Origin: Pseudodesulfovibrio sp. JC047
Lineage (GTDB): Bacteria; Desulfobacterota; Desulfovibrionia; Desulfovibrionales; Desulfovibrionaceae
DNA length: 64,000 nt
Assembly: GCF_010468615.1 (NCBI RefSeq)
Contig: NZ_WUEH01000013.1
Coordinates: 1-64,000 of the forward strand
Direction of reading: 5' to 3'
In this document: piece by piece, positions 1 through 64,000 of the stretch
Layout: each line of letters begins with the position of its first letter
How positions within the stretch are numbered: position 1 is the stretch's first letter
Made by a program: the position numbers and the translations under genes
Notes under the pieces: model-generated
Told to the model about the DNA's origin: nothing
The model's database searches: none
What the model saw: only the letters and a program-made list of their open reading frames with translations

Positions 1-61
1 AACTGACTTCAATAACAAACTTCAATCTTTCATCCATAGGATTTACCTTTTTCCAGGTCAT
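1..61 (-). CDS. IS481-like transposase, N-terminal 20 codons only (runs off window)
   Basis: The minus-strand ATG at 61-59 is preceded by GGAGG four to five bases upstream and opens a frame that leaves the window. The 20 visible residues begin MTWKKVNPMDERLKF. From memory of the family this matches the start of IS481-type DDE transposases (MxWKEVxxMxxRLxFV), which carry an HTH followed by an integrase core. Only the N-terminus can be seen, so it is unknown whether the element is intact outside the window. The direct repeats just upstream (88-132) fit an IS end. Confidence 0.65.
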   Translation of the reverse strand, partial: MTWKKVNPMDERLKFVIEVS

Positions 62-132
62 GGCACCTCCAAGCTGTATGCTTAAAAGTGTTACCAGTGT
101 TCCCGGACTAATGTGTTACCTATGTACCCGGA
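62..132 (-). mobile_element. Terminal region of the IS element with two 20-bp direct repeats
   Basis: Positions 88-107 and 113-132 are two copies of a 20-bp sequence (GTGTTACC-NN-TGT-N-CCCGGA), identical at 17 of 20 positions and repeated every 25 bp. They lie between the transposase start and unrelated DNA. Multiple short direct repeats at the tips are a known feature of several IS families, where they bind the transposase. The outer boundary is probably near 132-137, but no target-site duplication can be judged from one end. Confidence 0.55.
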
Positions 133-257
133 TTGTACCTTTCTCTCCCTTTCCCCCAGACTCCCTATCTCTCTCTTTTCCTTAACTTTTTATGTGCCTT
201 CGGCAGGTGCGCGCGTCAGCGTGAGGCCACAGCTGTCGTCTGGGGTATGGGATGTGG

Positions 258-345
258 GATGCCTTCGGCGGCCAGAGGGGAACCTTTTGGAAGAGGTTCC
301 CCTCTGGACTCCCCTCCAGAACTTTGTATCGCGCCTTCTGCGAGG
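258..345 (+). repeat. REP-like palindromic repeat, copy 1
   Basis: A perfect 13-bp inverted repeat, CCAGAGGGGAACC at 272-284 and its complement at 295-307, is followed by a tail (CTGGACTCCCCTCCAGAACTTT) ending in TCGCGCCTTCTGCGAGGC. Copy 2 shows the same layout in the opposite orientation, so this is a dispersed element rather than a one-off terminator. Confidence 0.7.
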
Positions 346-444
346 CTCCACGACATTCATTGAGTGGGATTGAAGAAGGAGGGGATGGGTTAAGAAGTAA
401 GAGAGCTTTGCAAAAAGAATGCGTTTTAAGTTTTTTATCGAGTC

Positions 445-467
445 TGTAAAAAATGCAATTTTTTACA
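445..467. repeat. Perfect AT-rich palindrome
   Basis: TGTAAAAAAT (445-454) and ATTTTTTACA (458-467) are perfect 10-bp inverted repeats with a GCA loop. It could form a weak hairpin on either strand or serve as an operator. It sits between the two REP-like copies. Confidence 0.5.
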
Positions 468-504
468 ACGCTCTTCCAGGGAGCCGCACGAACTCACGCT
501 GCCG

Positions 505-635
505 ACAGCCTTCGCGAAGCGACCCAAAAAGTTTAGGAGAGTCCAGAGAACCCTTTTCAAAGGGTTCTCTGGCAGGTCCAGGACAGCGTCCTGGTCTCAC
601 CGAAGGTGCCCCTTGTGGAGGGCTGGTCTCCATAG
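505..635 (-). repeat. REP-like palindromic repeat, copy 2 (inverted relative to copy 1)
   Basis: A perfect 14-bp inverted repeat CCAGAGAACCCTTT (543-556) with its complement at 559-572 forms the core. Read on the minus strand it is followed by CTGGACTCTCCTAAACTTT and TCGCTTCGCGAAGGCT, the same tail as copy 1. A second small hairpin, CCAGGAC-AGC-GTCCTGG, lies at about 578-594. Confidence 0.7.
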
Positions 636-748
636 AAAACGTCTCTTGCGAGGGGGACATTACGCAATTAGGCTGATTTTTTGGAGGTGGAAAACAATCA
701 TTGTCATTGGCGTGTGAGTTTGAAATACTGAAACTATACTGTTGTCGT

Positions 749-1408
749 ATGGGAGATGCTGTGGCGAATTTGAAGATTGTACCGAATGTTGTCCCTATTC
801 GGAATAAAGAGCTGACGAAAAAACGTCTTATCAGGGCGGTTGGCAAGGTCGTGTCCGAAGTTGGTTTTCAAAAATTGGGAGTCAATCTTGTCGCTAGAGA
901 GGCTGGAGTCGATAAGAAATTGATCTACCGATATTTTCATGGGTTGCATGGACTTATGGCTGCCTATAGTCAAACTGTCGATTTTTGGCCAACGGCAGAG
1001 GAATTATTGGGCGAGGACGTGAATTCCATCGAAAGGATGTCGTCTCATGTCTTGATGTCCTTGTTTTTTAAGAGATATCTGAAGGCCATCTTGCGTCGTC
1101 CGCATACTCTCGAGATATTGGCTTGGGAAGCGATTGAACGCAATGAGTTGACCGAAGTCTTGGAAGAAGTGCGGGTAAAAACAGCATTGGAGTTCTTTGA
1201 ATTGATGGAAGAAGAGCCGCCGTCGGATGTTGATTTGACTGCATTGGTGCTCATTATGGCAGGAGCAATCAACTTTCTTGCTGTTCGATCTCGAATTCAC
1301 CAGAGTTTGGGAGGCGTGGATTTGCAATCGGAAGCGGGTTGGAAACGGATCGAGGATACGTTAGATACACTTTTTGAACGGATGTTCACACCAAAAGAGG
1401 CTCGTTGA
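749..1408 (+). CDS. TetR/AcrR-family transcriptional regulator
   Basis: 219 residues with an N-terminal TetR helix-turn-helix (residues about 25-70: RLIRAVGKVVSEVGF, then VNLVAREAGV and KKLIYRYF, the recognition helix and the typical YxYF pattern). The C-terminal ligand domain is not recognisable. ATG 749 was chosen because the upstream in-frame sequence from TTG 701 is Cys-rich and unlike the family; TTG 701 has a GGAGG 13 bases upstream and cannot be excluded. A TATACT at 735-740 would make the ATG 749 transcript nearly leaderless. A small palindrome CAATCATTG (695-703) may be its operator. No target gene is apparent, because the neighbour is convergent. Confidence 0.8.
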   Translation: MGDAVANLKIVPNVVPIRNKELTKKRLIRAVGKVVSEVGFQKLGVNLVAREAGVDKKLIYRYFHGLHGLMAAYSQTVDFWPTAEELLGEDVNSIERMSSHVLMSLFFKRYLKAILRRPHTLEILAWEAIERNELTEVLEEVRVKTALEFFELMEEEPPSDVDLTALVLIMAGAINFLAVRSRIHQSLGGVDLQSEAGWKRIEDTLDTLFERMFTPKEAR

Positions 1409-1427
1409 ATTGAACGGGCCTCTCTTG
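1391..1427. terminator. Imperfect hairpin between convergent tetR and mucR genes
   Basis: CCAA-AGAGGC-CGTT pairs with AACG-GCCTCT-TTGG with a few bulges, overlapping the last codons of the TetR gene. No long T-run follows directly on the plus strand, so termination is only likely, not certain. Confidence 0.4.
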
Positions 1428-1434
1428 GTGACAT

Positions 1435-1827
1435 TTAGGCTTTTTTTCCTCGTTTGGTCCACAATTTCATTTCTTTCATTTTTTTGCGGCGTTCACGTTG
1501 AAGCGATTTGCAGACCAACGGTAATTTCTTTTTATATCCGAATTTCTCTCTGTATTCTTCGGGTGTTAAATCGTGGCTTGCAAGGTGTTTTTTGGTGATG
1601 ACCTTGAATGTTTTGCCACAGACACAGCAGAGGATAGATTTTTCCCTGATGGCTTTTTTGGGGTCAACGGCGGCAACGTCCGTTGGTGTGAGTGTGTCCC
1701 CATCCGATATCGCTTTGATACCCGCAGCAATTTTTTGAACCATGGAAGTGATTTCATCTTCCGTCATTGTGCGTACGCTTGCTTGAGCTTTGACGATTTC
1801 CAATGCTTCTTTCAGGTAGTCTTCCAT
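1435..1827 (-). CDS. Ros/MucR-family zinc-finger transcriptional regulator
   Basis: 130 residues. The core has a C2H2 zinc finger, C67-x2-C70-x10-H81-x3-H85, followed by DLTPEEYREKFG, the signature of the Ros/MucR family, and a Lys/Arg-rich C-terminal tail (RRKKMKEMKLWTKRGKKA). Family members bind AT-rich DNA as oligomers and often repress their own gene. The start at 1827 follows AAGGAG at 1833-1838. A much longer frame upstream crosses AT-rich intergenic DNA and is rejected. The 289-bp region upstream is AT-rich and suits autoregulation, which is inferred. Confidence 0.9.
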   Translation of the reverse strand: MEDYLKEALEIVKAQASVRTMTEDEITSMVQKIAAGIKAISDGDTLTPTDVAAVDPKKAIREKSILCCVCGKTFKVITKKHLASHDLTPEEYREKFGYKKKLPLVCKSLQRERRKKMKEMKLWTKRGKKA

Positions 1828-2116
1828 GAATAGCTCCTTGATATACATGTGAATGTGCCATTTTATAGTACAGTAATAGGGAAATGACACATCAAAATTA
1901 CTAATCTGCGTAACTATACATGGTAAAAAGGCTGACTTGTCAAGGAGAATGGATAATTTGCTTTCCATAAAGCCGTGAGCTACATCAATTCTTGTTTTTT
2001 GGGGATTTAAATATATGTAAAAAGACGTTGGCAATTTCTTGATTCCAATGCCTTGGTAACGTATATTAATCCCGTTTGGGAGTGTTGGAGAACAAAGCAT
2101 CAATGGAGAAGGTACT
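1828..2116. promoter_or_regulatory. AT-rich divergent intergenic region between mucR-like gene and a membrane protein gene
   Basis: 289 bp without a plausible gene, rich in T/A steps. A weak minus-strand promoter-like pair (TTGATG, 17 bp, TGTACT around 1867-1896) could serve the MucR-like gene. The plus-strand promoter for the gene at 2117 could not be assigned with confidence. Confidence 0.35.
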
Positions 2117-2560
2117 ATGGATTCTGATGAAAACAATGTCCGCAAGCTGGAAACCGTGAACGCCGAAGAGACTGAGGCTTCTTTGCAATCCGAGCCTGCT
2201 GCAAGCGTGGTGGAAGCGAATAGGGATATGAGCAAAGTTGCGATTATTGTTTCCCTTCTTGTCGGTGTTTTATTAATAATATTCTTTTTTGGGATGAACA
2301 GGAATATTGCCGGACTGACGGATGAAGTAAAGAGTTTGGGCGTGTTGCGTGAAGACGTTTCTCGTCTAGATAATCGAATGGTTGAGATGGAGACTGAGAT
2401 ACCTGGGCAGATCAAGAAGATGATCGCACATGATTTGGTCAATGAGATGGCGATGAAAGCAGCCTATTTAGGGAATACGATTGATGATGAACAACTTCGT
2501 GGCAAGATGCAGGAAGTCTTGATGACGTTGAAGGATGTGCGCGCTGACCTCGAAAATTAA
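2117..2560 (+). CDS. Single-pass membrane protein with coiled-coil C-terminal half, unknown function
   Basis: 147 residues. An acidic N-terminal segment of about 37 residues precedes one transmembrane helix (about residues 40-60, KVAIIVSLLVGVLLIIFFFG), then a heptad-like region (LTDEVKSLGVLREDVSRLDNR) up to the C-terminus. The N-in orientation and lack of a signal peptide suggest a short inner-membrane protein with a periplasmic coiled coil. ATG 2117 follows GAGAAGG. A strong terminator follows, so it is a single-gene unit. I do not recognise a family. Confidence 0.75.
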   Translation: MDSDENNVRKLETVNAEETEASLQSEPAASVVEANRDMSKVAIIVSLLVGVLLIIFFFGMNRNIAGLTDEVKSLGVLREDVSRLDNRMVEMETEIPGQIKKMIAHDLVNEMAMKAAYLGNTIDDEQLRGKMQEVLMTLKDVRADLEN

Positions 2561-2582
2561 TCTGTTTTTCAGAATGAATGTT

Positions 2583-2616
2583 GAGCGTATCGAATTTTTC
2601 GATACGCTTTTTTTTG
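2583..2616 (+). terminator. Rho-independent terminator
   Basis: AGCGTATCGAA (2584-2594) pairs with TTCGATACGCT (2598-2608) and is followed by a run of eight T. It ends the transcript of the 2117 gene. Confidence 0.9.
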
Positions 2617-2626
2617 TCGTTATTCA

Positions 2627-2715
2627 TGTTCACTTATGTTCATTGTTGTTTAATTAGGTATTGACATGGCCTTGTTTTTCGTTACTCTGAACAACAGAAT
2701 GATTAGTGAACAACA
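2627..2715 (+). promoter_or_regulatory. Promoter with four TGTTCA/TGAACA elements upstream of the MerR-like gene
   Basis: TTGACA (2661-2666) and TACTCT (2683-2688), 16 bp apart, form a good promoter. TGTTCA occurs at 2627-2632 and 2637-2642 and the 9-mer TGAACAACA at 2688-2696 and 2707-2715, so inverted pairs flank the -35/-10 elements. The inner downstream copy touches the -10 and the outer one abuts the ribosome binding site. Autoregulation by the downstream gene is inferred. Confidence 0.55.
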
Positions 2716-2727
2716 AGGAAAAATTTG

Positions 2728-3615
2728 ATGAATAGGAAGTTTATCAGTCTGCGAGAAGTTGGTCGGCAATTACATATTCCGCCGTCAACAATCGTATATT
2801 ATAAGGATAAATTTACAAAATATATTCCGTCAGAGGGCGGCGAAGGGCGTCGTCCTCGGTATCCTGTCGAGGTGTTGGAAATTTTCAGGAGGATTCGTCA
2901 AATGTTCAACGACAACTGGTCAACTGAACAAATTGAGAGAGAATTAGCACTTAAATTCAGTGTATTAATGAATGATCAACAATGTGATCAGTCGTATGAT
3001 CAGTCTGTCTCGCCAAAGGATTTTATTGATCTGAAAGGCGTTCTGTCTCGCATGTCTGACGTGTTGGACAACCAGTCTCTTTTCCAGAGTGAAATCCGTT
3101 CGTTGAGAGATGAGATTGCCGCTTTGCGAGAATTCCGTTTGGATCGAGAAAAGGTACAGCGTGAAGAAATTGAGTCTTTGAAGAATGAGCTTGCTTCTTT
3201 GAAACGGCAGTTCTCTGGGCGAGGAGCTTCTGGTGGGCTTGATTTCCCTTCTGCAGAATTTTTGGCAAGTCCGCTGGTGATTGCATCCGGAGGTGAGTTC
3301 CTAGGTGTGCAGGGGAAGGGTAAGAAAGCATTTTCTTTGGAAAATTTTGTTCAACTTATTGAGCGCAAAGAGTCGGACTTGATGAAGGTCGAGACGTCGT
3401 GGCGTCAGCAGGATGGTCATTGGGTTTTGGTTGTGCGAATGGAAGATAAGGACAGCGGGCGAGAGCAAGATGTTGTCTTGGTTGCCAAGCGGACCGTTAC
3501 GCCAAGCAAGAATGTCGTGACTGAAATTATTCGGTTGAATGTCGATGGGAATGATGCCCCAGATGCCTTGTTATTGACGCTTTTCAGGCAGTTGCGGATG
3601 GTCTTTAAGGATTAG
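2728..3615 (+). CDS. MerR-like DNA-binding protein with coiled coil
   Basis: 295 residues. The N-terminus (residues about 4-70) reads as a MerR-type winged helix: ISLREVGRQLHIPPSTIVYY, then a wing-like RPRYPVEVLEIFRRIRQM. A coiled coil follows (about residues 105-160, with repeats such as EIRSLRDEIAALREF and EIESLKNELASLKRQF), and the C-terminal 120 residues form a domain of unknown type. ATG 2728 was preferred over the adjacent TTG 2725 because AAGGA lies 8 bases before it. The repeated upstream elements suggest it controls itself. It resembles plasmid or chromosome-associated MerR-like proteins more than metal sensors, because no metal-binding cysteines are present. Confidence 0.7.
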   Translation: MNRKFISLREVGRQLHIPPSTIVYYKDKFTKYIPSEGGEGRRPRYPVEVLEIFRRIRQMFNDNWSTEQIERELALKFSVLMNDQQCDQSYDQSVSPKDFIDLKGVLSRMSDVLDNQSLFQSEIRSLRDEIAALREFRLDREKVQREEIESLKNELASLKRQFSGRGASGGLDFPSAEFLASPLVIASGGEFLGVQGKGKKAFSLENFVQLIERKESDLMKVETSWRQQDGHWVLVVRMEDKDSGREQDVVLVAKRTVTPSKNVVTEIIRLNVDGNDAPDALLLTLFRQLRMVFKD

Positions 3616-3650
3616 TCTGTTTTTTATTTAATAAAAATCTAGAAAAACTC

Positions 3651-3679
3651 TTGATTCCTTTGACCGTATTGCTTATATA
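3651..3679 (+). promoter_or_regulatory. Sigma70-type promoter
   Basis: TTGATT (3651-3656) and TATATA (3674-3679) with a 17-bp spacer, about 58 bases before the start of the 3737 gene. The TAAAAATCTAGA motif (3632-3643) lies just upstream of the -35. Confidence 0.65.
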
Positions 3680-3736
3680 ACTCTTGCTAAATAACCCACA
3701 GCTTGTATGTTCCCCGGTTCATTTGGAGGAGAAGGT

Positions 3737-4165
3737 ATGCCCCAGGTCGCAGCAAGAATTACACAAGATCAGGAAAAATGGCTCAAGGACTATTTCAAGA
3801 CCAAGAGTGCTGGTGCTGAATTCATCCTGCCGTGGGCTGTGGATGTCTTCTTTAAGTCTATTCGTACAGTGTCCAGTGATTTTTCTGTCGCTGAACTAAA
3901 GACGATTCTTGAGTCGCACAAAGAAGTGAAGTTGTTGCCCAACCAGTCAAAGCAGGCCTATCTGCTTCTTCGGGTGGAGGAGGCCTGTGACGAACATAGC
4001 GTCCATATTCAACACGGTGCCAGTAAATCCAACCTTGAAGTCAAGTTGCGTCGGTTGACGGATTTGCAGGCGACAGCCCTTATGATCTGGGCCACCGCGT
4101 ATTGGGTCAGCAAGGCGTGGAATGGCGTTTCTGTTGAAGATTACGTCAAATTGTCCTGCGGTTAA
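3737..4165 (+). CDS. Conserved hypothetical protein
   Basis: 142 residues, starting at ATG 3737 after a strong GGAGGAGAAGG. It has no signal peptide or transmembrane segment; it is probably cytoplasmic and helical, with a hydrophobic helix near the C-terminus (ATALMIWATAYWVSKAW). I do not recognise a family; the style suggests a lineage-specific Desulfovibrio protein. It has its own promoter and may be read through into the thiD-thiN gene, as no terminator is evident between them. Confidence 0.7.
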   Translation: MPQVAARITQDQEKWLKDYFKTKSAGAEFILPWAVDVFFKSIRTVSSDFSVAELKTILESHKEVKLLPNQSKQAYLLLRVEEACDEHSVHIQHGASKSNLEVKLRRLTDLQATALMIWATAYWVSKAWNGVSVEDYVKLSCG

Positions 4166-4257
4166 TTTCGGGCAGTTCGGCCTCTTTATATTTTTTGATG
4201 CGATTGTCCCGTTCGGGTTGTTTTGCCTGCGGGGCGTCGTTTTTTTTGGAGGTTTGT

Positions 4258-5637
4258 GTGAATCGTCTTCCGTGTGTCCTGACTATTGCCGGCTCTGATT
4301 CCGGCGGTGGGGCCGGCATTCAGGCTGATTTGAAAACCATATCCATGCTGTGCGGATATGGGGCCAGTGTTATCACTGCATTGACCGCGCAAAACACCCA
4401 TGCCGTGGGTGATATTTCCGCTCCGTCTCCAGATTTTGTTGCTTTGCAGCTTTCAATGGTTCTTGAAGATATTCAAGTGGATGCGGCGAAGACCGGGATG
4501 TTGTTTTCCGCGCCTATCATCAAGGCTATTGCGCCGTTGTTGACCGGCAGGACATTCCCCTTGGTTGTTGATCCTGTGTGTGTTTCAACATCCGGAGCGA
4601 AGCTGTTGGAAGATGACGCTGTGTCTGCCATGGTCGAATTGGTTTTTCCGTTGGCGGACATGATAACGCCGAATTTGCCGGAAACAGCGTTGTTTACCGG
4701 GATTTCGATTGAGTCTCGGGAAGATATTTTCAAGGCGGCGGATATCTTGTTGGCGATGGGGCCAAAATCCGTGCTTATCAAAGGTGGCCATGCAGATTCC
4801 CTTGCAGTGACCGATTGGTTTTTCACTGCGGATTCCGAGCCGGTTCCGCTGATGCAAGCGCGGGTGGATACCGAGTGTACGCACGGAACAGGGTGTACTT
4901 TGTCTGCCGCTATTGCGACTGGTCTGGCCCACGGATTGGACCCGGTGGCAGCCATCGCTCAGGCTCAGAAATATTTGAATTTGGCATTGCGAGCGGGGAC
5001 TCGAATCGGTGCGGGGGGTGGCCCACCCAATCATCTTGCTCCGTGGTTGCAGGAGCGTTCTCGGCAAAACGTGATGGCTCAAGTTGATACCTTTGCTCGC
5101 AAAATTGTGGCTATGGACGGTGCACAACAACTTTTTTCTCGCTCAGTGAGCAATGTGGCCGTGGCCTTACCTTTTGCGGAGAACCGTGACGATGTGTGCG
5201 GTTTGTCCGGTGGATTTTTTTCCTCGGTAAGAGGAGTCGTTTCAGCGGTTGGGTACCCAGAGTTCGGAGTGTCTGTACGAACCGCATCGGTTCTGCTGGC
5301 CGCTCGGAGGGTTCGTGCTCAAACCGGTTGTGCTGTGGCTTTGAATGGACAACCGAAGCTTGTTGCGGCTCTAGATGATATAGGGGTTGAAATTGAGTGG
5401 TTTGAACCGGCCCGCAAGCCGGAATATGTCAACGTGGAAAATGGGCAATTGGAAGAATGGGGTGCCTTTGAGGTACTCAAGGAGTATGACGGTCCCGAGA
5501 CCGTTGATGGTGTAGGAGATCCAGGTGGTGAAGGGCGTGTACCCACGATCTATTTGTGGGCAGTGAATGTTGACGATCTTGTGACGCTTGTCCGAAAAAT
5601 CGTCGAATTCATGGCTTTTGACCCGAAAGACTCGTAG
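4258..5637 (+). CDS. thiD: Fused HMP/HMP-P kinase and ThiN-type thiamine-phosphate synthase
   Basis: 459 residues in two parts. Residues 1-260 are ThiD: IAGSDSGGGAGIQADLKT near the start, TGMLFS, and the ribokinase anion-hole motif HGTGCTLSAAIATG. This part phosphorylates hydroxymethylpyrimidine twice. The C-terminal ~180 residues match ThiN (AQVDTFARKIVAM, then SVSNVAVALP and GVSVRTASVLLAARRVR), a thiamine-phosphate synthase unrelated to ThiE. GTG 4258 is chosen because GGAGG ends five bases upstream; the frame extends further upstream without a ribosome site. ThiD-ThiN fusions are known from archaea and some bacteria. No TPP riboswitch is recognisable in the 90 bases upstream. Confidence 0.88.
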   Translation: MNRLPCVLTIAGSDSGGGAGIQADLKTISMLCGYGASVITALTAQNTHAVGDISAPSPDFVALQLSMVLEDIQVDAAKTGMLFSAPIIKAIAPLLTGRTFPLVVDPVCVSTSGAKLLEDDAVSAMVELVFPLADMITPNLPETALFTGISIESREDIFKAADILLAMGPKSVLIKGGHADSLAVTDWFFTADSEPVPLMQARVDTECTHGTGCTLSAAIATGLAHGLDPVAAIAQAQKYLNLALRAGTRIGAGGGPPNHLAPWLQERSRQNVMAQVDTFARKIVAMDGAQQLFSRSVSNVAVALPFAENRDDVCGLSGGFFSSVRGVVSAVGYPEFGVSVRTASVLLAARRVRAQTGCAVALNGQPKLVAALDDIGVEIEWFEPARKPEYVNVENGQLEEWGAFEVLKEYDGPETVDGVGDPGGEGRVPTIYLWAVNVDDLVTLVRKIVEFMAFDPKDS

Positions 5638-5664
5638 ATTTTTGCTTTTCATTGTCATGTAAGG

Positions 5665-5694
5665 TTGACATATCTGGTAGAGCTTGCTTAATAA
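5665..5694 (+). promoter_or_regulatory. Promoter of tRNA-Leu
   Basis: A perfect -35 TTGACA (5665-5670) is followed 17-18 bp later by TTAATAA (5688-5694), placing the start site about 8-10 bases before the mature tRNA. It may also drive tig, as no terminator separates the two. Confidence 0.65.
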
Positions 5695-5707
5695 GCACGT
5701 TCTTTTC

Positions 5708-5791
5708 GCGGGCGTGGCGGAATTGGTAAACGCGCCAGATTTAGGATCTGGTACCTTCGGTTTGGGGGTTCGAGTCCCTCCGCCCGCACCA
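5708..5791 (+). tRNA. tRNA-Leu (anticodon UAG)
   Basis: 84 bases including the encoded CCA (5789-5791). The acceptor stem GCGGGCG (5708-5714) pairs with CGCCCGC (5781-5787). The anticodon loop TTTAGGA between CCAGA and TCTGG gives anticodon UAG, reading CUN leucine codons. A long variable arm (type II) and the T-loop GTTCGAGTC are present. It lies 50 bases before the trigger factor gene. Confidence 0.95.
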
Positions 5792-5841
5792 AAAAATGCC
5801 ATATTACTCGTCTTTCAAGACGCTTCAGGAGGATACATTCC

Positions 5842-7323
5842 ATGGAATACAATGTCGAAGAACTCTCGCCGGTTAAGCGGAAAATTTCTGTGGAAGTTCC
5901 CGCAGAAGAAGCCAATGCTGCAATCTCAACTGCTATCGCCCTGTATCGTATGCAGGCTGATGTCAAAGGATTCCGTAAAGGCAAAGTCCCGTCTTCCATC
6001 GTGGAATCAAAATATCGGAAACAGATTTACGGTGAAGCCACCACAGATCTGATCAACTATCAGATCAACGAAATTTTGAGTGGCCTGTCGATTCAGCCCA
6101 TGTCCCGCATTGATGTCGATGCCAAGGAATTGGTTCGTGATGAAGATTTCAACTATGCAATTGAATTTGAAGTCGCTCCTCAGCTCGACCTGCCCGAATA
6201 CAAGGGCCTCAAGGTAGAGGAACTGGACGTCGTGGTGAGCGATGAAGAAGTCGCAGAAGTCGAGACTCGCATTTTGGCCAACAATGCCGAAGTGAAAGTG
6301 ATCGAAGACGTTCGCAATCCCAAGGATGGCGAAGTCGTTTCTGTCAGCTTTGGTGCCTATCAGGATGATCAGATCGTTGAGGGTATTCAGGCTGAGAACT
6401 TTGATTTGGTACTTGGCGAACATCAGGCTCTGCCCGAGTTTGAAGATATGCTCAAGACGTTGACTGCTGGTGAATCCGGCGAAACCGATGTGACATTCCC
6501 CGCTGACTTCATCAATGAAAATCTGGCTGGTCAGACCGTGACCATGAAGGCCAAACTTCATGCCGTGAAAGAGCGGATTACTCCCGAGATGAGTGATGGA
6601 GTGGCCCAAAAGGCTGGGTTCAAGGATATCGAGACTATGCGGACAGGTATCCGTGAATCCTACGGTTCTCAGCGTAAGCAGATGAACAAATCCAAAGCAC
6701 AGTCTGATTTGCTTGCCTCCATCATTGGTGAGATCAAGGATTTCCCGCTGCCGCCCGCCATGGTTGAAGATCGCATCGATCGTCTGATCCAGGATCTGGA
6801 ATACAAATTGGATCGTCAGGGTAAAGGTTTCCAGTCTTTGGGCAAGACGCCTGAAGAGCTGCGTGGCGATTTCCGTGAAGAAGCTGAGTCCACTGTCCGG
6901 ACAGAGATTTTCCTGCTGACTGTTGCCAACAAGGAATCCTTGGAAATTTCTCCTGAAGAAATCGATGCCACTTTGACGCAGTTGGCTATGCAGACTCGTC
7001 AACCGCTGCATGAACTCAAGAAATATTACGAAGACAACAACCTTATCGTGCCGTTGAAAGATCGGTTGTTGTGTGACAAGGCCTCTGAATTGATTTACGA
7101 TGCAGCCGATGTCAAAATGATCGCGGCTCCGAGCGAAGAGGCAAAGGCTCCAGCTGAAGCGACTGCTCCTGCCAAGGACGCCTTGATTACGTTTGAAAAC
7201 AAGGCCGAAGCCGTAGAATGGGCTGTTGCCAATCTGGGCCTCAAGGAATCGACTGCCAAAGGGTATTCCTTGGCCAAATTGCAGGAACGTGCTGAAAAAT
7301 TCATGGCTGAAAAAGACGCTTAA
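5842..7323 (+). CDS. tig: Trigger factor (ribosome-associated chaperone)
   Basis: 493 residues. The N-terminal ribosome-binding domain has the signature GFRKGKVP. A central FKBP-like prolyl isomerase domain (about residues 150-245) and a helical C-terminal chaperone domain follow. The last ~70 residues are extra compared with the usual ~430: an Ala/Pro/Glu-rich linker (EEAKAPAEATAPAKD) and a small helical module (ENKAEAVEWAVANLGL to the end). AGGAGG at 5827-5832 fixes the start. It leads the quality-control series tig, clpP, clpX, lon, the order seen in many proteobacteria, although a terminator separates tig from clpP here. Confidence 0.97.
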   Translation: MEYNVEELSPVKRKISVEVPAEEANAAISTAIALYRMQADVKGFRKGKVPSSIVESKYRKQIYGEATTDLINYQINEILSGLSIQPMSRIDVDAKELVRDEDFNYAIEFEVAPQLDLPEYKGLKVEELDVVVSDEEVAEVETRILANNAEVKVIEDVRNPKDGEVVSVSFGAYQDDQIVEGIQAENFDLVLGEHQALPEFEDMLKTLTAGESGETDVTFPADFINENLAGQTVTMKAKLHAVKERITPEMSDGVAQKAGFKDIETMRTGIRESYGSQRKQMNKSKAQSDLLASIIGEIKDFPLPPAMVEDRIDRLIQDLEYKLDRQGKGFQSLGKTPEELRGDFREEAESTVRTEIFLLTVANKESLEISPEEIDATLTQLAMQTRQPLHELKKYYEDNNLIVPLKDRLLCDKASELIYDAADVKMIAAPSEEAKAPAEATAPAKDALITFENKAEAVEWAVANLGLKESTAKGYSLAKLQERAEKFMAEKDA

Positions 7324-7353
7324 CGAATCTGTTGCACTGCCGAGAATAAAACG

Positions 7354-7389
7354 CAGCGGCCCGGATTTGTCCGGGTCGCTGTTTTTTTT
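7354..7389 (+). terminator. Rho-independent terminator after tig
   Basis: CAGCGGCCCGGA pairs with TCCGGGTCGCTG around a TTTG loop, followed by eight T. Confidence 0.9.
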
Positions 7390-7604
7390 GCGATGAGCCC
7401 TTGACCTTGTGGGTGGGATACCTATTTGTTCCAAGGTTCACGAAAGAAGTTTCCCCTTGTCCTTACAGGGGAATTATCTCATACTACAGAGACGTTAAAA
7501 AGGGCGGAAATGGTCGTTGAAGACCAGTGAGAGTACGAAAGAAATATGGTATTTTCGTATTCGCCGTCCGATAAACCTGATAAGATCCCGACAAGGAGAT
7601 GTTC
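7390..7604 (+). promoter_or_regulatory. clpP upstream region
   Basis: This 215-base leader holds an inverted repeat TTCCCCT (7451-7457)/AGGGGAA (7467-7473) and a possible promoter TTGACC-N16-TATTTG (about 7402-7429). I saw no CIRCE element and no convincing heat-shock consensus. Confidence 0.35.
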
Positions 7605-8210
7605 ATGGTCGCCATTCCGATGGTCATTGAAACAACTGGTCGTACTGAACGTGCATACGACATTTATTCCCGACTGCTCAAAGACCGGATCATCCTGCTT
7701 GGCAGCGCAATTGATGATAATGTGGCAAGCCTGATTTGTGCACAGCTTCTTTTTCTGGAGTCAGAAGATCCGGAAAAGGAAATTTATATGTATATTAACT
7801 CGCCTGGCGGGTCGGTTTCCGCTGGCATGGCTATTTATGATACCATGCAGTATATTTCAGCACCTGTGGCCACGTTGTGCCTCGGGCAAGCTGCCAGTAT
7901 GGGGGCTTTGTTGCTCAGTGCTGGTGAAAGTGGATTGCGTTACGCCTTGCCGCATAGTCGCATCATGATTCACCAACCGCTTGGCGGGGCGCAGGGACAG
8001 GCTTCTGATATTCATATTCACGCCCAGGAAATCTTGCGTTTGAGAGATGAACTCAATGGTATCCTGGTCGAACACACCGGCCAGAAGCTCGGTAAGATCC
8101 AGAAGGATACCGAGCGTGATTATTTCATGTCTTCCGAAGAAGCCTGCAAATATGGCCTGATTGACAAGGTCATGCGGTCCAGGGAAGACGTGGCCGAAAG
8201 TAAGGGTTAA
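7605..8210 (+). CDS. clpP: ATP-dependent Clp protease proteolytic subunit
   Basis: 201 residues, typical family length. The catalytic triad is visible: Ser98 in GQAASMG, His123 in MIHQPLGG and Asp172 in [11 protein letters not shown] 7605 is six bases after AGGAG; the in-frame ATG 7599 overlaps that site and is less likely. The protein forms the tetradecameric barrel that degrades substrates fed by ClpX (next gene) and ClpA (at 35940). clpX begins nine bases after the stop, so the two are one operon. Confidence 0.97.
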
Positions 8211-8219
8211 AACAGAAAT

Positions 8220-9473
8220 ATGACTGAGAAAAATACGAATCCAGCCGAATTACGGTGCTCGTTTTGCAGCAAGACACAGGTGGAAGTCCAGCGGCTCATC
8301 GCCGGACCCGATGTGTATATTTGTAACGAATGCGTTGCGCTGTGCAATGACATCATGGCGCAGGAGACCATCAGCGAAGAATTCGAAGATGGTCGGTTGT
8401 TGCCGCCACAGGAAATCAAGGAATTGCTCGACCAATATGTCATTGGTCAGGAGCAGGCCAAGAAAATTCTGTCCGTTGCCGTGCATAACCACTACAAACG
8501 GGTGTTTTACGCCGCTGCGAATTCTGGTGCGGACGACATTGAAATTGACAAGTCCAACATCCTGTTGATCGGTCCGACCGGCTCAGGAAAGACCTTGTTG
8601 GCGCAGACGCTGGCACGTGTACTGAAAGTGCCGTTTGCCATTGCCGACGCGACCACGCTGACCGAAGCCGGCTATGTGGGCGAAGATGTGGAAAACATCC
8701 TTGTTCAGCTGTTGCAGAATGCCGATTACGATATTGATGCCGCGTCCCGTGGAATCATTTATATTGATGAAATCGACAAGGTCGCCCGGAAGGGGGATTC
8801 TCCGTCCATCACTCGTGATGTCTCGGGAGAGGGCGTTCAGCAGGCATTGCTCAAGATCATTGAGGGCACGGAAGCCAATATCCCGCCAAAGGGTGGCCGA
8901 AAGCATCCGCAGCAGGAATTCATCCGCATGGATACCTCGAATATCCTGTTCATTTTGGGCGGGGCATTCATCGGTTTGGACAAGATCGTGCAGCAGCGCA
9001 AGACCGGCTCCGGGCTGGGATTTGGTGCCAAGGTTGAAGCCAAAAAGGAAATGGATCTCGGCGAACTTTTTGCCTTGTCCGAACCAATGGATCTTATCAA
9101 GTTCGGTCTCATCCCCGAGTTTGTTGGTCGTATTCCGGTTCAGACTGCATTGCAGGAATTGTCCGAAGAAGATTTGATCCGCATCCTTCAGGAACCGAAG
9201 AACGCGCTGGTCAAGCAGTATAGCAAGCTTTTCGAGCTGGATAAGGTCGAACTGAAGTTCACTGAAAATGCTCTGTTGGCTATTGCCAAGCAGGCTGTGG
9301 AACGGAAGACCGGTGCTCGAGGTTTGCGGAATGTGTTGGAAAAAACCATGCTCGACATCATGTACAAGTTACCCGCCATGCCGGACGTGCGAGAGTGCGT
9401 CATTAATAAGGCTGTGGTCGAGAACGACATGGAACCGCTTTTGTTGTACCATCAGGAAGTGAAGTCTGCATAG
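8220..9473 (+). CDS. clpX: ATP-dependent Clp protease ATP-binding subunit ClpX
   Basis: 417 residues. An N-terminal C4 zinc domain (C13, C16, C35, C38) is followed by an AAA+ module with Walker A GPTGSGKT and Walker [10 protein letters not shown]. Pore-loop and sensor regions are intact, and a C-terminal D2 domain completes it. It unfolds tagged substrates and passes them to ClpP, encoded immediately upstream. The length is normal for the family. Confidence 0.97.
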
Positions 9474-9583
9474 ATTCGTTCCGGACGTTGACAATACGTC
9501 TGAGAAGATTATTTCCACGGTATCGACGGCAAACACTTCCCTGTGTGGAAGTGGTGCTTCATATATAACCACCGGAGGAATCA
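9474..9583 (+). promoter_or_regulatory. clpX-lon intergenic region
   Basis: 110 bases containing a TTGACA near 9490 that may be a -35 for lon and a small hairpin ACTTCC-N6-GGAAGT near 9535-9552. No T-run follows the hairpin, so transcription from clpX may continue into lon. Confidence 0.35.
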
Positions 9584-12046
9584 ATGCCGACCTTTGGATT
9601 TGACGGCAAGAAATCCCCTGAAACCCAGACCCTTCCCATGATGTCTCTTCGGGAAGTGGTTATGTTTCCGAAATCCATCGTTCCACTGTTTGTGGGGCGT
9701 GAAGCGTCAATAAAAGCCATTGAAGCCGCTGTAGCTGATTATGGCAAACAGATATTCCTGGTCACTCAGAAGACCCCGGAGACCGAGCATCCCGAAGCCG
9801 ACGATTTATATCGTGTGGGGACGGTGAGCAAGATATTGCAGATGCTTCGGTTGCCTGATGGCACCATCAAGGTGCTGTTCGAAGGGGTTTCCCGTGCGTC
9901 TTGGACGCCTGAAAACGACATGATGACCTCTGGAGAGGATGACGAAGAGTTTACCAAGGCGACGTTCCTTCCCTTGGAAGAAAGTCAGGAATCCACTTCC
10001 GAGTCCAAAGGGTTGATTCGGGCTGTGCATGAGTCATTGGAAGATTTTGGGAAGGTCAACAAAAAGGTTGCTCCCGAAGCCATTCTGGCCATGTCCACCA
10101 TCAAGGAACCCGGTCCGCTGGCAGACCAGATCATGCCGCATTTGAAAATTGAGTTTTCTCGCAAACAGGCTATTCTCGAAGAACTCGATCCGTCCAAACG
10201 GCTTGAGCGCGTCTATGAATTGTTGCTTGGAGAAATCGAGATTGTTTCCATCGAAAAGCGCGTCAAGGGACGTGTGAAAGATCAGATGGAAAAAAATCAG
10301 CGTGAATATTATCTCAACGAACAGGTCAAGGCTATCAACAAGGAAATGGGGCGCGATGACGATCCCCAGGCCGAAGCCCTGGAGCTGGAAGAACAGCTCG
10401 ACGCCAAACCCATGTCTGATGAAAATCGGGGACGGGTTCGTAAAGAGATAAAGAAAATGCGTACCATGCAGCCGTCCAGTGCTGAATATACTGTGGTGCG
10501 AAATTATATCGATTGGGTACTTGACCTGCCGTGGGACGACATCAAGAATGACAAGGATGTTGATATCGAACAGGCCCGTACCATTCTGGATGAAGATCAT
10601 TTCGGTTTGAAAAAGCCCAAGCAACGGATTCTTGAATATCTCGCGGTTCAGACATTGGTTGAAACCATGAAAGGGCCTATTCTGTGCTTTGTGGGGCCTC
10701 CTGGTGTCGGTAAAACGTCGATTGCGAAATCTATTGCCCGGTCCATGGATCGTGAATTCCTTCGCCTTTCTTTGGGTGGGGTCCGTGATGAAGCGGAGAT
10801 TCGTGGCCACCGTCGTACCTACGTCGGAGCCATGCCTGGCAAGATTATTCAGTCTTTGAAGCGGGTGAAATTCAACAATCCGGTCATTTGCCTGGACGAA
10901 GTGGACAAGATGTCCGCTGACTTCCGTGGCGACCCGTCGGCCGCTTTGCTGGAAGTGCTCGATCCTGAGCAGAATTATGCGTTCAATGATCATTATTTGG
11001 ATTTGGACTATGATTTGTCCAAGGTCTTTTTCATCACGACTGCCAACAGTCTGGAAGGCATTCCGTTGCCGTTGCAGGATCGGATGGAGATTATCCGTTT
11101 GCCTGGTTATTTGGAAAATGAAAAGGTGGAGATTGCCAAGGATTTCCTGTTGCCCAAGCAACTTGAGCAGCATGGATTGAATGCGGACAATATTAAATTG
11201 TCGGAAAACGCCATTCTCGATATTGTCAGGTATTATACCAAGGAAGCCGGTGTCCGTAATCTGGAGCGGGAGCTTGCGTCAATCTGTCGCAAGTCTGCCA
11301 TGAAGATTGTGGAAGAAAAAAATCGCGATAAGGTTATCTCCGTGACCAAGCAGGGTTTGGAAAAGATGCTTGGCGTGACCAAATTCAGCTATGGTGAACG
11401 GGAAGAGACGTCGCAGGTCGGCGTGTGTAACGGATTGGCATGGACACAACTCGGTGGCGAAATGCTGCTGGTTGAAGTCGTGCTGATGCCGGGTAAGGGA
11501 AAAGTCGAGATCACCGGCAAACTCGGTGATGTCATGCAGGAGTCCGCTCGTGCCGCTGTTTCCTATATCCGGTCCCGGTCAGATCTTCTCGGTCTGAAAC
11601 CGGATTTTTACAAGCAGGTGGATATCCATATCCATGTGCCGGACGGAGCGACGCCAAAGGACGGTCCGAGCGCAGGTGTCACCATGACAACCGCACTCAT
11701 TTCCGCTTTGTTGAACATCCCCATTCGTCATGATCTGGCGATGACCGGTGAAATCACGCTTCGTGGACGGGTGCTGCCCATCGGTGGACTGCGTGAAAAG
11801 TTGTTGGCTGCGCATCGTGGTTTGATAAAGACTGTGTTGATCCCTGCGGAAAATGAAAAGAACCTCAAGGATGTTCCCAAGGACATTCTCAAGGATCTTG
11901 AGGTCATTCCTGTCAAGACCTTAGATGAGGTCATTGACAAGGCGCTTCAAGCCGGATCTGAGTCCGTGTGGCACACGAAACACGGAGAGGCTCCGATTGC
12001 CGCAGAATTGCTTAAGGACGAATTGCAACGCTCAGCGCGTCAGTAG
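9584..12046 (+). CDS. lon: ATP-dependent protease Lon
   Basis: 820 residues. An N-terminal LON substrate domain, a coiled-coil linker region, an AAA+ module with Walker [10 protein letters not shown], and a C-terminal serine protease domain are in the usual order. The catalytic dyad is Ser696 (DGPSAGVTM) and Lys739 ([10 protein letters not shown]), 43 residues apart as in E. coli Lon. The start follows CCGGAGGAATCA. It degrades misfolded and regulatory proteins and closes the tig-clpP-clpX-lon series. Confidence 0.97.
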
Positions 12047-12062
12047 TTTCCTTTTATATATC

Positions 12063-12103
12063 AAAACGAAAGGCCGGACAGTTTTCTGTTCGGCCTTTCT
12101 TTA
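12063..12103. terminator. Bidirectional terminator between lon and the convergent hypothetical gene
   Basis: AAAGGCCGGACAG (12069-12081) pairs with CTGTTCGGCCTTT (12086-12098) around a TTTT loop. T-rich sequence follows on the plus strand, and the flanking A-rich side provides a weaker U-tract for minus-strand transcripts. Confidence 0.85.
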
Positions 12104-12118
12104 TGTAAAATTGGTGTC

Positions 12119-12661
12119 TTATTTGGCTGAAAAAGAATGAAGGGCGTTTGTCTTTTCCAGTGATGAAGCCAATTGAGCGAAGAATGCGTTTTTTTGAAGC
12201 ATCACCATTCCCGGATTTATGTTTTTCCCGGTTTTTTCCTGTTCGAAATGCTGCGCTTCCTTTGGATCTATTCCGGCAATATGTCGTCGTTTGGCCTCAT
12301 CCTCGTCGTCATCCTTTTTTTTGGGCATTGTGTGAGTTGCATCCGCAATGCTTGAATGGGGCTTGACGCCGGTGATCTTTGCAATTTCGTTTTCGACTTC
12401 CTTAATGCGGGCCTTTTGCTCTTCTGTGGGTTGACCGTCTCCCATGCTTAAGAGTTGGCTGAGCATATTTTTTAGAAAAGCGACACGATTCTTCTCTTCA
12501 GGAGTCAATTCTTTTTGGATGGGAAGGGAAGAGGATTCTAGACGCTTTTCTTCTTCGGTTTTTTCGGGAACAAGCGATACGCCTTCCGGGGTAATGTTTC
12601 GCACCAAAGAGCGAGCCTTGGGCGTTGTCGGTTGTAAAGATGCTGTTGCTGAAATCTGCAT
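12119..12661 (-). CDS. Hypothetical protein, charged, helical
   Basis: 180 residues with no signal peptide and no transmembrane segment. It has a central helical region (residues 50-95, TPEEKNRVAFLKNMLSQLL) and a Lys/Asp/Glu-rich patch (PKKKDDDEDEAKRR). The minus-strand start is preceded by GGAG at 12669-12672. The Ser/Thr-rich N-terminus is reminiscent of short proteins encoded near flagellar or surface genes in this group, but that is only an impression. No function is assigned. Confidence 0.6.
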   Translation of the reverse strand: MQISATASLQPTTPKARSLVRNITPEGVSLVPEKTEEEKRLESSSLPIQKELTPEEKNRVAFLKNMLSQLLSMGDGQPTEEQKARIKEVENEIAKITGVKPHSSIADATHTMPKKKDDDEDEAKRRHIAGIDPKEAQHFEQEKTGKNINPGMVMLQKNAFFAQLASSLEKTNALHSFSAK

Positions 12662-12750
12662 TTGTGCACTCCATTGGGTAAAAAATACCTCTTTGTCACA
12701 AATGCAAATATCGCGCCTGGGAAAAAGTGCCGGAGGATGGTCGTTTTATG

Positions 12751-12786
12751 GGGAAAAAAGCCCTGGAAACAGGCTGTTTCCAGGGC
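12751..12786 (-). terminator. Rho-independent terminator for the M23 peptidase gene
   Basis: On the minus strand GCCCTGGAAACAG and CTGTTTCCAGGGC form a long stem (12760-12786) followed by six U. Confidence 0.85.
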
Positions 12787-12828
12787 GATCAATTTGATTG
12801 ATATCTGGGGAGGGGCTCTCCCCGGTGA

Positions 12829-14181
12829 TTATTGGATTTTTGATAACACGTTGTTTCGAATCCAGTTTTTGTCCCACCACTCGAACGGCTGGGTCGGGAT
12901 ACCTGAGACGATGATTCCATAATGGAGATGGTCGCCGCCAGCCAGTCCAGTTGTCCCTGTGTGTCCGATAGTTTGTCCGCGAGTGACTCGGTCACCATTG
13001 GCCACGGCAATGGAGCTGAGGTGCGCGTAGAGCGACTGAAGGCCGAGCCCGTGATCGATGACCACGACATTGCCATAAATGCCCAAAAAGTCGGCGTGGA
13101 CAATGATCCCGTCATTGCCTGCAGGTACGGCTGCCTGTCGTACACTCGCCAGATCAAGGCCGAGGTGTGTCTGGAAATCGACTTTCCTGCCTTTGTACAT
13201 GTAGTCTCTGGCATCGGCGAATGTCGCACGATTTGCCGCATTGGGAAGCCGTTTGAATGGGCCGGACCACAACATGGTGGGGCTGGTTTGTCGGCCGAGT
13301 TCGAGCAGCTTGGCCCGATTCTGTTGCCGCAAGGTGTTGTTGATGTATAGGTACTGATCGAGGAGTGTGCCTTGATTGGGGACAAGTCCTTGAAATTCCG
13401 GGATGGTTCGTTCCATGAATCCATCGGAAAGCCTGATTTTGTCATGCCGGAACTGGCGACTATTGGTGTGATAGTTGAATGACCGTTTGGCCGTGTTTCC
13501 AGCCTTGTCTGAGGCGGTAATGAACGGAGTGAATTTGTTGGATGGAGTGTCCCATGGGTGGGCAAAAATGCAATAGTACTGGAATTTTCCGGTTGGTCCC
13601 GGTTGGAGATATGCGGGGAAGAACCGTTCTCCAACTTGTATTCCGGTGTTTTCTACTTTTTCGGACAGGGAGTAGACCATGAGTCCGCTGCCGCCCTGAT
13701 TCAGGTTGTTGGTGTGAGATTGGACAAAAATTCGTGGTGGCGTCAGATCCAGCGAGTAGCTTTGCGACGCACTGGTGACTCCGGCGGCTCCGAAGGGATA
13801 CAAGGACGCATCCCGGGCTGTGATTTCAATGGTGAATTCACCTTCCTTGATGATGCCCGAATCCAGAGACAGGACCTCTTTGGCCTCCATAATGCCGCCG
13901 GGGTACTCCTTGGTGACCAGAGGGATACGCTTTTTGCCTTGGATTGCGACAATTTCAAGTGATTTTAAACCACTGCCAGGGTCTTGCACCGAGACGTCAA
14001 CCGTACTTTCCTTGCCCAGGTTTTGGGTGTTGGGTGCAATGGCTATGGTCGGTGCCGTCGTGTCTCTGAAAATCATGAACAGTCCTGCGCCAAGGGTGCA
14101 GATGAGTATGATGGTCAAGAGGACGAGGGGAAAACCTTTTCCGCTTTTCTTTTTTTGAGAGAAGTTCGTTTCGTTACTCAT
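12829..14181 (-). CDS. Membrane-anchored M23 (LytM-type) peptidase
   Basis: 450 residues. A basic N-terminus and one transmembrane helix (about residues 17-38, FPLVLLTIILICTLGAGLFM) anchor a periplasmic protein. Residues about 45-250 look like Ig-like or bacterial immunoglobulin-type modules (TAPTIAIAPNT and LTPPRIFVQSHTNN starts). The C-terminal ~130 residues are an M23 domain with HLGLDLAS for the first zinc ligands, then GDHLHYGI (HxH motif). M23 enzymes cut peptidoglycan cross-links or activate amidases. The gene is monocistronic on the minus strand, with its own terminator. Confidence 0.88.
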   Translation of the reverse strand: MSNETNFSQKKKSGKGFPLVLLTIILICTLGAGLFMIFRDTTAPTIAIAPNTQNLGKESTVDVSVQDPGSGLKSLEIVAIQGKKRIPLVTKEYPGGIMEAKEVLSLDSGIIKEGEFTIEITARDASLYPFGAAGVTSASQSYSLDLTPPRIFVQSHTNNLNQGGSGLMVYSLSEKVENTGIQVGERFFPAYLQPGPTGKFQYYCIFAHPWDTPSNKFTPFITASDKAGNTAKRSFNYHTNSRQFRHDKIRLSDGFMERTIPEFQGLVPNQGTLLDQYLYINNTLRQQNRAKLLELGRQTSPTMLWSGPFKRLPNAANRATFADARDYMYKGRKVDFQTHLGLDLASVRQAAVPAGNDGIIVHADFLGIYGNVVVIDHGLGLQSLYAHLSSIAVANGDRVTRGQTIGHTGTTGLAGGDHLHYGIIVSGIPTQPFEWWDKNWIRNNVLSKIQ

Positions 14182-14290
14182 GTTCCTTCCTATTGGTAAA
14201 AATCTAGACTATTTCTATAATACTCGAAGAACGGACACAAGGAAAAGGCACAGGAAAAATGAAATTGCTGTTTATGATGGTGTTCCCATG

Positions 14291-14321
14291 AAAAAAAAGC
14301 CGCCCCCTGACAGGAACGGCC
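14291..14321 (-). terminator. Rho-independent terminator for the CBS-domain gene
   Basis: On the minus strand GCCGTTCC-TGTCA-GGGGGCGGC is followed by eight U (plus-strand A-run 14291-14298). Confidence 0.75.
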
Positions 14322-14343
14322 CGTGTGTCGTGTGCGAAGGCAC

Positions 14344-14775
14344 TTAGTCCTGATCGTCCAGACCTTCCATGAGTTGAATCGTCAAACGCAGGAAATCTGC
14401 TTCTGTTAATATGCCGACCAGTTCACCGTTTTTCACCACGGGCAGACAGCCGTACTTGTGATTAAGGAGAATTTGGGCCGCTTTTTTGAGTGGAGTATCG
14501 GTACTGATTGAAGTGATATCCGTGCGCATGATTTCATGCAGGGGAATTCCCGCGTCTATTTCTTTTTGTGTTTCTGGATCAAGTTCAGCCAGATGGGAAA
14601 TAGTGGCGGAAAGAATGTCTCTATGGGTGATCAATCCGGTGAACACGTTGTCAACCGTGACGATGGGGATATGTCTGATGCGTTGAAGATTCATGAGCTG
14701 GCGAGCACTGTGTAGGGAATCGCGTTCCTTGAGTGAAAAGACGGGTGATGTCATAAGGTCATTGACCTTCAGCAT
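14344..14775 (-). CDS. Two-CBS-domain protein
   Basis: 143 residues made of a tandem CBS pair: residues 1-65 (VNDLMTSPVFSLKERDSL, IRHIPIVTVDNVFTGLITHRD) and 80-140 (IMRTDITSISTDTPLKKAA, YGCLPVVKNGELVGILTEAD). Such Bateman modules bind adenosyl nucleotides and regulate partner proteins. ATG 14775 follows GAGGAGGAA; an in-frame start 17 codons earlier lacks a ribosome site. It is divergent from pcm, and no partner can be named. Confidence 0.9.
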   Translation of the reverse strand: MLKVNDLMTSPVFSLKERDSLHSARQLMNLQRIRHIPIVTVDNVFTGLITHRDILSATISHLAELDPETQKEIDAGIPLHEIMRTDITSISTDTPLKKAAQILLNHKYGCLPVVKNGELVGILTEADFLRLTIQLMEGLDDQD

Positions 14776-14945
14776 GTATTCCTCCTCGTTTATCGGCATT
14801 TTCGGTGAAAGCGTGAATCCTGTCAAGGTGGGTGAACCAAATCGTGTGTGTTTTTTGCGGCTTTTGTTGACTTGAGAGGGAAAATCTGTTCAGCATCCCG
14901 CAGGTCTTTTCATTGGTGGGACACCGTTGATTGCAGGAGTGTTTG

Positions 14946-15587
14946 GTGGTTGATCCGGTTCGGTTGAGAAAGCGCATGGTGCGCGAACAGATACAGGCTC
15001 GCGGCGTGAATGATTCACGGGTGCTTGAAGCCATGTCCACGCTTCCCAGACATCTTTTTGTCGAGGAAGCTTTGGCCTATAAAGCCTATTCCGACAGCCC
15101 GCTTCCCATCGGGGAGGGGCAGACTATTTCACAACCATATATTGTGGCCCTGATGTCCGAGCTGCTTGAGATCGAGCCGGGGATGAAAATTCTTGAGATC
15201 GGCACAGGCTCTGGCTATCAGGCTGCTGTTCTTGGGGAAATGGGGGCGGAAGTCTATACGGTCGAGCGAATAAAGAAACTTTTTCATGCCGCTCGTAAAC
15301 GCTTCATGAAAATGCGCATGTTTTCTGTTAAGCTGAAGCTTGACGACGGGACCATGGGCTGGCCGGACGAAGCTCCGTATGATCGGATCATTGTTACAGC
15401 CGGAGGTCCCGAGATTCCGGAACCATTGGTGGATCAATTGGCCGATCATGGTCGAATGCTTATCCCGGTCGGTGAATCCAGGCGCAACCAGATGCTTGTT
15501 CTTGTTGAAAAACGTGACGGCGTAGTCCGTCAAACTGATATGGGAAATGTCGCGTTTGTGGATCTGGTGGGCAGTCACGGCTGGTAG
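14946..15587 (+). CDS. pcm: Protein-L-isoaspartate O-methyltransferase
   Basis: 213 residues. The SAM-binding motif [15 protein letters not shown] and the family-specific [19 protein letters not shown] are present. The enzyme methylates isoaspartyl residues to begin repair of aged proteins. GTG 14946 is chosen because AGGAG ends six bases before it; TTG 14931 overlaps that site. It starts a run of plus-strand genes (DUF368, Mrp, pgsA) with gaps of 15-57 bases and no terminator until after pgsA. Confidence 0.95.
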
Positions 15588-15602
15588 TTGGAGGTCTCCT
15601 GT

Positions 15603-16571
15603 ATGTCCAAGAACTCACTGCCTCTCAAAGATGCTTTCATGGCGAGTCCGGGTCCTCGAACACTCAAGGCTGGAGTTTTGCTCTGGTTGAAAGGGGTGTG
15701 CATGGGGAGTGCCGACATTGTCCCCGGAGTTTCCGGCGGGACAATAGCCTTTATCACCGGCATTTATGAACAGCTTGTAGATGCCATTCGTTCCTTTAAT
15801 ACCGATGTTGTCCGGCGGGTATTGACGTTGGATATTTCCGGGGCCGTGCGCCTTGTCCATATCCGATTTCTTGTGTGTCTGTTGTTGGGAATTATGACAG
15901 CCATGATCACAATGGCCGGGATCATGAATACCATGTTGCATACGCATCCGGTGGAAACGTGGTCCCTGTTTTTTGGCTTGATTACCGCATCCATATTTGT
16001 GGTTGGAAAGCAGATTCAACCTTTCTCAGCTGTCAATATTGGTTTTGTGCTGTTGGGTGCTCTCGGGAGCTATTTCCTTGTCGGCATGATTCCGGTTTCG
16101 ACGCCTGAAACATTGCCTTTCATTTTTTTGTGTGGATCGATTGCCATTTGCGCCATGATTTTACCAGGTATCAGTGGGGCATTTCTGCTGCTGATGTTGG
16201 GAAAGTATGAGTATGTCACCCGGACACTGAAGAATCCGTTTATATGGGATAATTTTGTGATTATGGCGGTGTTTGCTGCCGGTGCATGCGTTGGGATCGT
16301 CTTTTTTTCTCGGATACTTCATTTTTTGCTGCACCGATGGCATGGCGCCACGGTGAGCGTGTTGACAGGATTTATGATCGGGGCCTTGCGAAAAGTCTGG
16401 CCGTGGAAAGAAGTCTTGGAAACTTCAGTGATTCGTGGGAAGGTACATGTCCTGCGGGAGCAGAATGTGCTTCCGGACATGGTGAGTGGTGATGTGCTTT
16501 TTGCGGTGGGGTTGGCGGTGCTCGGCGTTATCGTCGTGCTGGCTCTTGACCGTTTTTCGCACGATCAGTGA
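15603..16571 (+). CDS. popT: DUF368 / PopT-type undecaprenyl-phosphate translocase
   Basis: 322 residues, multi-pass membrane protein with about eight hydrophobic segments. Two inverted-repeat halves carry related motifs: GSADIVPGVSGGTIAFITG near residue 40 and MILPGISGAFLLLMLGKYE near residue 190. DUF368 proteins have been shown in other bacteria to return undecaprenyl phosphate across the inner membrane for reuse in envelope synthesis; assignment here is by family. ATG 15603 follows GGAGG by eight bases. It is probably cotranscribed with pcm. Confidence 0.85.
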   Translation: MSKNSLPLKDAFMASPGPRTLKAGVLLWLKGVCMGSADIVPGVSGGTIAFITGIYEQLVDAIRSFNTDVVRRVLTLDISGAVRLVHIRFLVCLLLGIMTAMITMAGIMNTMLHTHPVETWSLFFGLITASIFVVGKQIQPFSAVNIGFVLLGALGSYFLVGMIPVSTPETLPFIFLCGSIAICAMILPGISGAFLLLMLGKYEYVTRTLKNPFIWDNFVIMAVFAAGACVGIVFFSRILHFLLHRWHGATVSVLTGFMIGALRKVWPWKEVLETSVIRGKVHVLREQNVLPDMVSGDVLFAVGLAVLGVIVVLALDRFSHDQ

Positions 16572-16628
16572 GGCACTGGTGTGATTCCTCGAAAGCCGGG
16601 GATAAAATACTATAAAGAGAGAATGGAT

Positions 16629-17510
16629 ATGAGCGAGTGCAGCTCCGGCTCCTGTAGTGGGGCCAACAAGGCGAGTGCCAAGTTGAAAATCCAGGATGCG
16701 ATGATTGAAACCACCCTGGAGAAGATCAAGTACAAGCTGTTTATCATGAGCGGCAAGGGCGGAGTCGGTAAAAGTTCTGTTTCCGTGAATGTCGCGGCAG
16801 CGTTGGCGGCTCGTGGGTTCAAGGTCGGTCTGCTGGATGTGGATATTCACGGACCGAGTGTCCCGACCCTTCTTGGTATTTCTGGAACCTTGGATGTGGA
16901 TCGGGGATCATTGATGGTCCCTAAGGAGTACAATGAGAACCTGCATGTCGTGTCCATGGAGTCTTTGTTGAAAGACCCTGACCAGGCTGTTCTGTGGCGC
17001 GGTCCTATGAAGACCTCAGCCATTCGACAGTTTGTATCAGACGTGCAGTGGGGTGAACTTGATTTTCTGGTTGTCGATTCCCCTCCGGGAACAGGTGACG
17101 AACCCATGACCGTGCTCAAGACTGTCCCTGAGGCCTTGTGTGTCGTGGTGACCACACCACAGGAGGTGTCGTTGTCCGACGTGCGCAAGTCGATCAATTT
17201 TCTGCAATACGCTCAGGCCAACGTGCTTGGAGTGGTGGAAAATATGAGTGGATTGATTTGTCCGCACTGTCATGAATCCATCGACCTGTTCAAGAAGGGG
17301 GGAGGCAAGGATTTGGCCGAAAAGTACGGTCTTGACTTCCTTGGTGCGATTCCTCTTGATCCCGCAACGGTTGTTGCTGGAGATATGGGAACACCCGTTG
17401 TCCTTCTTGAAGAGGACTCCCAGGCAAAGACTGCGCTTATTGAATTGGCCGACACCATAGCCGAAGCTGCTCAAAAGAGCTTTGAGGCGGCATCGACAAC
17501 CCACGCTTGA
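16629..17510 (+). CDS. Mrp/ApbC/NBP35-family Fe-S carrier ATPase
   Basis: 293 residues. A deviant Walker A MSGKGGVGKSS (residues about 39-49), the Mrp signature GLLDVDIHGPSVP and switch DSPPGTGDEP are clear, with the CxxC pair ICPHC that binds a bridging Fe-S cluster between subunits. The N-terminus SECSSGSCSG is Cys-containing, as in NBP35-type members. The enzyme loads Fe-S clusters onto apoproteins. ATG 16629 is spaced correctly from GAGAG; ATG 16623 two codons upstream is an alternative. Confidence 0.92.
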   Translation: MSECSSGSCSGANKASAKLKIQDAMIETTLEKIKYKLFIMSGKGGVGKSSVSVNVAAALAARGFKVGLLDVDIHGPSVPTLLGISGTLDVDRGSLMVPKEYNENLHVVSMESLLKDPDQAVLWRGPMKTSAIRQFVSDVQWGELDFLVVDSPPGTGDEPMTVLKTVPEALCVVVTTPQEVSLSDVRKSINFLQYAQANVLGVVENMSGLICPHCHESIDLFKKGGGKDLAEKYGLDFLGAIPLDPATVVAGDMGTPVVLLEEDSQAKTALIELADTIAEAAQKSFEAASTTHA

Positions 17511-17517
17511 GGCTCCT

Positions 17518-18099
17518 ATGAACAAGAACGTCTTTAATCTGCCCAACTGTCTGACCATGGCCCGTATTCTTGCGGCGCCTGTTGTTGTCTTCCTCCTCTA
17601 TCTTGAGATGTGGTATCAGTTTCGTTTTGGGTCCTATTTTGCGTTTGGATTGTATTTTGTGGCCTGCATGACTGATTATTTTGACGGTAAGATTGCCAGA
17701 CAACAGAACACTATTACCAATTTGGGGAAGTTTCTTGATCCGTTGGCGGATAAACTTCTTATTGGCTCGTTGCTCATTATGCTGGTCAAACTTGGCGATG
17801 GCTGGGGCGTTCCTGCGTGGGTCGTCATTATCATCATCTGCCGTGAGTTGGCTGTCACCGGGATGCGGGCCATTGCTGCGGAAATGGGAGAAGTTGTTGC
17901 GGCTGATCGATTGGGCAAGGCTAAAACCTTGGCCCAGTCTCTAGCTGTTGGTTTTCTTATTTTCCACTATCCCTTGTTTGGATGGGACCCCCGTCCTTTG
18001 GGGCAGATATTGTTATATTTCGCTTTGATATTGACGGTTGTTTCAGGTGGTAACTACCTGTATAACTTTTATAAAAAGTGGATCAATGTCGCAGAGTAA
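17518..18099 (+). CDS. pgsA: CDP-diacylglycerol-glycerol-3-phosphate 3-phosphatidyltransferase
   Basis: 193 residues, membrane protein of the CDP-alcohol phosphatidyltransferase family. The active-site pattern DG-x2-AR-x8-G-x3-D-x3-D is seen as DYFDGKIARQQN...LGKFLDPLADK. Its product is phosphatidylglycerol phosphate, the first step towards PG and cardiolipin. The start overlaps the upstream operon closely (GAGG at 17509-17512). A second CDP-alcohol transferase lies at 61983; the N-terminal FNLPNCLTMARILAAPVVVF favours PgsA here. Confidence 0.9.
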   Translation: MNKNVFNLPNCLTMARILAAPVVVFLLYLEMWYQFRFGSYFAFGLYFVACMTDYFDGKIARQQNTITNLGKFLDPLADKLLIGSLLIMLVKLGDGWGVPAWVVIIIICRELAVTGMRAIAAEMGEVVAADRLGKAKTLAQSLAVGFLIFHYPLFGWDPRPLGQILLYFALILTVVSGGNYLYNFYKKWINVAE

Positions 18100-18119
18100 G
18101 GATGTTTGAAAATGTTTTG

Positions 18120-18154
18120 ACCGGGCAAAAAGCACGCTTTTTGCCCGGTTTTTT
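18120..18154 (+). terminator. Rho-independent terminator after pgsA
   Basis: ACCGGGCAAAAAGC and GCTTTTTGCCCGGT form a 13-14 bp stem followed by TTTTT. Confidence 0.92.
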
Positions 18155-18386
18155 AATGGAATTTGTCTTTGTTTTCCATCTCAGCTCAGAAAAAAATGTC
18201 TAGACAAAATCAAGAAAAGTCCCGGTCTGCTCGGTGAAAAGTCGAATTAAATACTTGTCATCGTTTAGCAAATTCTATAGTGACAGGTGGGTGGATACAT
18301 GGTAAATTCATGTATCGTCTGTCTGTACAATTTCTTGGAAAAGTGGTTATTCAATCAGGAGATATTAACACAACCGCGAGATATTT
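18155..18386 (+). promoter_or_regulatory. Intergenic region with palindrome TGTCTAGACA and possible promoter
   Basis: A perfect 10-bp palindrome TGTCTAGACA lies at 18197-18206. A promoter-like pair TTGTCA (18255-18260) and TATAGT (18276-18281) has a short 15-bp spacer. An AGGAG at 18358-18362 lies too far (about 24 bases) from the next ATG to serve it. Confidence 0.4.
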
Positions 18387-18665
18387 ATGACTGACTCCAG
18401 TTCAGTGAAACATCTTGTTCGCATAACGAACTGCCTTCAAACAATTTTGGACCTTGAGCCTCAACTTGAAAAGTTGGAGCACGGGCATTCATTATTGGAT
18501 GAATTTGCTGTGCTAAAGTCTTTTTTGGAAAAGATTGATACGGTTGAGTTGAGTGAGTCTGATGTTGTCCGAATTGAAAAGGCGACGGCGAATTTTCTCA
18601 AGGAACTTGAAGTGCCATTGGCGCGAAAAAAGGCTCGTAAAAAAACGAAGCAGAGGCTTCAGTAA
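18387..18665 (+). CDS. Small hypothetical protein with basic tail
   Basis: 92 residues, helical, without signal peptide. The C-terminus is strongly basic (ARKKARKKTKQRLQ). The ribosome site is weak, so the exact start is uncertain. It precedes the ftsB-like gene by five bases and is probably in the same transcript. Family not recognised. Confidence 0.6.
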   Translation: MTDSSSVKHLVRITNCLQTILDLEPQLEKLEHGHSLLDEFAVLKSFLEKIDTVELSESDVVRIEKATANFLKELEVPLARKKARKKTKQRLQ

Positions 18666-18670
18666 GCTGT

Positions 18671-18988
18671 ATGCGTGGTCGAATTGTCCTTGTTGTCTTA
18701 CTTTTGGTTATCAATCTTTTCCTGCTGGTCAGGTTGATTTGGAGTAATCAGGGGGTTTTTGCGTATCTTGAATTGAAGGGACGATATACGTCTTTGCAAC
18801 AAAAGATTGATGACGTTGATAGGAAAAGTTTGGATTTGAGTCAGGAAATTCGGAAGCTCAAATCGGACAAGGGGTACCAAGAGAAAGTCGTTCGTGAGCA
18901 AATGAATTTTGTAAAAAAGGACGAACTATTATATATTTTCCCGGATGAGAACGGTCAACCCGGCGGAGAAGGAACAGATGAGCGATAA
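18671..18988 (+). CDS. FtsB/DivIC-like septum formation protein
   Basis: 105 residues. One N-terminal transmembrane helix (about residues 4-25) is followed by a coiled coil (LKGRYTSLQQKIDDVDRKS) and the segment YQEKVVREQMNFVKKDELLYIFP, typical of FtsB/DivIC. In other bacteria this protein bridges FtsL and FtsQ at the division site. It overlaps the next gene by 11 bases, so translational coupling is likely. Confidence 0.82.
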   Translation: MRGRIVLVVLLLVINLFLLVRLIWSNQGVFAYLELKGRYTSLQQKIDDVDRKSLDLSQEIRKLKSDKGYQEKVVREQMNFVKKDELLYIFPDENGQPGGEGTDER

Positions 18989-19790
18989 AATTGAGTGGTA
19001 TCAAGAAGTTCTTTCGTTGGAACCCGGTTCAAGGGTGTTTTTTCCTTTGGCAAAGTTGTTTGTTGAAAATGGTCTGCCCGAAAAGGCCGTCAAGACGCTG
19101 CGGCAGGGATTGAACAGGCATCCAGACTACCTTGAAGCGCGGATGCTTCTGGTTGAACTGCTCACGGAGTTGAAACGTGAGGACGAGGTTCACGATCAGT
19201 TGCAGCGCGTGATTGATCCTTTGCGGGATTATCCGGCTTTTTGGCGTGGCTGGGCGAGAAGTCTGCCGCCTGATAAAAGTGATTTATCCGTTTTTTTGAT
19301 GCTGGTGGCATCCAATATTTCTGGGGAAACCATCCGGTGGACCGATGTGATTTTTGAGGGTATAGGCCCTTTGGCCAAGCGTTTGGTCGGTATGCCTCTG
19401 CCTCCGCCCAGCGCGCATTTATCGTCGTCCGTTTCGAATGACGAGCATGATGAAGCGTTTGAATCGGGCGAGTTTGAATCGAATGATTCCGAACCGGTGT
19501 TTCGTTCTGGAGTTATGGCTTTTCGAACAAAAACCATGGCGGACTTGCTCGCATCGCAGGGGGATGTAGACGGCGCACTTGAAATCTATCGTGAATTGTT
19601 GCAATCAACCATGTCCGACGAACGGCGGGCCGAACTTAAGGATCGGATTGTGCAGTTGGAGCGCGGGGCGAAAGGTCCCGCTGTTGCTGAAGATGGAAAT
19701 ACGGATGTGTTAAGTGTTCATGCCAAAAATCGCCTTATCAGTACCTTGGAAACATTGGCTTCCCGTTTTGAAGCCAGGGTGCGGGCTTAA
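18978..19790 (+). CDS. Tetratricopeptide-repeat protein
   Basis: 270 residues. N-terminal TPR-like helices (WYQEVLSLEPGSRVFFPLAKL, then GLPEKAVKTLRQGLNRHPDY) fit two to three repeats, and another copy appears near residue 190 (LASQGDVDGALEIYRELLQ). The middle is Ser/Glu-rich (SNDEHDEAFESGEFESND). ATG 18978 is preceded by GAAGGAA and lies inside the ftsB-like gene. The link to the divisome is by location only. Confidence 0.75.
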   Translation: MSDKIEWYQEVLSLEPGSRVFFPLAKLFVENGLPEKAVKTLRQGLNRHPDYLEARMLLVELLTELKREDEVHDQLQRVIDPLRDYPAFWRGWARSLPPDKSDLSVFLMLVASNISGETIRWTDVIFEGIGPLAKRLVGMPLPPPSAHLSSSVSNDEHDEAFESGEFESNDSEPVFRSGVMAFRTKTMADLLASQGDVDGALEIYRELLQSTMSDERRAELKDRIVQLERGAKGPAVAEDGNTDVLSVHAKNRLISTLETLASRFEARVRA

Positions 19791-19859
19791 CCGAAGCTGA
19801 ACAGGACCAGGCTTCTGCCATTCGGTGGCGAGGAGCGTCCCTTCACGAAAAGTGGATAT

Positions 19860-20648
19860 ATGAAATATTTATTTTTGAGTCTGATCGCCGCGCTGATGTT
19901 GCTCGGCGGTTGTGGTGTGTGGGATTCCACGGCAAAATATACGAAGGAATCTTGGGAAACCACCAGAGATTTTGTGGACCCACCGCCGGAAATTGATACG
20001 GATAGCTATCAATTCTCCAATCCCAATCAGGAAAAATTGGCCAAACTCATTTCGCCTGTGGACGGGCCTTTGACGTCCCTGATCCGTTTTGTTGACAATA
20101 CGGATACATTGCCGGGCGTTGATTGGCTTGACCTGTTGCGGGCACGTTTTCCCTGGGTCAATCGGGTTCTTGTAACTGATGAGCATGGTACCATCATGTT
20201 CATGCAACCGGAATTGCCGGTCAAGAAAATTTCTAAACCCTTGGTTTTCGAGGGGGTATGGCGGCAAATCAAGTTACTGACAGTCGTGGATTATTCCGAT
20301 CTTGGGGCTGAGTTGTATCTTGGAAGGCCATACTTTGAAGACGTGACGTTTCGGGGGCTAATTGGTGTTGGCTTTGACCCGAGAAGTTTGTTGCGACTGA
20401 GTCCTGCCCCAGAGGAGTTGATAATCATTCATCCGGGGAAGGGAGTATGGTCTCTTGGCGCAGATGTGGATGAAGAAGCCATATTGGCCGTGCAGTGGGA
20501 AGAAATTCTCAAGAAAAAAGTGGAAGGGCAGGTCAAGGTTGGTAACAGGTACTACACTTGGCTGACACGGTACGTGGGCGAAGATCAATATGTCTACGCG
20601 ACACAAAGTGCTGATCCCAATGCGGAAGGTTCCTGGTGGCCTTTTTAA
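19860..20648 (+). CDS. Predicted lipoprotein of unknown function
   Basis: 262 residues with a lipoprotein signal peptide ending in lipobox LLGGC (Cys18), so it is exported and lipid-modified. The rest is a soluble periplasmic domain; PWVNRVLVTDEHGTIMFMQPE has the feel of a PAS/Cache-like strand pattern, but this is weak. It stands 31 bases before fbp. I cannot name a function. Confidence 0.75.
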   Translation: MKYLFLSLIAALMLLGGCGVWDSTAKYTKESWETTRDFVDPPPEIDTDSYQFSNPNQEKLAKLISPVDGPLTSLIRFVDNTDTLPGVDWLDLLRARFPWVNRVLVTDEHGTIMFMQPELPVKKISKPLVFEGVWRQIKLLTVVDYSDLGAELYLGRPYFEDVTFRGLIGVGFDPRSLLRLSPAPEELIIIHPGKGVWSLGADVDEEAILAVQWEEILKKKVEGQVKVGNRYYTWLTRYVGEDQYVYATQSADPNAEGSWWPF

Positions 20649-20678
20649 GGAATCACCAGGCAGATAAGGATAAAGAGA

Positions 20679-21710
20679 ATGCCACAGCAAGTTACGGTTA
20701 CTGAACATATACTCCTGCACCAGAAAATGGTGCCGGGGGCAACAGGCCAGTTTACGCGTCTGTTCAATGAAATAGTTTTGTCAGCCAAGATTATATCTCG
20801 GGCTGTCAACAAGGCTGGATTGGTTGATGTTCTTGGGTTTACCGGGGATGTGAACGTCCAGGGGGAAGAAGTTAAAAAACTCGATGCGTATGCGAATAGA
20901 ATTCTCATTCATCGCTTATCCCGGTCCGGCGTGTTGTGCGCGATGGCCTCCGAGGAAAATGCCGATGTGATTGAGGTTTCCGAATCGTTGCCTCGTGGTG
21001 AATATATCATTATTTTTGATCCGCTGGATGGGTCGTCCAACATTGATGTCAATGTTAATATCGGGACGATTTTTTCCATATTCAAACGCAAAAGCAGTTC
21101 GGATGCTGCGTTGATGTCCGGCGATGTGCTCCAGCAGGGAAATGAACAGGTTGCGGCTGGCTATATTTTATATGGCTCTTCGACCATGTTGGTTTTCACC
21201 TGTGGCGATGGGGTTCATGGATTCACGCTTGATCCGAGTGTGGGCGAATTCATTTTGTCACATCCGAATATCCGTATTCCTGAGCAGGGCAAGATTTATT
21301 CTGTCAACGAAGGGTACGAACGGTATTGGGACCGTGAAACGAAAAAGACCCTGGCGTATTTCAAGTCTCCAAAGAACGCGCTTCGTAAACCCTACAGTGG
21401 GCGCTACATAGGGTCATTGGTTGCCGATTTTCATCGGAATCTGTTGTATGGTGGTATTTTCATGTATCCGGCCGACTTGCGCGATCCGAAAAAACCAACG
21501 GGCAAATTGCGGTTGACCTGCGAGTGCAACCCGATGGCTTTTCTCGCTGAACAGGCCGGTGGAATGGCCATTGATGGAGTGAATCGGATCATGGATATTG
21601 ATCCAGAGCACTTGCATCAGCGCGTTCCCTTTTTCTGTGGTTCCCGGAATGATGTCCAGATTGTACAGGATATCTTCGTTGCCGGTGCCCGGAGGCAAAA
21701 GAAGAAATAA
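20679..21710 (+). CDS. fbp: Class I fructose-1,6-bisphosphatase
   Basis: 343 residues, family length. Metal and phosphate ligands appear in SEENADV and [20 protein letters not shown], and the substrate-binding region [21 protein letters not shown] is intact. It dephosphorylates fructose-1,6-bisphosphate in gluconeogenesis. Start follows AAGGATAAAGAG. Its stop codon overlaps the tsaD start (TAATG), suggesting coupling. Confidence 0.95.
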
Positions 21711-22798
21711 TGCTCATTCTTGGAATTGAGACGTCGTGCGATGAAACAGCGGTTGCACTTGTGCAGGATGGGCGTCTTCTGGGCGAAAAACTTGCGACCC
21801 AGATCGATACCCATGCCTTGTTCGGCGGCGTGGTGCCGGAAATCGCCTCTCGTGAACATCTACGTGTGTTGCCACGCCTTTTTCGTGAATTGATGACAGA
21901 GACCGACACTGAGCCGGTGGATATTGACGCGGTGGCTGTGGCCCGTGGTCCTGGACTGCTCGGAAGTTTGTTGGTGGGAGTCAGCTTTGCAAAAGCACTG
22001 TGTCTTTCGACTGGCGCTTCGTTGATCGGGGTGAATCATCTTTGGGCGCATCTTCTGGCACCGGGATTGACCGGTGAAATTCAGTTCCCGGCATTGGGGC
22101 TGCTCGTCTCCGGCGGACATACTCATATTTACAGGATTTCGTCCCCCGTTGAATTTGAACTTTTGGGACGGACATTGGATGACGCGGCTGGTGAGGCCTT
22201 TGACAAGGTCGCCAAACGTTTGAATTTTCCGTATCCCGGTGGTCGGTATATCGATGAATTGGGGCAGGAAAGTGTCCCCGATACAACACTGTTTCCCCGA
22301 CCGTATATCGACAATAATTCACTGGATTTCAGTTTCAGCGGGTTGAAAACAGCGGTTGCCAATTATGTGACGACTCAGCCTGAACTGGTGTTTGATACCA
22401 TGGCTGATTCTGAGGCGATTGCCGCCTTGAGCGGTGAAAAGCGAGCTGCCTTGGCCCGAGTTTGTGCTTCTTTCAATTGGAGTGTTTCCGACACCTTGCG
22501 AATCAAGGTGGAGCGGGCGTTGAAACGAAGCGGTCCGATGAAAAGTTTGATCGTGGCCGGTGGAGTGGCAGCGAACTTCGGCGTCCGTGAAACCATGAAG
22601 GGCGTTGCTGAGAAATATGGTCTGCGGTTGACCTTGCCGGAATTGAACTTATGTACAGATAACGGCGCAATGATCGCTTTTGCCGGATGGCAATTTGCCA
22701 AGGCGGGATATTCCCATACCCTTGAGCTGGAAGCGGTTCCACGGGGAAGAGTGGTTCCACAGGACTGGATTCATTCAGGTGGCCCCTTGGAGAGATAA
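21710..22798 (+). CDS. tsaD: tRNA N6-threonylcarbamoyladenosine transferase
   Basis: 362 residues. The ASKHA-fold start [18 protein letters not shown], the metal-binding HLWAHLLAP pair and the SGGHTHIY phosphate loop identify TsaD. It transfers threonylcarbamoyl to A37 of ANN-decoding tRNAs, with TsaB/E partners elsewhere. The ATG shares a base with the fbp stop. Confidence 0.96.
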
Positions 22799-22819
22799 AC
22801 AGAATTTACTGCGTCCTTC

Positions 22820-22888
22820 TTGACAGTAGTGTACATGGGGACCTATTTTGAATAAATTGTGAAAACAATTGCGGCGATAATTCGCTGC
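22820..22888 (+). promoter_or_regulatory. trxA promoter with two inverted repeats
   Basis: TTGACA (22820-22825) and TATTTT (22844-22849), spacer 18. Just downstream, AATTGT-GAAA-ACAATT (22855-22870) is a perfect 6-bp inverted repeat, and an imperfect GCGGCGA/TTCGCTGC palindrome follows at 22871-22888. Both sit where a repressor would block initiation or elongation; the regulator is unknown. Confidence 0.5.
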
Positions 22889-22949
22889 GGACGATCCCTG
22901 GATAGAATTGTATATGACGGCCGTAAGCCGAGAAAAAAAGGAGAATTCC

Positions 22950-23270
22950 ATGGCGAACCAGATTACCGATGGTAGTTTTGAACAGGATGTGTTGCAGAGC
23001 GATGTCCCTGTGCTTATTGATTTTTGGGCTCCCTGGTGTGGGCCTTGCCGTGCAATGGGACCTGTCATTGACGAACTGGCTGAAGAATTCACAGGCCAGA
23101 TCAAGATCGTTAAAATGAATGTGGACGAAAATTCCGCAACTCCCGGCAAATACGGTATTCGTGCCATTCCGACATTGATTCTTTTTAAAGATGGTGAAGT
23201 TGTTGACCAGAGCACTGGTGCCGTCTCCAAGAGCAGTATCAAGGAAATGATCACCAAGAAGGCATTGTAA
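22950..23270 (+). CDS. trxA: Thioredoxin
   Basis: 106 residues with the active site WCGPC (Cys30/Cys33) and the cis-Pro segment IRAIPTLILFKDG. ATG 22950 follows AAGGAG. trxB begins three bases after the stop, so reductant from NADPH via TrxB passes to TrxA made from the same mRNA. Confidence 0.96.
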   Translation: MANQITDGSFEQDVLQSDVPVLIDFWAPWCGPCRAMGPVIDELAEEFTGQIKIVKMNVDENSATPGKYGIRAIPTLILFKDGEVVDQSTGAVSKSSIKEMITKKAL

Positions 23271-23273
23271 TAT

Positions 23274-24194
23274 ATGAAATCTTATGACGCCGTAGTCATA
23301 GGGGGCGGCCCGGCAGGAATGACGGCTGCCCTTTATCTTTTGCGGGCCGGTGTAAAAGTCCTCATGATTGAGAAGCTGTCTCCGGGCGGCCAGGTCTTGA
23401 TGACTGCCGAAATTGAAAATTATCCCGGGTTCCCCAAGGGGCTTCAGGGATGGGAATTGGCTGATAAATTCGCAGCTCACTTGGACGAATACGAGCTTGA
23501 TCGCATCAGTGATGAAGTCAAAAGTATCACCGTTGGGAATCCGCTTCATACCATCACTGTCGGTGATGAAACGGTTGAGACCAAGACGATTATTTTGGCC
23601 ACTGGATCACGCTACCGGAAGCTTGGTGTTCCTGGCGAAGAACGTTTGCTTGGCCGGGGGGTCTCTTATTGTGCCCTGTGCGATGGCAATTTCTTTCGTG
23701 ATCGGGACGTTGCTGTCATTGGTGGGGGCAATTCCGCTTTGGAAGAAGCCCTGTATCTGGCTCGTCTCGTGAACAAGGTGTATCTTATTCACCGGCGTGA
23801 AGATTTTCGAGGTCTTCAATGCTATCAGGATAAATGCACCACACATGAGAAAATCGAGATTATTCGGAATACCGTTGTCGATGAAATCCAGGGAAAAGAT
23901 GATCTTGAAACATTGGCTTTGCGCAATGTCTCGACGAACGAAACGTCCCAGTTGACGCTGGATGGCACGTTTATCTTTATCGGATTTGAGCCGATCATGG
24001 ACTATGTCCCTGATACCATTACGAAAGAGCCCAATGGTGTCGTGACTGATGTTGAAATGCGTACCAATGTTCCTGGTGTCTTTGCCGCTGGAGATATCCG
24101 CGCAAAAATGTGCCGTCAGGTTGCATCCGCCGTTGGCGACGGGGCTACCGCAGCCACCGCAGCGTTTTCATATCTTGAGCAGTTGGGCGATTAG
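23274..24194 (+). CDS. trxB: Thioredoxin reductase
   Basis: 306 residues. Two Rossmann motifs (GGGPAGMTAALYLLRAG for FAD and VIGGGNSALEEALYLA for NAD(P)H) flank the redox pair in CALCDG, where CATCDG is the common form. The C-terminal FAD motif GVFAAGDIR is intact. It is cotranscribed with trxA and probably bamD, whose start is eight bases after the stop. Confidence 0.95.
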   Translation: MKSYDAVVIGGGPAGMTAALYLLRAGVKVLMIEKLSPGGQVLMTAEIENYPGFPKGLQGWELADKFAAHLDEYELDRISDEVKSITVGNPLHTITVGDETVETKTIILATGSRYRKLGVPGEERLLGRGVSYCALCDGNFFRDRDVAVIGGGNSALEEALYLARLVNKVYLIHRREDFRGLQCYQDKCTTHEKIEIIRNTVVDEIQGKDDLETLALRNVSTNETSQLTLDGTFIFIGFEPIMDYVPDTITKEPNGVVTDVEMRTNVPGVFAAGDIRAKMCRQVASAVGDGATAATAAFSYLEQLGD

Positions 24195-24202
24195 GAGTCC
24201 GT

Positions 24203-24931
24203 ATGCGTCGTTTATTGATCCCTGTGGTTCTTGTCGTTCTTGTGTCCTTGAATGGGTGCGTCTGGATCGACAACTATTTTCTTCCTCCGCCCGAGGATAC
24301 AGCCCAAGAATTGTATGAAGCTGGCGTGGAAGCCCTGAATGAAAAGGACTATGGCGATGCTCAGGACTATTTTTCGAAATTGAAGGACAGATTCCCCTTC
24401 AGCCCCTTTGCGTTGAAGGGGGAATTGGCCTTGGGCGATGCGTATTTTCTTGATGAAGAATTCCTTTTGGCCCTGGAGGCATATAAAGAGTTTGAGGCGT
24501 TACATCCAAGTAACGACAATATTCCCTATGTGTTGTATCAGATCGCCAACGCCAACATCAGCATGTTCAAGTCTATTGATCGGCGTCAGGAAAACATCAA
24601 GGAAGGGTTGGAATATCTCTACCGTTTGGCCGAGACCTATCCCAAATCTCAGTACGCGGAGCAGGCCAAGCATTTAATCGTCAAGAGTCGTCGGATATTG
24701 GCTGAACACGAAGTGTACATGGCTGATTTTTTCTGGCGGACAGAACAATATGGTCCGGCTTGGCATCGATATCAGTATGTTGTGGAGAATTTCTCTGACA
24801 TTGCCGACTTGCGGGACTACTCCATCAAGCGTGCTGAATACTCCTATTTTGAGTATCAGAAGACCTTGTCCGAGGAGGAGCGCCAACGTATTCAGGGAAG
24901 CTGGATGCGCTGGATCAAGCAGTGGTTATAA
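24203..24931 (+). CDS. bamD: Outer membrane assembly lipoprotein BamD
   Basis: 242 residues with a lipobox LNGC (Cys19) and five TPR-like repeats beginning AQELYEAGVEALNEKDYGDAQ, including SPFALKGELALGDAYF and the BamD-like SQYAEQAKHLI. In the BAM complex it helps insert beta-barrel proteins. AGGAG lies directly before ATG 24203. The short C-terminal helix ends in WMRWIKQWL. Confidence 0.88.
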   Translation: MRRLLIPVVLVVLVSLNGCVWIDNYFLPPPEDTAQELYEAGVEALNEKDYGDAQDYFSKLKDRFPFSPFALKGELALGDAYFLDEEFLLALEAYKEFEALHPSNDNIPYVLYQIANANISMFKSIDRRQENIKEGLEYLYRLAETYPKSQYAEQAKHLIVKSRRILAEHEVYMADFFWRTEQYGPAWHRYQYVVENFSDIADLRDYSIKRAEYSYFEYQKTLSEEERQRIQGSWMRWIKQWL

Positions 24932-24963
24932 TTTAAAAAAAAGGTGAATGGGCGAGTTACGCT

Positions 24964-25839
24964 ATGCAGAAAACGGTGTTTGAGTTTCCACACTCTATCG
25001 ACGAACTCGGTGTTGACGACACCCTTTTTGCGCAAGCGTATGCAGAAACAGCCGCCCCTCATCGAGCGCTTTTAAAAACGTGTATTGCCCGTTTATACGA
25101 TTGGTATGGTGGGGGAAGTCGTCGTGGAGGCCGCGTTGAAAGATCGTGGCGCGGTGGATTTGATTCTCTTCATGCTTTTCAGCCGGTGGATTTTTGTGTC
25201 GTCCTTTGTGACGCAGCCATGGAATCCCCGGCCCGATTACTCGCCGCAGTGGTCCCTGCACTGACCAGCGGTATCGCCAATGTTTTGGTGGTCCGTCATG
25301 GTGATGGAGTATGGCCATCGTCTTTGTTAACGGCTTTGGAGCTGGCGGGTCATGATCAGGTTGTGGACATGTCGTCAGATCAGATTTCGGCCTTGCTTGA
25401 TGAATTGGCAACCGGCAGTGCGTCGGGACTGATTATTGACATGACTGCATCGGAGACTGATCTGGTTCGTCTCCATCCTCTGCCAAGCAGAATCTCCGTC
25501 TTTTCTCCTGTTTTTGAAAAGAATATTGCGATTTGGATGGATACGGACACGCCGATCGATCTGGATGCACTCGCCTTTGCCCAGCCTGATGTCTCCTGCG
25601 TGGTTGCTGGTGCCGAAGGTTTTTTCCCTTCTGAAAAATTTACGTATATCGGAAATGATTTCAATACCTTTCTCGCGGCTATCGAAGATGTTGTCTTTGT
25701 CCCGCAGCCATTGGTTAATGATGTCCTGATGCGGTCTCGGATCGTTTTGGGACCTGGGCATGAAGGGTGTTGGATGTGGCCGGATCTTCGTCCTGAACAA
25801 TTTCATATTCACCGTACCGCCTGGACTATCGGAGCCTGA
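24964..25839 (+). CDS. Orphan protein resembling a reduced aldehyde/histidinol dehydrogenase fold
   Basis: 291 residues, soluble. The segment PARLLAAVVPALTSGIANVLVVR and the following LLTALELAGHDQVVDM read like the cofactor-binding region of ALDH/HisD proteins (PA..AG..VVVKP...ALELAG). I see neither the catalytic Cys loop of ALDHs nor the HisD zinc ligands, so catalysis is doubtful. The C-terminus ends in FHIHRTAWTIGA. It lies two bases before the EF-G gene and is probably cotranscribed with it. Confidence 0.6.
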   Translation: MQKTVFEFPHSIDELGVDDTLFAQAYAETAAPHRALLKTCIARLYDWYGGGSRRGGRVERSWRGGFDSLHAFQPVDFCVVLCDAAMESPARLLAAVVPALTSGIANVLVVRHGDGVWPSSLLTALELAGHDQVVDMSSDQISALLDELATGSASGLIIDMTASETDLVRLHPLPSRISVFSPVFEKNIAIWMDTDTPIDLDALAFAQPDVSCVVAGAEGFFPSEKFTYIGNDFNTFLAAIEDVVFVPQPLVNDVLMRSRIVLGPGHEGCWMWPDLRPEQFHIHRTAWTIGA

Positions 25840-25841
25840 AA

Positions 25842-27893
25842 GTGAGCAAGAGCAACGCCCCTTCAGCGAAGGTGCTTGGCACGCTTCGCAATATTGGTAT
25901 TATCGCACACATTGACGCAGGGAAAACAACCCTGACAGAACGTATTCTGTATTACTCCGGAAAGATTCATCGAATTGGTGAAGTCCATGAGGGCACGGCC
26001 ACCATGGATTACATGCCGGAAGAGCAGGAGCGGGGTATTACCATTATGTCCGCTGTGACGTCCTGTCGTTGGGATCCGTGCATGATTAATATCATCGACA
26101 CGCCCGGCCATGTCGATTTCACCATTGAGGTGGAGCGATCATTGCGGGTGCTCGATGGAGCGGTGGGTGTCTTTTGCGGAGTGAGCGGGGTGGAACCTCA
26201 GTCCGAAACTGTGTGGCGTCAGTCCGAAGTATATGCTGTCCCCAAGTTGGCCTTTGTCAACAAGATGGATCGGTTGGGAGCAAATTTTGAAGCGGTACTG
26301 ACCTCTATGGAGGAAAAGCTTGGCGCGAATCCTCTGGCCATTCAATATCCTGACGGCGAAGGGCAGGATTTTGCCGGTGTTTTTGACCTCGTGACGATGC
26401 AACGGCTCGAATTTGATCAGAAGACCAAGGGTGTTGACTATACGGCCCGTGATCTGACGGACGAAGAATCGGACAGGTTGTCTTCTTGGCGTGAAAAACT
26501 CATTGAAGTTGCTGGAGATGAAGACGAGGAAATTCTCGATCTCTATCTTTCGGGTGAAGCTGTGCCTGTTGCTAAAATTCGGGCTGCTCTTCGAAAAGCG
26601 ACGTTAGCACGGAAGGTTGTTCCGGTGTTGGTCGGTTCGGCTTTGAAGAATATCGGTGTTCAGCCTGTCTTGGACGCTGTGTGCGACTTTTTGCCGAGTC
26701 CGTTGGATGTCCCGGTTGCAGCGGGCGTGAATCCTGTGGACAAGACTCGACAGTCCTTTGCCGTGTCACACAAGGAGCCGCTGTCCGCATTGGTTTTCAA
26801 GGTGACATTGGATTCTGGGCGCAAACTGGCCATGATGCGTATTTATTCTGGAAAAATTTCAGCGGGTGATATCGTGTTTAACGTGACACAGGATACGCCG
26901 GAACGAGTGGCTCGCCTGTTTCGACTTCATGCCGGACGCAAGGAAAAGATCGACTGTGCGTTTGCCGGTGATATGGTCGCGGCAGCCGGAATGAAATTCG
27001 CACGGACTGGAGATACCTTGGCGACACAGGACGCTCCAATTCTTTTGGAGCAGATTGCAGATTACAAGCCGGTGATTTCGTTGGCCATTGAACCTCGCAA
27101 TGCAGCAGAGGGGGAAAAACTTGATGAGGTACTGGACAAGTATCTGATGGAAGATCCGACCCTTGCATTGAGGCGGGATGAGGACACGGCGCAGATTATT
27201 CTTTCTGGTATGGGCGAGCTGCATCTTGAAGTGATTCAAGAACGATTGAAGCGTGAATATAAGCTGGAGCCTCGTGTTGGCAAGCCGCAGGTCGTGTATC
27301 AGGAAACCGTGACCAAACAGGGACGGGGGAGTGGTGAATTTCACCGGGAATTGGGTGAAGTGACCCATTTCGGTGCGGTCGATTTGATCGTTGAACCATT
27401 GGATCGAGATCAGGGGCGCGACATTGTTTTTGAAGTCCCGCTTGAAGAATGGCCTGCTGCGTGGATTGAAGCGGTTGAAGATGGTATTTCAGACGGCTTG
27501 CAAAGTGGTGTTGTCCGTGGGTATCCGGTGCAGGACGTGCGTATTCGTGTGTCTGGCCTACGGCGACAGGAAGGCGAATCCAGCCCTGTTGGGTATCGGA
27601 TGGCGGCTGCCATGGCGTTGAAGGACGCTCTTGGGCAGGCTGATCCGAAATTGATGGAACCCCTCATGTGGGTGGAAATTTCGGTCCCGGAAGATTTTGT
27701 TGGTGAGGTTGTCGGATTGCTTGGGTCCAAAGGGGCAAAAATCGAGAATATGATTGACCGCCAGGGACAAAAAGTGGTTCAAGGGCTTGCGCCGTTGGGC
27801 AAACTTTTTGGATTTTCCACGGACCTGCGGTCTTCCACACAGGGAAGAGCCGGGTTTGTCATGAAATTTTCACGCTTTGATGTGTTGGAGTAA
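25842..27893 (+). CDS. fusA: Elongation factor G paralogue (EF-G)
   Basis: 683 residues with the five-domain EF-G layout: G1 AHIDAGKTT, switch ATMDYMPEEQERGITIMSA, G3 DTPGHVDF, G4 NKMD and a domain IV/V C-terminus. GTG 25842 follows GGAG. It is not next to rpsL/rpsG/tuf, the usual home of the main fusA, so it is likely a second EF-G. Compared with canonical EF-G, TSAATT is replaced by MSAVTS. Paralogues can act in ribosome recycling or stress; which applies here is unknown. Confidence 0.9.
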   Translation: MSKSNAPSAKVLGTLRNIGIIAHIDAGKTTLTERILYYSGKIHRIGEVHEGTATMDYMPEEQERGITIMSAVTSCRWDPCMINIIDTPGHVDFTIEVERSLRVLDGAVGVFCGVSGVEPQSETVWRQSEVYAVPKLAFVNKMDRLGANFEAVLTSMEEKLGANPLAIQYPDGEGQDFAGVFDLVTMQRLEFDQKTKGVDYTARDLTDEESDRLSSWREKLIEVAGDEDEEILDLYLSGEAVPVAKIRAALRKATLARKVVPVLVGSALKNIGVQPVLDAVCDFLPSPLDVPVAAGVNPVDKTRQSFAVSHKEPLSALVFKVTLDSGRKLAMMRIYSGKISAGDIVFNVTQDTPERVARLFRLHAGRKEKIDCAFAGDMVAAAGMKFARTGDTLATQDAPILLEQIADYKPVISLAIEPRNAAEGEKLDEVLDKYLMEDPTLALRRDEDTAQIILSGMGELHLEVIQERLKREYKLEPRVGKPQVVYQETVTKQGRGSGEFHRELGEVTHFGAVDLIVEPLDRDQGRDIVFEVPLEEWPAAWIEAVEDGISDGLQSGVVRGYPVQDVRIRVSGLRRQEGESSPVGYRMAAAMALKDALGQADPKLMEPLMWVEISVPEDFVGEVVGLLGSKGAKIENMIDRQGQKVVQGLAPLGKLFGFSTDLRSSTQGRAGFVMKFSRFDVLE

Positions 27894-27896
27894 TTC

Positions 27897-28427
27897 TTGA
27901 GTGATTTGAATCGTCCTTCTTTTCGTGAGGAAAAAAAGAGTCGGGACTGGTGGATCCGGAGCAAACGATGGATTCGGTACTGGTCCCTTCGTTTGATGCG
28001 TCAGAATTCATCGCCGAAAAATCTGGCGACAGCCTGTGCTCTGGGCATGTTCATAGGATCCATGCCTATTATGCCGTTTCAATCCGTGGTTGTCATCGCG
28101 TTGGCCTTTTGTCTGCGGGTTAACAAATTGGCCGCTTGGCTTGCCACGTGTTATTCCAATGCCGCGACCATGGTTCCATTTTATTACTTTTTGTTTCTCG
28201 TTGGTCGTGCCGTCATGCCATTCGATCATGTGGTGTTCGATCCTTCGCATCTGGAAATGACAGAACTGCTCGCTGCCGGTTGGCAAGTCTTTGCCGTTAT
28301 GTTTGTTGGAGGCTTGGTTTTTGGGATTCCCGCGACCATTGCAACGTATTTCATCACGTTATTTTTAGTCAGACGATATCGTCAGCGGCGGGCGATCCGT
28401 TTGTTACGGAAAAAAGTGGGGCGGTAG
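27897..28427 (+). CDS. DUF2062 membrane protein
   Basis: 176 residues. A basic N-terminus precedes two to three membrane helices. The DUF2062 pattern is visible: SPKNLATACALGMFIGSMPIMPFQSVVV and NKLAAWLATCYSNAATM. TTG 27897 is six bases after GGAG, which overlaps the EF-G stop; no better start exists. Function unknown; some DUF2062 domains accompany glycosyltransferases. It ends the EF-G transcript. Confidence 0.82.
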   Translation: MSDLNRPSFREEKKSRDWWIRSKRWIRYWSLRLMRQNSSPKNLATACALGMFIGSMPIMPFQSVVVIALAFCLRVNKLAAWLATCYSNAATMVPFYYFLFLVGRAVMPFDHVVFDPSHLEMTELLAAGWQVFAVMFVGGLVFGIPATIATYFITLFLVRRYRQRRAIRLLRKKVGR

Positions 28428-28457
28428 TTTTCCTCGATAGATTTTGGTGTTTTTGAA

Positions 28458-28489
28458 GCACTGTCAGCTTTTGCTGACAGTGCTTTTTT
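28458..28489 (+). terminator. Rho-independent terminator
   Basis: GCACTGTCAGC and GCTGACAGTGC pair around TTTT and are followed by six T, ending the bamD/EF-G/DUF2062 stretch. Confidence 0.92.
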
Positions 28490-28597
28490 CTCGTTGCTGG
28501 TTTGCTTTTGCATTGGATTAAATGTACTCATTTTGTAGTAATTCATGTTATTTCCATACAAATTTATGGGACTCGATTCGCAAAGGGAGTTTGGGCG

Positions 28598-30667
28598 GTG
28601 TTTATCGGACTCATGGAACTGAGTGTTTTTGGTGTGCTGGTCTGTGGCGTGTTTGCTGCTGCCTCGGCAATCGGGGGATGGGGGGCATACAGCATCGGTG
28701 TTTTCTGTGTCTTGATTATGCTCGTTTTTGCCGGGATATTTTCCCGTGCGCGCCAAAAACGGATTCAGAAAGCGTTGGAAAAAATTGCGGCCGGCCTTGA
28801 TTCTGCGCCGGGAATGGCACAGGTCTTTGACGGGGCATTGGAAGCCTGCGCTCAGGCCATGCAAAGTGCCTGTACACAAACAGTTTTTTTCAAGGAAGCA
28901 TTTCAAGAACTAGGAAGTCCCGCATGTGTGTGCGATCAAGACGGTGTCATTCAGAGTGCCTCTCGATCTTTTGTCGATATGGTCCAGAAAGATACAGAGC
29001 AGATCATAGGGAAGACCGTCAGTCAGGCGTTGTACAACTTGGATGGGACTTCCTTGACCGAACAGGCTCTTGAGACGGGGCATCCCATTGCACAGAAAGT
29101 TGATCTGGTCCTTTGGGATGGACGAACGTTTCCCGTGCAGCTTTTTGTGAATTGTATCCATGACTATGAGGGACAACGTCTCGGCGCAGTGATTTCATTT
29201 ATTGATTTGACTGAGCTTTCTGAGAATACTCGTAAAATTGAACATCAACAACAGCATATGACTCAGGCCGGAGAGCGGATCAGTGGGCTTGCGGAACACG
29301 TTGCTTCGGCAACTGAGCTTTTGTCGGCTTCGGCAGATGATCAGGCTCAAGGGGCGCAAAAACAACGCCAGCAGACGTCCGCAGTGGCCTTGTCCATGGA
29401 AGATATGACGGAGACTGTGATTGAAGTGGCCAAAAATGCCATGGCGACCAGAGGCGCGGCGGACGAAGCCAATACCTCAGCTTCCGACGGTGTTGCCATG
29501 GTAGACAAGGCGGTTGTGGCGATCAATCAGGTTGCCAATGAAGCGGTTCTTTTGGAGCAGGAAGTTGGCAAGTTACATATGGAAGCAGGTGAAATCGGGC
29601 GAATCATCGGTGTCATCAATGATATTGCCGATCAGACGAACCTGCTGGCTCTGAACGCGGCTATTGAAGCGGCCCGGGCTGGTGATGCTGGTCGGGGGTT
29701 TGCCGTGGTGGCTGATGAAGTGCGTAAGTTGGCGGAAAAAACGGTGACCGCCACGCAGGAAGTAGAGTCCGCAATCAAAAAAATACAAACCCGGTCAAAA
29801 AAAGCCACATCGTCCATGCGGGCCACCGCCAAGCAGGTCGCAGCGAGTACCTCCTTATCCAACAAGGCCGGTGAGACGTTGCAGCATATCATGGAAAGCA
29901 TTCATGGTATGGTCGAACGGGTGGCTGAAATCGCTACTGCCGCAGAGTTGCAGTCTGCGGCGGCAGAAGAGGTCATGCATCGCGTCGAGGAAATCGCGGT
30001 CATTGCCGAGGACGCTGATGAAGCCGCTGGACAGGCAGCCTGTGCCACTCGTGATATGGCTGAATTGGCTCGGGATCTGCTCAATGTGTCTCAGGACTTT
30101 CGGGACGGGGATGGAGAAACCGCGCTTCGTGAGTCCAAAAGTGAGATGAAGGGCGTTTTGCCGAAGCTGACTCAGGATTATGTGTTACGCGAGTTTGGCG
30201 AGGACGTGTATGCGACCATGCAGGACTCGTTGGGGAATCCTGTCTTTTTGTCCACGGAAAGCTATCCGGATCAGGTCCTGCTGCAAATGGCGGAATGTGT
30301 ATCCCGTATTGTTGGTGTGACCACGCGTCGGTTTTTTCTGGGACTCGGGCAATTCTCCGTTGGCCAATTCAACGCGCTGTATCCGGGACATTTCAAGAAT
30401 GAGTCTTTGAAGGATTTTTATCTGCGTATGAATGAGGTGCATACACAATTGACCAAGGCGCAACCGGGGATTAAACCACCTTCATTCACGTATGAGGATA
30501 AGGGAACTGTTTTGTTCATGAATTATAGGTCTTCTCGTGGCCTTTTTGATTATTTTGAAGGGATACTTTTGGGTGCAGCTGTATTCAAAAATGAGAAAAT
30601 CGATGTGGTTGTGAAGCCTTTTGACGAAGAAACCGCTCGGGCCGAAATTGTTTTTCTTGGCAAATAG
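28598..30667 (+). CDS. Methyl-accepting chemotaxis protein with PAS and C-terminal H-NOX domain
   Basis: 689 residues. Two N-terminal transmembrane helices with almost no periplasmic loop (about residues 5-50) are followed by a PAS domain (about 105-215, [16 protein letters not shown] to [10 protein letters not shown]) and an MCP signalling hairpin ([21 protein letters not shown]). Residues about 517-689 form an H-NOX heme domain: proximal His615 in MNEVHTQL and the YxSxR heme-propionate motif Y643-x-S645-x-R647 lie 28 residues apart, as in known H-NOX proteins. It should sense NO or O2 in the cytoplasm and signal to CheA, encoded next. GTG 28598 follows GGGAG by eight bases. Confidence 0.9.
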
Positions 30668-30807
30668 GAGAATTCGTGATTTTTTGAAAAGATTATAATG
30701 GGCTATTTGTTTTGATATGAGTGATATAGTGTTTGAAAGGACACGCAGCAGCGTGCGTTTGAGCGAGTAGAATTTCATATATTGACGTGATTTCAGGAGA
30801 GTGCCGA

Positions 30808-34106
<3,299 letters not shown>

Positions 34107-34130
34107 CACTCAGGTCTCGATTGATACAGA

Positions 34131-34163
34131 AAAAGTGCCTTCGGAATGAGTATTGCGAAGGCG
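34131..34163. terminator. Terminator hairpin between convergent cheB and DUF190 genes
   Basis: GCCTTCG (34137-34143) pairs with CGAAGGC (34156-34162). An A-run at 34131-34134 supplies the U-tract for the minus-strand transcript; TTATTTCTTT follows on the plus strand. Confidence 0.65.
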
Positions 34164-34502
34164 TTATTTCTTTGCGTGTCGATAGAGCATGACGTTGACA
34201 GGTTCTCGCGTCACCATGCCTTCGCTCATGATGTCGCTCAGGTGATCGAGCAGACTGTCGAGACGGTCAGGGTGTTCAACTATTTCTACGACAACGGGCA
34301 AGTCTTCTGACAATCGGAGGATTTTGGTTGTGTGGATACGGCTGTTGGCACCGAATCCGCTCATGCCGCGAAAAACCGTGGCTCCGGCCAGCCCTAACTG
34401 TCTGGCTTCTTTGACGATGGCTTCGGCTAAAGGCATCCCTTTATGCTTGTCATCTTCACCAATGTAGATTCTAATTCGTTCAGCTTTTTCGAGCAGTTTC
34501 AT
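34164..34502 (-). CDS. DUF190 family protein
   Basis: 112 residues. Family features: RIYIGEDDKHKGMPLAEAIVKEA, GLAGATVFRGMSGFGA and LPVVVEIVEHPDRLDSLL. The fold is thought to be ferredoxin-like, related to PII-type proteins. It is encoded just downstream of crcB on the same strand, and this pairing recurs widely, which suggests a role in fluoride homeostasis. The role itself is unproven. Confidence 0.88.
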   Translation of the reverse strand: MKLLEKAERIRIYIGEDDKHKGMPLAEAIVKEARQLGLAGATVFRGMSGFGANSRIHTTKILRLSEDLPVVVEIVEHPDRLDSLLDHLSDIMSEGMVTREPVNVMLYRHAKK

Positions 34503-34523
34503 GCAGACCTCCCAAGTGAAGCA

Positions 34524-34901
34524 TTAGAGTAATCGACCAAGGGCGATGCCCGTGAGAACAAGTGCGAGTCCCACAATGCTCTGACCAACGACATTGAGGA
34601 GAGCGGTGAGCATCTGGCCGTATTTAACCAGCTCGGCGGTCTCGAACATATAGGTCGAAAAAGTGGTGAATGCGCCCATGAATCCCGTCAATACGAGCAG
34701 CCTGATTTCACTGCCCGGAAGCAGCCGATTTTCGAAAAATCCCCAAACCGCTCCAAAAAGCAGACAACCAAGCGCATTTACGGTAAATGTCCCAAGGGGA
34801 AATGATCCACCAATCATGCGTTGGGCGACCCCGGACAACCAATAACGGGACATGGTCCCAGCCGCGCCACCAAGGGAAAGATAGAGTAATTTTGTGAACA
34901 T
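34524..34901 (-). CDS. crcB: Fluoride ion channel CrcB/Fluc
   Basis: 125 residues, four transmembrane helices. Signature segments GGAAGTMSRYWLS, GTFTVNALGCLLFG and GFMGAFTTFSTYMFE are characteristic of Fluc channels, which export fluoride as antiparallel dimers. Residue 1 is placed at 34901, where the protein aligns with the family; a longer upstream frame overlaps the divergent CYTH gene and is rejected. Only 46 bases separate it from that gene, leaving no space for a fluoride riboswitch. Confidence 0.93.
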   Translation of the reverse strand: MFTKLLYLSLGGAAGTMSRYWLSGVAQRMIGGSFPLGTFTVNALGCLLFGAVWGFFENRLLPGSEIRLLVLTGFMGAFTTFSTYMFETAELVKYGQMLTALLNVVGQSIVGLALVLTGIALGRLL

Positions 34902-34947
34902 TTCGTTATCCTCATGGCGTGTATAGCAATTCAATGGGAGAAAGCCA

Positions 34948-35544
34948 ATGGTCCTTGAATGTGAGTTGAAATTCTTACGGGTAGACTTGGAGTCTTTGAG
35001 TCTCCGTTTGCAGGAAGCCGGGGCAACACATCTGGGGAAATATTTTGAATCAAATCTGGTCTTTGATGATGCCGAAAGATCGCTGAAGCAACACTCGATT
35101 TTGTTGAGGCTTCGGCACAAGCAGGGTAAAGCCATTTTGACGGTTAAGCGACCTCCTCTGGTCGAGGTCCCGTCTTCTCTCAAAGTTTTTGATGAAATAG
35201 AGACGCGGGTCGGGGATTTTTTGACCATGAAGACTGCGTTGGAAGTGATCGGGTTCAAGGTGTTTTTCTCATACGAAAAAATCCGGGAGCAATGGCGGTT
35301 CATGGATTGCGTCATTTGTCTGGATTTATTGCCGTTTGGGTGTTTTGTGGAGATAGAGGGAACTGAGGCCGCTGTTCATGCCTGCGCAAAGGCCATTGGT
35401 CTGGATGGGCACGAGACAACAACAAAAACATATCATACATTGAATCGGATAGACCGTCAGGCCAAAGGGCTTGCCTCGGACGAAAGTTTCGTCTTTGCCG
35501 ATGAAGTCCGTGCCCGACTGGTCGCCCAACTTGAGAAAGAATGA
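34948..35544 (+). CDS. CYTH-domain (class IV adenylyl cyclase/thiamine triphosphatase-like) protein
   Basis: 198 residues. It starts with the ExExK motif (Glu4, Glu6, Lys8 in LECELKF) and has later CYTH strands with ILLRLRHKQGKAILTVKRPP and CFVEIEGTEAAV. CYTH proteins act on triphosphates in a beta-tunnel with divalent metals: cAMP synthesis, ThTP or inorganic triphosphate hydrolysis. Which substrate applies cannot be told from the sequence. It is divergent from crcB and 78 bases upstream of clpS. Confidence 0.88.
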   Translation: MVLECELKFLRVDLESLSLRLQEAGATHLGKYFESNLVFDDAERSLKQHSILLRLRHKQGKAILTVKRPPLVEVPSSLKVFDEIETRVGDFLTMKTALEVIGFKVFFSYEKIREQWRFMDCVICLDLLPFGCFVEIEGTEAAVHACAKAIGLDGHETTTKTYHTLNRIDRQAKGLASDESFVFADEVRARLVAQLEKE

Positions 35545-35622
35545 GATTCGCCCCTCGACAGCCGGTGAAAAGGAATTTATATTGCAAGGTAAGGAAGACA
35601 GTGCTTTTGGAGAGAATAAACT

Positions 35623-35937
35623 ATGAGTAACCCTTTTTCTGGCGACCGGTTCGAGGCTGAAGTTTTTGATGAGCGAGAAGTTCGAGAGCCTCGAAAGTAC
35701 AAGGTCCTATTGCATAATGATGATTATACGACCATGGATTTCGTGGTTGAAATATTGGTTCGGGTGTTTCGTCGAAACGAAGCACAGGCGACGGCCATCA
35801 TGCTTTCCGTCCACAACAAAGGGTACGGAGTATGCGGTACATATACTGCCGAAGTGGCTGAAACTAAAGTCGATCTGGTGCACAGGCTGGCAAAAAGCGC
35901 AGGCTTTCCGCTCAAGTGCAGCATGGAAGGTGAATAG
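35623..35937 (+). CDS. clpS: ClpS adaptor for N-end-rule substrates
   Basis: 104 residues with a short disordered N-terminus and the ClpS core: YKVLLHNDDYTTMDFVVEIL, then a helix with AQATAIMLSVHNKGYGVCG. The NDDYT loop forms the N-degron pocket. It delivers proteins with N-terminal Leu, Phe, Tyr or Trp to ClpA, whose gene starts three bases after its stop. Confidence 0.95.
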   Translation: MSNPFSGDRFEAEVFDEREVREPRKYKVLLHNDDYTTMDFVVEILVRVFRRNEAQATAIMLSVHNKGYGVCGTYTAEVAETKVDLVHRLAKSAGFPLKCSMEGE

Positions 35938-35939
35938 AT

Positions 35940-38246
35940 ATGACGATGCTCAGCAAGGAACTTGAAAGTGCATTGACGGCCGCTGTCAATGAGGTGAAGC
36001 GCAGAAATCATGAATTTCTGACATTGGAACATCTGTTGTATGCCATTTCCATTGAGGAACTGGGAGAGGAGATTCTGGCGGCTTGCGGTGCCGAAATGGA
36101 CCATCTCAGGGACCAGCTTGGCCGGTTTTTTGCGGAGAATATGGAATCTTTGCCCGAAGGAACGGAATCCGAGGTCATTCAGACACTTGGCGTTCGTCGA
36201 GTCCTGCAACGGGCCGTTTGGCAGAAAAAAGCGTCCGGCAAGACCACGGTTGACGTGGGTGATGTGCTGGCCGCCATGTTTGACGAAGAGGATTCATACG
36301 CCGTGTATTTTTTGCGGACCCACGATGTATCCCGCCTGGATATCCTTGAGGTCATTTCTCATGGCATGTCCATGGGTGAAGAATGGAGCGACTTGGATGA
36401 AGACTCCCCCACCAAATCCAATCCGTTTGAGGCCCGACCGGGTGAAAAGAAGAGTCCTCTCAAGGAATATGCGGTGAATCTGACGGAACGGGCGGCGGAA
36501 GGATTGATCGATCCGCTCATTGGTCGAGGACCAGAGCTTGAACGGACCGTGCAGGTTTTGTCTCGTCGTCGGAAGAACAATCCCATTTTTGTGGGTGATC
36601 CCGGTGTTGGTAAAACCGCCATGGCCGAAGGGTTGGCCCTGATGGTGGTCGAAGGCAATGTTCCCAAGGATTTTCTCAATGCGGAAATTTACAGCCTCGA
36701 CATGGGGGCTTTGCTTGCTGGAACCAAATATCGTGGAGATTTTGAAGCACGTCTCAAGGGGGTCTTGGCTGAACTCAAGCAGAACAAGGACGCTGTCCTG
36801 TTTGTGGATGAGATTCACACGATCGTGGGAGCCGGGTCTGTCAGCGGCGGTAGCATGGATGCGTCAAATATCTTGAAACCGCTGCTGCAATCCGGTGAGA
36901 TTCGGTGCATCGGGTCAACGACTTTCGAAGAGTACAAGAATCATTTTGAAAAGGATCGAGCGTTGTCTCGCCGGTTCCAGAAAATTGAGATTGCCGAACC
37001 GACCGTGGAAGAGACTGTTGCCATTCTCAAAGGCTTGAAACCGCACTATGAAGAATTTCACGGTGTGAATTATACGCATTTTGCCTTGAAAGCCGCAGCG
37101 GAATTGTCAGAGCGACATATTACTGATCGTTTCTTGCCGGATAAGGCCATTGACGTCATGGACGAGGCCGGTGCCTTGTATAAGTTGTCGTCCCGAACTC
37201 GTAAGGGTGATCGTATTTCGGTGGCTGATATCGAAAAGGTCGTGGCGCGGATGGCTCGGATTCCGGCCCGTCGTCTGACAGTGTCCGATAGGGCGAGACT
37301 CCAGAATCTTGAAACGGACCTGAAGGGTGTGGTCTTTGGGCAGGATGAGGCTGTGACCGCGTTGTCCCAGTCCATCAAACGTTCTCGGGCCGGAATGCGA
37401 CAGGCGGGGCGTCCGGTGGGCAGTTTCCTTTTGACCGGCCCCACAGGTGTCGGCAAGACCGAACTTGCTCGTCAATTGGCCGATGTCCTCGGGATCAGTT
37501 TTTTGCGTTTTGATATGTCTGAATACATGGAAAAACACGCTGTAGCTCGCCTCATTGGGGCCCCTCCGGGCTATGTCGGATTTGACCAGGGCGGTCTTTT
37601 GACCGAAGGCGTGCGGAAAAAACCGCATTGTGTGGTGCTGTTCGATGAGATCGAAAAAGCGCATCCCGATGTGTTCAATATCTTGCTTCAGGTCATGGAC
37701 TACGCGACCTTGACCGATAACAACGGGCGCAAGGCCGATTTTCGGCATGTGATTCTGCTTATGACCTCCAATGCTGGAGCGCGTGAGATGGCCAAGGGAG
37801 CGATCGGGTTCAAGCGCAACGAATCCGCTGATCGGCAGGGTGGAGTCATGAAGGCCTTGGAAAAGTTGTTCAGCCCGGAATTTCGGAATAGACTGGATTC
37901 TATCGTGACATTTAAGGCGTTGGAACAGCCGGTTATGGAGCTGATCGTGGACAAGTTTATCAAAGAACTGAATGATCAGTTGCAGGATCGACGCGTGTTC
38001 GTGACGCTCACGGACACGGCTCGGTCATATTTGGCGGATGTCGGGCATGACGCGACCATGGGGGCGCGTCCCATGGGCCGGGCGATTCAGACGGAAATCA
38101 AGGATGTCATTGCGGATGAATTGCTCTTTGGCTCCCTGATGAAAGGCGGTGTCGTGACCGTCGATCACACCACGGGTAAAAAACAGGGCGAATCTTCCGC
38201 TGGCGAATTGGTGTTTTCTTATGAAGCTGTTGGTAAAAAACAATAA
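35940..38246 (+). CDS. clpA: ATP-dependent Clp protease ATP-binding subunit ClpA
   Basis: 768 residues. An N-terminal double Clp repeat domain (binding ClpS) is followed by two AAA+ modules: D1 Walker A GDPGVGKTA and D2 Walker A GPTGVGKTE. There is no ClpB-type middle coiled coil, which with the clpS neighbour identifies ClpA. It passes substrates to ClpP, encoded at 7605. clpS, clpA and aat together form the Leu/N-degron pathway. Confidence 0.96.
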   Translation: MTMLSKELESALTAAVNEVKRRNHEFLTLEHLLYAISIEELGEEILAACGAEMDHLRDQLGRFFAENMESLPEGTESEVIQTLGVRRVLQRAVWQKKASGKTTVDVGDVLAAMFDEEDSYAVYFLRTHDVSRLDILEVISHGMSMGEEWSDLDEDSPTKSNPFEARPGEKKSPLKEYAVNLTERAAEGLIDPLIGRGPELERTVQVLSRRRKNNPIFVGDPGVGKTAMAEGLALMVVEGNVPKDFLNAEIYSLDMGALLAGTKYRGDFEARLKGVLAELKQNKDAVLFVDEIHTIVGAGSVSGGSMDASNILKPLLQSGEIRCIGSTTFEEYKNHFEKDRALSRRFQKIEIAEPTVEETVAILKGLKPHYEEFHGVNYTHFALKAAAELSERHITDRFLPDKAIDVMDEAGALYKLSSRTRKGDRISVADIEKVVARMARIPARRLTVSDRARLQNLETDLKGVVFGQDEAVTALSQSIKRSRAGMRQAGRPVGSFLLTGPTGVGKTELARQLADVLGISFLRFDMSEYMEKHAVARLIGAPPGYVGFDQGGLLTEGVRKKPHCVVLFDEIEKAHPDVFNILLQVMDYATLTDNNGRKADFRHVILLMTSNAGAREMAKGAIGFKRNESADRQGGVMKALEKLFSPEFRNRLDSIVTFKALEQPVMELIVDKFIKELNDQLQDRRVFVTLTDTARSYLADVGHDATMGARPMGRAIQTEIKDVIADELLFGSLMKGGVVTVDHTTGKKQGESSAGELVFSYEAVGKKQ

Positions 38247-38264
38247 TTAGTGATGATACTGACG

Positions 38265-38292
38265 AAAAGGGTGGCTGGAGCTGCCCTTTTTT
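38265..38292 (+). terminator. Rho-independent terminator between clpA and aat
   Basis: AGGGTGGC (38268-38275) pairs with GCTGCCCT (38280-38287), with two G-T pairs, around TGGA, followed by TTTTTT. It lies only 12 bases before the aat start, so aat would be expressed by read-through or from a promoter inside clpA. Confidence 0.7.
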
Positions 38293-38304
38293 GTGTGTGA
38301 ACAG

Positions 38305-38997
38305 ATGACAATCTATCGACTTTTTGACGAACCGGTCTTTCCGGACCCGGAAGAGGCTGACCCTGACGGTTTGCTGGCTGTGGGAGGCGACCTCAGTCCC
38401 CAACGGCTCGTGAATGCCTATGCCAATGGAATTTTTCCCTGGTACGGAGATGATTCTCCCATCTTGTGGTGGTCAACCAATCCTCGTTTGGTCCTTTTTC
38501 CCAAAGAACTGCATGTGTCGCGCAGTCTGCGGCGTGTGCTGAATAAAAAGACGTTTACCTTTACCATGGATACCCAATTCAGTTCGGTCATTCGGCAGTG
38601 TGCATGCTGTCCTCGACCTGAGCAGGAAGGGTCCTGGATTGTGGAGGACATGGTAGACGCCTATGTGACGTTGCATGAGCTGGGTTTTGCGCATAGCGTT
38701 GAAGCGTGGCAGGGAGAGACCTTGGTCGGAGGGCTGTATGGAGTGGCACTTGGTTCGGTTTTTTATGGGGAATCCATGTTTTATCACGTGCCGGATGCGT
38801 CGAAGGCCGCGTTTGCCGTTTTGGTTGCCCAGCTCGAAAGATGGGGATTCAATCTGATTGATTGTCAGCAGACAACACATCATCTTCTTCGATTTGGCGC
38901 ACGAGAAGTGCAGCGGTATGAATTCCTTCAAAAGGTTCGAGAAGGATTGGAATGTCCTTCCCGAAGTGGCGGATGGACTTTTGATGGCCCGGCGTAG
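38305..38997 (+). CDS. aat: Leucyl/phenylalanyl-tRNA-protein transferase
   Basis: 230 residues. Family landmarks include FPDPEEADPDGLLAVGGDLSP, the YANGIFPWY stretch, ILWWSTNPR and GVALGSVFYGESMF. It adds Leu or Phe to proteins with N-terminal Lys or Arg, creating ClpS substrates. ATG 38305 is the most natural start; GTG 38293 adds four residues and overlaps the terminator T-run. Confidence 0.95.
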   Translation: MTIYRLFDEPVFPDPEEADPDGLLAVGGDLSPQRLVNAYANGIFPWYGDDSPILWWSTNPRLVLFPKELHVSRSLRRVLNKKTFTFTMDTQFSSVIRQCACCPRPEQEGSWIVEDMVDAYVTLHELGFAHSVEAWQGETLVGGLYGVALGSVFYGESMFYHVPDASKAAFAVLVAQLERWGFNLIDCQQTTHHLLRFGAREVQRYEFLQKVREGLECPSRSGGWTFDGPA

Positions 38998-39003
38998 CCA
39001 GAA

Positions 39004-39480
39004 TTATCCTTCCACGATGGGAGGGTGCTGGCTTAAATCGTACAGGCCTTTGAGTGGAATTTCGAGTGAATAGCTCGGGATTCTTTCGAATTCGATAAAC
39101 CCGATGTTTTTGCTCACCTGCGCCTGTGACAGGCCGGTCAACCCGAGGGGGACCGGGAACGTCAGGGGCATGGAACGGATGGCTGTGAGTCTTGTGGAAT
39201 ACTGTTCTTTCAGGTAGTTGATAATAAGGTCGCGTTCAGTGTCTGTGAAGGATTCCAAAATGACGGTTCGGCTGCCTTTGTGGTCCGTATGGGCCGGATC
39301 GAAGGGTGCTCCGATGAGTGAGTCGAGGTCCGTCTGGGAATTGGCTGAATCGTCCCATCGTGCGCGAAATAGGTGAACTTCGACGTTGCGCCGGCCTTTG
39401 AAGCTTTTGATGACCATGGAAAGGCAAAAGGCGCGATCGATAGGGAGTGGGGAAGTCGGGGGAGTAACGGTGATATCCAT
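39004..39480 (-). CDS. Conserved hypothetical protein
   Basis: 158 residues, no signal or membrane segment. ATG 39480 follows GGAGACC. The protein reads as mixed alpha/beta with pieces such as CLSMVIKSFKGRRNVEVHLFRARW and RDLIINYLKEQYSTRLTAIRSM. I do not recognise the family. It is convergent with aat, only six bases apart. Confidence 0.65.
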   Translation of the reverse strand: MDITVTPPTSPLPIDRAFCLSMVIKSFKGRRNVEVHLFRARWDDSANSQTDLDSLIGAPFDPAHTDHKGSRTVILESFTDTERDLIINYLKEQYSTRLTAIRSMPLTFPVPLGLTGLSQAQVSKNIGFIEFERIPSYSLEIPLKGLYDLSQHPPIVEG

Positions 39481-39554
39481 GGTGGTCTCCTTGGTTTTTA
39501 TTATTGGTTCTTACGTGGTTTGGCAGATGATCTCAAGCCCGGGATGCACAGGAA

Positions 39555-41558
39555 ATGCCTGATTTTAAACTTGTCAGTGACTATACTCTGAAAGGCGACC
39601 AGCCGGATGCTGTCGCCGAACTCGTTCATGGCTTGCAAAGTGGGGTGCGCGATCAGGTCTTGCTGGGCGCGACCGGAACAGGCAAGACCTTTACCATGGC
39701 CAACGTGGTGGCGACATTGAATCGTCCCGCGTTGATTCTTGCGCCGAACAAGACGCTGGCTGCCCAGTTGTATACGGAATTTCGTGGGTTGTTTCCCGAC
39801 AACGCGGTTGAATATTTTGTCAGTTATTATGACTATTACCAGCCGGAAGCCTATCTTCCACACTCCGATGTGTATATTGAAAAGGATTCGTCCATCAATG
39901 ACAATATCGATAAACTGCGTCATGCCGCCACCCATGCTTTGCTGACCCGCAAGGACGTCCTCATCATCGCTTCTGTTTCCTGTATCTATGGCCTTGGTTC
40001 CCCGGATTTTTATGCCAAGATGGTGATTCCCGTGGAAGAGGGGCAGACCATGACCATGGAATCATTGCTTGGGCGGTTGGTGGAAATCCATTATGAACGC
40101 AATGACTATGATTTTCATCGCGGAACCTTTCGTGTGCGTGGCGATGTTGTTGAAATCATTCCCGCGTACAGTCGGGAAAAGGCCCTGAGGATTGAGTTCT
40201 TCGGGGATGAAATAGACTCCATTTCCGAGACAGACCCTTTGACGGGTGAAGTCAAGGATCGACTCAGGAAAACGGTTATTTATCCGGGCAGTCACTTCGT
40301 GTCTGATCGGGATAATCTGGATCGAGCCACACGGGACATTCGGGATGAATTGCAGCTTCGGTTGAGCGATCTCAAAAAACGGCAGAAGCTGGTCGAAGCG
40401 CAACGGCTTGAACAGCGGACCATGTATGACCTCGAAACGATCGAGGAACTTGGATATTGTGGTGGTATTGAAAATTATTCATTGCATTTGGACGGACGGC
40501 ATGTCGGTCAGCCTCCGGCGACGTTGCTGGATTATTTCCCTGATGATTTCATTTTGTTTGTGGATGAATCGCATATTGCCTTGCCTCAGGTCGGGGGTAT
40601 GTTCAAGGGCGATCGATCCCGGAAGACCACTTTGGTTGATTTCGGGTTTCGACTGCCGTCGGCATTGGATAACCGGCCTTTGAATTATGAAGAATTTCAA
40701 GAGCGTATCAAGCAGGCCGTCTATGTGTCCGCCACGCCCGGTCATTTGGAGCTGGATCTGGCCCAGGGGGTTGTGGTGGAGCAGATTATTCGGCCTACCG
40801 GGTTGGTTGATCCAGAAATAGAGGTTCGAAAGACGCACGGACAGATTGACGACTTGCTGTCGGAATGTAAAAAAAGACACGCAATGGATGAGCGGGTGCT
40901 GGTCACGACGTTGACCAAGCGCATGGCCGAAGACTTGAACGAGTATCTGAACCAGATGGGCGTGGAGTCCAAGTACCTGCATTCGGATATCGACACCCTT
41001 GAGCGCATGGCGATTATTCAGTCGCTCCGGGCCGGTGAATTTTCCGTGCTCGTCGGGATCAATTTGCTTCGGGAGGGATTGGATATTCCTGAAGTGTCCA
41101 TGGTGGCTATTTTGGATGCCGACAAGGAAGGTTTTTTACGGTCGGCTCGTTCGCTGATCCAGACATTTGGACGGGCGGCGAGGAATGTTGACGGCAAGGT
41201 TATTCTTTATGCGGACAAGGTCACGGATTCCATGGCTTCGGCAATGGATGAAACCGAACGCAGACGTCAGAAACAGCAGGAACACAATACGTTGCACGGG
41301 ATTACGCCGACAACGATTCGCAAGAAAGTGGATAATCTGTTTGGCGAATTGAGTGGAGTGACTCTCGGACCGGCCACGGTCGGTCTGGCGGCGGAAGACG
41401 CGGCGCAGTATGGAGCCGATCCAAAGACTTTGCAGAAGAATATCAAGCGGCTTGAGCGGGACATGCGTGAGGCGGCCAAAGAGTTGGAATTCGAGCGGGC
41501 AGCGGAACTCAGGGACCGAGTTGCCATGCTTCAAGAGCGAATCCTTGAGCTGGGGTAG
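39555..41558 (+). CDS. uvrB: UvrABC excinuclease subunit B
   Basis: 667 residues with Walker [10 protein letters not shown], the beta-hairpin region [20 protein letters not shown], helicase motifs ([53 protein letters not shown]) and the C-terminal UVR helix pair [13 protein letters not shown]. It loads onto damaged DNA with UvrA and then positions UvrC. Start AGGAA-ATG 39555. Confidence 0.97.
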
Positions 41559-41561
41559 ACG

Positions 41562-42596
41562 ATGATTGAGAGAGTCCATCGACGAATGCTTCGTCTGAGG
41601 TCGAAACTCGGCTCGTTTTGGAGTGTCGTCCTTGGTGTGGTGTATCTCTTGTTTATTTTCATGGTGGGAATTTGCTTTTACATGACCTATGAGCATTGGG
41701 ACTTTATTAGTTCCTTTTACATGATGGTCATCACGCTTTCCACTGTCGGGTTCATGGAAGTCAATCAGCTTTCGGAAGAAGGACGATTGTTCACGGCTTT
41801 TTTGATTATGGCCGGTGTTGGCGGTTTTGTGTATATCGCTGGTGCATTCGCTCAAATCCTGATTGACGGTCGTTTGCAAATATTATGGGGTAAGCGCAAG
41901 ATGATGAAAGAAATACATCAATTGAGGGATCATTTTATCGTCTGTGGGCACGGTCGTATCGGTAGTATCGTGGTTCAGGAAATTGCGGCTGAAGGGCATG
42001 ATATCGTGGTGATCGAGCATTCCCCCGAGTTGATTGACAAGATGGAGCAGGATGGCATTTTGTGTATCGAAGGGGATGCCACGAGCGATGAAGTCTTGTT
42101 GAGTGCCGGATTGCTTCATGCCAGATCGCTTATTTCCGCTTTGTCCAGCGAAGCGGCTAACGTCTACGTGACGTTGACCGGGCGTCAACTGAACCCGGGT
42201 ATCAATATTGTGGCCCGTGCCGGGGACAAATCACATATTTCTCGTTTGGAATTGGCTGGGGCCGATAGGGTGGTGCTCCCTCATTTTATTGGTGGGGTGC
42301 GCATGGCACAGAATGTCTTGCGCCCGACAGTGACCAACTTCATGGAGTTGGCTGTCCGTGGCGGCATTGATCTTCAAATGGAGGAACTGCTGGTTTCTCC
42401 TGCGTCAGAACTGGTAAGCCAAAATCTTATCGAGTCCAAAATTCGTCCTCGATTCAATTTGATTGTTATTGCGATCAAGAAATCCTCTGGTGACATGGTG
42501 TTTAATCCTGGTCCCAGGGAAGTGATTGACGCAAATGATACGCTTTTGGCGGTCGGCAAGAAGTTGAATCTCGAAGAAATTAAAGAAATCTTATAA
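41562..42596 (+). CDS. Two-TM potassium channel with RCK (TrkA-N/TrkA-C) domains
   Basis: 344 residues. Two transmembrane helices flank a pore loop with TLSTVGFMEV, then a Rossmann RCK domain (HFIVCGHGRIGSIVVQEI, the GxGxxG nucleotide site) and a TrkA-C domain (about 255-340). The filter reads TVGF-M rather than TVGYG: the last glycine is replaced, a variant I associate with a subgroup of RCK channels. The start is four bases after the uvrB stop, so the two are probably cotranscribed. Confidence 0.85.
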   Translation: MIERVHRRMLRLRSKLGSFWSVVLGVVYLLFIFMVGICFYMTYEHWDFISSFYMMVITLSTVGFMEVNQLSEEGRLFTAFLIMAGVGGFVYIAGAFAQILIDGRLQILWGKRKMMKEIHQLRDHFIVCGHGRIGSIVVQEIAAEGHDIVVIEHSPELIDKMEQDGILCIEGDATSDEVLLSAGLLHARSLISALSSEAANVYVTLTGRQLNPGINIVARAGDKSHISRLELAGADRVVLPHFIGGVRMAQNVLRPTVTNFMELAVRGGIDLQMEELLVSPASELVSQNLIESKIRPRFNLIVIAIKKSSGDMVFNPGPREVIDANDTLLAVGKKLNLEEIKEIL

Positions 42597-42601
42597 TATA
42601 A

Positions 42602-44674
<2,073 letters not shown>

Positions 44675-44712
44675 GTGGTGTGTGTTTGACACAAGAAGAC
44701 AAGGAGAGAGTG

Positions 44713-45492
44713 ATGGCTACCAATGTTGTCGTACTGGGCGCAAAAGGGCGTATGGGCACCACGCTGGTCAATCTGGCTCTGGCGGATACCGAATTGAATC
44801 TCGTCGGCGTATGTGAGCGAGAGGGAAATGCTGGCGGTCTGAATTATGACGGCTGTTTGACGGCCGATTGTCTGGACGACTTGCTTCCCAAAGTCCCTGG
44901 TGCCGTGATTGTTGATTTCACGGCTCCGGAATCCTCTGTCGCCATGGCGAAAATCGCGGCAAAATATGGCAATCCGGCGGTGATTGGAACGACCGGGTTC
45001 GATCCAGACCAACTGGCTGAACTTGAGATTCTTGCCAAGGAAATTCCGCTTTTTTGGGCACCCAACATGTCTGTTGGCGTGAATGTCTTGCTCAAGGTCC
45101 TGCCTGAACTCGTCAAGGCGTTGGGTGAGGACTATGACATGGAAATGGTCGAGACCCATCACAAGATGAAAAAGGATTCTCCGAGCGGAACGGCCCTGAA
45201 ATTGGCGCAATGTCTGGCCGAGGCCCGAGGCTGGGAATACGATGATGTCAAGAAACACTGTCGTGACGGTATTATCGGTGAACGGCCTCACAAGGAGATT
45301 GGTGTCCAGACCCTTCGCGGCGGTGATGTCGTGGGCGATCATACCATGTATTTCTTTGGTCCGGGTGAGCGCATCGAGGTCACGCACCGGGCACATTCTC
45401 GCGAGACCTTTGCTTCTGGCGCGTTACGTGCGGCAAAATGGTTGTCAGAACAGCAACCCGGTTCGCTGTATGCCATGGCCGACATCTTCTAG
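44713..45492 (+). CDS. dapB: 4-hydroxy-tetrahydrodipicolinate reductase
   Basis: 259 residues. N-terminal Rossmann motif [14 protein letters not shown]; catalytic and substrate segment [20 protein letters not shown]-terminal [17 protein letters not shown]. It makes tetrahydrodipicolinate for lysine and peptidoglycan. ATG 44713 follows AAGGAGAGAG. A terminator follows. Confidence 0.96.
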
Positions 45493-45512
45493 GTATTATA
45501 CTGTTTGAAATG

Positions 45513-45547
45513 ACGGGAGCCTTGAGTAAAGGCTCCCGTTTTTTTTA
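45513..45547. terminator. Bidirectional terminator between dapB and cls
   Basis: ACGGGAGCC and GGCTCCCGT stem with a TTGAGTAAA loop, followed by eight T; cls ends within the T-run on the opposite strand. Confidence 0.88.
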
Positions 45548-46990
45548 CAGGATCGGAGACAAGAGCCGGGCGCATTTGATGCATGTTTTCTGGATGAAGT
45601 TTTTTGCGTCGATTTCGTTGGGAATGGTTTCGACACAGTGCGTGAAGTCTTCCAGAAACATTGTTTCCATTTTCGCGCAGAAATTGTCATCCTCTATGAG
45701 CATGGTGATTTCGAAGTTCAATCGGAATGAGCGATTGTCCAGGTTGGCGGTGCCGACACCAGCCAGGATGTCATCCACGAGAAAGACCTTTTGGTGAAGA
45801 AATCCCTCGGTGTAGCGGAAAACACGGACATTGGGTAGGTCCAGTTCCTTGAGACAGGCAAATCCCGCCAGATAGACCAGTTGATGGTCGGCCTTTTCCG
45901 GGAGCATGATGCGGATGTCCACACCTCGCAGGGCGGCCAGTTGGATGGCTTTCATGACCGCGCTGTCCGGGACGAAATAGGGACTGGCTGTCCAGAAACG
46001 ATGTTGTGCGGCTTCAATGGCTCGGATGAACATGAGCGAGCAGGATTCCAGAGCATCTTCCGGGCCGGTGCCGAGGGCCAGAACTTCTGCGTTTCCTACT
46101 GGAGTCGGCATGGTCAGATCCAGATCAAGCAGATGACGCGTCGCCCAATACCAATCCTTGGCAAAAGAGAGTTGAACACCGAGAACGCCCGGGCCGTTTA
46201 CGCGGATATGGGTGTCGCGCCATCCTTTGAATTGTGTGGATATTCCGAGGTATTCGTCCCCGACGTTATGCCCGCCGACAAAAGCGGTCTGACCATCTAC
46301 AATAACAATTTTTCGATGGTTTCTGAAATTGAGTTGGAATCGATTGTGTCGTCCTTTGGTGGTATGAAATGGACAGGCTTCAATACCGGCGTCACGCATA
46401 CTTTGCCAATAGGTGGCCAGCGTTGAATGACAGCCTATTTCATCGTAGAGGAAATGGATACGGACGCCTTCCTGCGCCTTGCGGATCAAGAGTGTTTTGA
46501 GCCGATTGCCCAGCATGTCGTCATGAACAATGTAGAATTGGAGCAGCACGTATTTGGTCGCTTTTTCGATCCCTGCGAAGATGGCATCAAATGTGGAAGT
46601 ACCATCCGTATACAATTCCAATGCGTTTCCACCGAGATATGGGATGCCGGAGAGTGTCTCAAAGACCGTGCGTGGTGCGTGCGGTTGTTTACGTTCATGG
46701 AGATGGCGAATGGCCGGGATGTCGTGCGCATCGCCAATGAGTCGGAGGAATTCTTTTTGCCCGGTCCGGATGGCGTCAACATACCCATGGAATTTCGATC
46801 GTCCGAAAATCCAGTATAATGGGAGAGCGAGCAGTGGAAATGTGACCAGCGAAATGGCCCAGGCCACAGCTCCCTGTGGCGTGCGGGTGTCGTGAATTGC
46901 AATAACTGCGGTTATCACTGCCGTGATTTCCATGACAGTGTAAAAAAGGCTGACCAGCCAGAGTAGAAATGAAAGTTCCATTGATTCCAT
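45545..46990 (-). CDS. cls: Cardiolipin synthase (phospholipase D family)
   Basis: 481 residues. Two N-terminal transmembrane helices (about 5-60) precede two HKD active sites: HRKIVIVDGQTAFVGGHNV in the first half and LHQKVFLVDDILAGVGTANL in the second. It joins two phosphatidylglycerols, or PG and another donor, to make cardiolipin. The start is uncertain between 46990 and 46981, as no strong ribosome site is visible. It uses the product of the PgsA pathway (17518). Confidence 0.93.
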   Translation of the reverse strand: MESMELSFLLWLVSLFYTVMEITAVITAVIAIHDTRTPQGAVAWAISLVTFPLLALPLYWIFGRSKFHGYVDAIRTGQKEFLRLIGDAHDIPAIRHLHERKQPHAPRTVFETLSGIPYLGGNALELYTDGTSTFDAIFAGIEKATKYVLLQFYIVHDDMLGNRLKTLLIRKAQEGVRIHFLYDEIGCHSTLATYWQSMRDAGIEACPFHTTKGRHNRFQLNFRNHRKIVIVDGQTAFVGGHNVGDEYLGISTQFKGWRDTHIRVNGPGVLGVQLSFAKDWYWATRHLLDLDLTMPTPVGNAEVLALGTGPEDALESCSLMFIRAIEAAQHRFWTASPYFVPDSAVMKAIQLAALRGVDIRIMLPEKADHQLVYLAGFACLKELDLPNVRVFRYTEGFLHQKVFLVDDILAGVGTANLDNRSFRLNFEITMLIEDDNFCAKMETMFLEDFTHCVETIPNEIDAKNFIQKTCIKCARLLSPIL

Positions 46991-47086
46991 ATTGAACCGA
47001 GTTAACAGAAATACAGGATAAAAGAAAAGTGCAACAACCGTATTTTATTGCATTGGGCATGGTTTGTACACAGGGAGATTGTCAAA
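46991..47086. promoter_or_regulatory. Divergent cls / MATE intergenic region
   Basis: About 95 bases between divergent genes, so it must hold promoters for both. I could not assign a clear -35/-10 pair. GGGAG at 47073-47077 is the MATE ribosome site. Confidence 0.4.
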
Positions 47087-48466
47087 GTGGCTGAGACGAT
47101 AAGAGAAAGTTCAAAAGAACACCCTTTTCAAAAAAAACCGAATCGGACATTGGTTCGATTGGCCTTTCCCGTTTTGTTTTCACTGGTGGCCGAACCGTTG
47201 ACCGGACTTGCCGATACGGCGTTTGTCGCTCGTTTGGCCGGGGCTGAACCTGTTGCGGCTCTCGGGGTTGGAACCGTGGCGTTTACTTCGTTATTCTGGG
47301 CATTTACCTTTTTAGGTGTCGGGACACAGACAGCGGTCGCCCAAGCTCTCGGGCGTGATGAGCAACAACGGGCAACCAGAGTGGTCTCGTTGGCCTGTTT
47401 GTTGGCCCTGGTGTTTGGAGGGGGGCTACTTTTCGGGACAATCGGATTCCTTTCGCCTATCGCCGCGCTGTTCGGAGCTGAGGGTGTGGTCAATGATCTG
47501 GCTTGTGACTATATGACCTATCGACTTGTCGGCGCGCCGGCTGTGCTTATTTCTTTGGCATGTTTTGGCGCATTCAGGGGGCTTCAGGATATGCATACCC
47601 CACTGTATGTGGCCGTTGCCGTCAATCTTCTCAACATCGTGCTTGATTGGATACTTATTTTTGGCAGCGGTGGTCTTTCGCCTTTGGGCGTGGCTGGAGC
47701 GGCCATTGCCAGTACAATCAGTCAGTGGATTGGTGCAGTCTGGTGTGTGTGGGGTGTCTGGCGTCGGCTCGGCTGGACGTGGAAAGTGCATGGTTCCGAT
47801 GTAGCAAGGCTCATGAAGGTGGGGGGCGACCTTTCCATTCGGACCGGGGCCGTGTTGGTTTTTTTGGCGTTGTGTACCCGTGTGGCCAACCAGTATGGCC
47901 CGAATGAAGGTGCTGCGTATCAGGCCATTCGGCAATTTTACATTTTTTCGGCGTTGTTTCTGGATGCTTTTGCCGTCACTGGCCAGAGTCTTGTGGGATA
48001 TTTTGTCGGAGCGGCGGATCGTATGCAAGCGCGACGGGTAGCTCGTGTGGTTTGTTTGTGGAGCCTGGGGACAGGGACGGTGTTGTGTCTGTTCATGCTG
48101 TTGGCTGAGCAAGGGGTGGCCTGGCTTTTGGTGCCATCGACTGCACACGGGATATTCGGTCCGGCCTGGATTGTCGTCGCCTTGACGCAGCCTCTCGGCT
48201 CATTGTCCTTTGCAACCGATGGTATTCATTGGGGCACAGGGGATTTTCGCTATTTGCGAAATGCCATGTTGGTGGCGTGCATGATTGGCGGAGCGTGTCT
48301 TTGGATGATGCGTTTTTTCCAGCCGTCAAATGTTTTGGTTTTCATTTGGCTGGTCACCGCGCTGTGGACCTTTATCCGCGCGGGTTTTGGAATTGTTCGC
48401 TTGTGGCCGGGGATCGGAGATGCGCCACTCGCACAAAAGACGGCAAAAAAGAGCGCCTTGCGGTAA
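47087..48466 (+). CDS. MATE-family efflux transporter (DinF-like)
   Basis: 459 residues, twelve predicted transmembrane helices. MATE landmarks include LAFPVLFSLVAEPLTGLADTAFVARLAGAEP near the N-terminus and the matching FQ-type segments in the second half (GPNEGAAYQAIRQFYIF). The motif with PLTGLADTAFV suggests the DinF branch. GTG 47087 is nine bases after GGGAG. It exports organic compounds using an ion gradient; the substrate is unknown. Confidence 0.88.
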   Translation: MAETIRESSKEHPFQKKPNRTLVRLAFPVLFSLVAEPLTGLADTAFVARLAGAEPVAALGVGTVAFTSLFWAFTFLGVGTQTAVAQALGRDEQQRATRVVSLACLLALVFGGGLLFGTIGFLSPIAALFGAEGVVNDLACDYMTYRLVGAPAVLISLACFGAFRGLQDMHTPLYVAVAVNLLNIVLDWILIFGSGGLSPLGVAGAAIASTISQWIGAVWCVWGVWRRLGWTWKVHGSDVARLMKVGGDLSIRTGAVLVFLALCTRVANQYGPNEGAAYQAIRQFYIFSALFLDAFAVTGQSLVGYFVGAADRMQARRVARVVCLWSLGTGTVLCLFMLLAEQGVAWLLVPSTAHGIFGPAWIVVALTQPLGSLSFATDGIHWGTGDFRYLRNAMLVACMIGGACLWMMRFFQPSNVLVFIWLVTALWTFIRAGFGIVRLWPGIGDAPLAQKTAKKSALR

Positions 48467-48486
48467 AGGAGTGAAGACGGTTTTGA

Positions 48487-48843
48487 CTATTCTGCCAGAA
48501 AGTCGAACATGAACGCGTATGCATTGCGCATTTCGACTTCCAGAGTCTCAAAATGTGCATTGGCCGCTTCCATATCATTTGCCCTAGAGGCGTTTTCAAG
48601 GTTGAGGCAACACTCTCGCACCCGCTCAACACCAATGGTCGCGGCACCTCCCTTGAGAGAGTGGGCCAGGTGGCGCAATCGTTCATTGTCCTGCGCATGA
48701 AGAGCGTTCTTGATTTCCTGAATGCGTTTGGGTTCTTGAGAAATGAACACCGTGAACATTCTTTTGAGAAATGATCGCTTATCTGCCATTGATTCCAGAA
48801 ACTTACTGTCTATAATATCTTTGTGCACTGACGAAATCCTCAT
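48487..48843 (-). CDS. Stand-alone HPt phosphotransfer protein
   Basis: 118 residues, all helical. The phospho-acceptor is His61 in LAHSLKGGAATIG, the classic HPt motif. It has no kinase or receiver domain, so it must relay phosphate between partners encoded elsewhere. It stands alone on the minus strand with a good promoter. The 28 residues before the first conserved helix (VHKDIIDSKFLESMADKRS) fit the usual HPt N-terminus. Confidence 0.88.
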   Translation of the reverse strand: MRISSVHKDIIDSKFLESMADKRSFLKRMFTVFISQEPKRIQEIKNALHAQDNERLRHLAHSLKGGAATIGVERVRECCLNLENASRANDMEAANAHFETLEVEMRNAYAFMFDFLAE

Positions 48844-48881
48844 ATCTACACCGCCATGGTGTCAGTGTTGTGAAGTATCTG

Positions 48882-48910
48882 CTTATACGATGCCGTGCGT
48901 TTTTCGGCAA
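48882..48910 (-). promoter_or_regulatory. Promoter of the HPt gene
   Basis: On the minus strand TTGCCG (48910-48905), 17 bp, TATAAG (48887-48882), about 40 bases before the start codon. Confidence 0.6.
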
Positions 48911-49060
48911 CATCTTTGAAGCAGAAAGCGGTTCATGTGGAGGAGGTGGATGGCGGAAGTTGACGGTTGAATTGTGATTCGGAGGAATATGGGAAAGAAT
49001 ACATGGATCGTTGGTCTGGTGGGATTATATTTTTGTCGATCGAGATATGATGTCCAAATG

Positions 49061-49099
49061 ATAAAAGGGGTGAAAACAGACAGTTTTCACCCCTTTTAT
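49061..49099. terminator. Perfect 17-bp inverted repeat, bidirectional terminator
   Basis: ATAAAAGGGGTGAAAAC (49061-49077) and its exact complement at 49083-49099 enclose a five-base loop. A/T ends give a U-tract on both strands. It ends the ACT/paaK transcript on the minus strand. Confidence 0.9.
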
Positions 49100-49116
49100 C
49101 GTGTTTTAACGAGATA

Positions 49117-49548
49117 TTACATGGCGTACAGTGTGTCGCCAGGAATTGTGGCGATGTTATTTTTATGCAACAGCTCAATGCCTTGATCGGTTCGGTCAAA
49201 CCGGAAGATCAATACGGCTGAGTTGCCGCTTTGCTGGACAAAGGCGTACATGTATTCCACGTTGATTCCTGATTCTTGAAGCATGGTGAGGATGGCGTTT
49301 AACCCGCCAGGCACATCGGATACTTCCACAGCGACAACCGAGGTTCGCCCAACAGTGAATCCGGCTTCTTTCAGTGTGTCCTTGGCCTTGGTGAAGTCGG
49401 AAACAATAAGACGCAGAATGCCAAAGTCCGAAGTGTCTGCCAAGGAAAGCGCACGGATGTTGACGCCAGCCTCGGACAGGATGCGGGTGACCTCAGCGAG
49501 ACGTCCGGCACGGTTTTCCAAAAATATGGAGAGTTGGTCTACTTTCAT
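49117..49548 (-). CDS. Tandem ACT-domain protein
   Basis: 143 residues: two ACT domains, [27 protein letters not shown] (about 5-65) and [27 protein letters not shown] (about 70-140). Such domains bind amino acids. Genes of this type commonly follow paaK in anaerobes, and here it lies 26 bases downstream of paaK on the same transcript. A role as an aromatic-amino-acid sensor for the paaK product is inferred; the phenylalanine attenuator upstream fits that idea. Confidence 0.88.
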
Positions 49549-49574
49549 AATGATCTCCTTCTGAATTGGAGGCG

Positions 49575-50879
49575 TTAGCCTTCTTTTCTCTTATCAATGA
49601 TGCGCTTGGCCTTGCCCGTGGAGCGTTCAATCTCCTTGGGACTGACCAATTTTACCTTGGCGGTGACGCCGAGGAATTCTTTAATGTTTTTCATTACCTT
49701 TGATTCGACCCGTTGTAAATTCTTAATCTCATCCGAGAAGATGGATTCATTGACTTCGACATGAACTTCCAACGTGTCCAGGTTGGCCTGCCGATCAACA
49801 ATAAGTTGATAGTGCGGTGTTAACCCTTCGGTTTTTATGAGAATGGATTCAATTTGTGAGGGGAAGACATTGACGCCACGAATGATGAGCATGTCATCGG
49901 AACGGCCAGAAATACGTTTCATACGGGCCGTGGTTCGGCCACATTTGCATGGGGCGGTGTTCAGGCTTGTCAGATCGCGAGTCCGGTAGCGGATGAGGGG
50001 AATTCCTTCTTTGGTCAAGGTGGTGAAGACGAGTTCGCCTTCTTCGCCCGGGCCGACAGGTTCGCCTGTTTCCGGATTGATGGTTTCTGCCAGAAAGTGG
50101 TCTTCCTGAATGTGCAGACCATCTTGGGCTTCGAGACATTCAATGGCCACGCCTGGTCCCATGATTTCGGACAGTCCATAGATGTCAATGGCCTTGATAC
50201 CGAGTTTCTGTTCGATTTCGAGGCGCATTTCATTGGTCCATGGTTCTGCACCGAAAATGCCGACGCGCAGTGGAAGGTCTTTGATGTCGATCCCCATTTC
50301 CTTTCCTGTTTCGGCCAGAAACAATGCATAGGACGGGGTGGCACAGATGACGTCCGGGGCAAAGTCCTTGAGCAGGGCGACCTGTCGTCTGGTGGCTCCA
50401 CCGGAGATAGGGACAACGGTCGCTCCCAGTGTTTCCGCACCGTAGTGAACGCCCAGTCCGCCAGTGAACAGCCCGTAGCCATAGGAGTTGTGAACTGTGT
50501 CGCTGGCCGAAGCTCCGGCAGCCATGAAAGCGCGGGCCATGAGTTCGCCCCAGTTCTGGATGTCTCGTTTGGTGTAGCCGACAACGGTGGCCGTGCCGGT
50601 TGTGCCCGACGAGGAGTGAATGCGGACGATTTGGTCTTTGGGCACGGAAAAAAGGCCGAAGGGGTATTGGTCACGGAGGTCCTGCTTGACCGTGAATGGC
50701 AGCCGAGTAAGGTCCTTCAGACTTTTTATATCCTGCGGTTTTACTCCCTTTTCATCAAAGGATTTTTTGTAAAAGGGGACAGTGGCATAGACGCGTTCGC
50801 ATAAAGCCTGAAGTCTGCGGAGCTGGAGTTTTTCCAGGTCCTCCCTTGGCAGGGTTTCGTTTTTGATGTCGTAAATCAT
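49575..50879 (-). CDS. paaK: Phenylacetate-CoA ligase
   Basis: 434 residues, adenylate-forming enzyme. The AMP-binding loop [16 protein letters not shown], the [10 protein letters not shown] motif and the C-terminal hinge YRTRDLTSL identify PaaK. In anaerobes it often runs in the direction phenylacetyl-CoA to phenylacetate with ATP gain during phenylalanine oxidation. ATG 50879 follows AAGGAGG. Expression appears governed by a phenylalanine leader attenuator upstream (50922-51053). Confidence 0.94.
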
Positions 50880-50921
50880 TCCGTGAGCCTCCTTGCACGG
50901 CCTTGATCGGCCAGTGGTGAC

Positions 50922-50995
50922 AAAATAAAAAACCACGGTCCTTTCGGCCCGTGGTCTGTGTTAGCGTTTTTTTTCGCTCCAAAATACTCCACGAA
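50922..50995 (-). promoter_or_regulatory. Phenylalanine transcription attenuator of paaK (terminator/antiterminator)
   Basis: Minus strand: ACCACGG and CCGTGGT (50955-50949 and 50938-50932) form a terminator stem followed by TTTTTTATTTT (50931-50922). An alternative pairing exists: TTCGTGG (50995-50989) with CCACGGG (50954-50948), seven pairs including two G-T, enclosing a small AGCG-A8-CGCT hairpin. The two structures share CCACGG and exclude each other. The leader stop codon lies four bases before the antiterminator arm, so a ribosome finishing the leader would cover it and allow termination, while one stalled at Phe codons would not. Confidence 0.8.
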
Positions 50996-50999
50996 CCTC

Positions 51000-51053
51000 C
51001 TACTGGGGGCACATAAAGAAGAAAAAGAAGCGAAATGCGTAGCAATTTTTCAT
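51000..51053 (-). CDS. Phenylalanine-rich leader peptide of the paaK attenuator
   Basis: 17 codons, ATG at 51053-51051, TAG at 51002-51000. The peptide is MKNCYAFRFFFFFMCPQ: six Phe in total, five consecutive, plus one Tyr. The codon run TTC TTT TTC TTC TTT is what leader peptides of phe operons show. The ribosome site is modest (GAGG about 13 bases upstream), as is common in leaders. It has no likely function as a protein; its role is ribosome stalling. Confidence 0.78.
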   Translation of the reverse strand: MKNCYAFRFFFFFMCPQ

Positions 51054-51202
51054 GACGCTGAGACTGCCTCATGTTCCAGACCTCGTCAAGAGGTTTATCG
51101 AGCCCCGACAGTGTTTGCCGTGAGGACTCCATACGACCAGCCATTGCGAACCGGGGCAAAGTGCATTACATGGCTATGAAACGATCACTGAATGGAGGAT
51201 AT

Positions 51203-51793
51203 ATGCAGTTCAGGGAATTGATGGAACGAAATAGGTCACGGCGGACTTTTGACGAGTCTCGTCCTGTTGCCATGGAAACATTGGTCGAACTGATTGCATT
51301 GACTCGATTCATGCCGTCGGGAAGGAATATGCAGCCTTTGAAATATTTTGCCGTGACTGACCCGGACCAATGCGCTGCTTTGTTTCCCCTTTTGGGCTGG
51401 GCTGGATACCTCAAGGATTGGAAAGGTCCGGCAGAAGGAGAGCGGCCAACCGGCTATATCATCATGCTTTTGGATAAGGATCTGGCGGATGATCCCGGAT
51501 GTGATCACGGGATAGCCAGTCAGTCCATCATGCTTGGAGCGGTTGAAAAAGGTCTTGGCGGATGTATTATCGGAACGTGTAACAGAAAAAAGATGGGCGA
51601 GGTACTCGACCTGTCCGAAAAATACGATATACTGTTGGTCTTGGCATTGGGTGTTCCCACTCAGGATGTGGTTGTGGAACCGCTTCCCTCTGACGGCAGT
51701 ATCACGTATTGGAGTGGAGACGATGGCAGACACCATGTTCCCAAACGTGGGATGGATGAGCTGCTTGTTGGGTGCTACCCTGAAAAAGATTAA
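51203..51793 (+). CDS. Nitroreductase-family FMN oxidoreductase
   Basis: 196 residues. FMN-binding features are visible: ELMERNRSRRTFDESRPV at the N-terminus, RFMPSGRNMQPLKYFAV and ALGVPTQDVVVEPL. It reduces nitro compounds, quinones or flavins with NAD(P)H in the general family; the substrate cannot be told. ATG 51203 follows GGAGG by four bases. It is divergent from paaK and 27 bases before rsfS. Confidence 0.9.
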   Translation: MQFRELMERNRSRRTFDESRPVAMETLVELIALTRFMPSGRNMQPLKYFAVTDPDQCAALFPLLGWAGYLKDWKGPAEGERPTGYIIMLLDKDLADDPGCDHGIASQSIMLGAVEKGLGGCIIGTCNRKKMGEVLDLSEKYDILLVLALGVPTQDVVVEPLPSDGSITYWSGDDGRHHVPKRGMDELLVGCYPEKD

Positions 51794-51820
51794 AAGGTAT
51801 CGAAAGATACGAGGATTACA

Positions 51821-52189
51821 TTGTTGAACAAAGAAAAGAAATTTGCGCAGATGAAGAGTGAAGACAAAGCTCGGAGAGTCGCACAATGGCTTGATGAAAA
51901 ACAGGGCGAAAAGATTGTGGCTATCGATGTCTCGAAAATGAGTTCGGTCACCGATATGACAATCGTGGTTTCTGCCCGTGGTGTGAAACATGCCAAGGCC
52001 CTGGCGGAATTTGTTTTGGACAAGGCCGCTGAAGAGAATATCGAATTCCTGAGTATGGAAGGGCATAAAACAGGTGAGTGGGTCCTCGTTGATCTGAATG
52101 ACGTGCTGGTTCATGTCTTTCTGGATGAATTGCGAGGATTTTACAATATCGAAGGGATGTGGGCGGAAGCACCGCAACTCGAAATTTAG
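51821..52189 (+). CDS. rsfS: Ribosome silencing factor RsfS
   Basis: 122 residues. The family pattern is clear: GEKIVAIDVSKMSSVTDMTIVVSARGVKHAKALAE and GHKTGEWVLVDLNDVLVHVF. RsfS binds L14 and blocks subunit joining in starvation. TTG 51821 has GAGG six bases upstream; ATG 51851 lacks a site. The gpmI start lies 18 bases beyond the stop. Confidence 0.92.
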   Translation: MLNKEKKFAQMKSEDKARRVAQWLDEKQGEKIVAIDVSKMSSVTDMTIVVSARGVKHAKALAEFVLDKAAEENIEFLSMEGHKTGEWVLVDLNDVLVHVFLDELRGFYNIEGMWAEAPQLEI

Positions 52190-52207
52190 CCAATGGCTGG
52201 AGGCGAA

Positions 52208-53740
52208 ATGGCCGAACCGAAGAAAACACTGCTGTTGATTCTGGACGGATGGGGCATTGCGCCCGAGAGCGAGGGCAATTGCGTTCGTAACGCCCCAACG
52301 CCTCATCTGGATAGGCTTCTGGCACAGTATCCCAACACCCGTCTGACCTGTTCGGGACGGGCTGTGGGACTGCCTGACGGCTTCATGGGCAATTCCGAAG
52401 TTGGTCATATGAATATCGGTGGCGGTCGTATCGTCTATCAGGACATGACTCGTATTGACCTTTCGTTGGAGGACGGCAGTTTTTACGCAAATCCAACGCT
52501 CTTGAGCCTGATGGAAAAGACCAAGGCCGGAAGTGGCCGTTTGCATCTCATGGGTCTGGTCTCAGATGGCGGTGTTCACAGTCATCAGAACCACATCTAT
52601 GCCGCGCTCAGGGTGGCCAAGGAACAGGGAGTGCCCGAAGTCTTTGTCCATGCCTTCATGGATGGGCGGGATACCTCGCCGACCAGCGGATTGGGGTATA
52701 TGCGGCAGTTGATAGCCGCGATGGACGAGATTGGAATTGGGCGAATTGCGACCGTGAGTGGTCGGTATTGGGCCATGGATCGGGATAAGCGTTTTGATCG
52801 CAATGCGCTTGCGTACAAGGCACTGGTTTCCGGGGAAGGTGTGACCATGACCGATCCCATGTCCGGAATACAGGCTTCGTATGATCGGGATGAGACAGAC
52901 GAATTCATCAAACCGAGTGTTATCCACGGTGTGGATGGGCAGATCGGTGATGGAGATGGCGTGTTTTTCTTCAATTTCCGGGCAGATCGAGCACGGCAGT
53001 TGTGCCGTTCGCTTTATGCATCGGATTTCAACGAATTCCCGCGTGAATCGGTGCCGGCAATGGCGGATTTCGTGACCATGACACAATACGAGTCCTCGTT
53101 TCCCATGCCCGTGGCGTTTCCGCCGGAAACCTACAGTGGAACGCTGGGGGAAGTCGCGTCCGGTCAGGGTATGAAGCAGTTGCGAATTGCCGAAACCGAG
53201 AAATATGCGCATGTGACCTATTTCCTCAATTGTGGGCGGGAAGACCCGTTCCCGAATGAGGATCGGGTCATGGTGCCTTCGCCTCGCGAGGTCGCGACAT
53301 ACGATCAAAAACCGCAAATGAGTGCGGACGAAGTAACTGATACGCTCAGACGCAAATTCCCGGAATATGACCTGTGCGTCTGCAATCTTGCCAATTTGGA
53401 TATGGTGGGACATACCGGTATCATCGATGCGGCAAAACAGGCGTGTGTGACCGTGGATGCGTGTGTGGGCCGGATTGTGGAAACGGTTCTGGAAGCTGGT
53501 GGGCGCATGTTATTGACCGCTGACCATGGCAATGCCGAAAAGTTGATTGCCGATGACGGCAGTCCGCATACCGCGCATACGACCAATCCTGTTCCTTTGG
53601 TATATATTGAAAAAGGGTGTGAAGATGCTGAGCTTGAAGAGGGGATTCTGGGCGATTTGGCTCCGACGATCCTTGGATTGTGGGGCGTTGAGCAGCCCGC
53701 TGAAATGACCGGAAAGAACCTGGTCAAAAAGAGAAGATAA
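52208..53740 (+). CDS. gpmI: 2,3-bisphosphoglycerate-independent phosphoglycerate mutase
   Basis: 510 residues, alkaline phosphatase fold. Asp13 (ILDGWG) and the phosphorylated Ser63 (MGNSEVGHMN) are metal-site and catalytic residues; the later TADHGNAEK and DMVGHTG motifs complete the site. It interconverts 3- and 2-phosphoglycerate using Mn2+. ATG 52208 follows GGAGG by four bases. Confidence 0.96.
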   Translation: MAEPKKTLLLILDGWGIAPESEGNCVRNAPTPHLDRLLAQYPNTRLTCSGRAVGLPDGFMGNSEVGHMNIGGGRIVYQDMTRIDLSLEDGSFYANPTLLSLMEKTKAGSGRLHLMGLVSDGGVHSHQNHIYAALRVAKEQGVPEVFVHAFMDGRDTSPTSGLGYMRQLIAAMDEIGIGRIATVSGRYWAMDRDKRFDRNALAYKALVSGEGVTMTDPMSGIQASYDRDETDEFIKPSVIHGVDGQIGDGDGVFFFNFRADRARQLCRSLYASDFNEFPRESVPAMADFVTMTQYESSFPMPVAFPPETYSGTLGEVASGQGMKQLRIAETEKYAHVTYFLNCGREDPFPNEDRVMVPSPREVATYDQKPQMSADEVTDTLRRKFPEYDLCVCNLANLDMVGHTGIIDAAKQACVTVDACVGRIVETVLEAGGRMLLTADHGNAEKLIADDGSPHTAHTTNPVPLVYIEKGCEDAELEEGILGDLAPTILGLWGVEQPAEMTGKNLVKKRR

Positions 53741-53982
53741 TGGTTGAATCAAAGAAGCCTCTGACCCCGGTCAAGCCCACAGGTATGGAATTGATATTCC
53801 TGTATCCCTGTCCGCATTGTGGCCGGGAAGTCCCTCTTATTGCCCCGTCCCGTCCTGCCATGGCGCAGTGTGACGCGTGCCGGGAAAATTTTCCGATTGT
53901 CCCGGTGGATGATCGGACCATTCGGTACATGAAACTTGTTCTTGCGGGCGGTAAGGCCGGGATTGACCCGGACTTTTTATAA
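53740..53982 (+). CDS. Small zinc-ribbon protein
   Basis: 80 residues with two CxxC knuckles, CPHCG (about residue 24) and CDACR (about residue 44), making a probable zinc ribbon. It overlaps the gpmI stop by one base (TAATG). The rest is uncharacterised (PTGMELIFLYPCPHCGREV). Terminator at 54004. Confidence 0.78.
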   Translation: MVESKKPLTPVKPTGMELIFLYPCPHCGREVPLIAPSRPAMAQCDACRENFPIVPVDDRTIRYMKLVLAGGKAGIDPDFL

Positions 53983-54003
53983 TCATCGTTTCGAGACAAA
54001 GAG

Positions 54004-54042
54004 AGCCGGTCAAATCCTGAAGGATTTGACCGGCTTTTTTTT
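54004..54042 (+). terminator. Rho-independent terminator
   Basis: AGCCGGTCAAATCC and GGATTTGACCGGCT form a perfect 14-bp stem around TGAA, followed by eight T. Confidence 0.95.
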
Positions 54043-54162
54043 ATAGATTTTCTCTCAATAAAATCTAGATAAAAGTATATTTATTTGATTTATAAAAGCT
54101 TTTATTGTCGAGATACGGCGTCTTCATTTGATGTTGTTGAAAGTGTCTTTTGAGTGGATGTG

Positions 54163-55065
54163 TTATTTCGTTGCCGACTTTTTGTACTGCATGAGACAAT
54201 TCCCAGCCACAATGAAGCCGAGACCAGCAACAGTCGCGGGCAGGATTTCTTCTCCCACGAGGAAATGGATGAAGATGAGCGAAAGGAATGGGGAAAGGAA
54301 AATGAGATTCGCGATACGGGCTGTGCCGCCGCCGTCCGGGGTCGCGGCGTACTTCATGGCGGTGAGCCAAAGGGCGAACGTGATACCCATTTCGAAAATG
54401 CCAACATAGAGCGCAGCAAGGGCCGCTTTGGTGGAGACTGTTGGCAGCTCTGAGACGCAGAGTGTGGTCACAAGAATGAGTGGGAACGCGCAGAGGAATC
54501 CAAGCAGAAGTCCTGCCAGAGGTTCAGCGGTGCTCCGGGTGTTGAAAATCCAATACACCGCCCAGATAACCGTGCTTGCCAGAGCCAGGCCGACGCCGGT
54601 GAGGTTGGAGAATTCGAGGGAGAAGGGATTGCCATGGGTGGAAATGACCACAATACCGAAATAGCTGAGACAGATGGCTCCCAAGTCCTTACTTGACATC
54701 TTCTGGCCCAGAAGTGGGATGGACAAAAGAGAGAGGGTGATGGCCCAAGTGTAATTAATCGGTTGGGCCTCCTGTGCCGGAAGCAGGTCATACGCTTTGA
54801 AAAGTATGATGTAGTAGAGAAACGGATTAAGTATGCCAAGCAGGGCCGAACGGAGCATCTCACGGCGTGGCATTGCGAAAAGTTGATGCAGGGTGCCTTG
54901 AAAGGCCATAATTCCAGCCAGGGCCACAATAGATGTGGTGCAGGCAATGAGCAGAAGTTGGAAGGGGTCCAGTTCGGTCAGGGCTATTTTGAAGGCTGAG
55001 GCCACCGTGGACCAGATGCCCACGGTGACCAGCCCGAAGAAAATGGCTTTTTTGCTGTTTGTCAC
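54163..55065 (-). CDS. EamA-family (DMT) transporter
   Basis: 300 residues, about ten transmembrane helices in two EamA repeats (TVGIWSTVASAFKIALTELDPF, then GVGLALASTVIWAVYWIFN). DMT exporters move amino acids, purines or metabolites. The GTG start at 55065 has no good ribosome site; it lies six bases after the LOG gene stop, so coupling may help. Confidence 0.88.
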   Translation of the reverse strand: MTNSKKAIFFGLVTVGIWSTVASAFKIALTELDPFQLLLIACTTSIVALAGIMAFQGTLHQLFAMPRREMLRSALLGILNPFLYYIILFKAYDLLPAQEAQPINYTWAITLSLLSIPLLGQKMSSKDLGAICLSYFGIVVISTHGNPFSLEFSNLTGVGLALASTVIWAVYWIFNTRSTAEPLAGLLLGFLCAFPLILVTTLCVSELPTVSTKAALAALYVGIFEMGITFALWLTAMKYAATPDGGGTARIANLIFLSPFLSLIFIHFLVGEEILPATVAGLGFIVAGNCLMQYKKSATK

Positions 55066-55071
55066 GGGTGT

Positions 55072-55731
55072 TTAAATGATGACGTGTTTTTTAATGTGAT
55101 TGACGACCTCTTCGACATCGTCGGTGACAAAGAACAGGTTGAGGTCATCTTCATTGCAGAATTTGTTGGTGACAAGCTGTGTCTTGAACCAGTCGATGAG
55201 CCCGCCCCAAAATTCCGTGCCGAACAGGACGATGGGGAACGGCTTGATGCGATGTGTTTGGATCAGCACCAGTGCTTCAGAGAGTTCATCCAGCGTGCCA
55301 TATCCGCCGGGCAGGGCCACGTAGGCCAGCGCGTATTTGATGAACATGAGCTTGCGGATGAAGAAATACCGAAATTCGCTCTTGATATTCATGTATGGAT
55401 TGTTGTGTTGTTCCATGGGCAGGTGAATATGCAGACCGATGGATTCGCCTCCGTTATCATACGCGCCTTTGTTGCCCGCTTCCATCAGCCCCGGACCTCC
55501 GCCGGTGATGATGGAGTAGCCCGCATCTGACAGTGCCTTGGAGAGTTCCACGGTTTTTTCATAGAGAGGATCTTCCGGTTTGACTCGGGCTGAGCCAAAC
55601 ATGGAAACCGCAGGGCCGATTTCCGAAAGGTTTTCGAATCCGTCCACGATTTCCGACATAATTTTGAAAAGCCGCCAGGACTCGTGGATAGACAGGTCAT
55701 CAATGAGATATTGTTTGGAGCGGTGGATCAT
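55072..55731 (-). CDS. LOG-family (lysine decarboxylase-like) nucleoside phosphoribohydrolase
   Basis: 219 residues. Signature motifs GGGPGLMEAGNKGA and PGGYGTLDELSEAL define the LOG family, which cleaves nucleoside 5'-monophosphates (cytokinin activation in some organisms). ATG 55731 follows AAGGAG. A longer upstream frame is rejected. It is followed by the EamA gene in the same operon; a nucleoside-product export link is speculative. Confidence 0.88.
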   Translation of the reverse strand: MIHRSKQYLIDDLSIHESWRLFKIMSEIVDGFENLSEIGPAVSMFGSARVKPEDPLYEKTVELSKALSDAGYSIITGGGPGLMEAGNKGAYDNGGESIGLHIHLPMEQHNNPYMNIKSEFRYFFIRKLMFIKYALAYVALPGGYGTLDELSEALVLIQTHRIKPFPIVLFGTEFWGGLIDWFKTQLVTNKFCNEDDLNLFFVTDDVEEVVNHIKKHVII

Positions 55732-55901
55732 GAATTCTCCTTGGATGTCGATTGGAATTGTTGCCTGGAAACGGTTTATAAGGCATGTAATTGTGACGGC
55801 GGATATCGAATCCCGCTTGTAGACACAGTACACAGATTCTTCTTCTTTCGAAAGCGGATTTTGCCACTTTCCACAGGGAGATGACAAGCAAAGGAACATC
55901 A

Positions 55902-57509
55902 ATGAAAATTACTTTCATGGGCGCGGCTCGAACCGTCAGTGGCTCCTGCTATATTCTTGAATGTGGGAACACGCGGTTTGCTGTTGATTGCGGTTTGCAT
56001 CAGGGCAATAAGGAAATTGAAAAGCGGAACTGGAATCTTGAGAATTATGATGGGAAAAATTTGGATTTTATCCTGATAACCCATGCGCATATTGATCATA
56101 CCGGACTCCTTCCGGCTCTTGTCTCCAAAGGATTCAAGAATCCCATCTATTGCACGGCACCAACTCGGGATTTGTTGGAGATCATGTTGCTCGACAGTGC
56201 GCACATTCAGGAGATGGAAGCGGAATGGACCAACCGCAAGCGGTTGCGGACCGGTGGGCAGCCGGTACGGCCATTGTATGCCATTCCAGATGCCGAGAAG
56301 ACCATCCCGCTGTTCGCGACCGTTAAGTATTCGGAGACATTTGAACCCGCGCCAGGAATCAAGGTCACCTATATGAATGCCGGGCATATCTTGGGGTCGG
56401 CCTTTATTGAAATCGAATATGAGCAGGACGGCAAGAAGACCAAGGCGGTTTTTTCGGGCGACCTGGGCCGACCTGAACAGTTGATTGTCGAGGACCCCAG
56501 CGATGTGGATTGCGCAGACTACCTGTTTCTCGAATCGACCTACGGGAATCGAAATCACAAGGATGAAGAAGGAAGTCTGGAAGAACTGGGCGAGGCCATT
56601 GCCTATAGCTACAAGCACGGAGAAAAGGTTGTTATTCCGGCGTTTGCCGTGGAACGGTCCCAACAGATTATTTACAGCTTGTTTTTGTTGAGAAAACAGG
56701 GAAAACTGCCCGACGACATGCCCGTGTATCTGGATAGCCCGTTGGCAATCCGTGCGACGGAAATTTTCAGGAAGCACCCTGAGTTTTTTGACAATGAAAC
56801 ACAAGAGCTTATCAAGAATGGGGAGAATCCTCTGGATCTTCCCAATCTGAAATTTACCGAGAGTCGGGAACAATCGCAGGCTATTAATGAGACGCGAGGT
56901 CCGGCAGTCGTGATATCCGCCAGCGGCATGGCGAATGCCGGACGTATCAAGCACCATTTGCGGCATAATTTATGGCGTTCTGGTGCCAGTGTGGTCTTTG
57001 TCGGATGGCAGGGCGTTGGAACACCCGGGCGAAAGATCGTTGGCGGTGCGAAAAAGATTCGGATTTTTGGTGAAGAAGTGGCGATTAACGCCAAGGTGTT
57101 TACCATCAATGGATTTTCCGGCCATGCCGGACAGGATGAGCTGATGAATTGGCTGGGGACGATGCAGGGGAAACCGATGAAGGTCATTCTCGTGCACGGC
57201 GAAGCCGAGGTCCAGAAGGAATTTGGTGCACTTATTACCGAGAAATTTGGTTTTGAAGTGCATATTCCTGAATATATGGAAGAAATTGAATTGGAACCCG
57301 GGCGGGAATTTCAGCCTGTGGTGGATATGGCCGTTGCCCGCCCCCGGGTGGATTGGAGTTTCCTGTTGGCGGATTCCGAAAAACTGTACGAGGAGTTGCG
57401 GGAACGGGTGAAAGGTGTCGAGGACCGGCCATGGGTCGATCAGGCGGAATTACGAGACAAACTGCTTGATATTAATCGTCATATTGTTGAACTTGTCTCG
57501 GAAATGTAA
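55902..57509 (+). CDS. Beta-CASP metallo-beta-lactamase fold RNA-processing hydrolase
   Basis: 535 residues. The MBL HxHxDH motif THAHIDHTG near residue 60, a further SGDLGRPEQ, the beta-CASP insert with YGNRNHKDEE and the C-terminal FSGHAGQDELMNWL and VHGEAEVQKEFGAL motifs match the Ysh1/CPSF-type bacterial family. It is probably an RNase or 5'-end nuclease. ATG 55902 follows AAGGAA. Confidence 0.88.
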   Translation: MKITFMGAARTVSGSCYILECGNTRFAVDCGLHQGNKEIEKRNWNLENYDGKNLDFILITHAHIDHTGLLPALVSKGFKNPIYCTAPTRDLLEIMLLDSAHIQEMEAEWTNRKRLRTGGQPVRPLYAIPDAEKTIPLFATVKYSETFEPAPGIKVTYMNAGHILGSAFIEIEYEQDGKKTKAVFSGDLGRPEQLIVEDPSDVDCADYLFLESTYGNRNHKDEEGSLEELGEAIAYSYKHGEKVVIPAFAVERSQQIIYSLFLLRKQGKLPDDMPVYLDSPLAIRATEIFRKHPEFFDNETQELIKNGENPLDLPNLKFTESREQSQAINETRGPAVVISASGMANAGRIKHHLRHNLWRSGASVVFVGWQGVGTPGRKIVGGAKKIRIFGEEVAINAKVFTINGFSGHAGQDELMNWLGTMQGKPMKVILVHGEAEVQKEFGALITEKFGFEVHIPEYMEEIELEPGREFQPVVDMAVARPRVDWSFLLADSEKLYEELRERVKGVEDRPWVDQAELRDKLLDINRHIVELVSEM

Positions 57510-57511
57510 CT

Positions 57512-58072
57512 ATGAGAATTGTTGGCGGAAAATACAAGGGACGCAGGCTCAAAACCTGCGAAGGGCCGGGCTATCGACCGGCCACCATGAAAGTGCGTGA
57601 ATCCATTTTTTCCATGCTGATGGCGCGGGGTGTGGATTTTGCGACAGTTCGTGTCATTGACATGTTTGCAGGCTCAGGCAGTCTGGGGGTTGAATGCCTG
57701 AGTCGAGGTGCGACAACAGCCTGGTTTATTGAGAAAAGTTCAAAGGCCGCTGGGTTGATACGAAAGAATCTGGCTGACTTGGGAGTTGCGAGAGAAAGCG
57801 CAAGGGTGGTCAGTAAGGACCTTTTTGGTGTATTGTCCCAGAAACCGGAAATACCTTTTGATCTGGTTTTTATTGACCCGCCCTATGGAAAAGACTTATT
57901 GGTCCCGGCTTTGGAAAAGGCGTTACAGAAAGGGTGGATCGCACCCGGCGCGCTGGTCCTTGCCGAAGTGGAAACAGCTGTGAAAGCTCCAACAGAAGGG
58001 CCGATTGCGGAAATGGATGTATTAACAGATCGTGAATACGGTCAAACCAGGATATTTTTATGGCGGAATTAG
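57512..58072 (+). CDS. rsmD: 16S rRNA (guanine966-N2)-methyltransferase
   Basis: 186 residues. N-terminal RIVGGKYKGRRL, then SAM motif DMFAGSGSLGVECLSRGA and the catalytic DPPYGK. It methylates G966 of 16S rRNA. It starts two bases after the upstream stop and overlaps coaD by 13 bases, a common bacterial pair. Confidence 0.95.
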   Translation: MRIVGGKYKGRRLKTCEGPGYRPATMKVRESIFSMLMARGVDFATVRVIDMFAGSGSLGVECLSRGATTAWFIEKSSKAAGLIRKNLADLGVARESARVVSKDLFGVLSQKPEIPFDLVFIDPPYGKDLLVPALEKALQKGWIAPGALVLAEVETAVKAPTEGPIAEMDVLTDREYGQTRIFLWRN

Positions 58073-58590
58073 ACCCTCGTCTGGCAGTGTACCCCGGAAC
58101 ATTCGATCCCTTGACCATGGGACATGTGAGCTTGACTCGGCGTGGCCTGAAAGTTTTTGATACGGTTATTTTGGCTGTTGCACAAAGTACCCCCAAAAAA
58201 ACGTTATTTTCCATTGAGGAACGTGTTGAATTGGCGAAAGAGGTTTTTCGCGATGAACCCAATGTCATTGTCGAACCATTCGATTGCCTGTTGATCGATT
58301 ATGTTCAGGACAAGGGCGCGGAAGCGATCATGCGTGGTCTGCGTGCGGTTTCCGATTTTGAATATGAATTTCAGATGGCGCTCATGAACCGAAAATTGGT
58401 ACCCGAGATTGAAACCGTTTTCATGATGACCGATTTCAAGTGGATGTACCTGAGTTCCACGATCGTGAAGGAAGTCGCTGAATACGGTGGAGATGTGTGT
58501 GGACTGGTCCCTGGTCCCGTCGTGAAGGCTCTGAATATCAAGTACGGCTTTTCCTATGGGTGCGGTGGCAACAAGAAGAAAGGGAAATGA
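58060..58590 (+). CDS. coaD: Phosphopantetheine adenylyltransferase
   Basis: 176 residues. The nucleotidyltransferase motif YPGTFDPLTMGHVSL is present with ISSTI-like LSSTIVKEVAEYGG and MRGLRAVSDFEYEFQMA. It makes dephospho-CoA. Its start lies inside rsmD, and its stop overlaps the miaA start (ATGA). Confidence 0.96.
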   Translation: MAELDPRLAVYPGTFDPLTMGHVSLTRRGLKVFDTVILAVAQSTPKKTLFSIEERVELAKEVFRDEPNVIVEPFDCLLIDYVQDKGAEAIMRGLRAVSDFEYEFQMALMNRKLVPEIETVFMMTDFKWMYLSSTIVKEVAEYGGDVCGLVPGPVVKALNIKYGFSYGCGGNKKKGK

Positions 58591-59519
58591 GCAGAAAACC
58601 TCCCATAGTATGTTTGCTGGGGCCGACCGGAACCGGCAAGACCGCAGCCGCTATCGCTGTTTCCAAACGGGTGGCAGCCTCTGTCATCAACTTTGATTCC
58701 AGACAGGTCTACCGGGATTTCCCCCGTATTACTGCGCAGCCGGACGTTGAGGAGCAGGCCGTGTGTCCGCATCTCTTGTACGGTTTCTTGGATACCGAAG
58801 ATAAAATGACTGCTGCCCGATTTGTTGCCATGGCGGTGGAGCAAATCGAAGCGGTCCGAGAGCAGGGGCGTTTACCCATTCTTGTCGGCGGGACCGGATT
58901 GTATTTGCGGTCCCTGCTTTCAGGGATTGCACCCATCCCTGAAATTCCTGCACAGGTCCGGCAGCAGGTTCTTGATCGAATTGCGGTCGAAGGACCACAG
59001 GTGCTTCATGCGGAATTGAAGCTGACCGATCCTGACTATGCCGCCAAAATTCATCCGAATGATACCCAGCGCAACGCCCGGGCCGCGGAAGTATATCTGT
59101 CCACAGGTCGGACCATGACATGGTGGCATACGGAAAGCGAATACGCTCCGGCTCCGTATGACGCTTTGAAAATCGGTATGAAAGTGGATTTGAATGAATT
59201 GACTCCGCGTTTGGCCGAACGGATCGGCGAGATGGTGGAGCAGGGAGCTGTGGACGAGGCCAAGGCGGCCTTGGTGCGGTGTTCCAATCCGGATGCGCCG
59301 GGGTGGACCGGCATTGGGTGCGCTGAATTGTTCGCCTTTTTGCAAAAAGAATTCTCGCTTGAGCAGGCCAGGGATGCGTGGATAAAGAATACCCGGGCCT
59401 ATGCGAAGCGGCAAATCACCTGGTTCAAGAAGGAATCAGATATTATCTGGTTTGCTCCCGGGCAAAATGAAGCAATTGCCGATTGTGTGGAGCAGTGGCT
59501 GGCTGGTTTCGACGATTAA
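58587..59519 (+). CDS. miaA: tRNA dimethylallyltransferase
   Basis: 310 residues. P-loop GPTGTGKTA (about residues 12-20), INFDSRQVYRDF and YAKRQITWFKKE are standard MiaA motifs. It isopentenylates A37 of UNN-decoding tRNAs. The ATG overlaps the coaD stop; the stop shares TTAA with the convergent sixA-like gene. Confidence 0.95.
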   Translation: MSRKPPIVCLLGPTGTGKTAAAIAVSKRVAASVINFDSRQVYRDFPRITAQPDVEEQAVCPHLLYGFLDTEDKMTAARFVAMAVEQIEAVREQGRLPILVGGTGLYLRSLLSGIAPIPEIPAQVRQQVLDRIAVEGPQVLHAELKLTDPDYAAKIHPNDTQRNARAAEVYLSTGRTMTWWHTESEYAPAPYDALKIGMKVDLNELTPRLAERIGEMVEQGAVDEAKAALVRCSNPDAPGWTGIGCAELFAFLQKEFSLEQARDAWIKNTRAYAKRQITWFKKESDIIWFAPGQNEAIADCVEQWLAGFDD

Positions 59520-60004
59520 CTTTCTCCGATGACACCCAATTGTACGGGGGTCAAATACCAGTTCAATGTTCCGCATTGGTGGGTCATGTCCATCTCAAGT
59601 TGCATGAGACCGCCATTCTCGATGGCGATATCTACTGGAGTTCGTGTCGTCAGAATGTGGGACGCCAAGGCTCCGAGTGAGGGAAGATGCCCTACAATGA
59701 GTATTGATTCCAACCCGTTGTAATCGCGGATGTAGTCGAGTGTCTTTTGTGCAGGTGTCATGGCCGTGACAACGTCGGTCACCTGAATTCTTGACGGGGG
59801 ATATCCCGTGTATTCCGCCATGATTCTGGCCGTTTCCAAGGTGCGGGTTTTGGGGCTGGTTACGATCAGTTCAAATCCCAGGCCGAGGACCTGTGCGGCT
59901 CGGGCTGATTTTTCGATTTGTTCCCGTCCCACAGGACTTAATGGCTGATGTTTGTCAAGTTCTTTTGACAGACAGACACCGTGTTGCATTAAATGGATTC
60001 GCAT
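59516..60004 (-). CDS. sixA: SixA-like histidine phosphatase
   Basis: 162 residues, histidine-phosphatase fold. His8 lies in MQHG, where RHG is usual, so the first motif has Gln in place of Arg. The second His is in VGHLPSLG. LIVTSPKTRTLETARIM fits SixA. In E. coli SixA dephosphorylates HPt/NPr. The HPt gene at 48487 is a possible but unproven substrate. GGGGAG precedes ATG 60004. Confidence 0.82.
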   Translation of the reverse strand: MRIHLMQHGVCLSKELDKHQPLSPVGREQIEKSARAAQVLGLGFELIVTSPKTRTLETARIMAEYTGYPPSRIQVTDVVTAMTPAQKTLDYIRDYNGLESILIVGHLPSLGALASHILTTRTPVDIAIENGGLMQLEMDMTHQCGTLNWYLTPVQLGVIGES

Positions 60005-60161
60005 GTCCAACTCCCCTATCTGGTTGCCGTATTTCGTCATGGTATCATTCGCTTGGGGGCGCGGCAAGCGGCTTGCAGAAAAGCGGTAACCACGATACAT
60101 GCCGTTGAGTTTGATTATCTCACGCCGCGTGCGGTTTTGAATACTTGAGGACACTACATAT

Positions 60162-61058
60162 ATGGCACTTCGTCTTGTTCTTCCTATTTTATTGTCGGTT
60201 TTTTTGCTTACTCCTTCGGCGTATGCCTTTCAGGGATACGTCCAACACGTTGGCGAGGGGGGGGCGATAGCCTGGGGGAGTGGTGAGCTTTCCGTTGTTC
60301 AATCCGTTGAAAAAAAAGACGATGAAGTTACTCCGTATACCCCTTTGGCGATTCGAAAAGCCGTGTCCAAGGCCCGTCGGCTGTTGTTGGATATGGTTTT
60401 GTCCACCCGAATCAACGCCAAGCGGACTGTGAGCAGTGCGTTGGCGAATGATCGCCTCTTGGCGAGTCAGGTGCGAGGTTTGGTCCACAATTCACTTTTT
60501 CGTGGACCGTCTCATCTGGACACAGAAGGCAGTGTGCAGGTTTCGGAACGATTTCGGGGAAAGCTGGCTGAGTTGATTTTTCCGACGACCATTCAATTCC
60601 AAAGCGGTATCCCGCCGAAACTCTCCACATATATGGAGCAGAGTGAAACAGAACTTGAAGCGGTTGGTTCCGCGATAACGGGATACTCTGGGCTTGTTAT
60701 TGACGCTCGGGGAATGCGTTTGACTCCTGCATTGGCACCTAATGTGTATGGTCAGGATGGACTCGGGGTATATGGTGCTTTTTTGGTGAGCCGAGCCAAT
60801 GCCGTCAATAAAGGCGTTGTCGCCTATGCAAACACGTCTGATTTGACGGTCCTTCGTGAACGGGTAGGGAACAATCCTCTCCGGGTCAAGGCAGTCAGTG
60901 CCTATGGTTCCTGGCGCACCGATGTCGTGATCGAATCATCCATGGCCAGTTTGGTCCGTGCGGTTTTGAAGGCCGGAAATATCGTTGAGAATTGTGCGGT
61001 CGTCATTCTTGTTGATGACTCCGTTCCCTCGGAAATTATTGAAACTGAAATACAATAG
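60162..61058 (+). CDS. Exported protein of unknown function (LPP20/FlgT-like region)
   Basis: 298 residues with a cleavable signal peptide (about residues 1-22, ending SAYA). The mature part begins with FQGYVQHVGEGGAIAWGSG; a helical patch (RKAVSKARRLLLDMVLSTRI) recalls the N-terminal regions of LPP20 or FlgT-like proteins, which is a weak match. It is immediately followed by another exported protein. Confidence 0.65.
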   Translation: MALRLVLPILLSVFLLTPSAYAFQGYVQHVGEGGAIAWGSGELSVVQSVEKKDDEVTPYTPLAIRKAVSKARRLLLDMVLSTRINAKRTVSSALANDRLLASQVRGLVHNSLFRGPSHLDTEGSVQVSERFRGKLAELIFPTTIQFQSGIPPKLSTYMEQSETELEAVGSAITGYSGLVIDARGMRLTPALAPNVYGQDGLGVYGAFLVSRANAVNKGVVAYANTSDLTVLRERVGNNPLRVKAVSAYGSWRTDVVIESSMASLVRAVLKAGNIVENCAVVILVDDSVPSEIIETEIQ

Positions 61059-61060
61059 GC

Positions 61061-61963
61061 ATGAGTTTGATAATGCGGAATATTTTGAGAATTGGTGTTG
61101 TCCTGACGGTTGTTTTGTTTCAGTCCCTGGCTTTGGCTGGGACCGTGGATGTCTTTCGTGCCACGGAAGAGACTGTTTCTCCCATGAAAATGCGTTCGGA
61201 AGCCATGGCAGAAGGGTTTGCTCTGGCGGTCGTGGATGAGGCCCTGCTCATGCTGCCTGATTTGGATTTTCTGCGTGCCGAAGCTCTGAAAATGTATTTT
61301 ACCGGACGCGCTGAACCGTATGTTCAAGGGTACAAATTGCTTTCGTCCAAAGAGGTCGATGGCGGACTGTCCATGCGGATTGATGTACGGGTGAATAGAC
61401 GGACATTGCGTGACCAAATGAAAAGAATGGGGCTTTTTGAAACAGTGCAGACTCCGTTGTCAGCATCCGTGGTGTGGCCCGAGAATATTTCGAAAGACGA
61501 TATGGCCGTATTGCAAGAACTGGTAACCCTGACAGGGCTGGAATTGGAAGAGACTGTTTTTCCGGCATTCTCTCTGGAATATACCAAAGAAAATGCGTAT
61601 AAAGGGCGTCTGGTGCTGGAAAATCGTGAATGGCTCAGTATCAACAAGGACCTGGCGGTGGTCTGGGTTGATGTGTGGTCTCGGTATTTTGGGCAGTCGC
61701 AGTCAAAGGCGACGGCTCCCAAAATGAATCTGCTGACGATTTCCGGTTGGTTTTCACCGGATGGTGTCCTGGAGTTTGATCGTGTTCTCAGAGGATGGGA
61801 GTCGGCTGTTCAGGAAGCAAAATTGGTCGATATGGATATGCAGCCCACTGGCGTCGGTGCGACATGGGATGTGACGATTTTGAATCGCGACCGTCTGGAT
61901 ATGTTGTTACAGTCATTTCTGCCACAGCGTGGTTTGATGTTTCAAATGACGCAGGGAGACTAA
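61061..61963 (+). CDS. Exported protein resembling DUF2066
   Basis: 300 residues with a signal peptide (about residues 1-26, ending LALA). The pattern RSEAMAEGFALAVVDEALLML and YVQGYKLLSSKEVDGG, then RRTLRDQMKRMGL, resembles DUF2066 proteins. It starts two bases after the previous gene and 19 bases before the CDP-alcohol transferase. Start could be 61061 or 61073. Confidence 0.65.
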   Translation: MSLIMRNILRIGVVLTVVLFQSLALAGTVDVFRATEETVSPMKMRSEAMAEGFALAVVDEALLMLPDLDFLRAEALKMYFTGRAEPYVQGYKLLSSKEVDGGLSMRIDVRVNRRTLRDQMKRMGLFETVQTPLSASVVWPENISKDDMAVLQELVTLTGLELEETVFPAFSLEYTKENAYKGRLVLENREWLSINKDLAVVWVDVWSRYFGQSQSKATAPKMNLLTISGWFSPDGVLEFDRVLRGWESAVQEAKLVDMDMQPTGVGATWDVTILNRDRLDMLLQSFLPQRGLMFQMTQGD

Positions 61964-61982
61964 GAGAGGAGGCCATACCGCC

Positions 61983-62549
61983 GTGTCTCGTGATGCCATT
62001 TGGACGATTCCCAATATCCTGACAATCATTCGGATTCTTTTGACTCCGGCATTTGTCATGGCGTATATTTCCGAAAATTTCAATTTTGCCTGGATACTCT
62101 TTGCCATTGCCGGGTTGACTGATGCGCTGGATGGCTTTTTGGCGCGGATATGGAACCAGCGGTCGCAGCTCGGTGCCATGCTCGATCCGCTGGCCGACAA
62201 AGTCCTGCTCGTGACCTCTTTTATTTGTCTTGCCCTCAAGGGGTGGATTCCTGATTGGTTTGCCGTACTGGTTGTCAGTCGTGATGTCATTATTGTTGGC
62301 GGGTTGGCCGTGCTTCATTTCTGGGGAATCGAAGTTCGAAGTCGGATTCATCCTATCTGGATCAGCAAAATCACCACCGCCGCCCAGATCTTTTTGGTTA
62401 TTTTTGTCATGATCCAACGCTCTTTCGGCTTGGATTTCCCTTCCATTCAAGCTTTGATGGTTTGGACCACCGCTCTTTTGACCATTATTTCTGGAATAGC
62501 CTACGTCCGTCGTGGTTTTGAACTGTTTTCTGAGGGAACTAACGGATAA
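61983..62549 (+). CDS. CDP-alcohol phosphatidyltransferase
   Basis: 188 residues, several membrane helices. The active-site pattern is seen as GLTDALDGFLARIWNQRSQLG then MLDPLADKVLL. The product could be a phosphatidylglycerol-phosphate-type lipid or another CDP-alcohol derivative; a second family member (17518) exists. GTG 61983 is about ten bases after GAGGAGG. Convergent neighbours follow. Confidence 0.87.
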   Translation: MSRDAIWTIPNILTIIRILLTPAFVMAYISENFNFAWILFAIAGLTDALDGFLARIWNQRSQLGAMLDPLADKVLLVTSFICLALKGWIPDWFAVLVVSRDVIIVGGLAVLHFWGIEVRSRIHPIWISKITTAAQIFLVIFVMIQRSFGLDFPSIQALMVWTTALLTIISGIAYVRRGFELFSEGTNG

Positions 62550-62674
62550 CGCCACATCCAATGTATGGCAGTGTGTTGCATTGGCGCGGAGAGGGGGGGC
62601 GTGTTTCGTCTCGAACCAGAGACTTACACTCTCGATAAGTGGGGTAGAAAGGACTTTGGGACCGAATATATGAG
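62550..62674 (+). other. Short intergenic stretch with inverted repeat
   Basis: CGCC...CCAATG and CATTGGCG (about 62551-62587) form a spaced inverted repeat without a T-run. No gene is seen. The rest is G-rich (run of seven G near 62593). Confidence 0.4.
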
Positions 62675-62703
62675 AAAAGCCCGATTCCAAAGGAACCGGG
62701 CTT
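62675..62703 (-). terminator. Rho-independent terminator for tatA
   Basis: Minus strand AAGCCCGGTTCC-TTT-GGAATCGGGCTT with UUUU following; one internal mismatch. Confidence 0.8.
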
Positions 62704-62729
62704 GATGGTCTCAAAAGACTGAATGTCGA

Positions 62730-62927
62730 TTAATTTTCTTTCTTTTTCTCGTTTGTATCGTCTTTGGGGGTGACGTCGATTTCGTCAGGTTCGCTTGTTG
62801 CCCGTTTGAAATTGCTGATGGCCTTGCCGATGCCACCACCAATTTCGGGTAATTTTTTGGCACCAAAGATGACCAGGACTATAACGAGAATTATTAACAG
62901 TTCCCAAACTCCGAATCCGCCGATCAT
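62730..62927 (-). CDS. tatA: Twin-arginine translocase subunit TatA/E
   Basis: 65 residues. One N-terminal transmembrane helix ([17 protein letters not shown]), the [17 protein letters not shown] hinge and an amphipathic helix, then a charged tail. It polymerises to form the Tat export pore; tatB/tatC are not adjacent. Standard length for TatA is slightly longer. Confidence 0.95.
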
Positions 62928-63155
62928 ATATTGCCTCCAATTTGGTGAAAGTCCGCATGATTATTTATTGACTGAGCCTATACACCCGGGCACATGCACA
63001 GTCAAGGTTCTGAGCCCTTTTCGCGTCCCGGCACCACGCGGATAAAATGGCTGCTTCATCCTTTACAATCAAGGGTATGCGCCTTACATCTTCGAAGACC
63101 GGGAAGTGAGTATGTTCACGGTTGCAGCCCATATGTCAAACAAGAATGAGCTATC
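62928..63155. other. Divergent intergenic region tatA / 63156
   Basis: 228 bases with no plausible gene. GGAGG (minus, about 62932-62936) is the tatA ribosome site. I could not assign confident promoters. Confidence 0.4.
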
Positions 63156-63554
63156 ATGAATGATATAACACGATTGCCTGGAGACACCTGTCTGTTTTAT
63201 GTCCGGGGGCGGTGCCTCTACGAGGAACGGCTGAACCCCGGATATACCAAGTCCTGGCGGTGCCAGGTCCTTGCGAGGTGGGAGTCGAAGTTTGACGATT
63301 TCATTGCCCGGGCGGAGTTTTTTGGTGTTGAACAAGAGCGCATCCCGGATTTGTGGGACACGCAATTTCAACGGATGGCTCGGGACGTGTTTCATTGCCA
63401 GATGTATACCTATTCACCCGGTGTGGAACTTCCGGGATGTCGAAATCAATTGGACGCCATTTGTATTCATGGCCTGCCAAAGTGTCATGGACGGTGCCGT
63501 CATTACTCGATTGAACGGCATGAACTCGATCTCACAGATAAATCAGGAGAATGA
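63156..63554 (+). CDS. Cys-rich hypothetical protein
   Basis: 132 residues with at least eight Cys and several His residues (CLFYVRGRCLYEERL at the N-terminus, then CRNQLDAICIHGLPKCHGRC). The pattern suggests zinc or Fe-S binding, with a CCCH-like N-terminal motif. No family recognised. The next gene begins three bases after its stop. Confidence 0.7.
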   Translation: MNDITRLPGDTCLFYVRGRCLYEERLNPGYTKSWRCQVLARWESKFDDFIARAEFFGVEQERIPDLWDTQFQRMARDVFHCQMYTYSPGVELPGCRNQLDAICIHGLPKCHGRCRHYSIERHELDLTDKSGE

Positions 63555-63556
63555 AC

Positions 63557-64000
63557 ATGTTGCTTTCTTTTCCCACACTGCACCCTGAATTGTGGACGGG
63601 TGCTTCCTTGGAAGGATTGTGTTTTTTTGATCCGGGATTGAATGAAGATATTTTGACTGGTGCGTTTCGTCCGGACGAGCTTCCGCTTGACTCCAAGACG
63701 GCGACAGCCCTCATCAATGATTGCTTGCGGTTTGGAGAACAGTTCAAGGACCCCAGTGAAATGGCGTATTTTGGGGCCATGACATCCGACGACTTTTATG
63801 AAGGGTCAAGCATGTCCATTCAGAAACAATTGACCCGTCAATTTGACGATGGATTGGGAACCAAGCAGGAGCGCGAGGCAAAGGAAGCGCGTGCAAAGGC
63901 GCAATTTATTTTGCTTCTGGCCTGGTTTTTTGAAGAACGAATGATTGAATTGGCCGGATTGGAGCAGGGGATCAAGGCAAATTGGAAGTCCATGGATCAG
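63557..64000 (+). CDS. Hypothetical protein, truncated by the window end
   Basis: At least 148 codons with no stop before 64000. ATG 63557 follows AGGAG. The visible part is soluble and helical at its C-terminus (ARAKAQFILLLAWFFEERMIEL). The family is not recognised; it is probably an operon partner of the Cys-rich gene. Confidence 0.65.
   Translation, partial: MLLSFPTLHPELWTGASLEGLCFFDPGLNEDILTGAFRPDELPLDSKTATALINDCLRFGEQFKDPSEMAYFGAMTSDDFYEGSSMSIQKQLTRQFDDGLGTKQEREAKEARAKAQFILLLAWFFEERMIELAGLEQGIKANWKSMDQ

What the first reader, a model, noticed from the sequence alone, without database searches (positions are those of the whole stretch)
50922..51053. Phenylalanine attenuator and leader peptide controlling paaK
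Seen: a 17-codon minus-strand frame with five consecutive Phe codons, a stop four bases before an antiterminator arm, two mutually exclusive stems and a U-tract terminator 43 bases before paaK. Known: phe operons use this design. Inference: phenylacetate-CoA ligase and its ACT partner are made when charged tRNA-Phe is scarce, or read-through is tuned by Phe level. I know of no description of attenuation upstream of paaK in this group.
Basis: partly seen in the sequence, partly recalled or inferred. Interest (0 to 1): 0.85.

Follow-up and report, generated by a model that had tools for sequence, protein, structure and literature searches.

The report
Phenylalanine attenuator switch before paaK
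A tiny phenylalanine-rich gene and two competing RNA hairpins in front of a phenylacetate-activating enzyme look like a switch that turns the enzyme on when phenylalanine runs short, which suggests these sulfate reducers use the enzyme to help make phenylalanine rather than to break phenylacetate down.

Summary
On the minus strand a 17-codon ORF, MKNCYAFRFFFFFMCPQ, ends beside an antiterminator arm that competes with an intrinsic terminator before paaK-ACT. A leader ORF and terminator precede paaK in 35 of 35 congeneric genomes with the gene (Pseudodesulfovibrio). Phe codons are enriched in frame (150 against 54 expected) and the antiterminator is kept with paired changes. A model of these leaders matched 25 further family genomes, in 14 directly before paaK. 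Ribosome-mediated Phe attenuation is strongly supported, by computation only.

The leader ATG lies mostly exactly 36 nt after a TTGAC box, predicting leaderless leader mRNAs. The own genome has three more such leaders: before the aro-phe-trp supraoperon (Phe/Trp/Tyr codons), a second ADH synthase and a sodium:solute symporter. So paaK is wired like a Phe-supply gene, and PaaK probably feeds phenylacetate into Phe. Flux direction, start site and response to Phe are untested. A putative attenuator on the D. vulgaris supraoperon was listed in 2005 (PMC1173090); paaK, the symporter and the shared layout are new here. Rfam's Phe_leader threshold is missed.

The parts
51084..51089 (-). putative -35 box TTGACG
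   Evidence: 36 nt before the leader ATG in 31 of 35 genus leaders, 35 or 37 nt in the other 4. A promoter by pattern only; the consensus scan found none.
51061..51066 (-). putative -10 box CAGTCT, 17 nt after the -35 box and 7 nt before the leader ATG
   Evidence: C 28/31, A 28/31 and T 30/31 at positions 1, 2 and 6 in the 31 rows with 36-nt spacing; atypical first base; start at or beside the A of ATG is inferred.
51000..51053 (-). leader ORF MKNCYAFRFFFFFMCPQ plus stop TAG, six Phe codons
   Evidence: a leader ORF in the same place in 35 of 35 genus genomes with paaK
51015..51029 (-). five consecutive Phe codons (regulatory codons)
   Evidence: in-frame Phe over 35 leaders 150 observed, 54 expected, maximum 73 in 1000 shuffles
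51005..51014 (-). region 1, overlapping the codons after the Phe run; pairs with 51000-50991
   Evidence: 1:2 stem, 76.3% of cells paired over 34 distinct sequences
50989..50997 (-). region 2, antiterminator 5' arm
   Evidence: 2:3 helix 93.4% of cells paired, 3 pairs with changes on both sides; slid controls 26-47%
50946..50954 (-). region 3, antiterminator 3' arm, shared with the terminator 5' arm
50930..50957 (-). intrinsic terminator hairpin (regions 3:4)
   Evidence: 95.8% of cells paired, A-U to G-C in 6 sequences at one pair; RNAalifold consensus finds it
50922..50932 (-). terminator U-tract TTTTTTATTTT
50888..50894 (-). paaK ribosome-binding site AAGGAGG
49575..50879 (-). paaK, phenylacetate-CoA ligase family
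   Evidence: TIGR02155 626.1 bits (cut-off 646.3, just below), AMP-binding and AMP-binding_C_2; nearest solved chains 2y27, 2y4o, 4r1l, all named phenylacetate-CoA ligases
49117..49548 (-). double ACT-domain protein, next gene after paaK (ACT_8)

Best explanation
This is a ribosome-mediated transcription attenuator that senses charged tRNA-Phe and controls paaK-ACT. Transcription starts at or next to the leader ATG (inferred). With enough Phe-tRNA the ribosome runs to the stop, covers region 2, regions 3:4 form the terminator and the transcript ends before paaK. If translation does not start or the ribosome leaves, 1:2 forms and termination follows as well. When Phe-tRNA is scarce the ribosome stalls on the Phe codons, masks region 1, region 2 pairs with region 3, the terminator cannot form and paaK-ACT is made. 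The switch belongs to a set of similar aromatic leaders (own genome: aro-phe-trp supraoperon, second ADH synthase, sodium:solute symporter). That wiring implies that PaaK works in the synthetic direction, phenylacetate to phenylacetyl-CoA, then by IorAB to phenylpyruvate and Phe. Shown by sequence: leader, helices, conservation, shared layout. Inferred: start site, stalling, direction of flux.
For: Leader ORF and terminator before paaK in 35 of 35 genus genomes with paaK. The model of these 35 was run over 288 family genomes: 60 match at E <= 0.1. The 35 genus genomes match by construction (and nowhere else at that threshold, save an antisense overlap in G035); of the 25 others, 14 match directly upstream of paaK (11 of g34, 3 of g37). 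In-frame Phe 150 against 54 expected; 59 and 70 in the other frames. Antiterminator 93.4% paired, changes on both sides at 3 pairs; terminator 95.8%. Partial-transcript folding: antiterminator when stalled 27 of 35; terminator with the ribosome at the stop 33 of 35, antiterminator there 0 of 35. Divergent Phe or aromatic leaders before paaK in g34 11 of 17, g37 3 of 3, g4 2 of 2 and in families f2, f5 and f3. Same layout before three aromatic-related genes of the own genome and in relatives. iorAB and pheA present; PF05138 and PF06050 not found. Best Rfam match over the leader is Phe_leader, below threshold.
Against: No expression data. L111, L113, L114 and L115 keep the terminator sequence but form no antiterminator in the folding test; L113 and L115 have 28-codon leaders that run past region 2, and there the ribosome-at-stop test gives no terminator. 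In complete transcripts of the stalled state the terminator wins in 27 of 35, the window included, and the antiterminator in 7, so the model needs folding during transcription. Six of 17 g34 genomes lack a clear ATG leader. Only 16 of 71 non-genus family paaK loci that I looked at have a Phe-rich leader at this place; 23 of 26 genera looked at have none. Of 25 non-genus genomes matched by R1, 11 are not shown upstream of paaK. On the joint 1:2 plus terminator count, two covariation measures do not exceed the shuffles (354 and 238 of 500). iorAB has no leader and in the named Desulfovibrionales-like loci it lies near paaK in 1 of 23.
Confidence: 0.85

Rival explanations
1. The attenuator works as described, but PaaK serves catabolism or detoxification of phenylacetate (or IOR-driven Phe fermentation), and Phe control only limits it.
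For: paaK is best known from catabolism (recalled); in Desulfococcus multivorans an IOR is formed on phenylpyruvate and taken as a degradation enzyme (PMC5109826, passages).
Against: Switching on at Phe starvation is the wrong sign for Phe breakdown; the same leader type sits on ADH synthase and the aro-phe-trp supraoperon; PF05138 (PaaA_PaaC) and PF06050 (HGD-D, which holds benzoyl-CoA reductase subunits, recalled) not found in the genome. Other catabolic routes were not searched for.
Confidence: 0.12
2. The leader senses Phe in excess, like TnaC: nascent peptide plus free amino acid stall the ribosome and allow read-through.
For: A leader peptide before a gene of aromatic-acid metabolism; the layout alone does not give the sign.
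Against: Runs of Phe codons with variable surrounding residues, rather than one fixed peptide; 1:2, 2:3, 3:4 helices; same leaders on biosynthetic genes. Rho dependence was not tested.
Confidence: 0.04
3. The stretch encodes a conserved small protein acting in trans; the hairpins are incidental.
For: ORF kept in 35 of 35; the S. meliloti leader peptide peTrpL is reported to act in trans (PMC7298713, start of abstract and passages).
Against: Outside Phe the peptides differ in sequence and, between genera, in length, while the helices are kept.
Confidence: 0.03
4. AT-rich chance: a Phe run beside an ordinary terminator.
For: T-rich tracts give Phe codons cheaply; the R2 model has many weak T-rich matches.
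Against: 3 of 100 resampled windows; conservation and paired changes; 35 of 35 genomes.
Confidence: 0.01

Closest known systems
Rfam RF01859 Phe_leader (enterobacterial Phe leaders before pheA and pheST; hosts and targets recalled)
   Same: Phe-rich leader peptide, mutually exclusive helices, terminator; the window leader aligns over the whole model 1-125 on the right strand
   Different: 19.9 bits against a gathering score of 55; no match at gathering threshold in the window or 8 other leader loci; target is paaK-ACT; probable leaderless start
Sinorhizobium meliloti trpL / rnTrpL attenuator
   Same: RNA starts at the ATG of the leader peptide (PMC7298713 passage); here predicted from constant spacing
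   Different: Trp leader before trpE; no homology claimed
Putative attenuator of the Desulfovibrio vulgaris aroA'-aroB'-pheA-aroF-tyrA-trp supraoperon (PMC1173090: section on attenuation read, Table 7 as passages)
   Same: The own genome holds ADH synthase, DHQ synthase II, PheA, AroA and TrpE in that manner, with an aromatic leader; an attenuator there was thus already listed for a relative
   Different: The table takes it from a website of predicted attenuators; the text I saw gives no leader peptide, no codon content and no mention of paaK
Arylacetate route to aromatic amino acids in methanogens; IOR plus arylacetate-CoA ligase in Bacteroides (PMC13285125 passages)
   Same: PaaK-type AMP-forming ligase with IOR proposed for synthesis; iorA or iorB lies near paaK in 32 of 80 named loci
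   Different: There inferred from enzymology and gene neighbours; here from attenuation wiring; iorAB unlinked in this genome

Membership tests
Ribosome-mediated (trp/phe/his type) transcription attenuator | short leader ORF with a cluster of codons for one amino acid | tested here: met
   150 Phe of 593 codons over 35 leaders, frame-specific; translation itself not shown
Ribosome-mediated (trp/phe/his type) transcription attenuator | intrinsic terminator before the first structural gene | tested here: met
   termination itself not shown
Ribosome-mediated (trp/phe/his type) transcription attenuator | antiterminator that excludes the terminator | tested here: met
   shares region 3; 93.4% paired, slid controls 26-47%
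Ribosome-mediated (trp/phe/his type) transcription attenuator | 1:2 stem that excludes the antiterminator and overlaps the leader codons | tested here: met
   76.3% of cells paired; 26 of 35 fold it without a ribosome, 2 of 35 fold the antiterminator then; covariation support weak
Ribosome-mediated (trp/phe/his type) transcription attenuator | read-through rises when the amino acid or its charged tRNA is scarce | not testable with these tools
   needs reporter or term-seq data
Rfam RF01859 Phe_leader | score at or above the gathering threshold of 55 bits | tested here: not met
   19.9 bits, E 0.47
Leaderless leader mRNA (as S. meliloti trpL) | transcript starts at the ATG | tested here: inconclusive
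   TTGAC to ATG 36 nt in 31 of 35, 35-37 in the rest; the start site is not mapped
T-box riboswitch | Rfam T-box match | tested here: not met
   only a tRNA in the window at gathering threshold; no T-box among the 5 matches at E <= 5 at the site
Phenylacetate-CoA ligase PaaK (TIGR02155) | score at or above cut-off 646.3 | tested here: not met
   626.1 bits, full length: a close relative; substrate not tested

The most novel reading that the evidence does not exclude
Desulfovibrionales have a multi-operon aromatic-attenuator regulon with leaderless leader peptides, in which codon content follows the product (mainly Phe for paaK, one ADH synthase isozyme and a sodium:solute symporter; Phe/Trp/Tyr for the common supraoperon and for paaK in some other families). 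PaaK-ACT and the symporter form a phenylacetate uptake and salvage branch that feeds Phe through reversed IOR. Thus genes annotated as phenylacetate catabolism are amino-acid synthesis genes in these sulfate reducers.
Probability: 0.6. Interest if true: 0.75.

Novelty: new variant of a known kind. Interest (0 to 1): 0.62.

Why it matters
paaK is usually thought of as catabolic (recalled). An attenuator that should open on Phe starvation, shared with core aromatic-pathway genes, is regulatory evidence for the synthetic direction, which PMC13285125 could only suggest for Bacteroides. It makes the direction question directly testable in a cultivable sulfate reducer, gives a leader family that Rfam does not reach at threshold, and offers a natural set of probable leaderless attenuators whose codon content tracks the product of the operon.

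Tried and rejected
Rfam at gathering threshold: only a tRNA in the window and nothing in 8 other leader loci. The promoter and terminator scan found nothing at the site. Model R2 (14 g34 and g37 leaders) proved low in specificity over the order: 160 of 348 genomes at E <= 0.05, many of them T-rich or terminator-only matches (listing cut). I inspected only chosen, mostly full-length, matches: 20 and 34. The own genome gave no R2 match in that search although four such leaders lie in it, so R2 misses real ones. R1 matches in 11 non-genus genomes (E 0.001 to 0.085) are not shown upstream of paaK: no paaK in the fetched flank (7 genomes; G209 lies at a contig end), paaK elsewhere (G150, G203), or not followed up (G048, G053).

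Rejected: T-box; trans-acting small protein; chance. Left open: TnaC-like sensing.

In print: ten searches. None listed a description of attenuation before paaK. Zero papers held the terms; one search gave one, unrelated by title. One search listed 20 of 152, among them PMC1173090, whose Table 7 lists a putative attenuator before the D. vulgaris supraoperon, so that member of the set is not new. The library holds open-licence papers only, so absence is weak evidence. That PaaL is a phenylacetate symporter of the SSS family is recalled; one search did not settle it.

The odds of the explanations were left as they were, since none of these facts bears on the mechanism; interest was lowered from 0.63 to 0.62 because of the 2005 listing.

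Full report
WHAT IS THERE. On the minus strand the window reads: TTGACG (51089-51084), 17 nt, CAGTCT (51066-51061), 7 nt, ATG (51053), a 17-codon ORF MKNCYAFRFFFFFMCPQ with stop at 51002-51000, region 2 (50997-50989), region 3 (50954-50946), a terminator hairpin (50957-50930) with U-tract to 50922, then AAGGAGG and the paaK ATG at 50879. The next gene, 49548-49117, encodes a double ACT-domain protein. The free RNA folds with a 1:2 hairpin and the terminator (z -3.1, 0 of 200 shuffles as stable).

IS IT MORE THAN CHANCE. It is the only ATG ORF of up to 40 codons in the window with five consecutive Phe codons; 3 of 100 Markov-resampled windows hold one. The genus search found paaK at E <= 1e-150 in 35 of 36 genomes (the 36th is 81% complete). 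All 35 upstream regions were taken, and each has a short ORF starting 35 to 37 nt after a TTGAC box, 36 nt in 31 of 35, followed by a terminator-like hairpin and T-tract. Leader lengths are 16 codons in 24, 17 in 6, 15 in 2, 21 in 1, 28 in 2. Phe is the commonest residue: 150 of 593 codons, against 54.2 (sd 5.6, maximum 73 in 1000) when the bases of each ORF are shuffled, and against 59 and 70 Phe triplets in the other two frames. 29 of 35 have three or more Phe; 7 of 35 also have Trp. The six with fewer than three Phe are L094, L108, L111, L114, L115 and L121. Named relatives (L008-L014, L060) show that the genus is Pseudodesulfovibrio; several are the same genomes as unnamed ones (equal contig lengths), so they are not counted again.

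HELICES. On alignment A1 (34 distinct rows) the 2:3 antiterminator forms in 93.4% of cells, with changes on both sides at 3 pairs (12 of 500 shuffles as high) and in 9 cells (shuffled mean 1.1, 0 of 500 as high); sliding the partner gives 26-47%. The terminator forms in 95.8% of cells, and one of its pairs is A-U in 28 and G-C in 6. The 1:2 stem forms in 76.3%; counted together with the terminator, pairs and cells with changes on both sides do not exceed the shuffles (354 and 238 of 500), so the 1:2 stem rests mainly on pairing and position. When stretches left free by a stalled ribosome are folded, the nascent RNA forms the antiterminator in 27 of 35; with a ribosome at the stop the terminator forms in 33 of 35 and the antiterminator in 0; with no ribosome the 1:2 stem forms in 26 of 35 and the antiterminator in 2. 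In complete transcripts of the stalled state the terminator wins in 27 of 35, the window included, the antiterminator in 7, neither in 1. So the model needs the antiterminator to form before region 4 is made, as is usual for such switches (recalled).

MODEL SEARCH. Model R1, made from the 35 leaders, was run over 288 family genomes. 60 match at E <= 0.1. The 35 genus genomes match at paaK by construction, and nowhere else at that threshold save an antisense overlap in G035. Of the 25 other genomes, 14 match directly upstream of paaK: 11 of g34 and 3 of g37 (positions compared). The other 11 are weak (E 0.001 to 0.085) and not shown to precede paaK. g34 leaders differ much in sequence, such as MLNHDLFSFFFFFFFRTEI and MFNHDFFTFFFFFFFKTEI; g37 has MQESTSPLCFTGFFFGFFFRRPIQPVA, with G-C in place of A-U in the terminator core; g4 has MWRNSLFFFRLRTPRTPTGP. 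By a fixed rule (ATG 34-41 nt after TTGAC, at least 3 Phe within 8 residues) 16 of 71 non-genus family paaK loci have a leader: g34 11 of 17, g37 3 of 3, g4 2 of 2, and 0 of 49 in 23 other genera. Six g34 genomes (L180-L185) keep the TTGAC box but show no ATG leader; two of them (G232, G233) still match R2, a g34-trained model, before paaK. Outside the family, paaK was found in 54 of 60 genomes. Of 30 such loci inspected, 5 pass a looser Phe/Trp/Tyr rule: G288 (MTAFPSTISFFATYWYFWYGFRSESVVV), G332 and G334 clearly, L303 and L305 doubtfully. G306, not among the 30, has one at 40 nt.

SISTER LEADERS. Second matches of model R2 led to other genes. In the window's own genome: (a) the supraoperon at C10, whose genes match ADH synthase (TIGR01949), DHQ synthase II, prephenate dehydratase, EPSP synthase and TrpE families, has the leader MNSTTVFNASFSNFTFWYWYSHARGLGRGTL; (b) a second ADH synthase gene at C7:70639-71427 has MNTMTTRFFCAFIFRNACGHGVR, while for a third copy at C2:117471 the scan found none; (c) a sodium:solute symporter gene at C8:78250 (its g34 relative matches PF00474) has MNTSKNRLRFFFFMDFRFFSGAYGLGVSV. 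In all three the ATG follows TTGAC by 36 nt, as for paaK. In relatives, 20 chosen R2 places lie before an ADH synthase (13), the symporter (5) or paaK (2), with ATG 36 to 40 nt after TTGAC in all 20; 34 more lie before an ADH synthase (24, one of them nearest the supraoperon copy) or the symporter (10), 32 of 34 with that layout. These places were chosen by score and span, not at random.

WHAT IT MEANS FOR PAAK. Attenuation that opens on Phe starvation, and that is shared with the first enzyme of the aromatic pathway and with the supraoperon, marks paaK-ACT as a Phe-supply unit. The genome has pheA, so PaaK would add to, not replace, the usual route. It has iorAB, unlinked and without a leader; in 32 of 80 named paaK loci iorA or iorB lies within the flank, but in only 1 of the 23 named Desulfovibrionales-like loci. 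It shows no PF05138 and no PF06050 match; other catabolic routes were not searched for. ACT follows paaK directly in 32 of 32 genus loci with enough downstream sequence and a full paaK match (L098 and L108 end at paaK; L121 has a shortened paaK match with ACT further on). A feedback role for ACT is inference.

LEADERLESS START. The constant spacing puts the expected start at or next to the A of ATG, with no evident ribosome-binding site at the usual distance (read by eye). The S. meliloti trpL RNA is a known case of an attenuator RNA that starts with the leader ATG (PMC7298713, passages). The -10 pattern CAnnnT is atypical, so this is a prediction.

COMPARISON. The site resembles Rfam Phe_leader (best match at the site, 19.9 bits, threshold 55), so it works like that family but is not filed in it. 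PMC1173090 lists a putative attenuator before the D. vulgaris supraoperon, from a website of predictions (its section on attenuation read whole, Table 7 as passages). PMC7298713, PMC13285125 and PMC5109826 were seen as passages; all others as search listings.

VERDICT. Observation confirmed; interpretation supported and extended. The RNA switch itself is a known kind, and the supraoperon member was predicted before in a relative; paaK as target, the symporter and second ADH synthase, the codon content and the probable leaderless build are the new part.

Noticed in passing
G000:C10:14662-15441 (+), L275, L273: Aromatic supraoperon leader with mixed Phe/Trp/Tyr codons (FTFWYWY) before ADH synthase, DHQ synthase II, pheA, aroA and trpE.
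   Followed up: partly
G000:C7:70639-71427 (-), L274: Second ADH synthase gene with its own Phe-rich leader and terminator; Phe-rich leaders seen before its relatives in 10 and 21 of 22 chosen genus loci.
   Followed up: partly
G000:C8:78250 (+), L307: Sodium:solute symporter gene, preceded by a small ORF and a Phe-rich leader with terminator; may import Phe or phenylacetate.
   Followed up: partly
L111, L113, L114, L115 (upstream of paaK): Leaders with terminator kept but one to three Phe codons and no antiterminator in the folding test; control of paaK may be lost or changed there, while the second ADH synthase keeps Phe-rich leaders in three of these four genomes (L331, L332, L333).
   Followed up: partly
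L121 (G006): paaK matches only residues 1-302 in one frame and the ACT gene lies further downstream than usual; paaK may be broken or misassembled there.
   Followed up: no
window 51071-51793 (+): Divergent nitroreductase-family gene next to the paaK promoter; shares the intergenic region.
   Followed up: no
L182 and L185 (g34): Leader region with Phe codons but no ATG in place; an ATT start is conceivable, and no clear terminator is seen.
   Followed up: no
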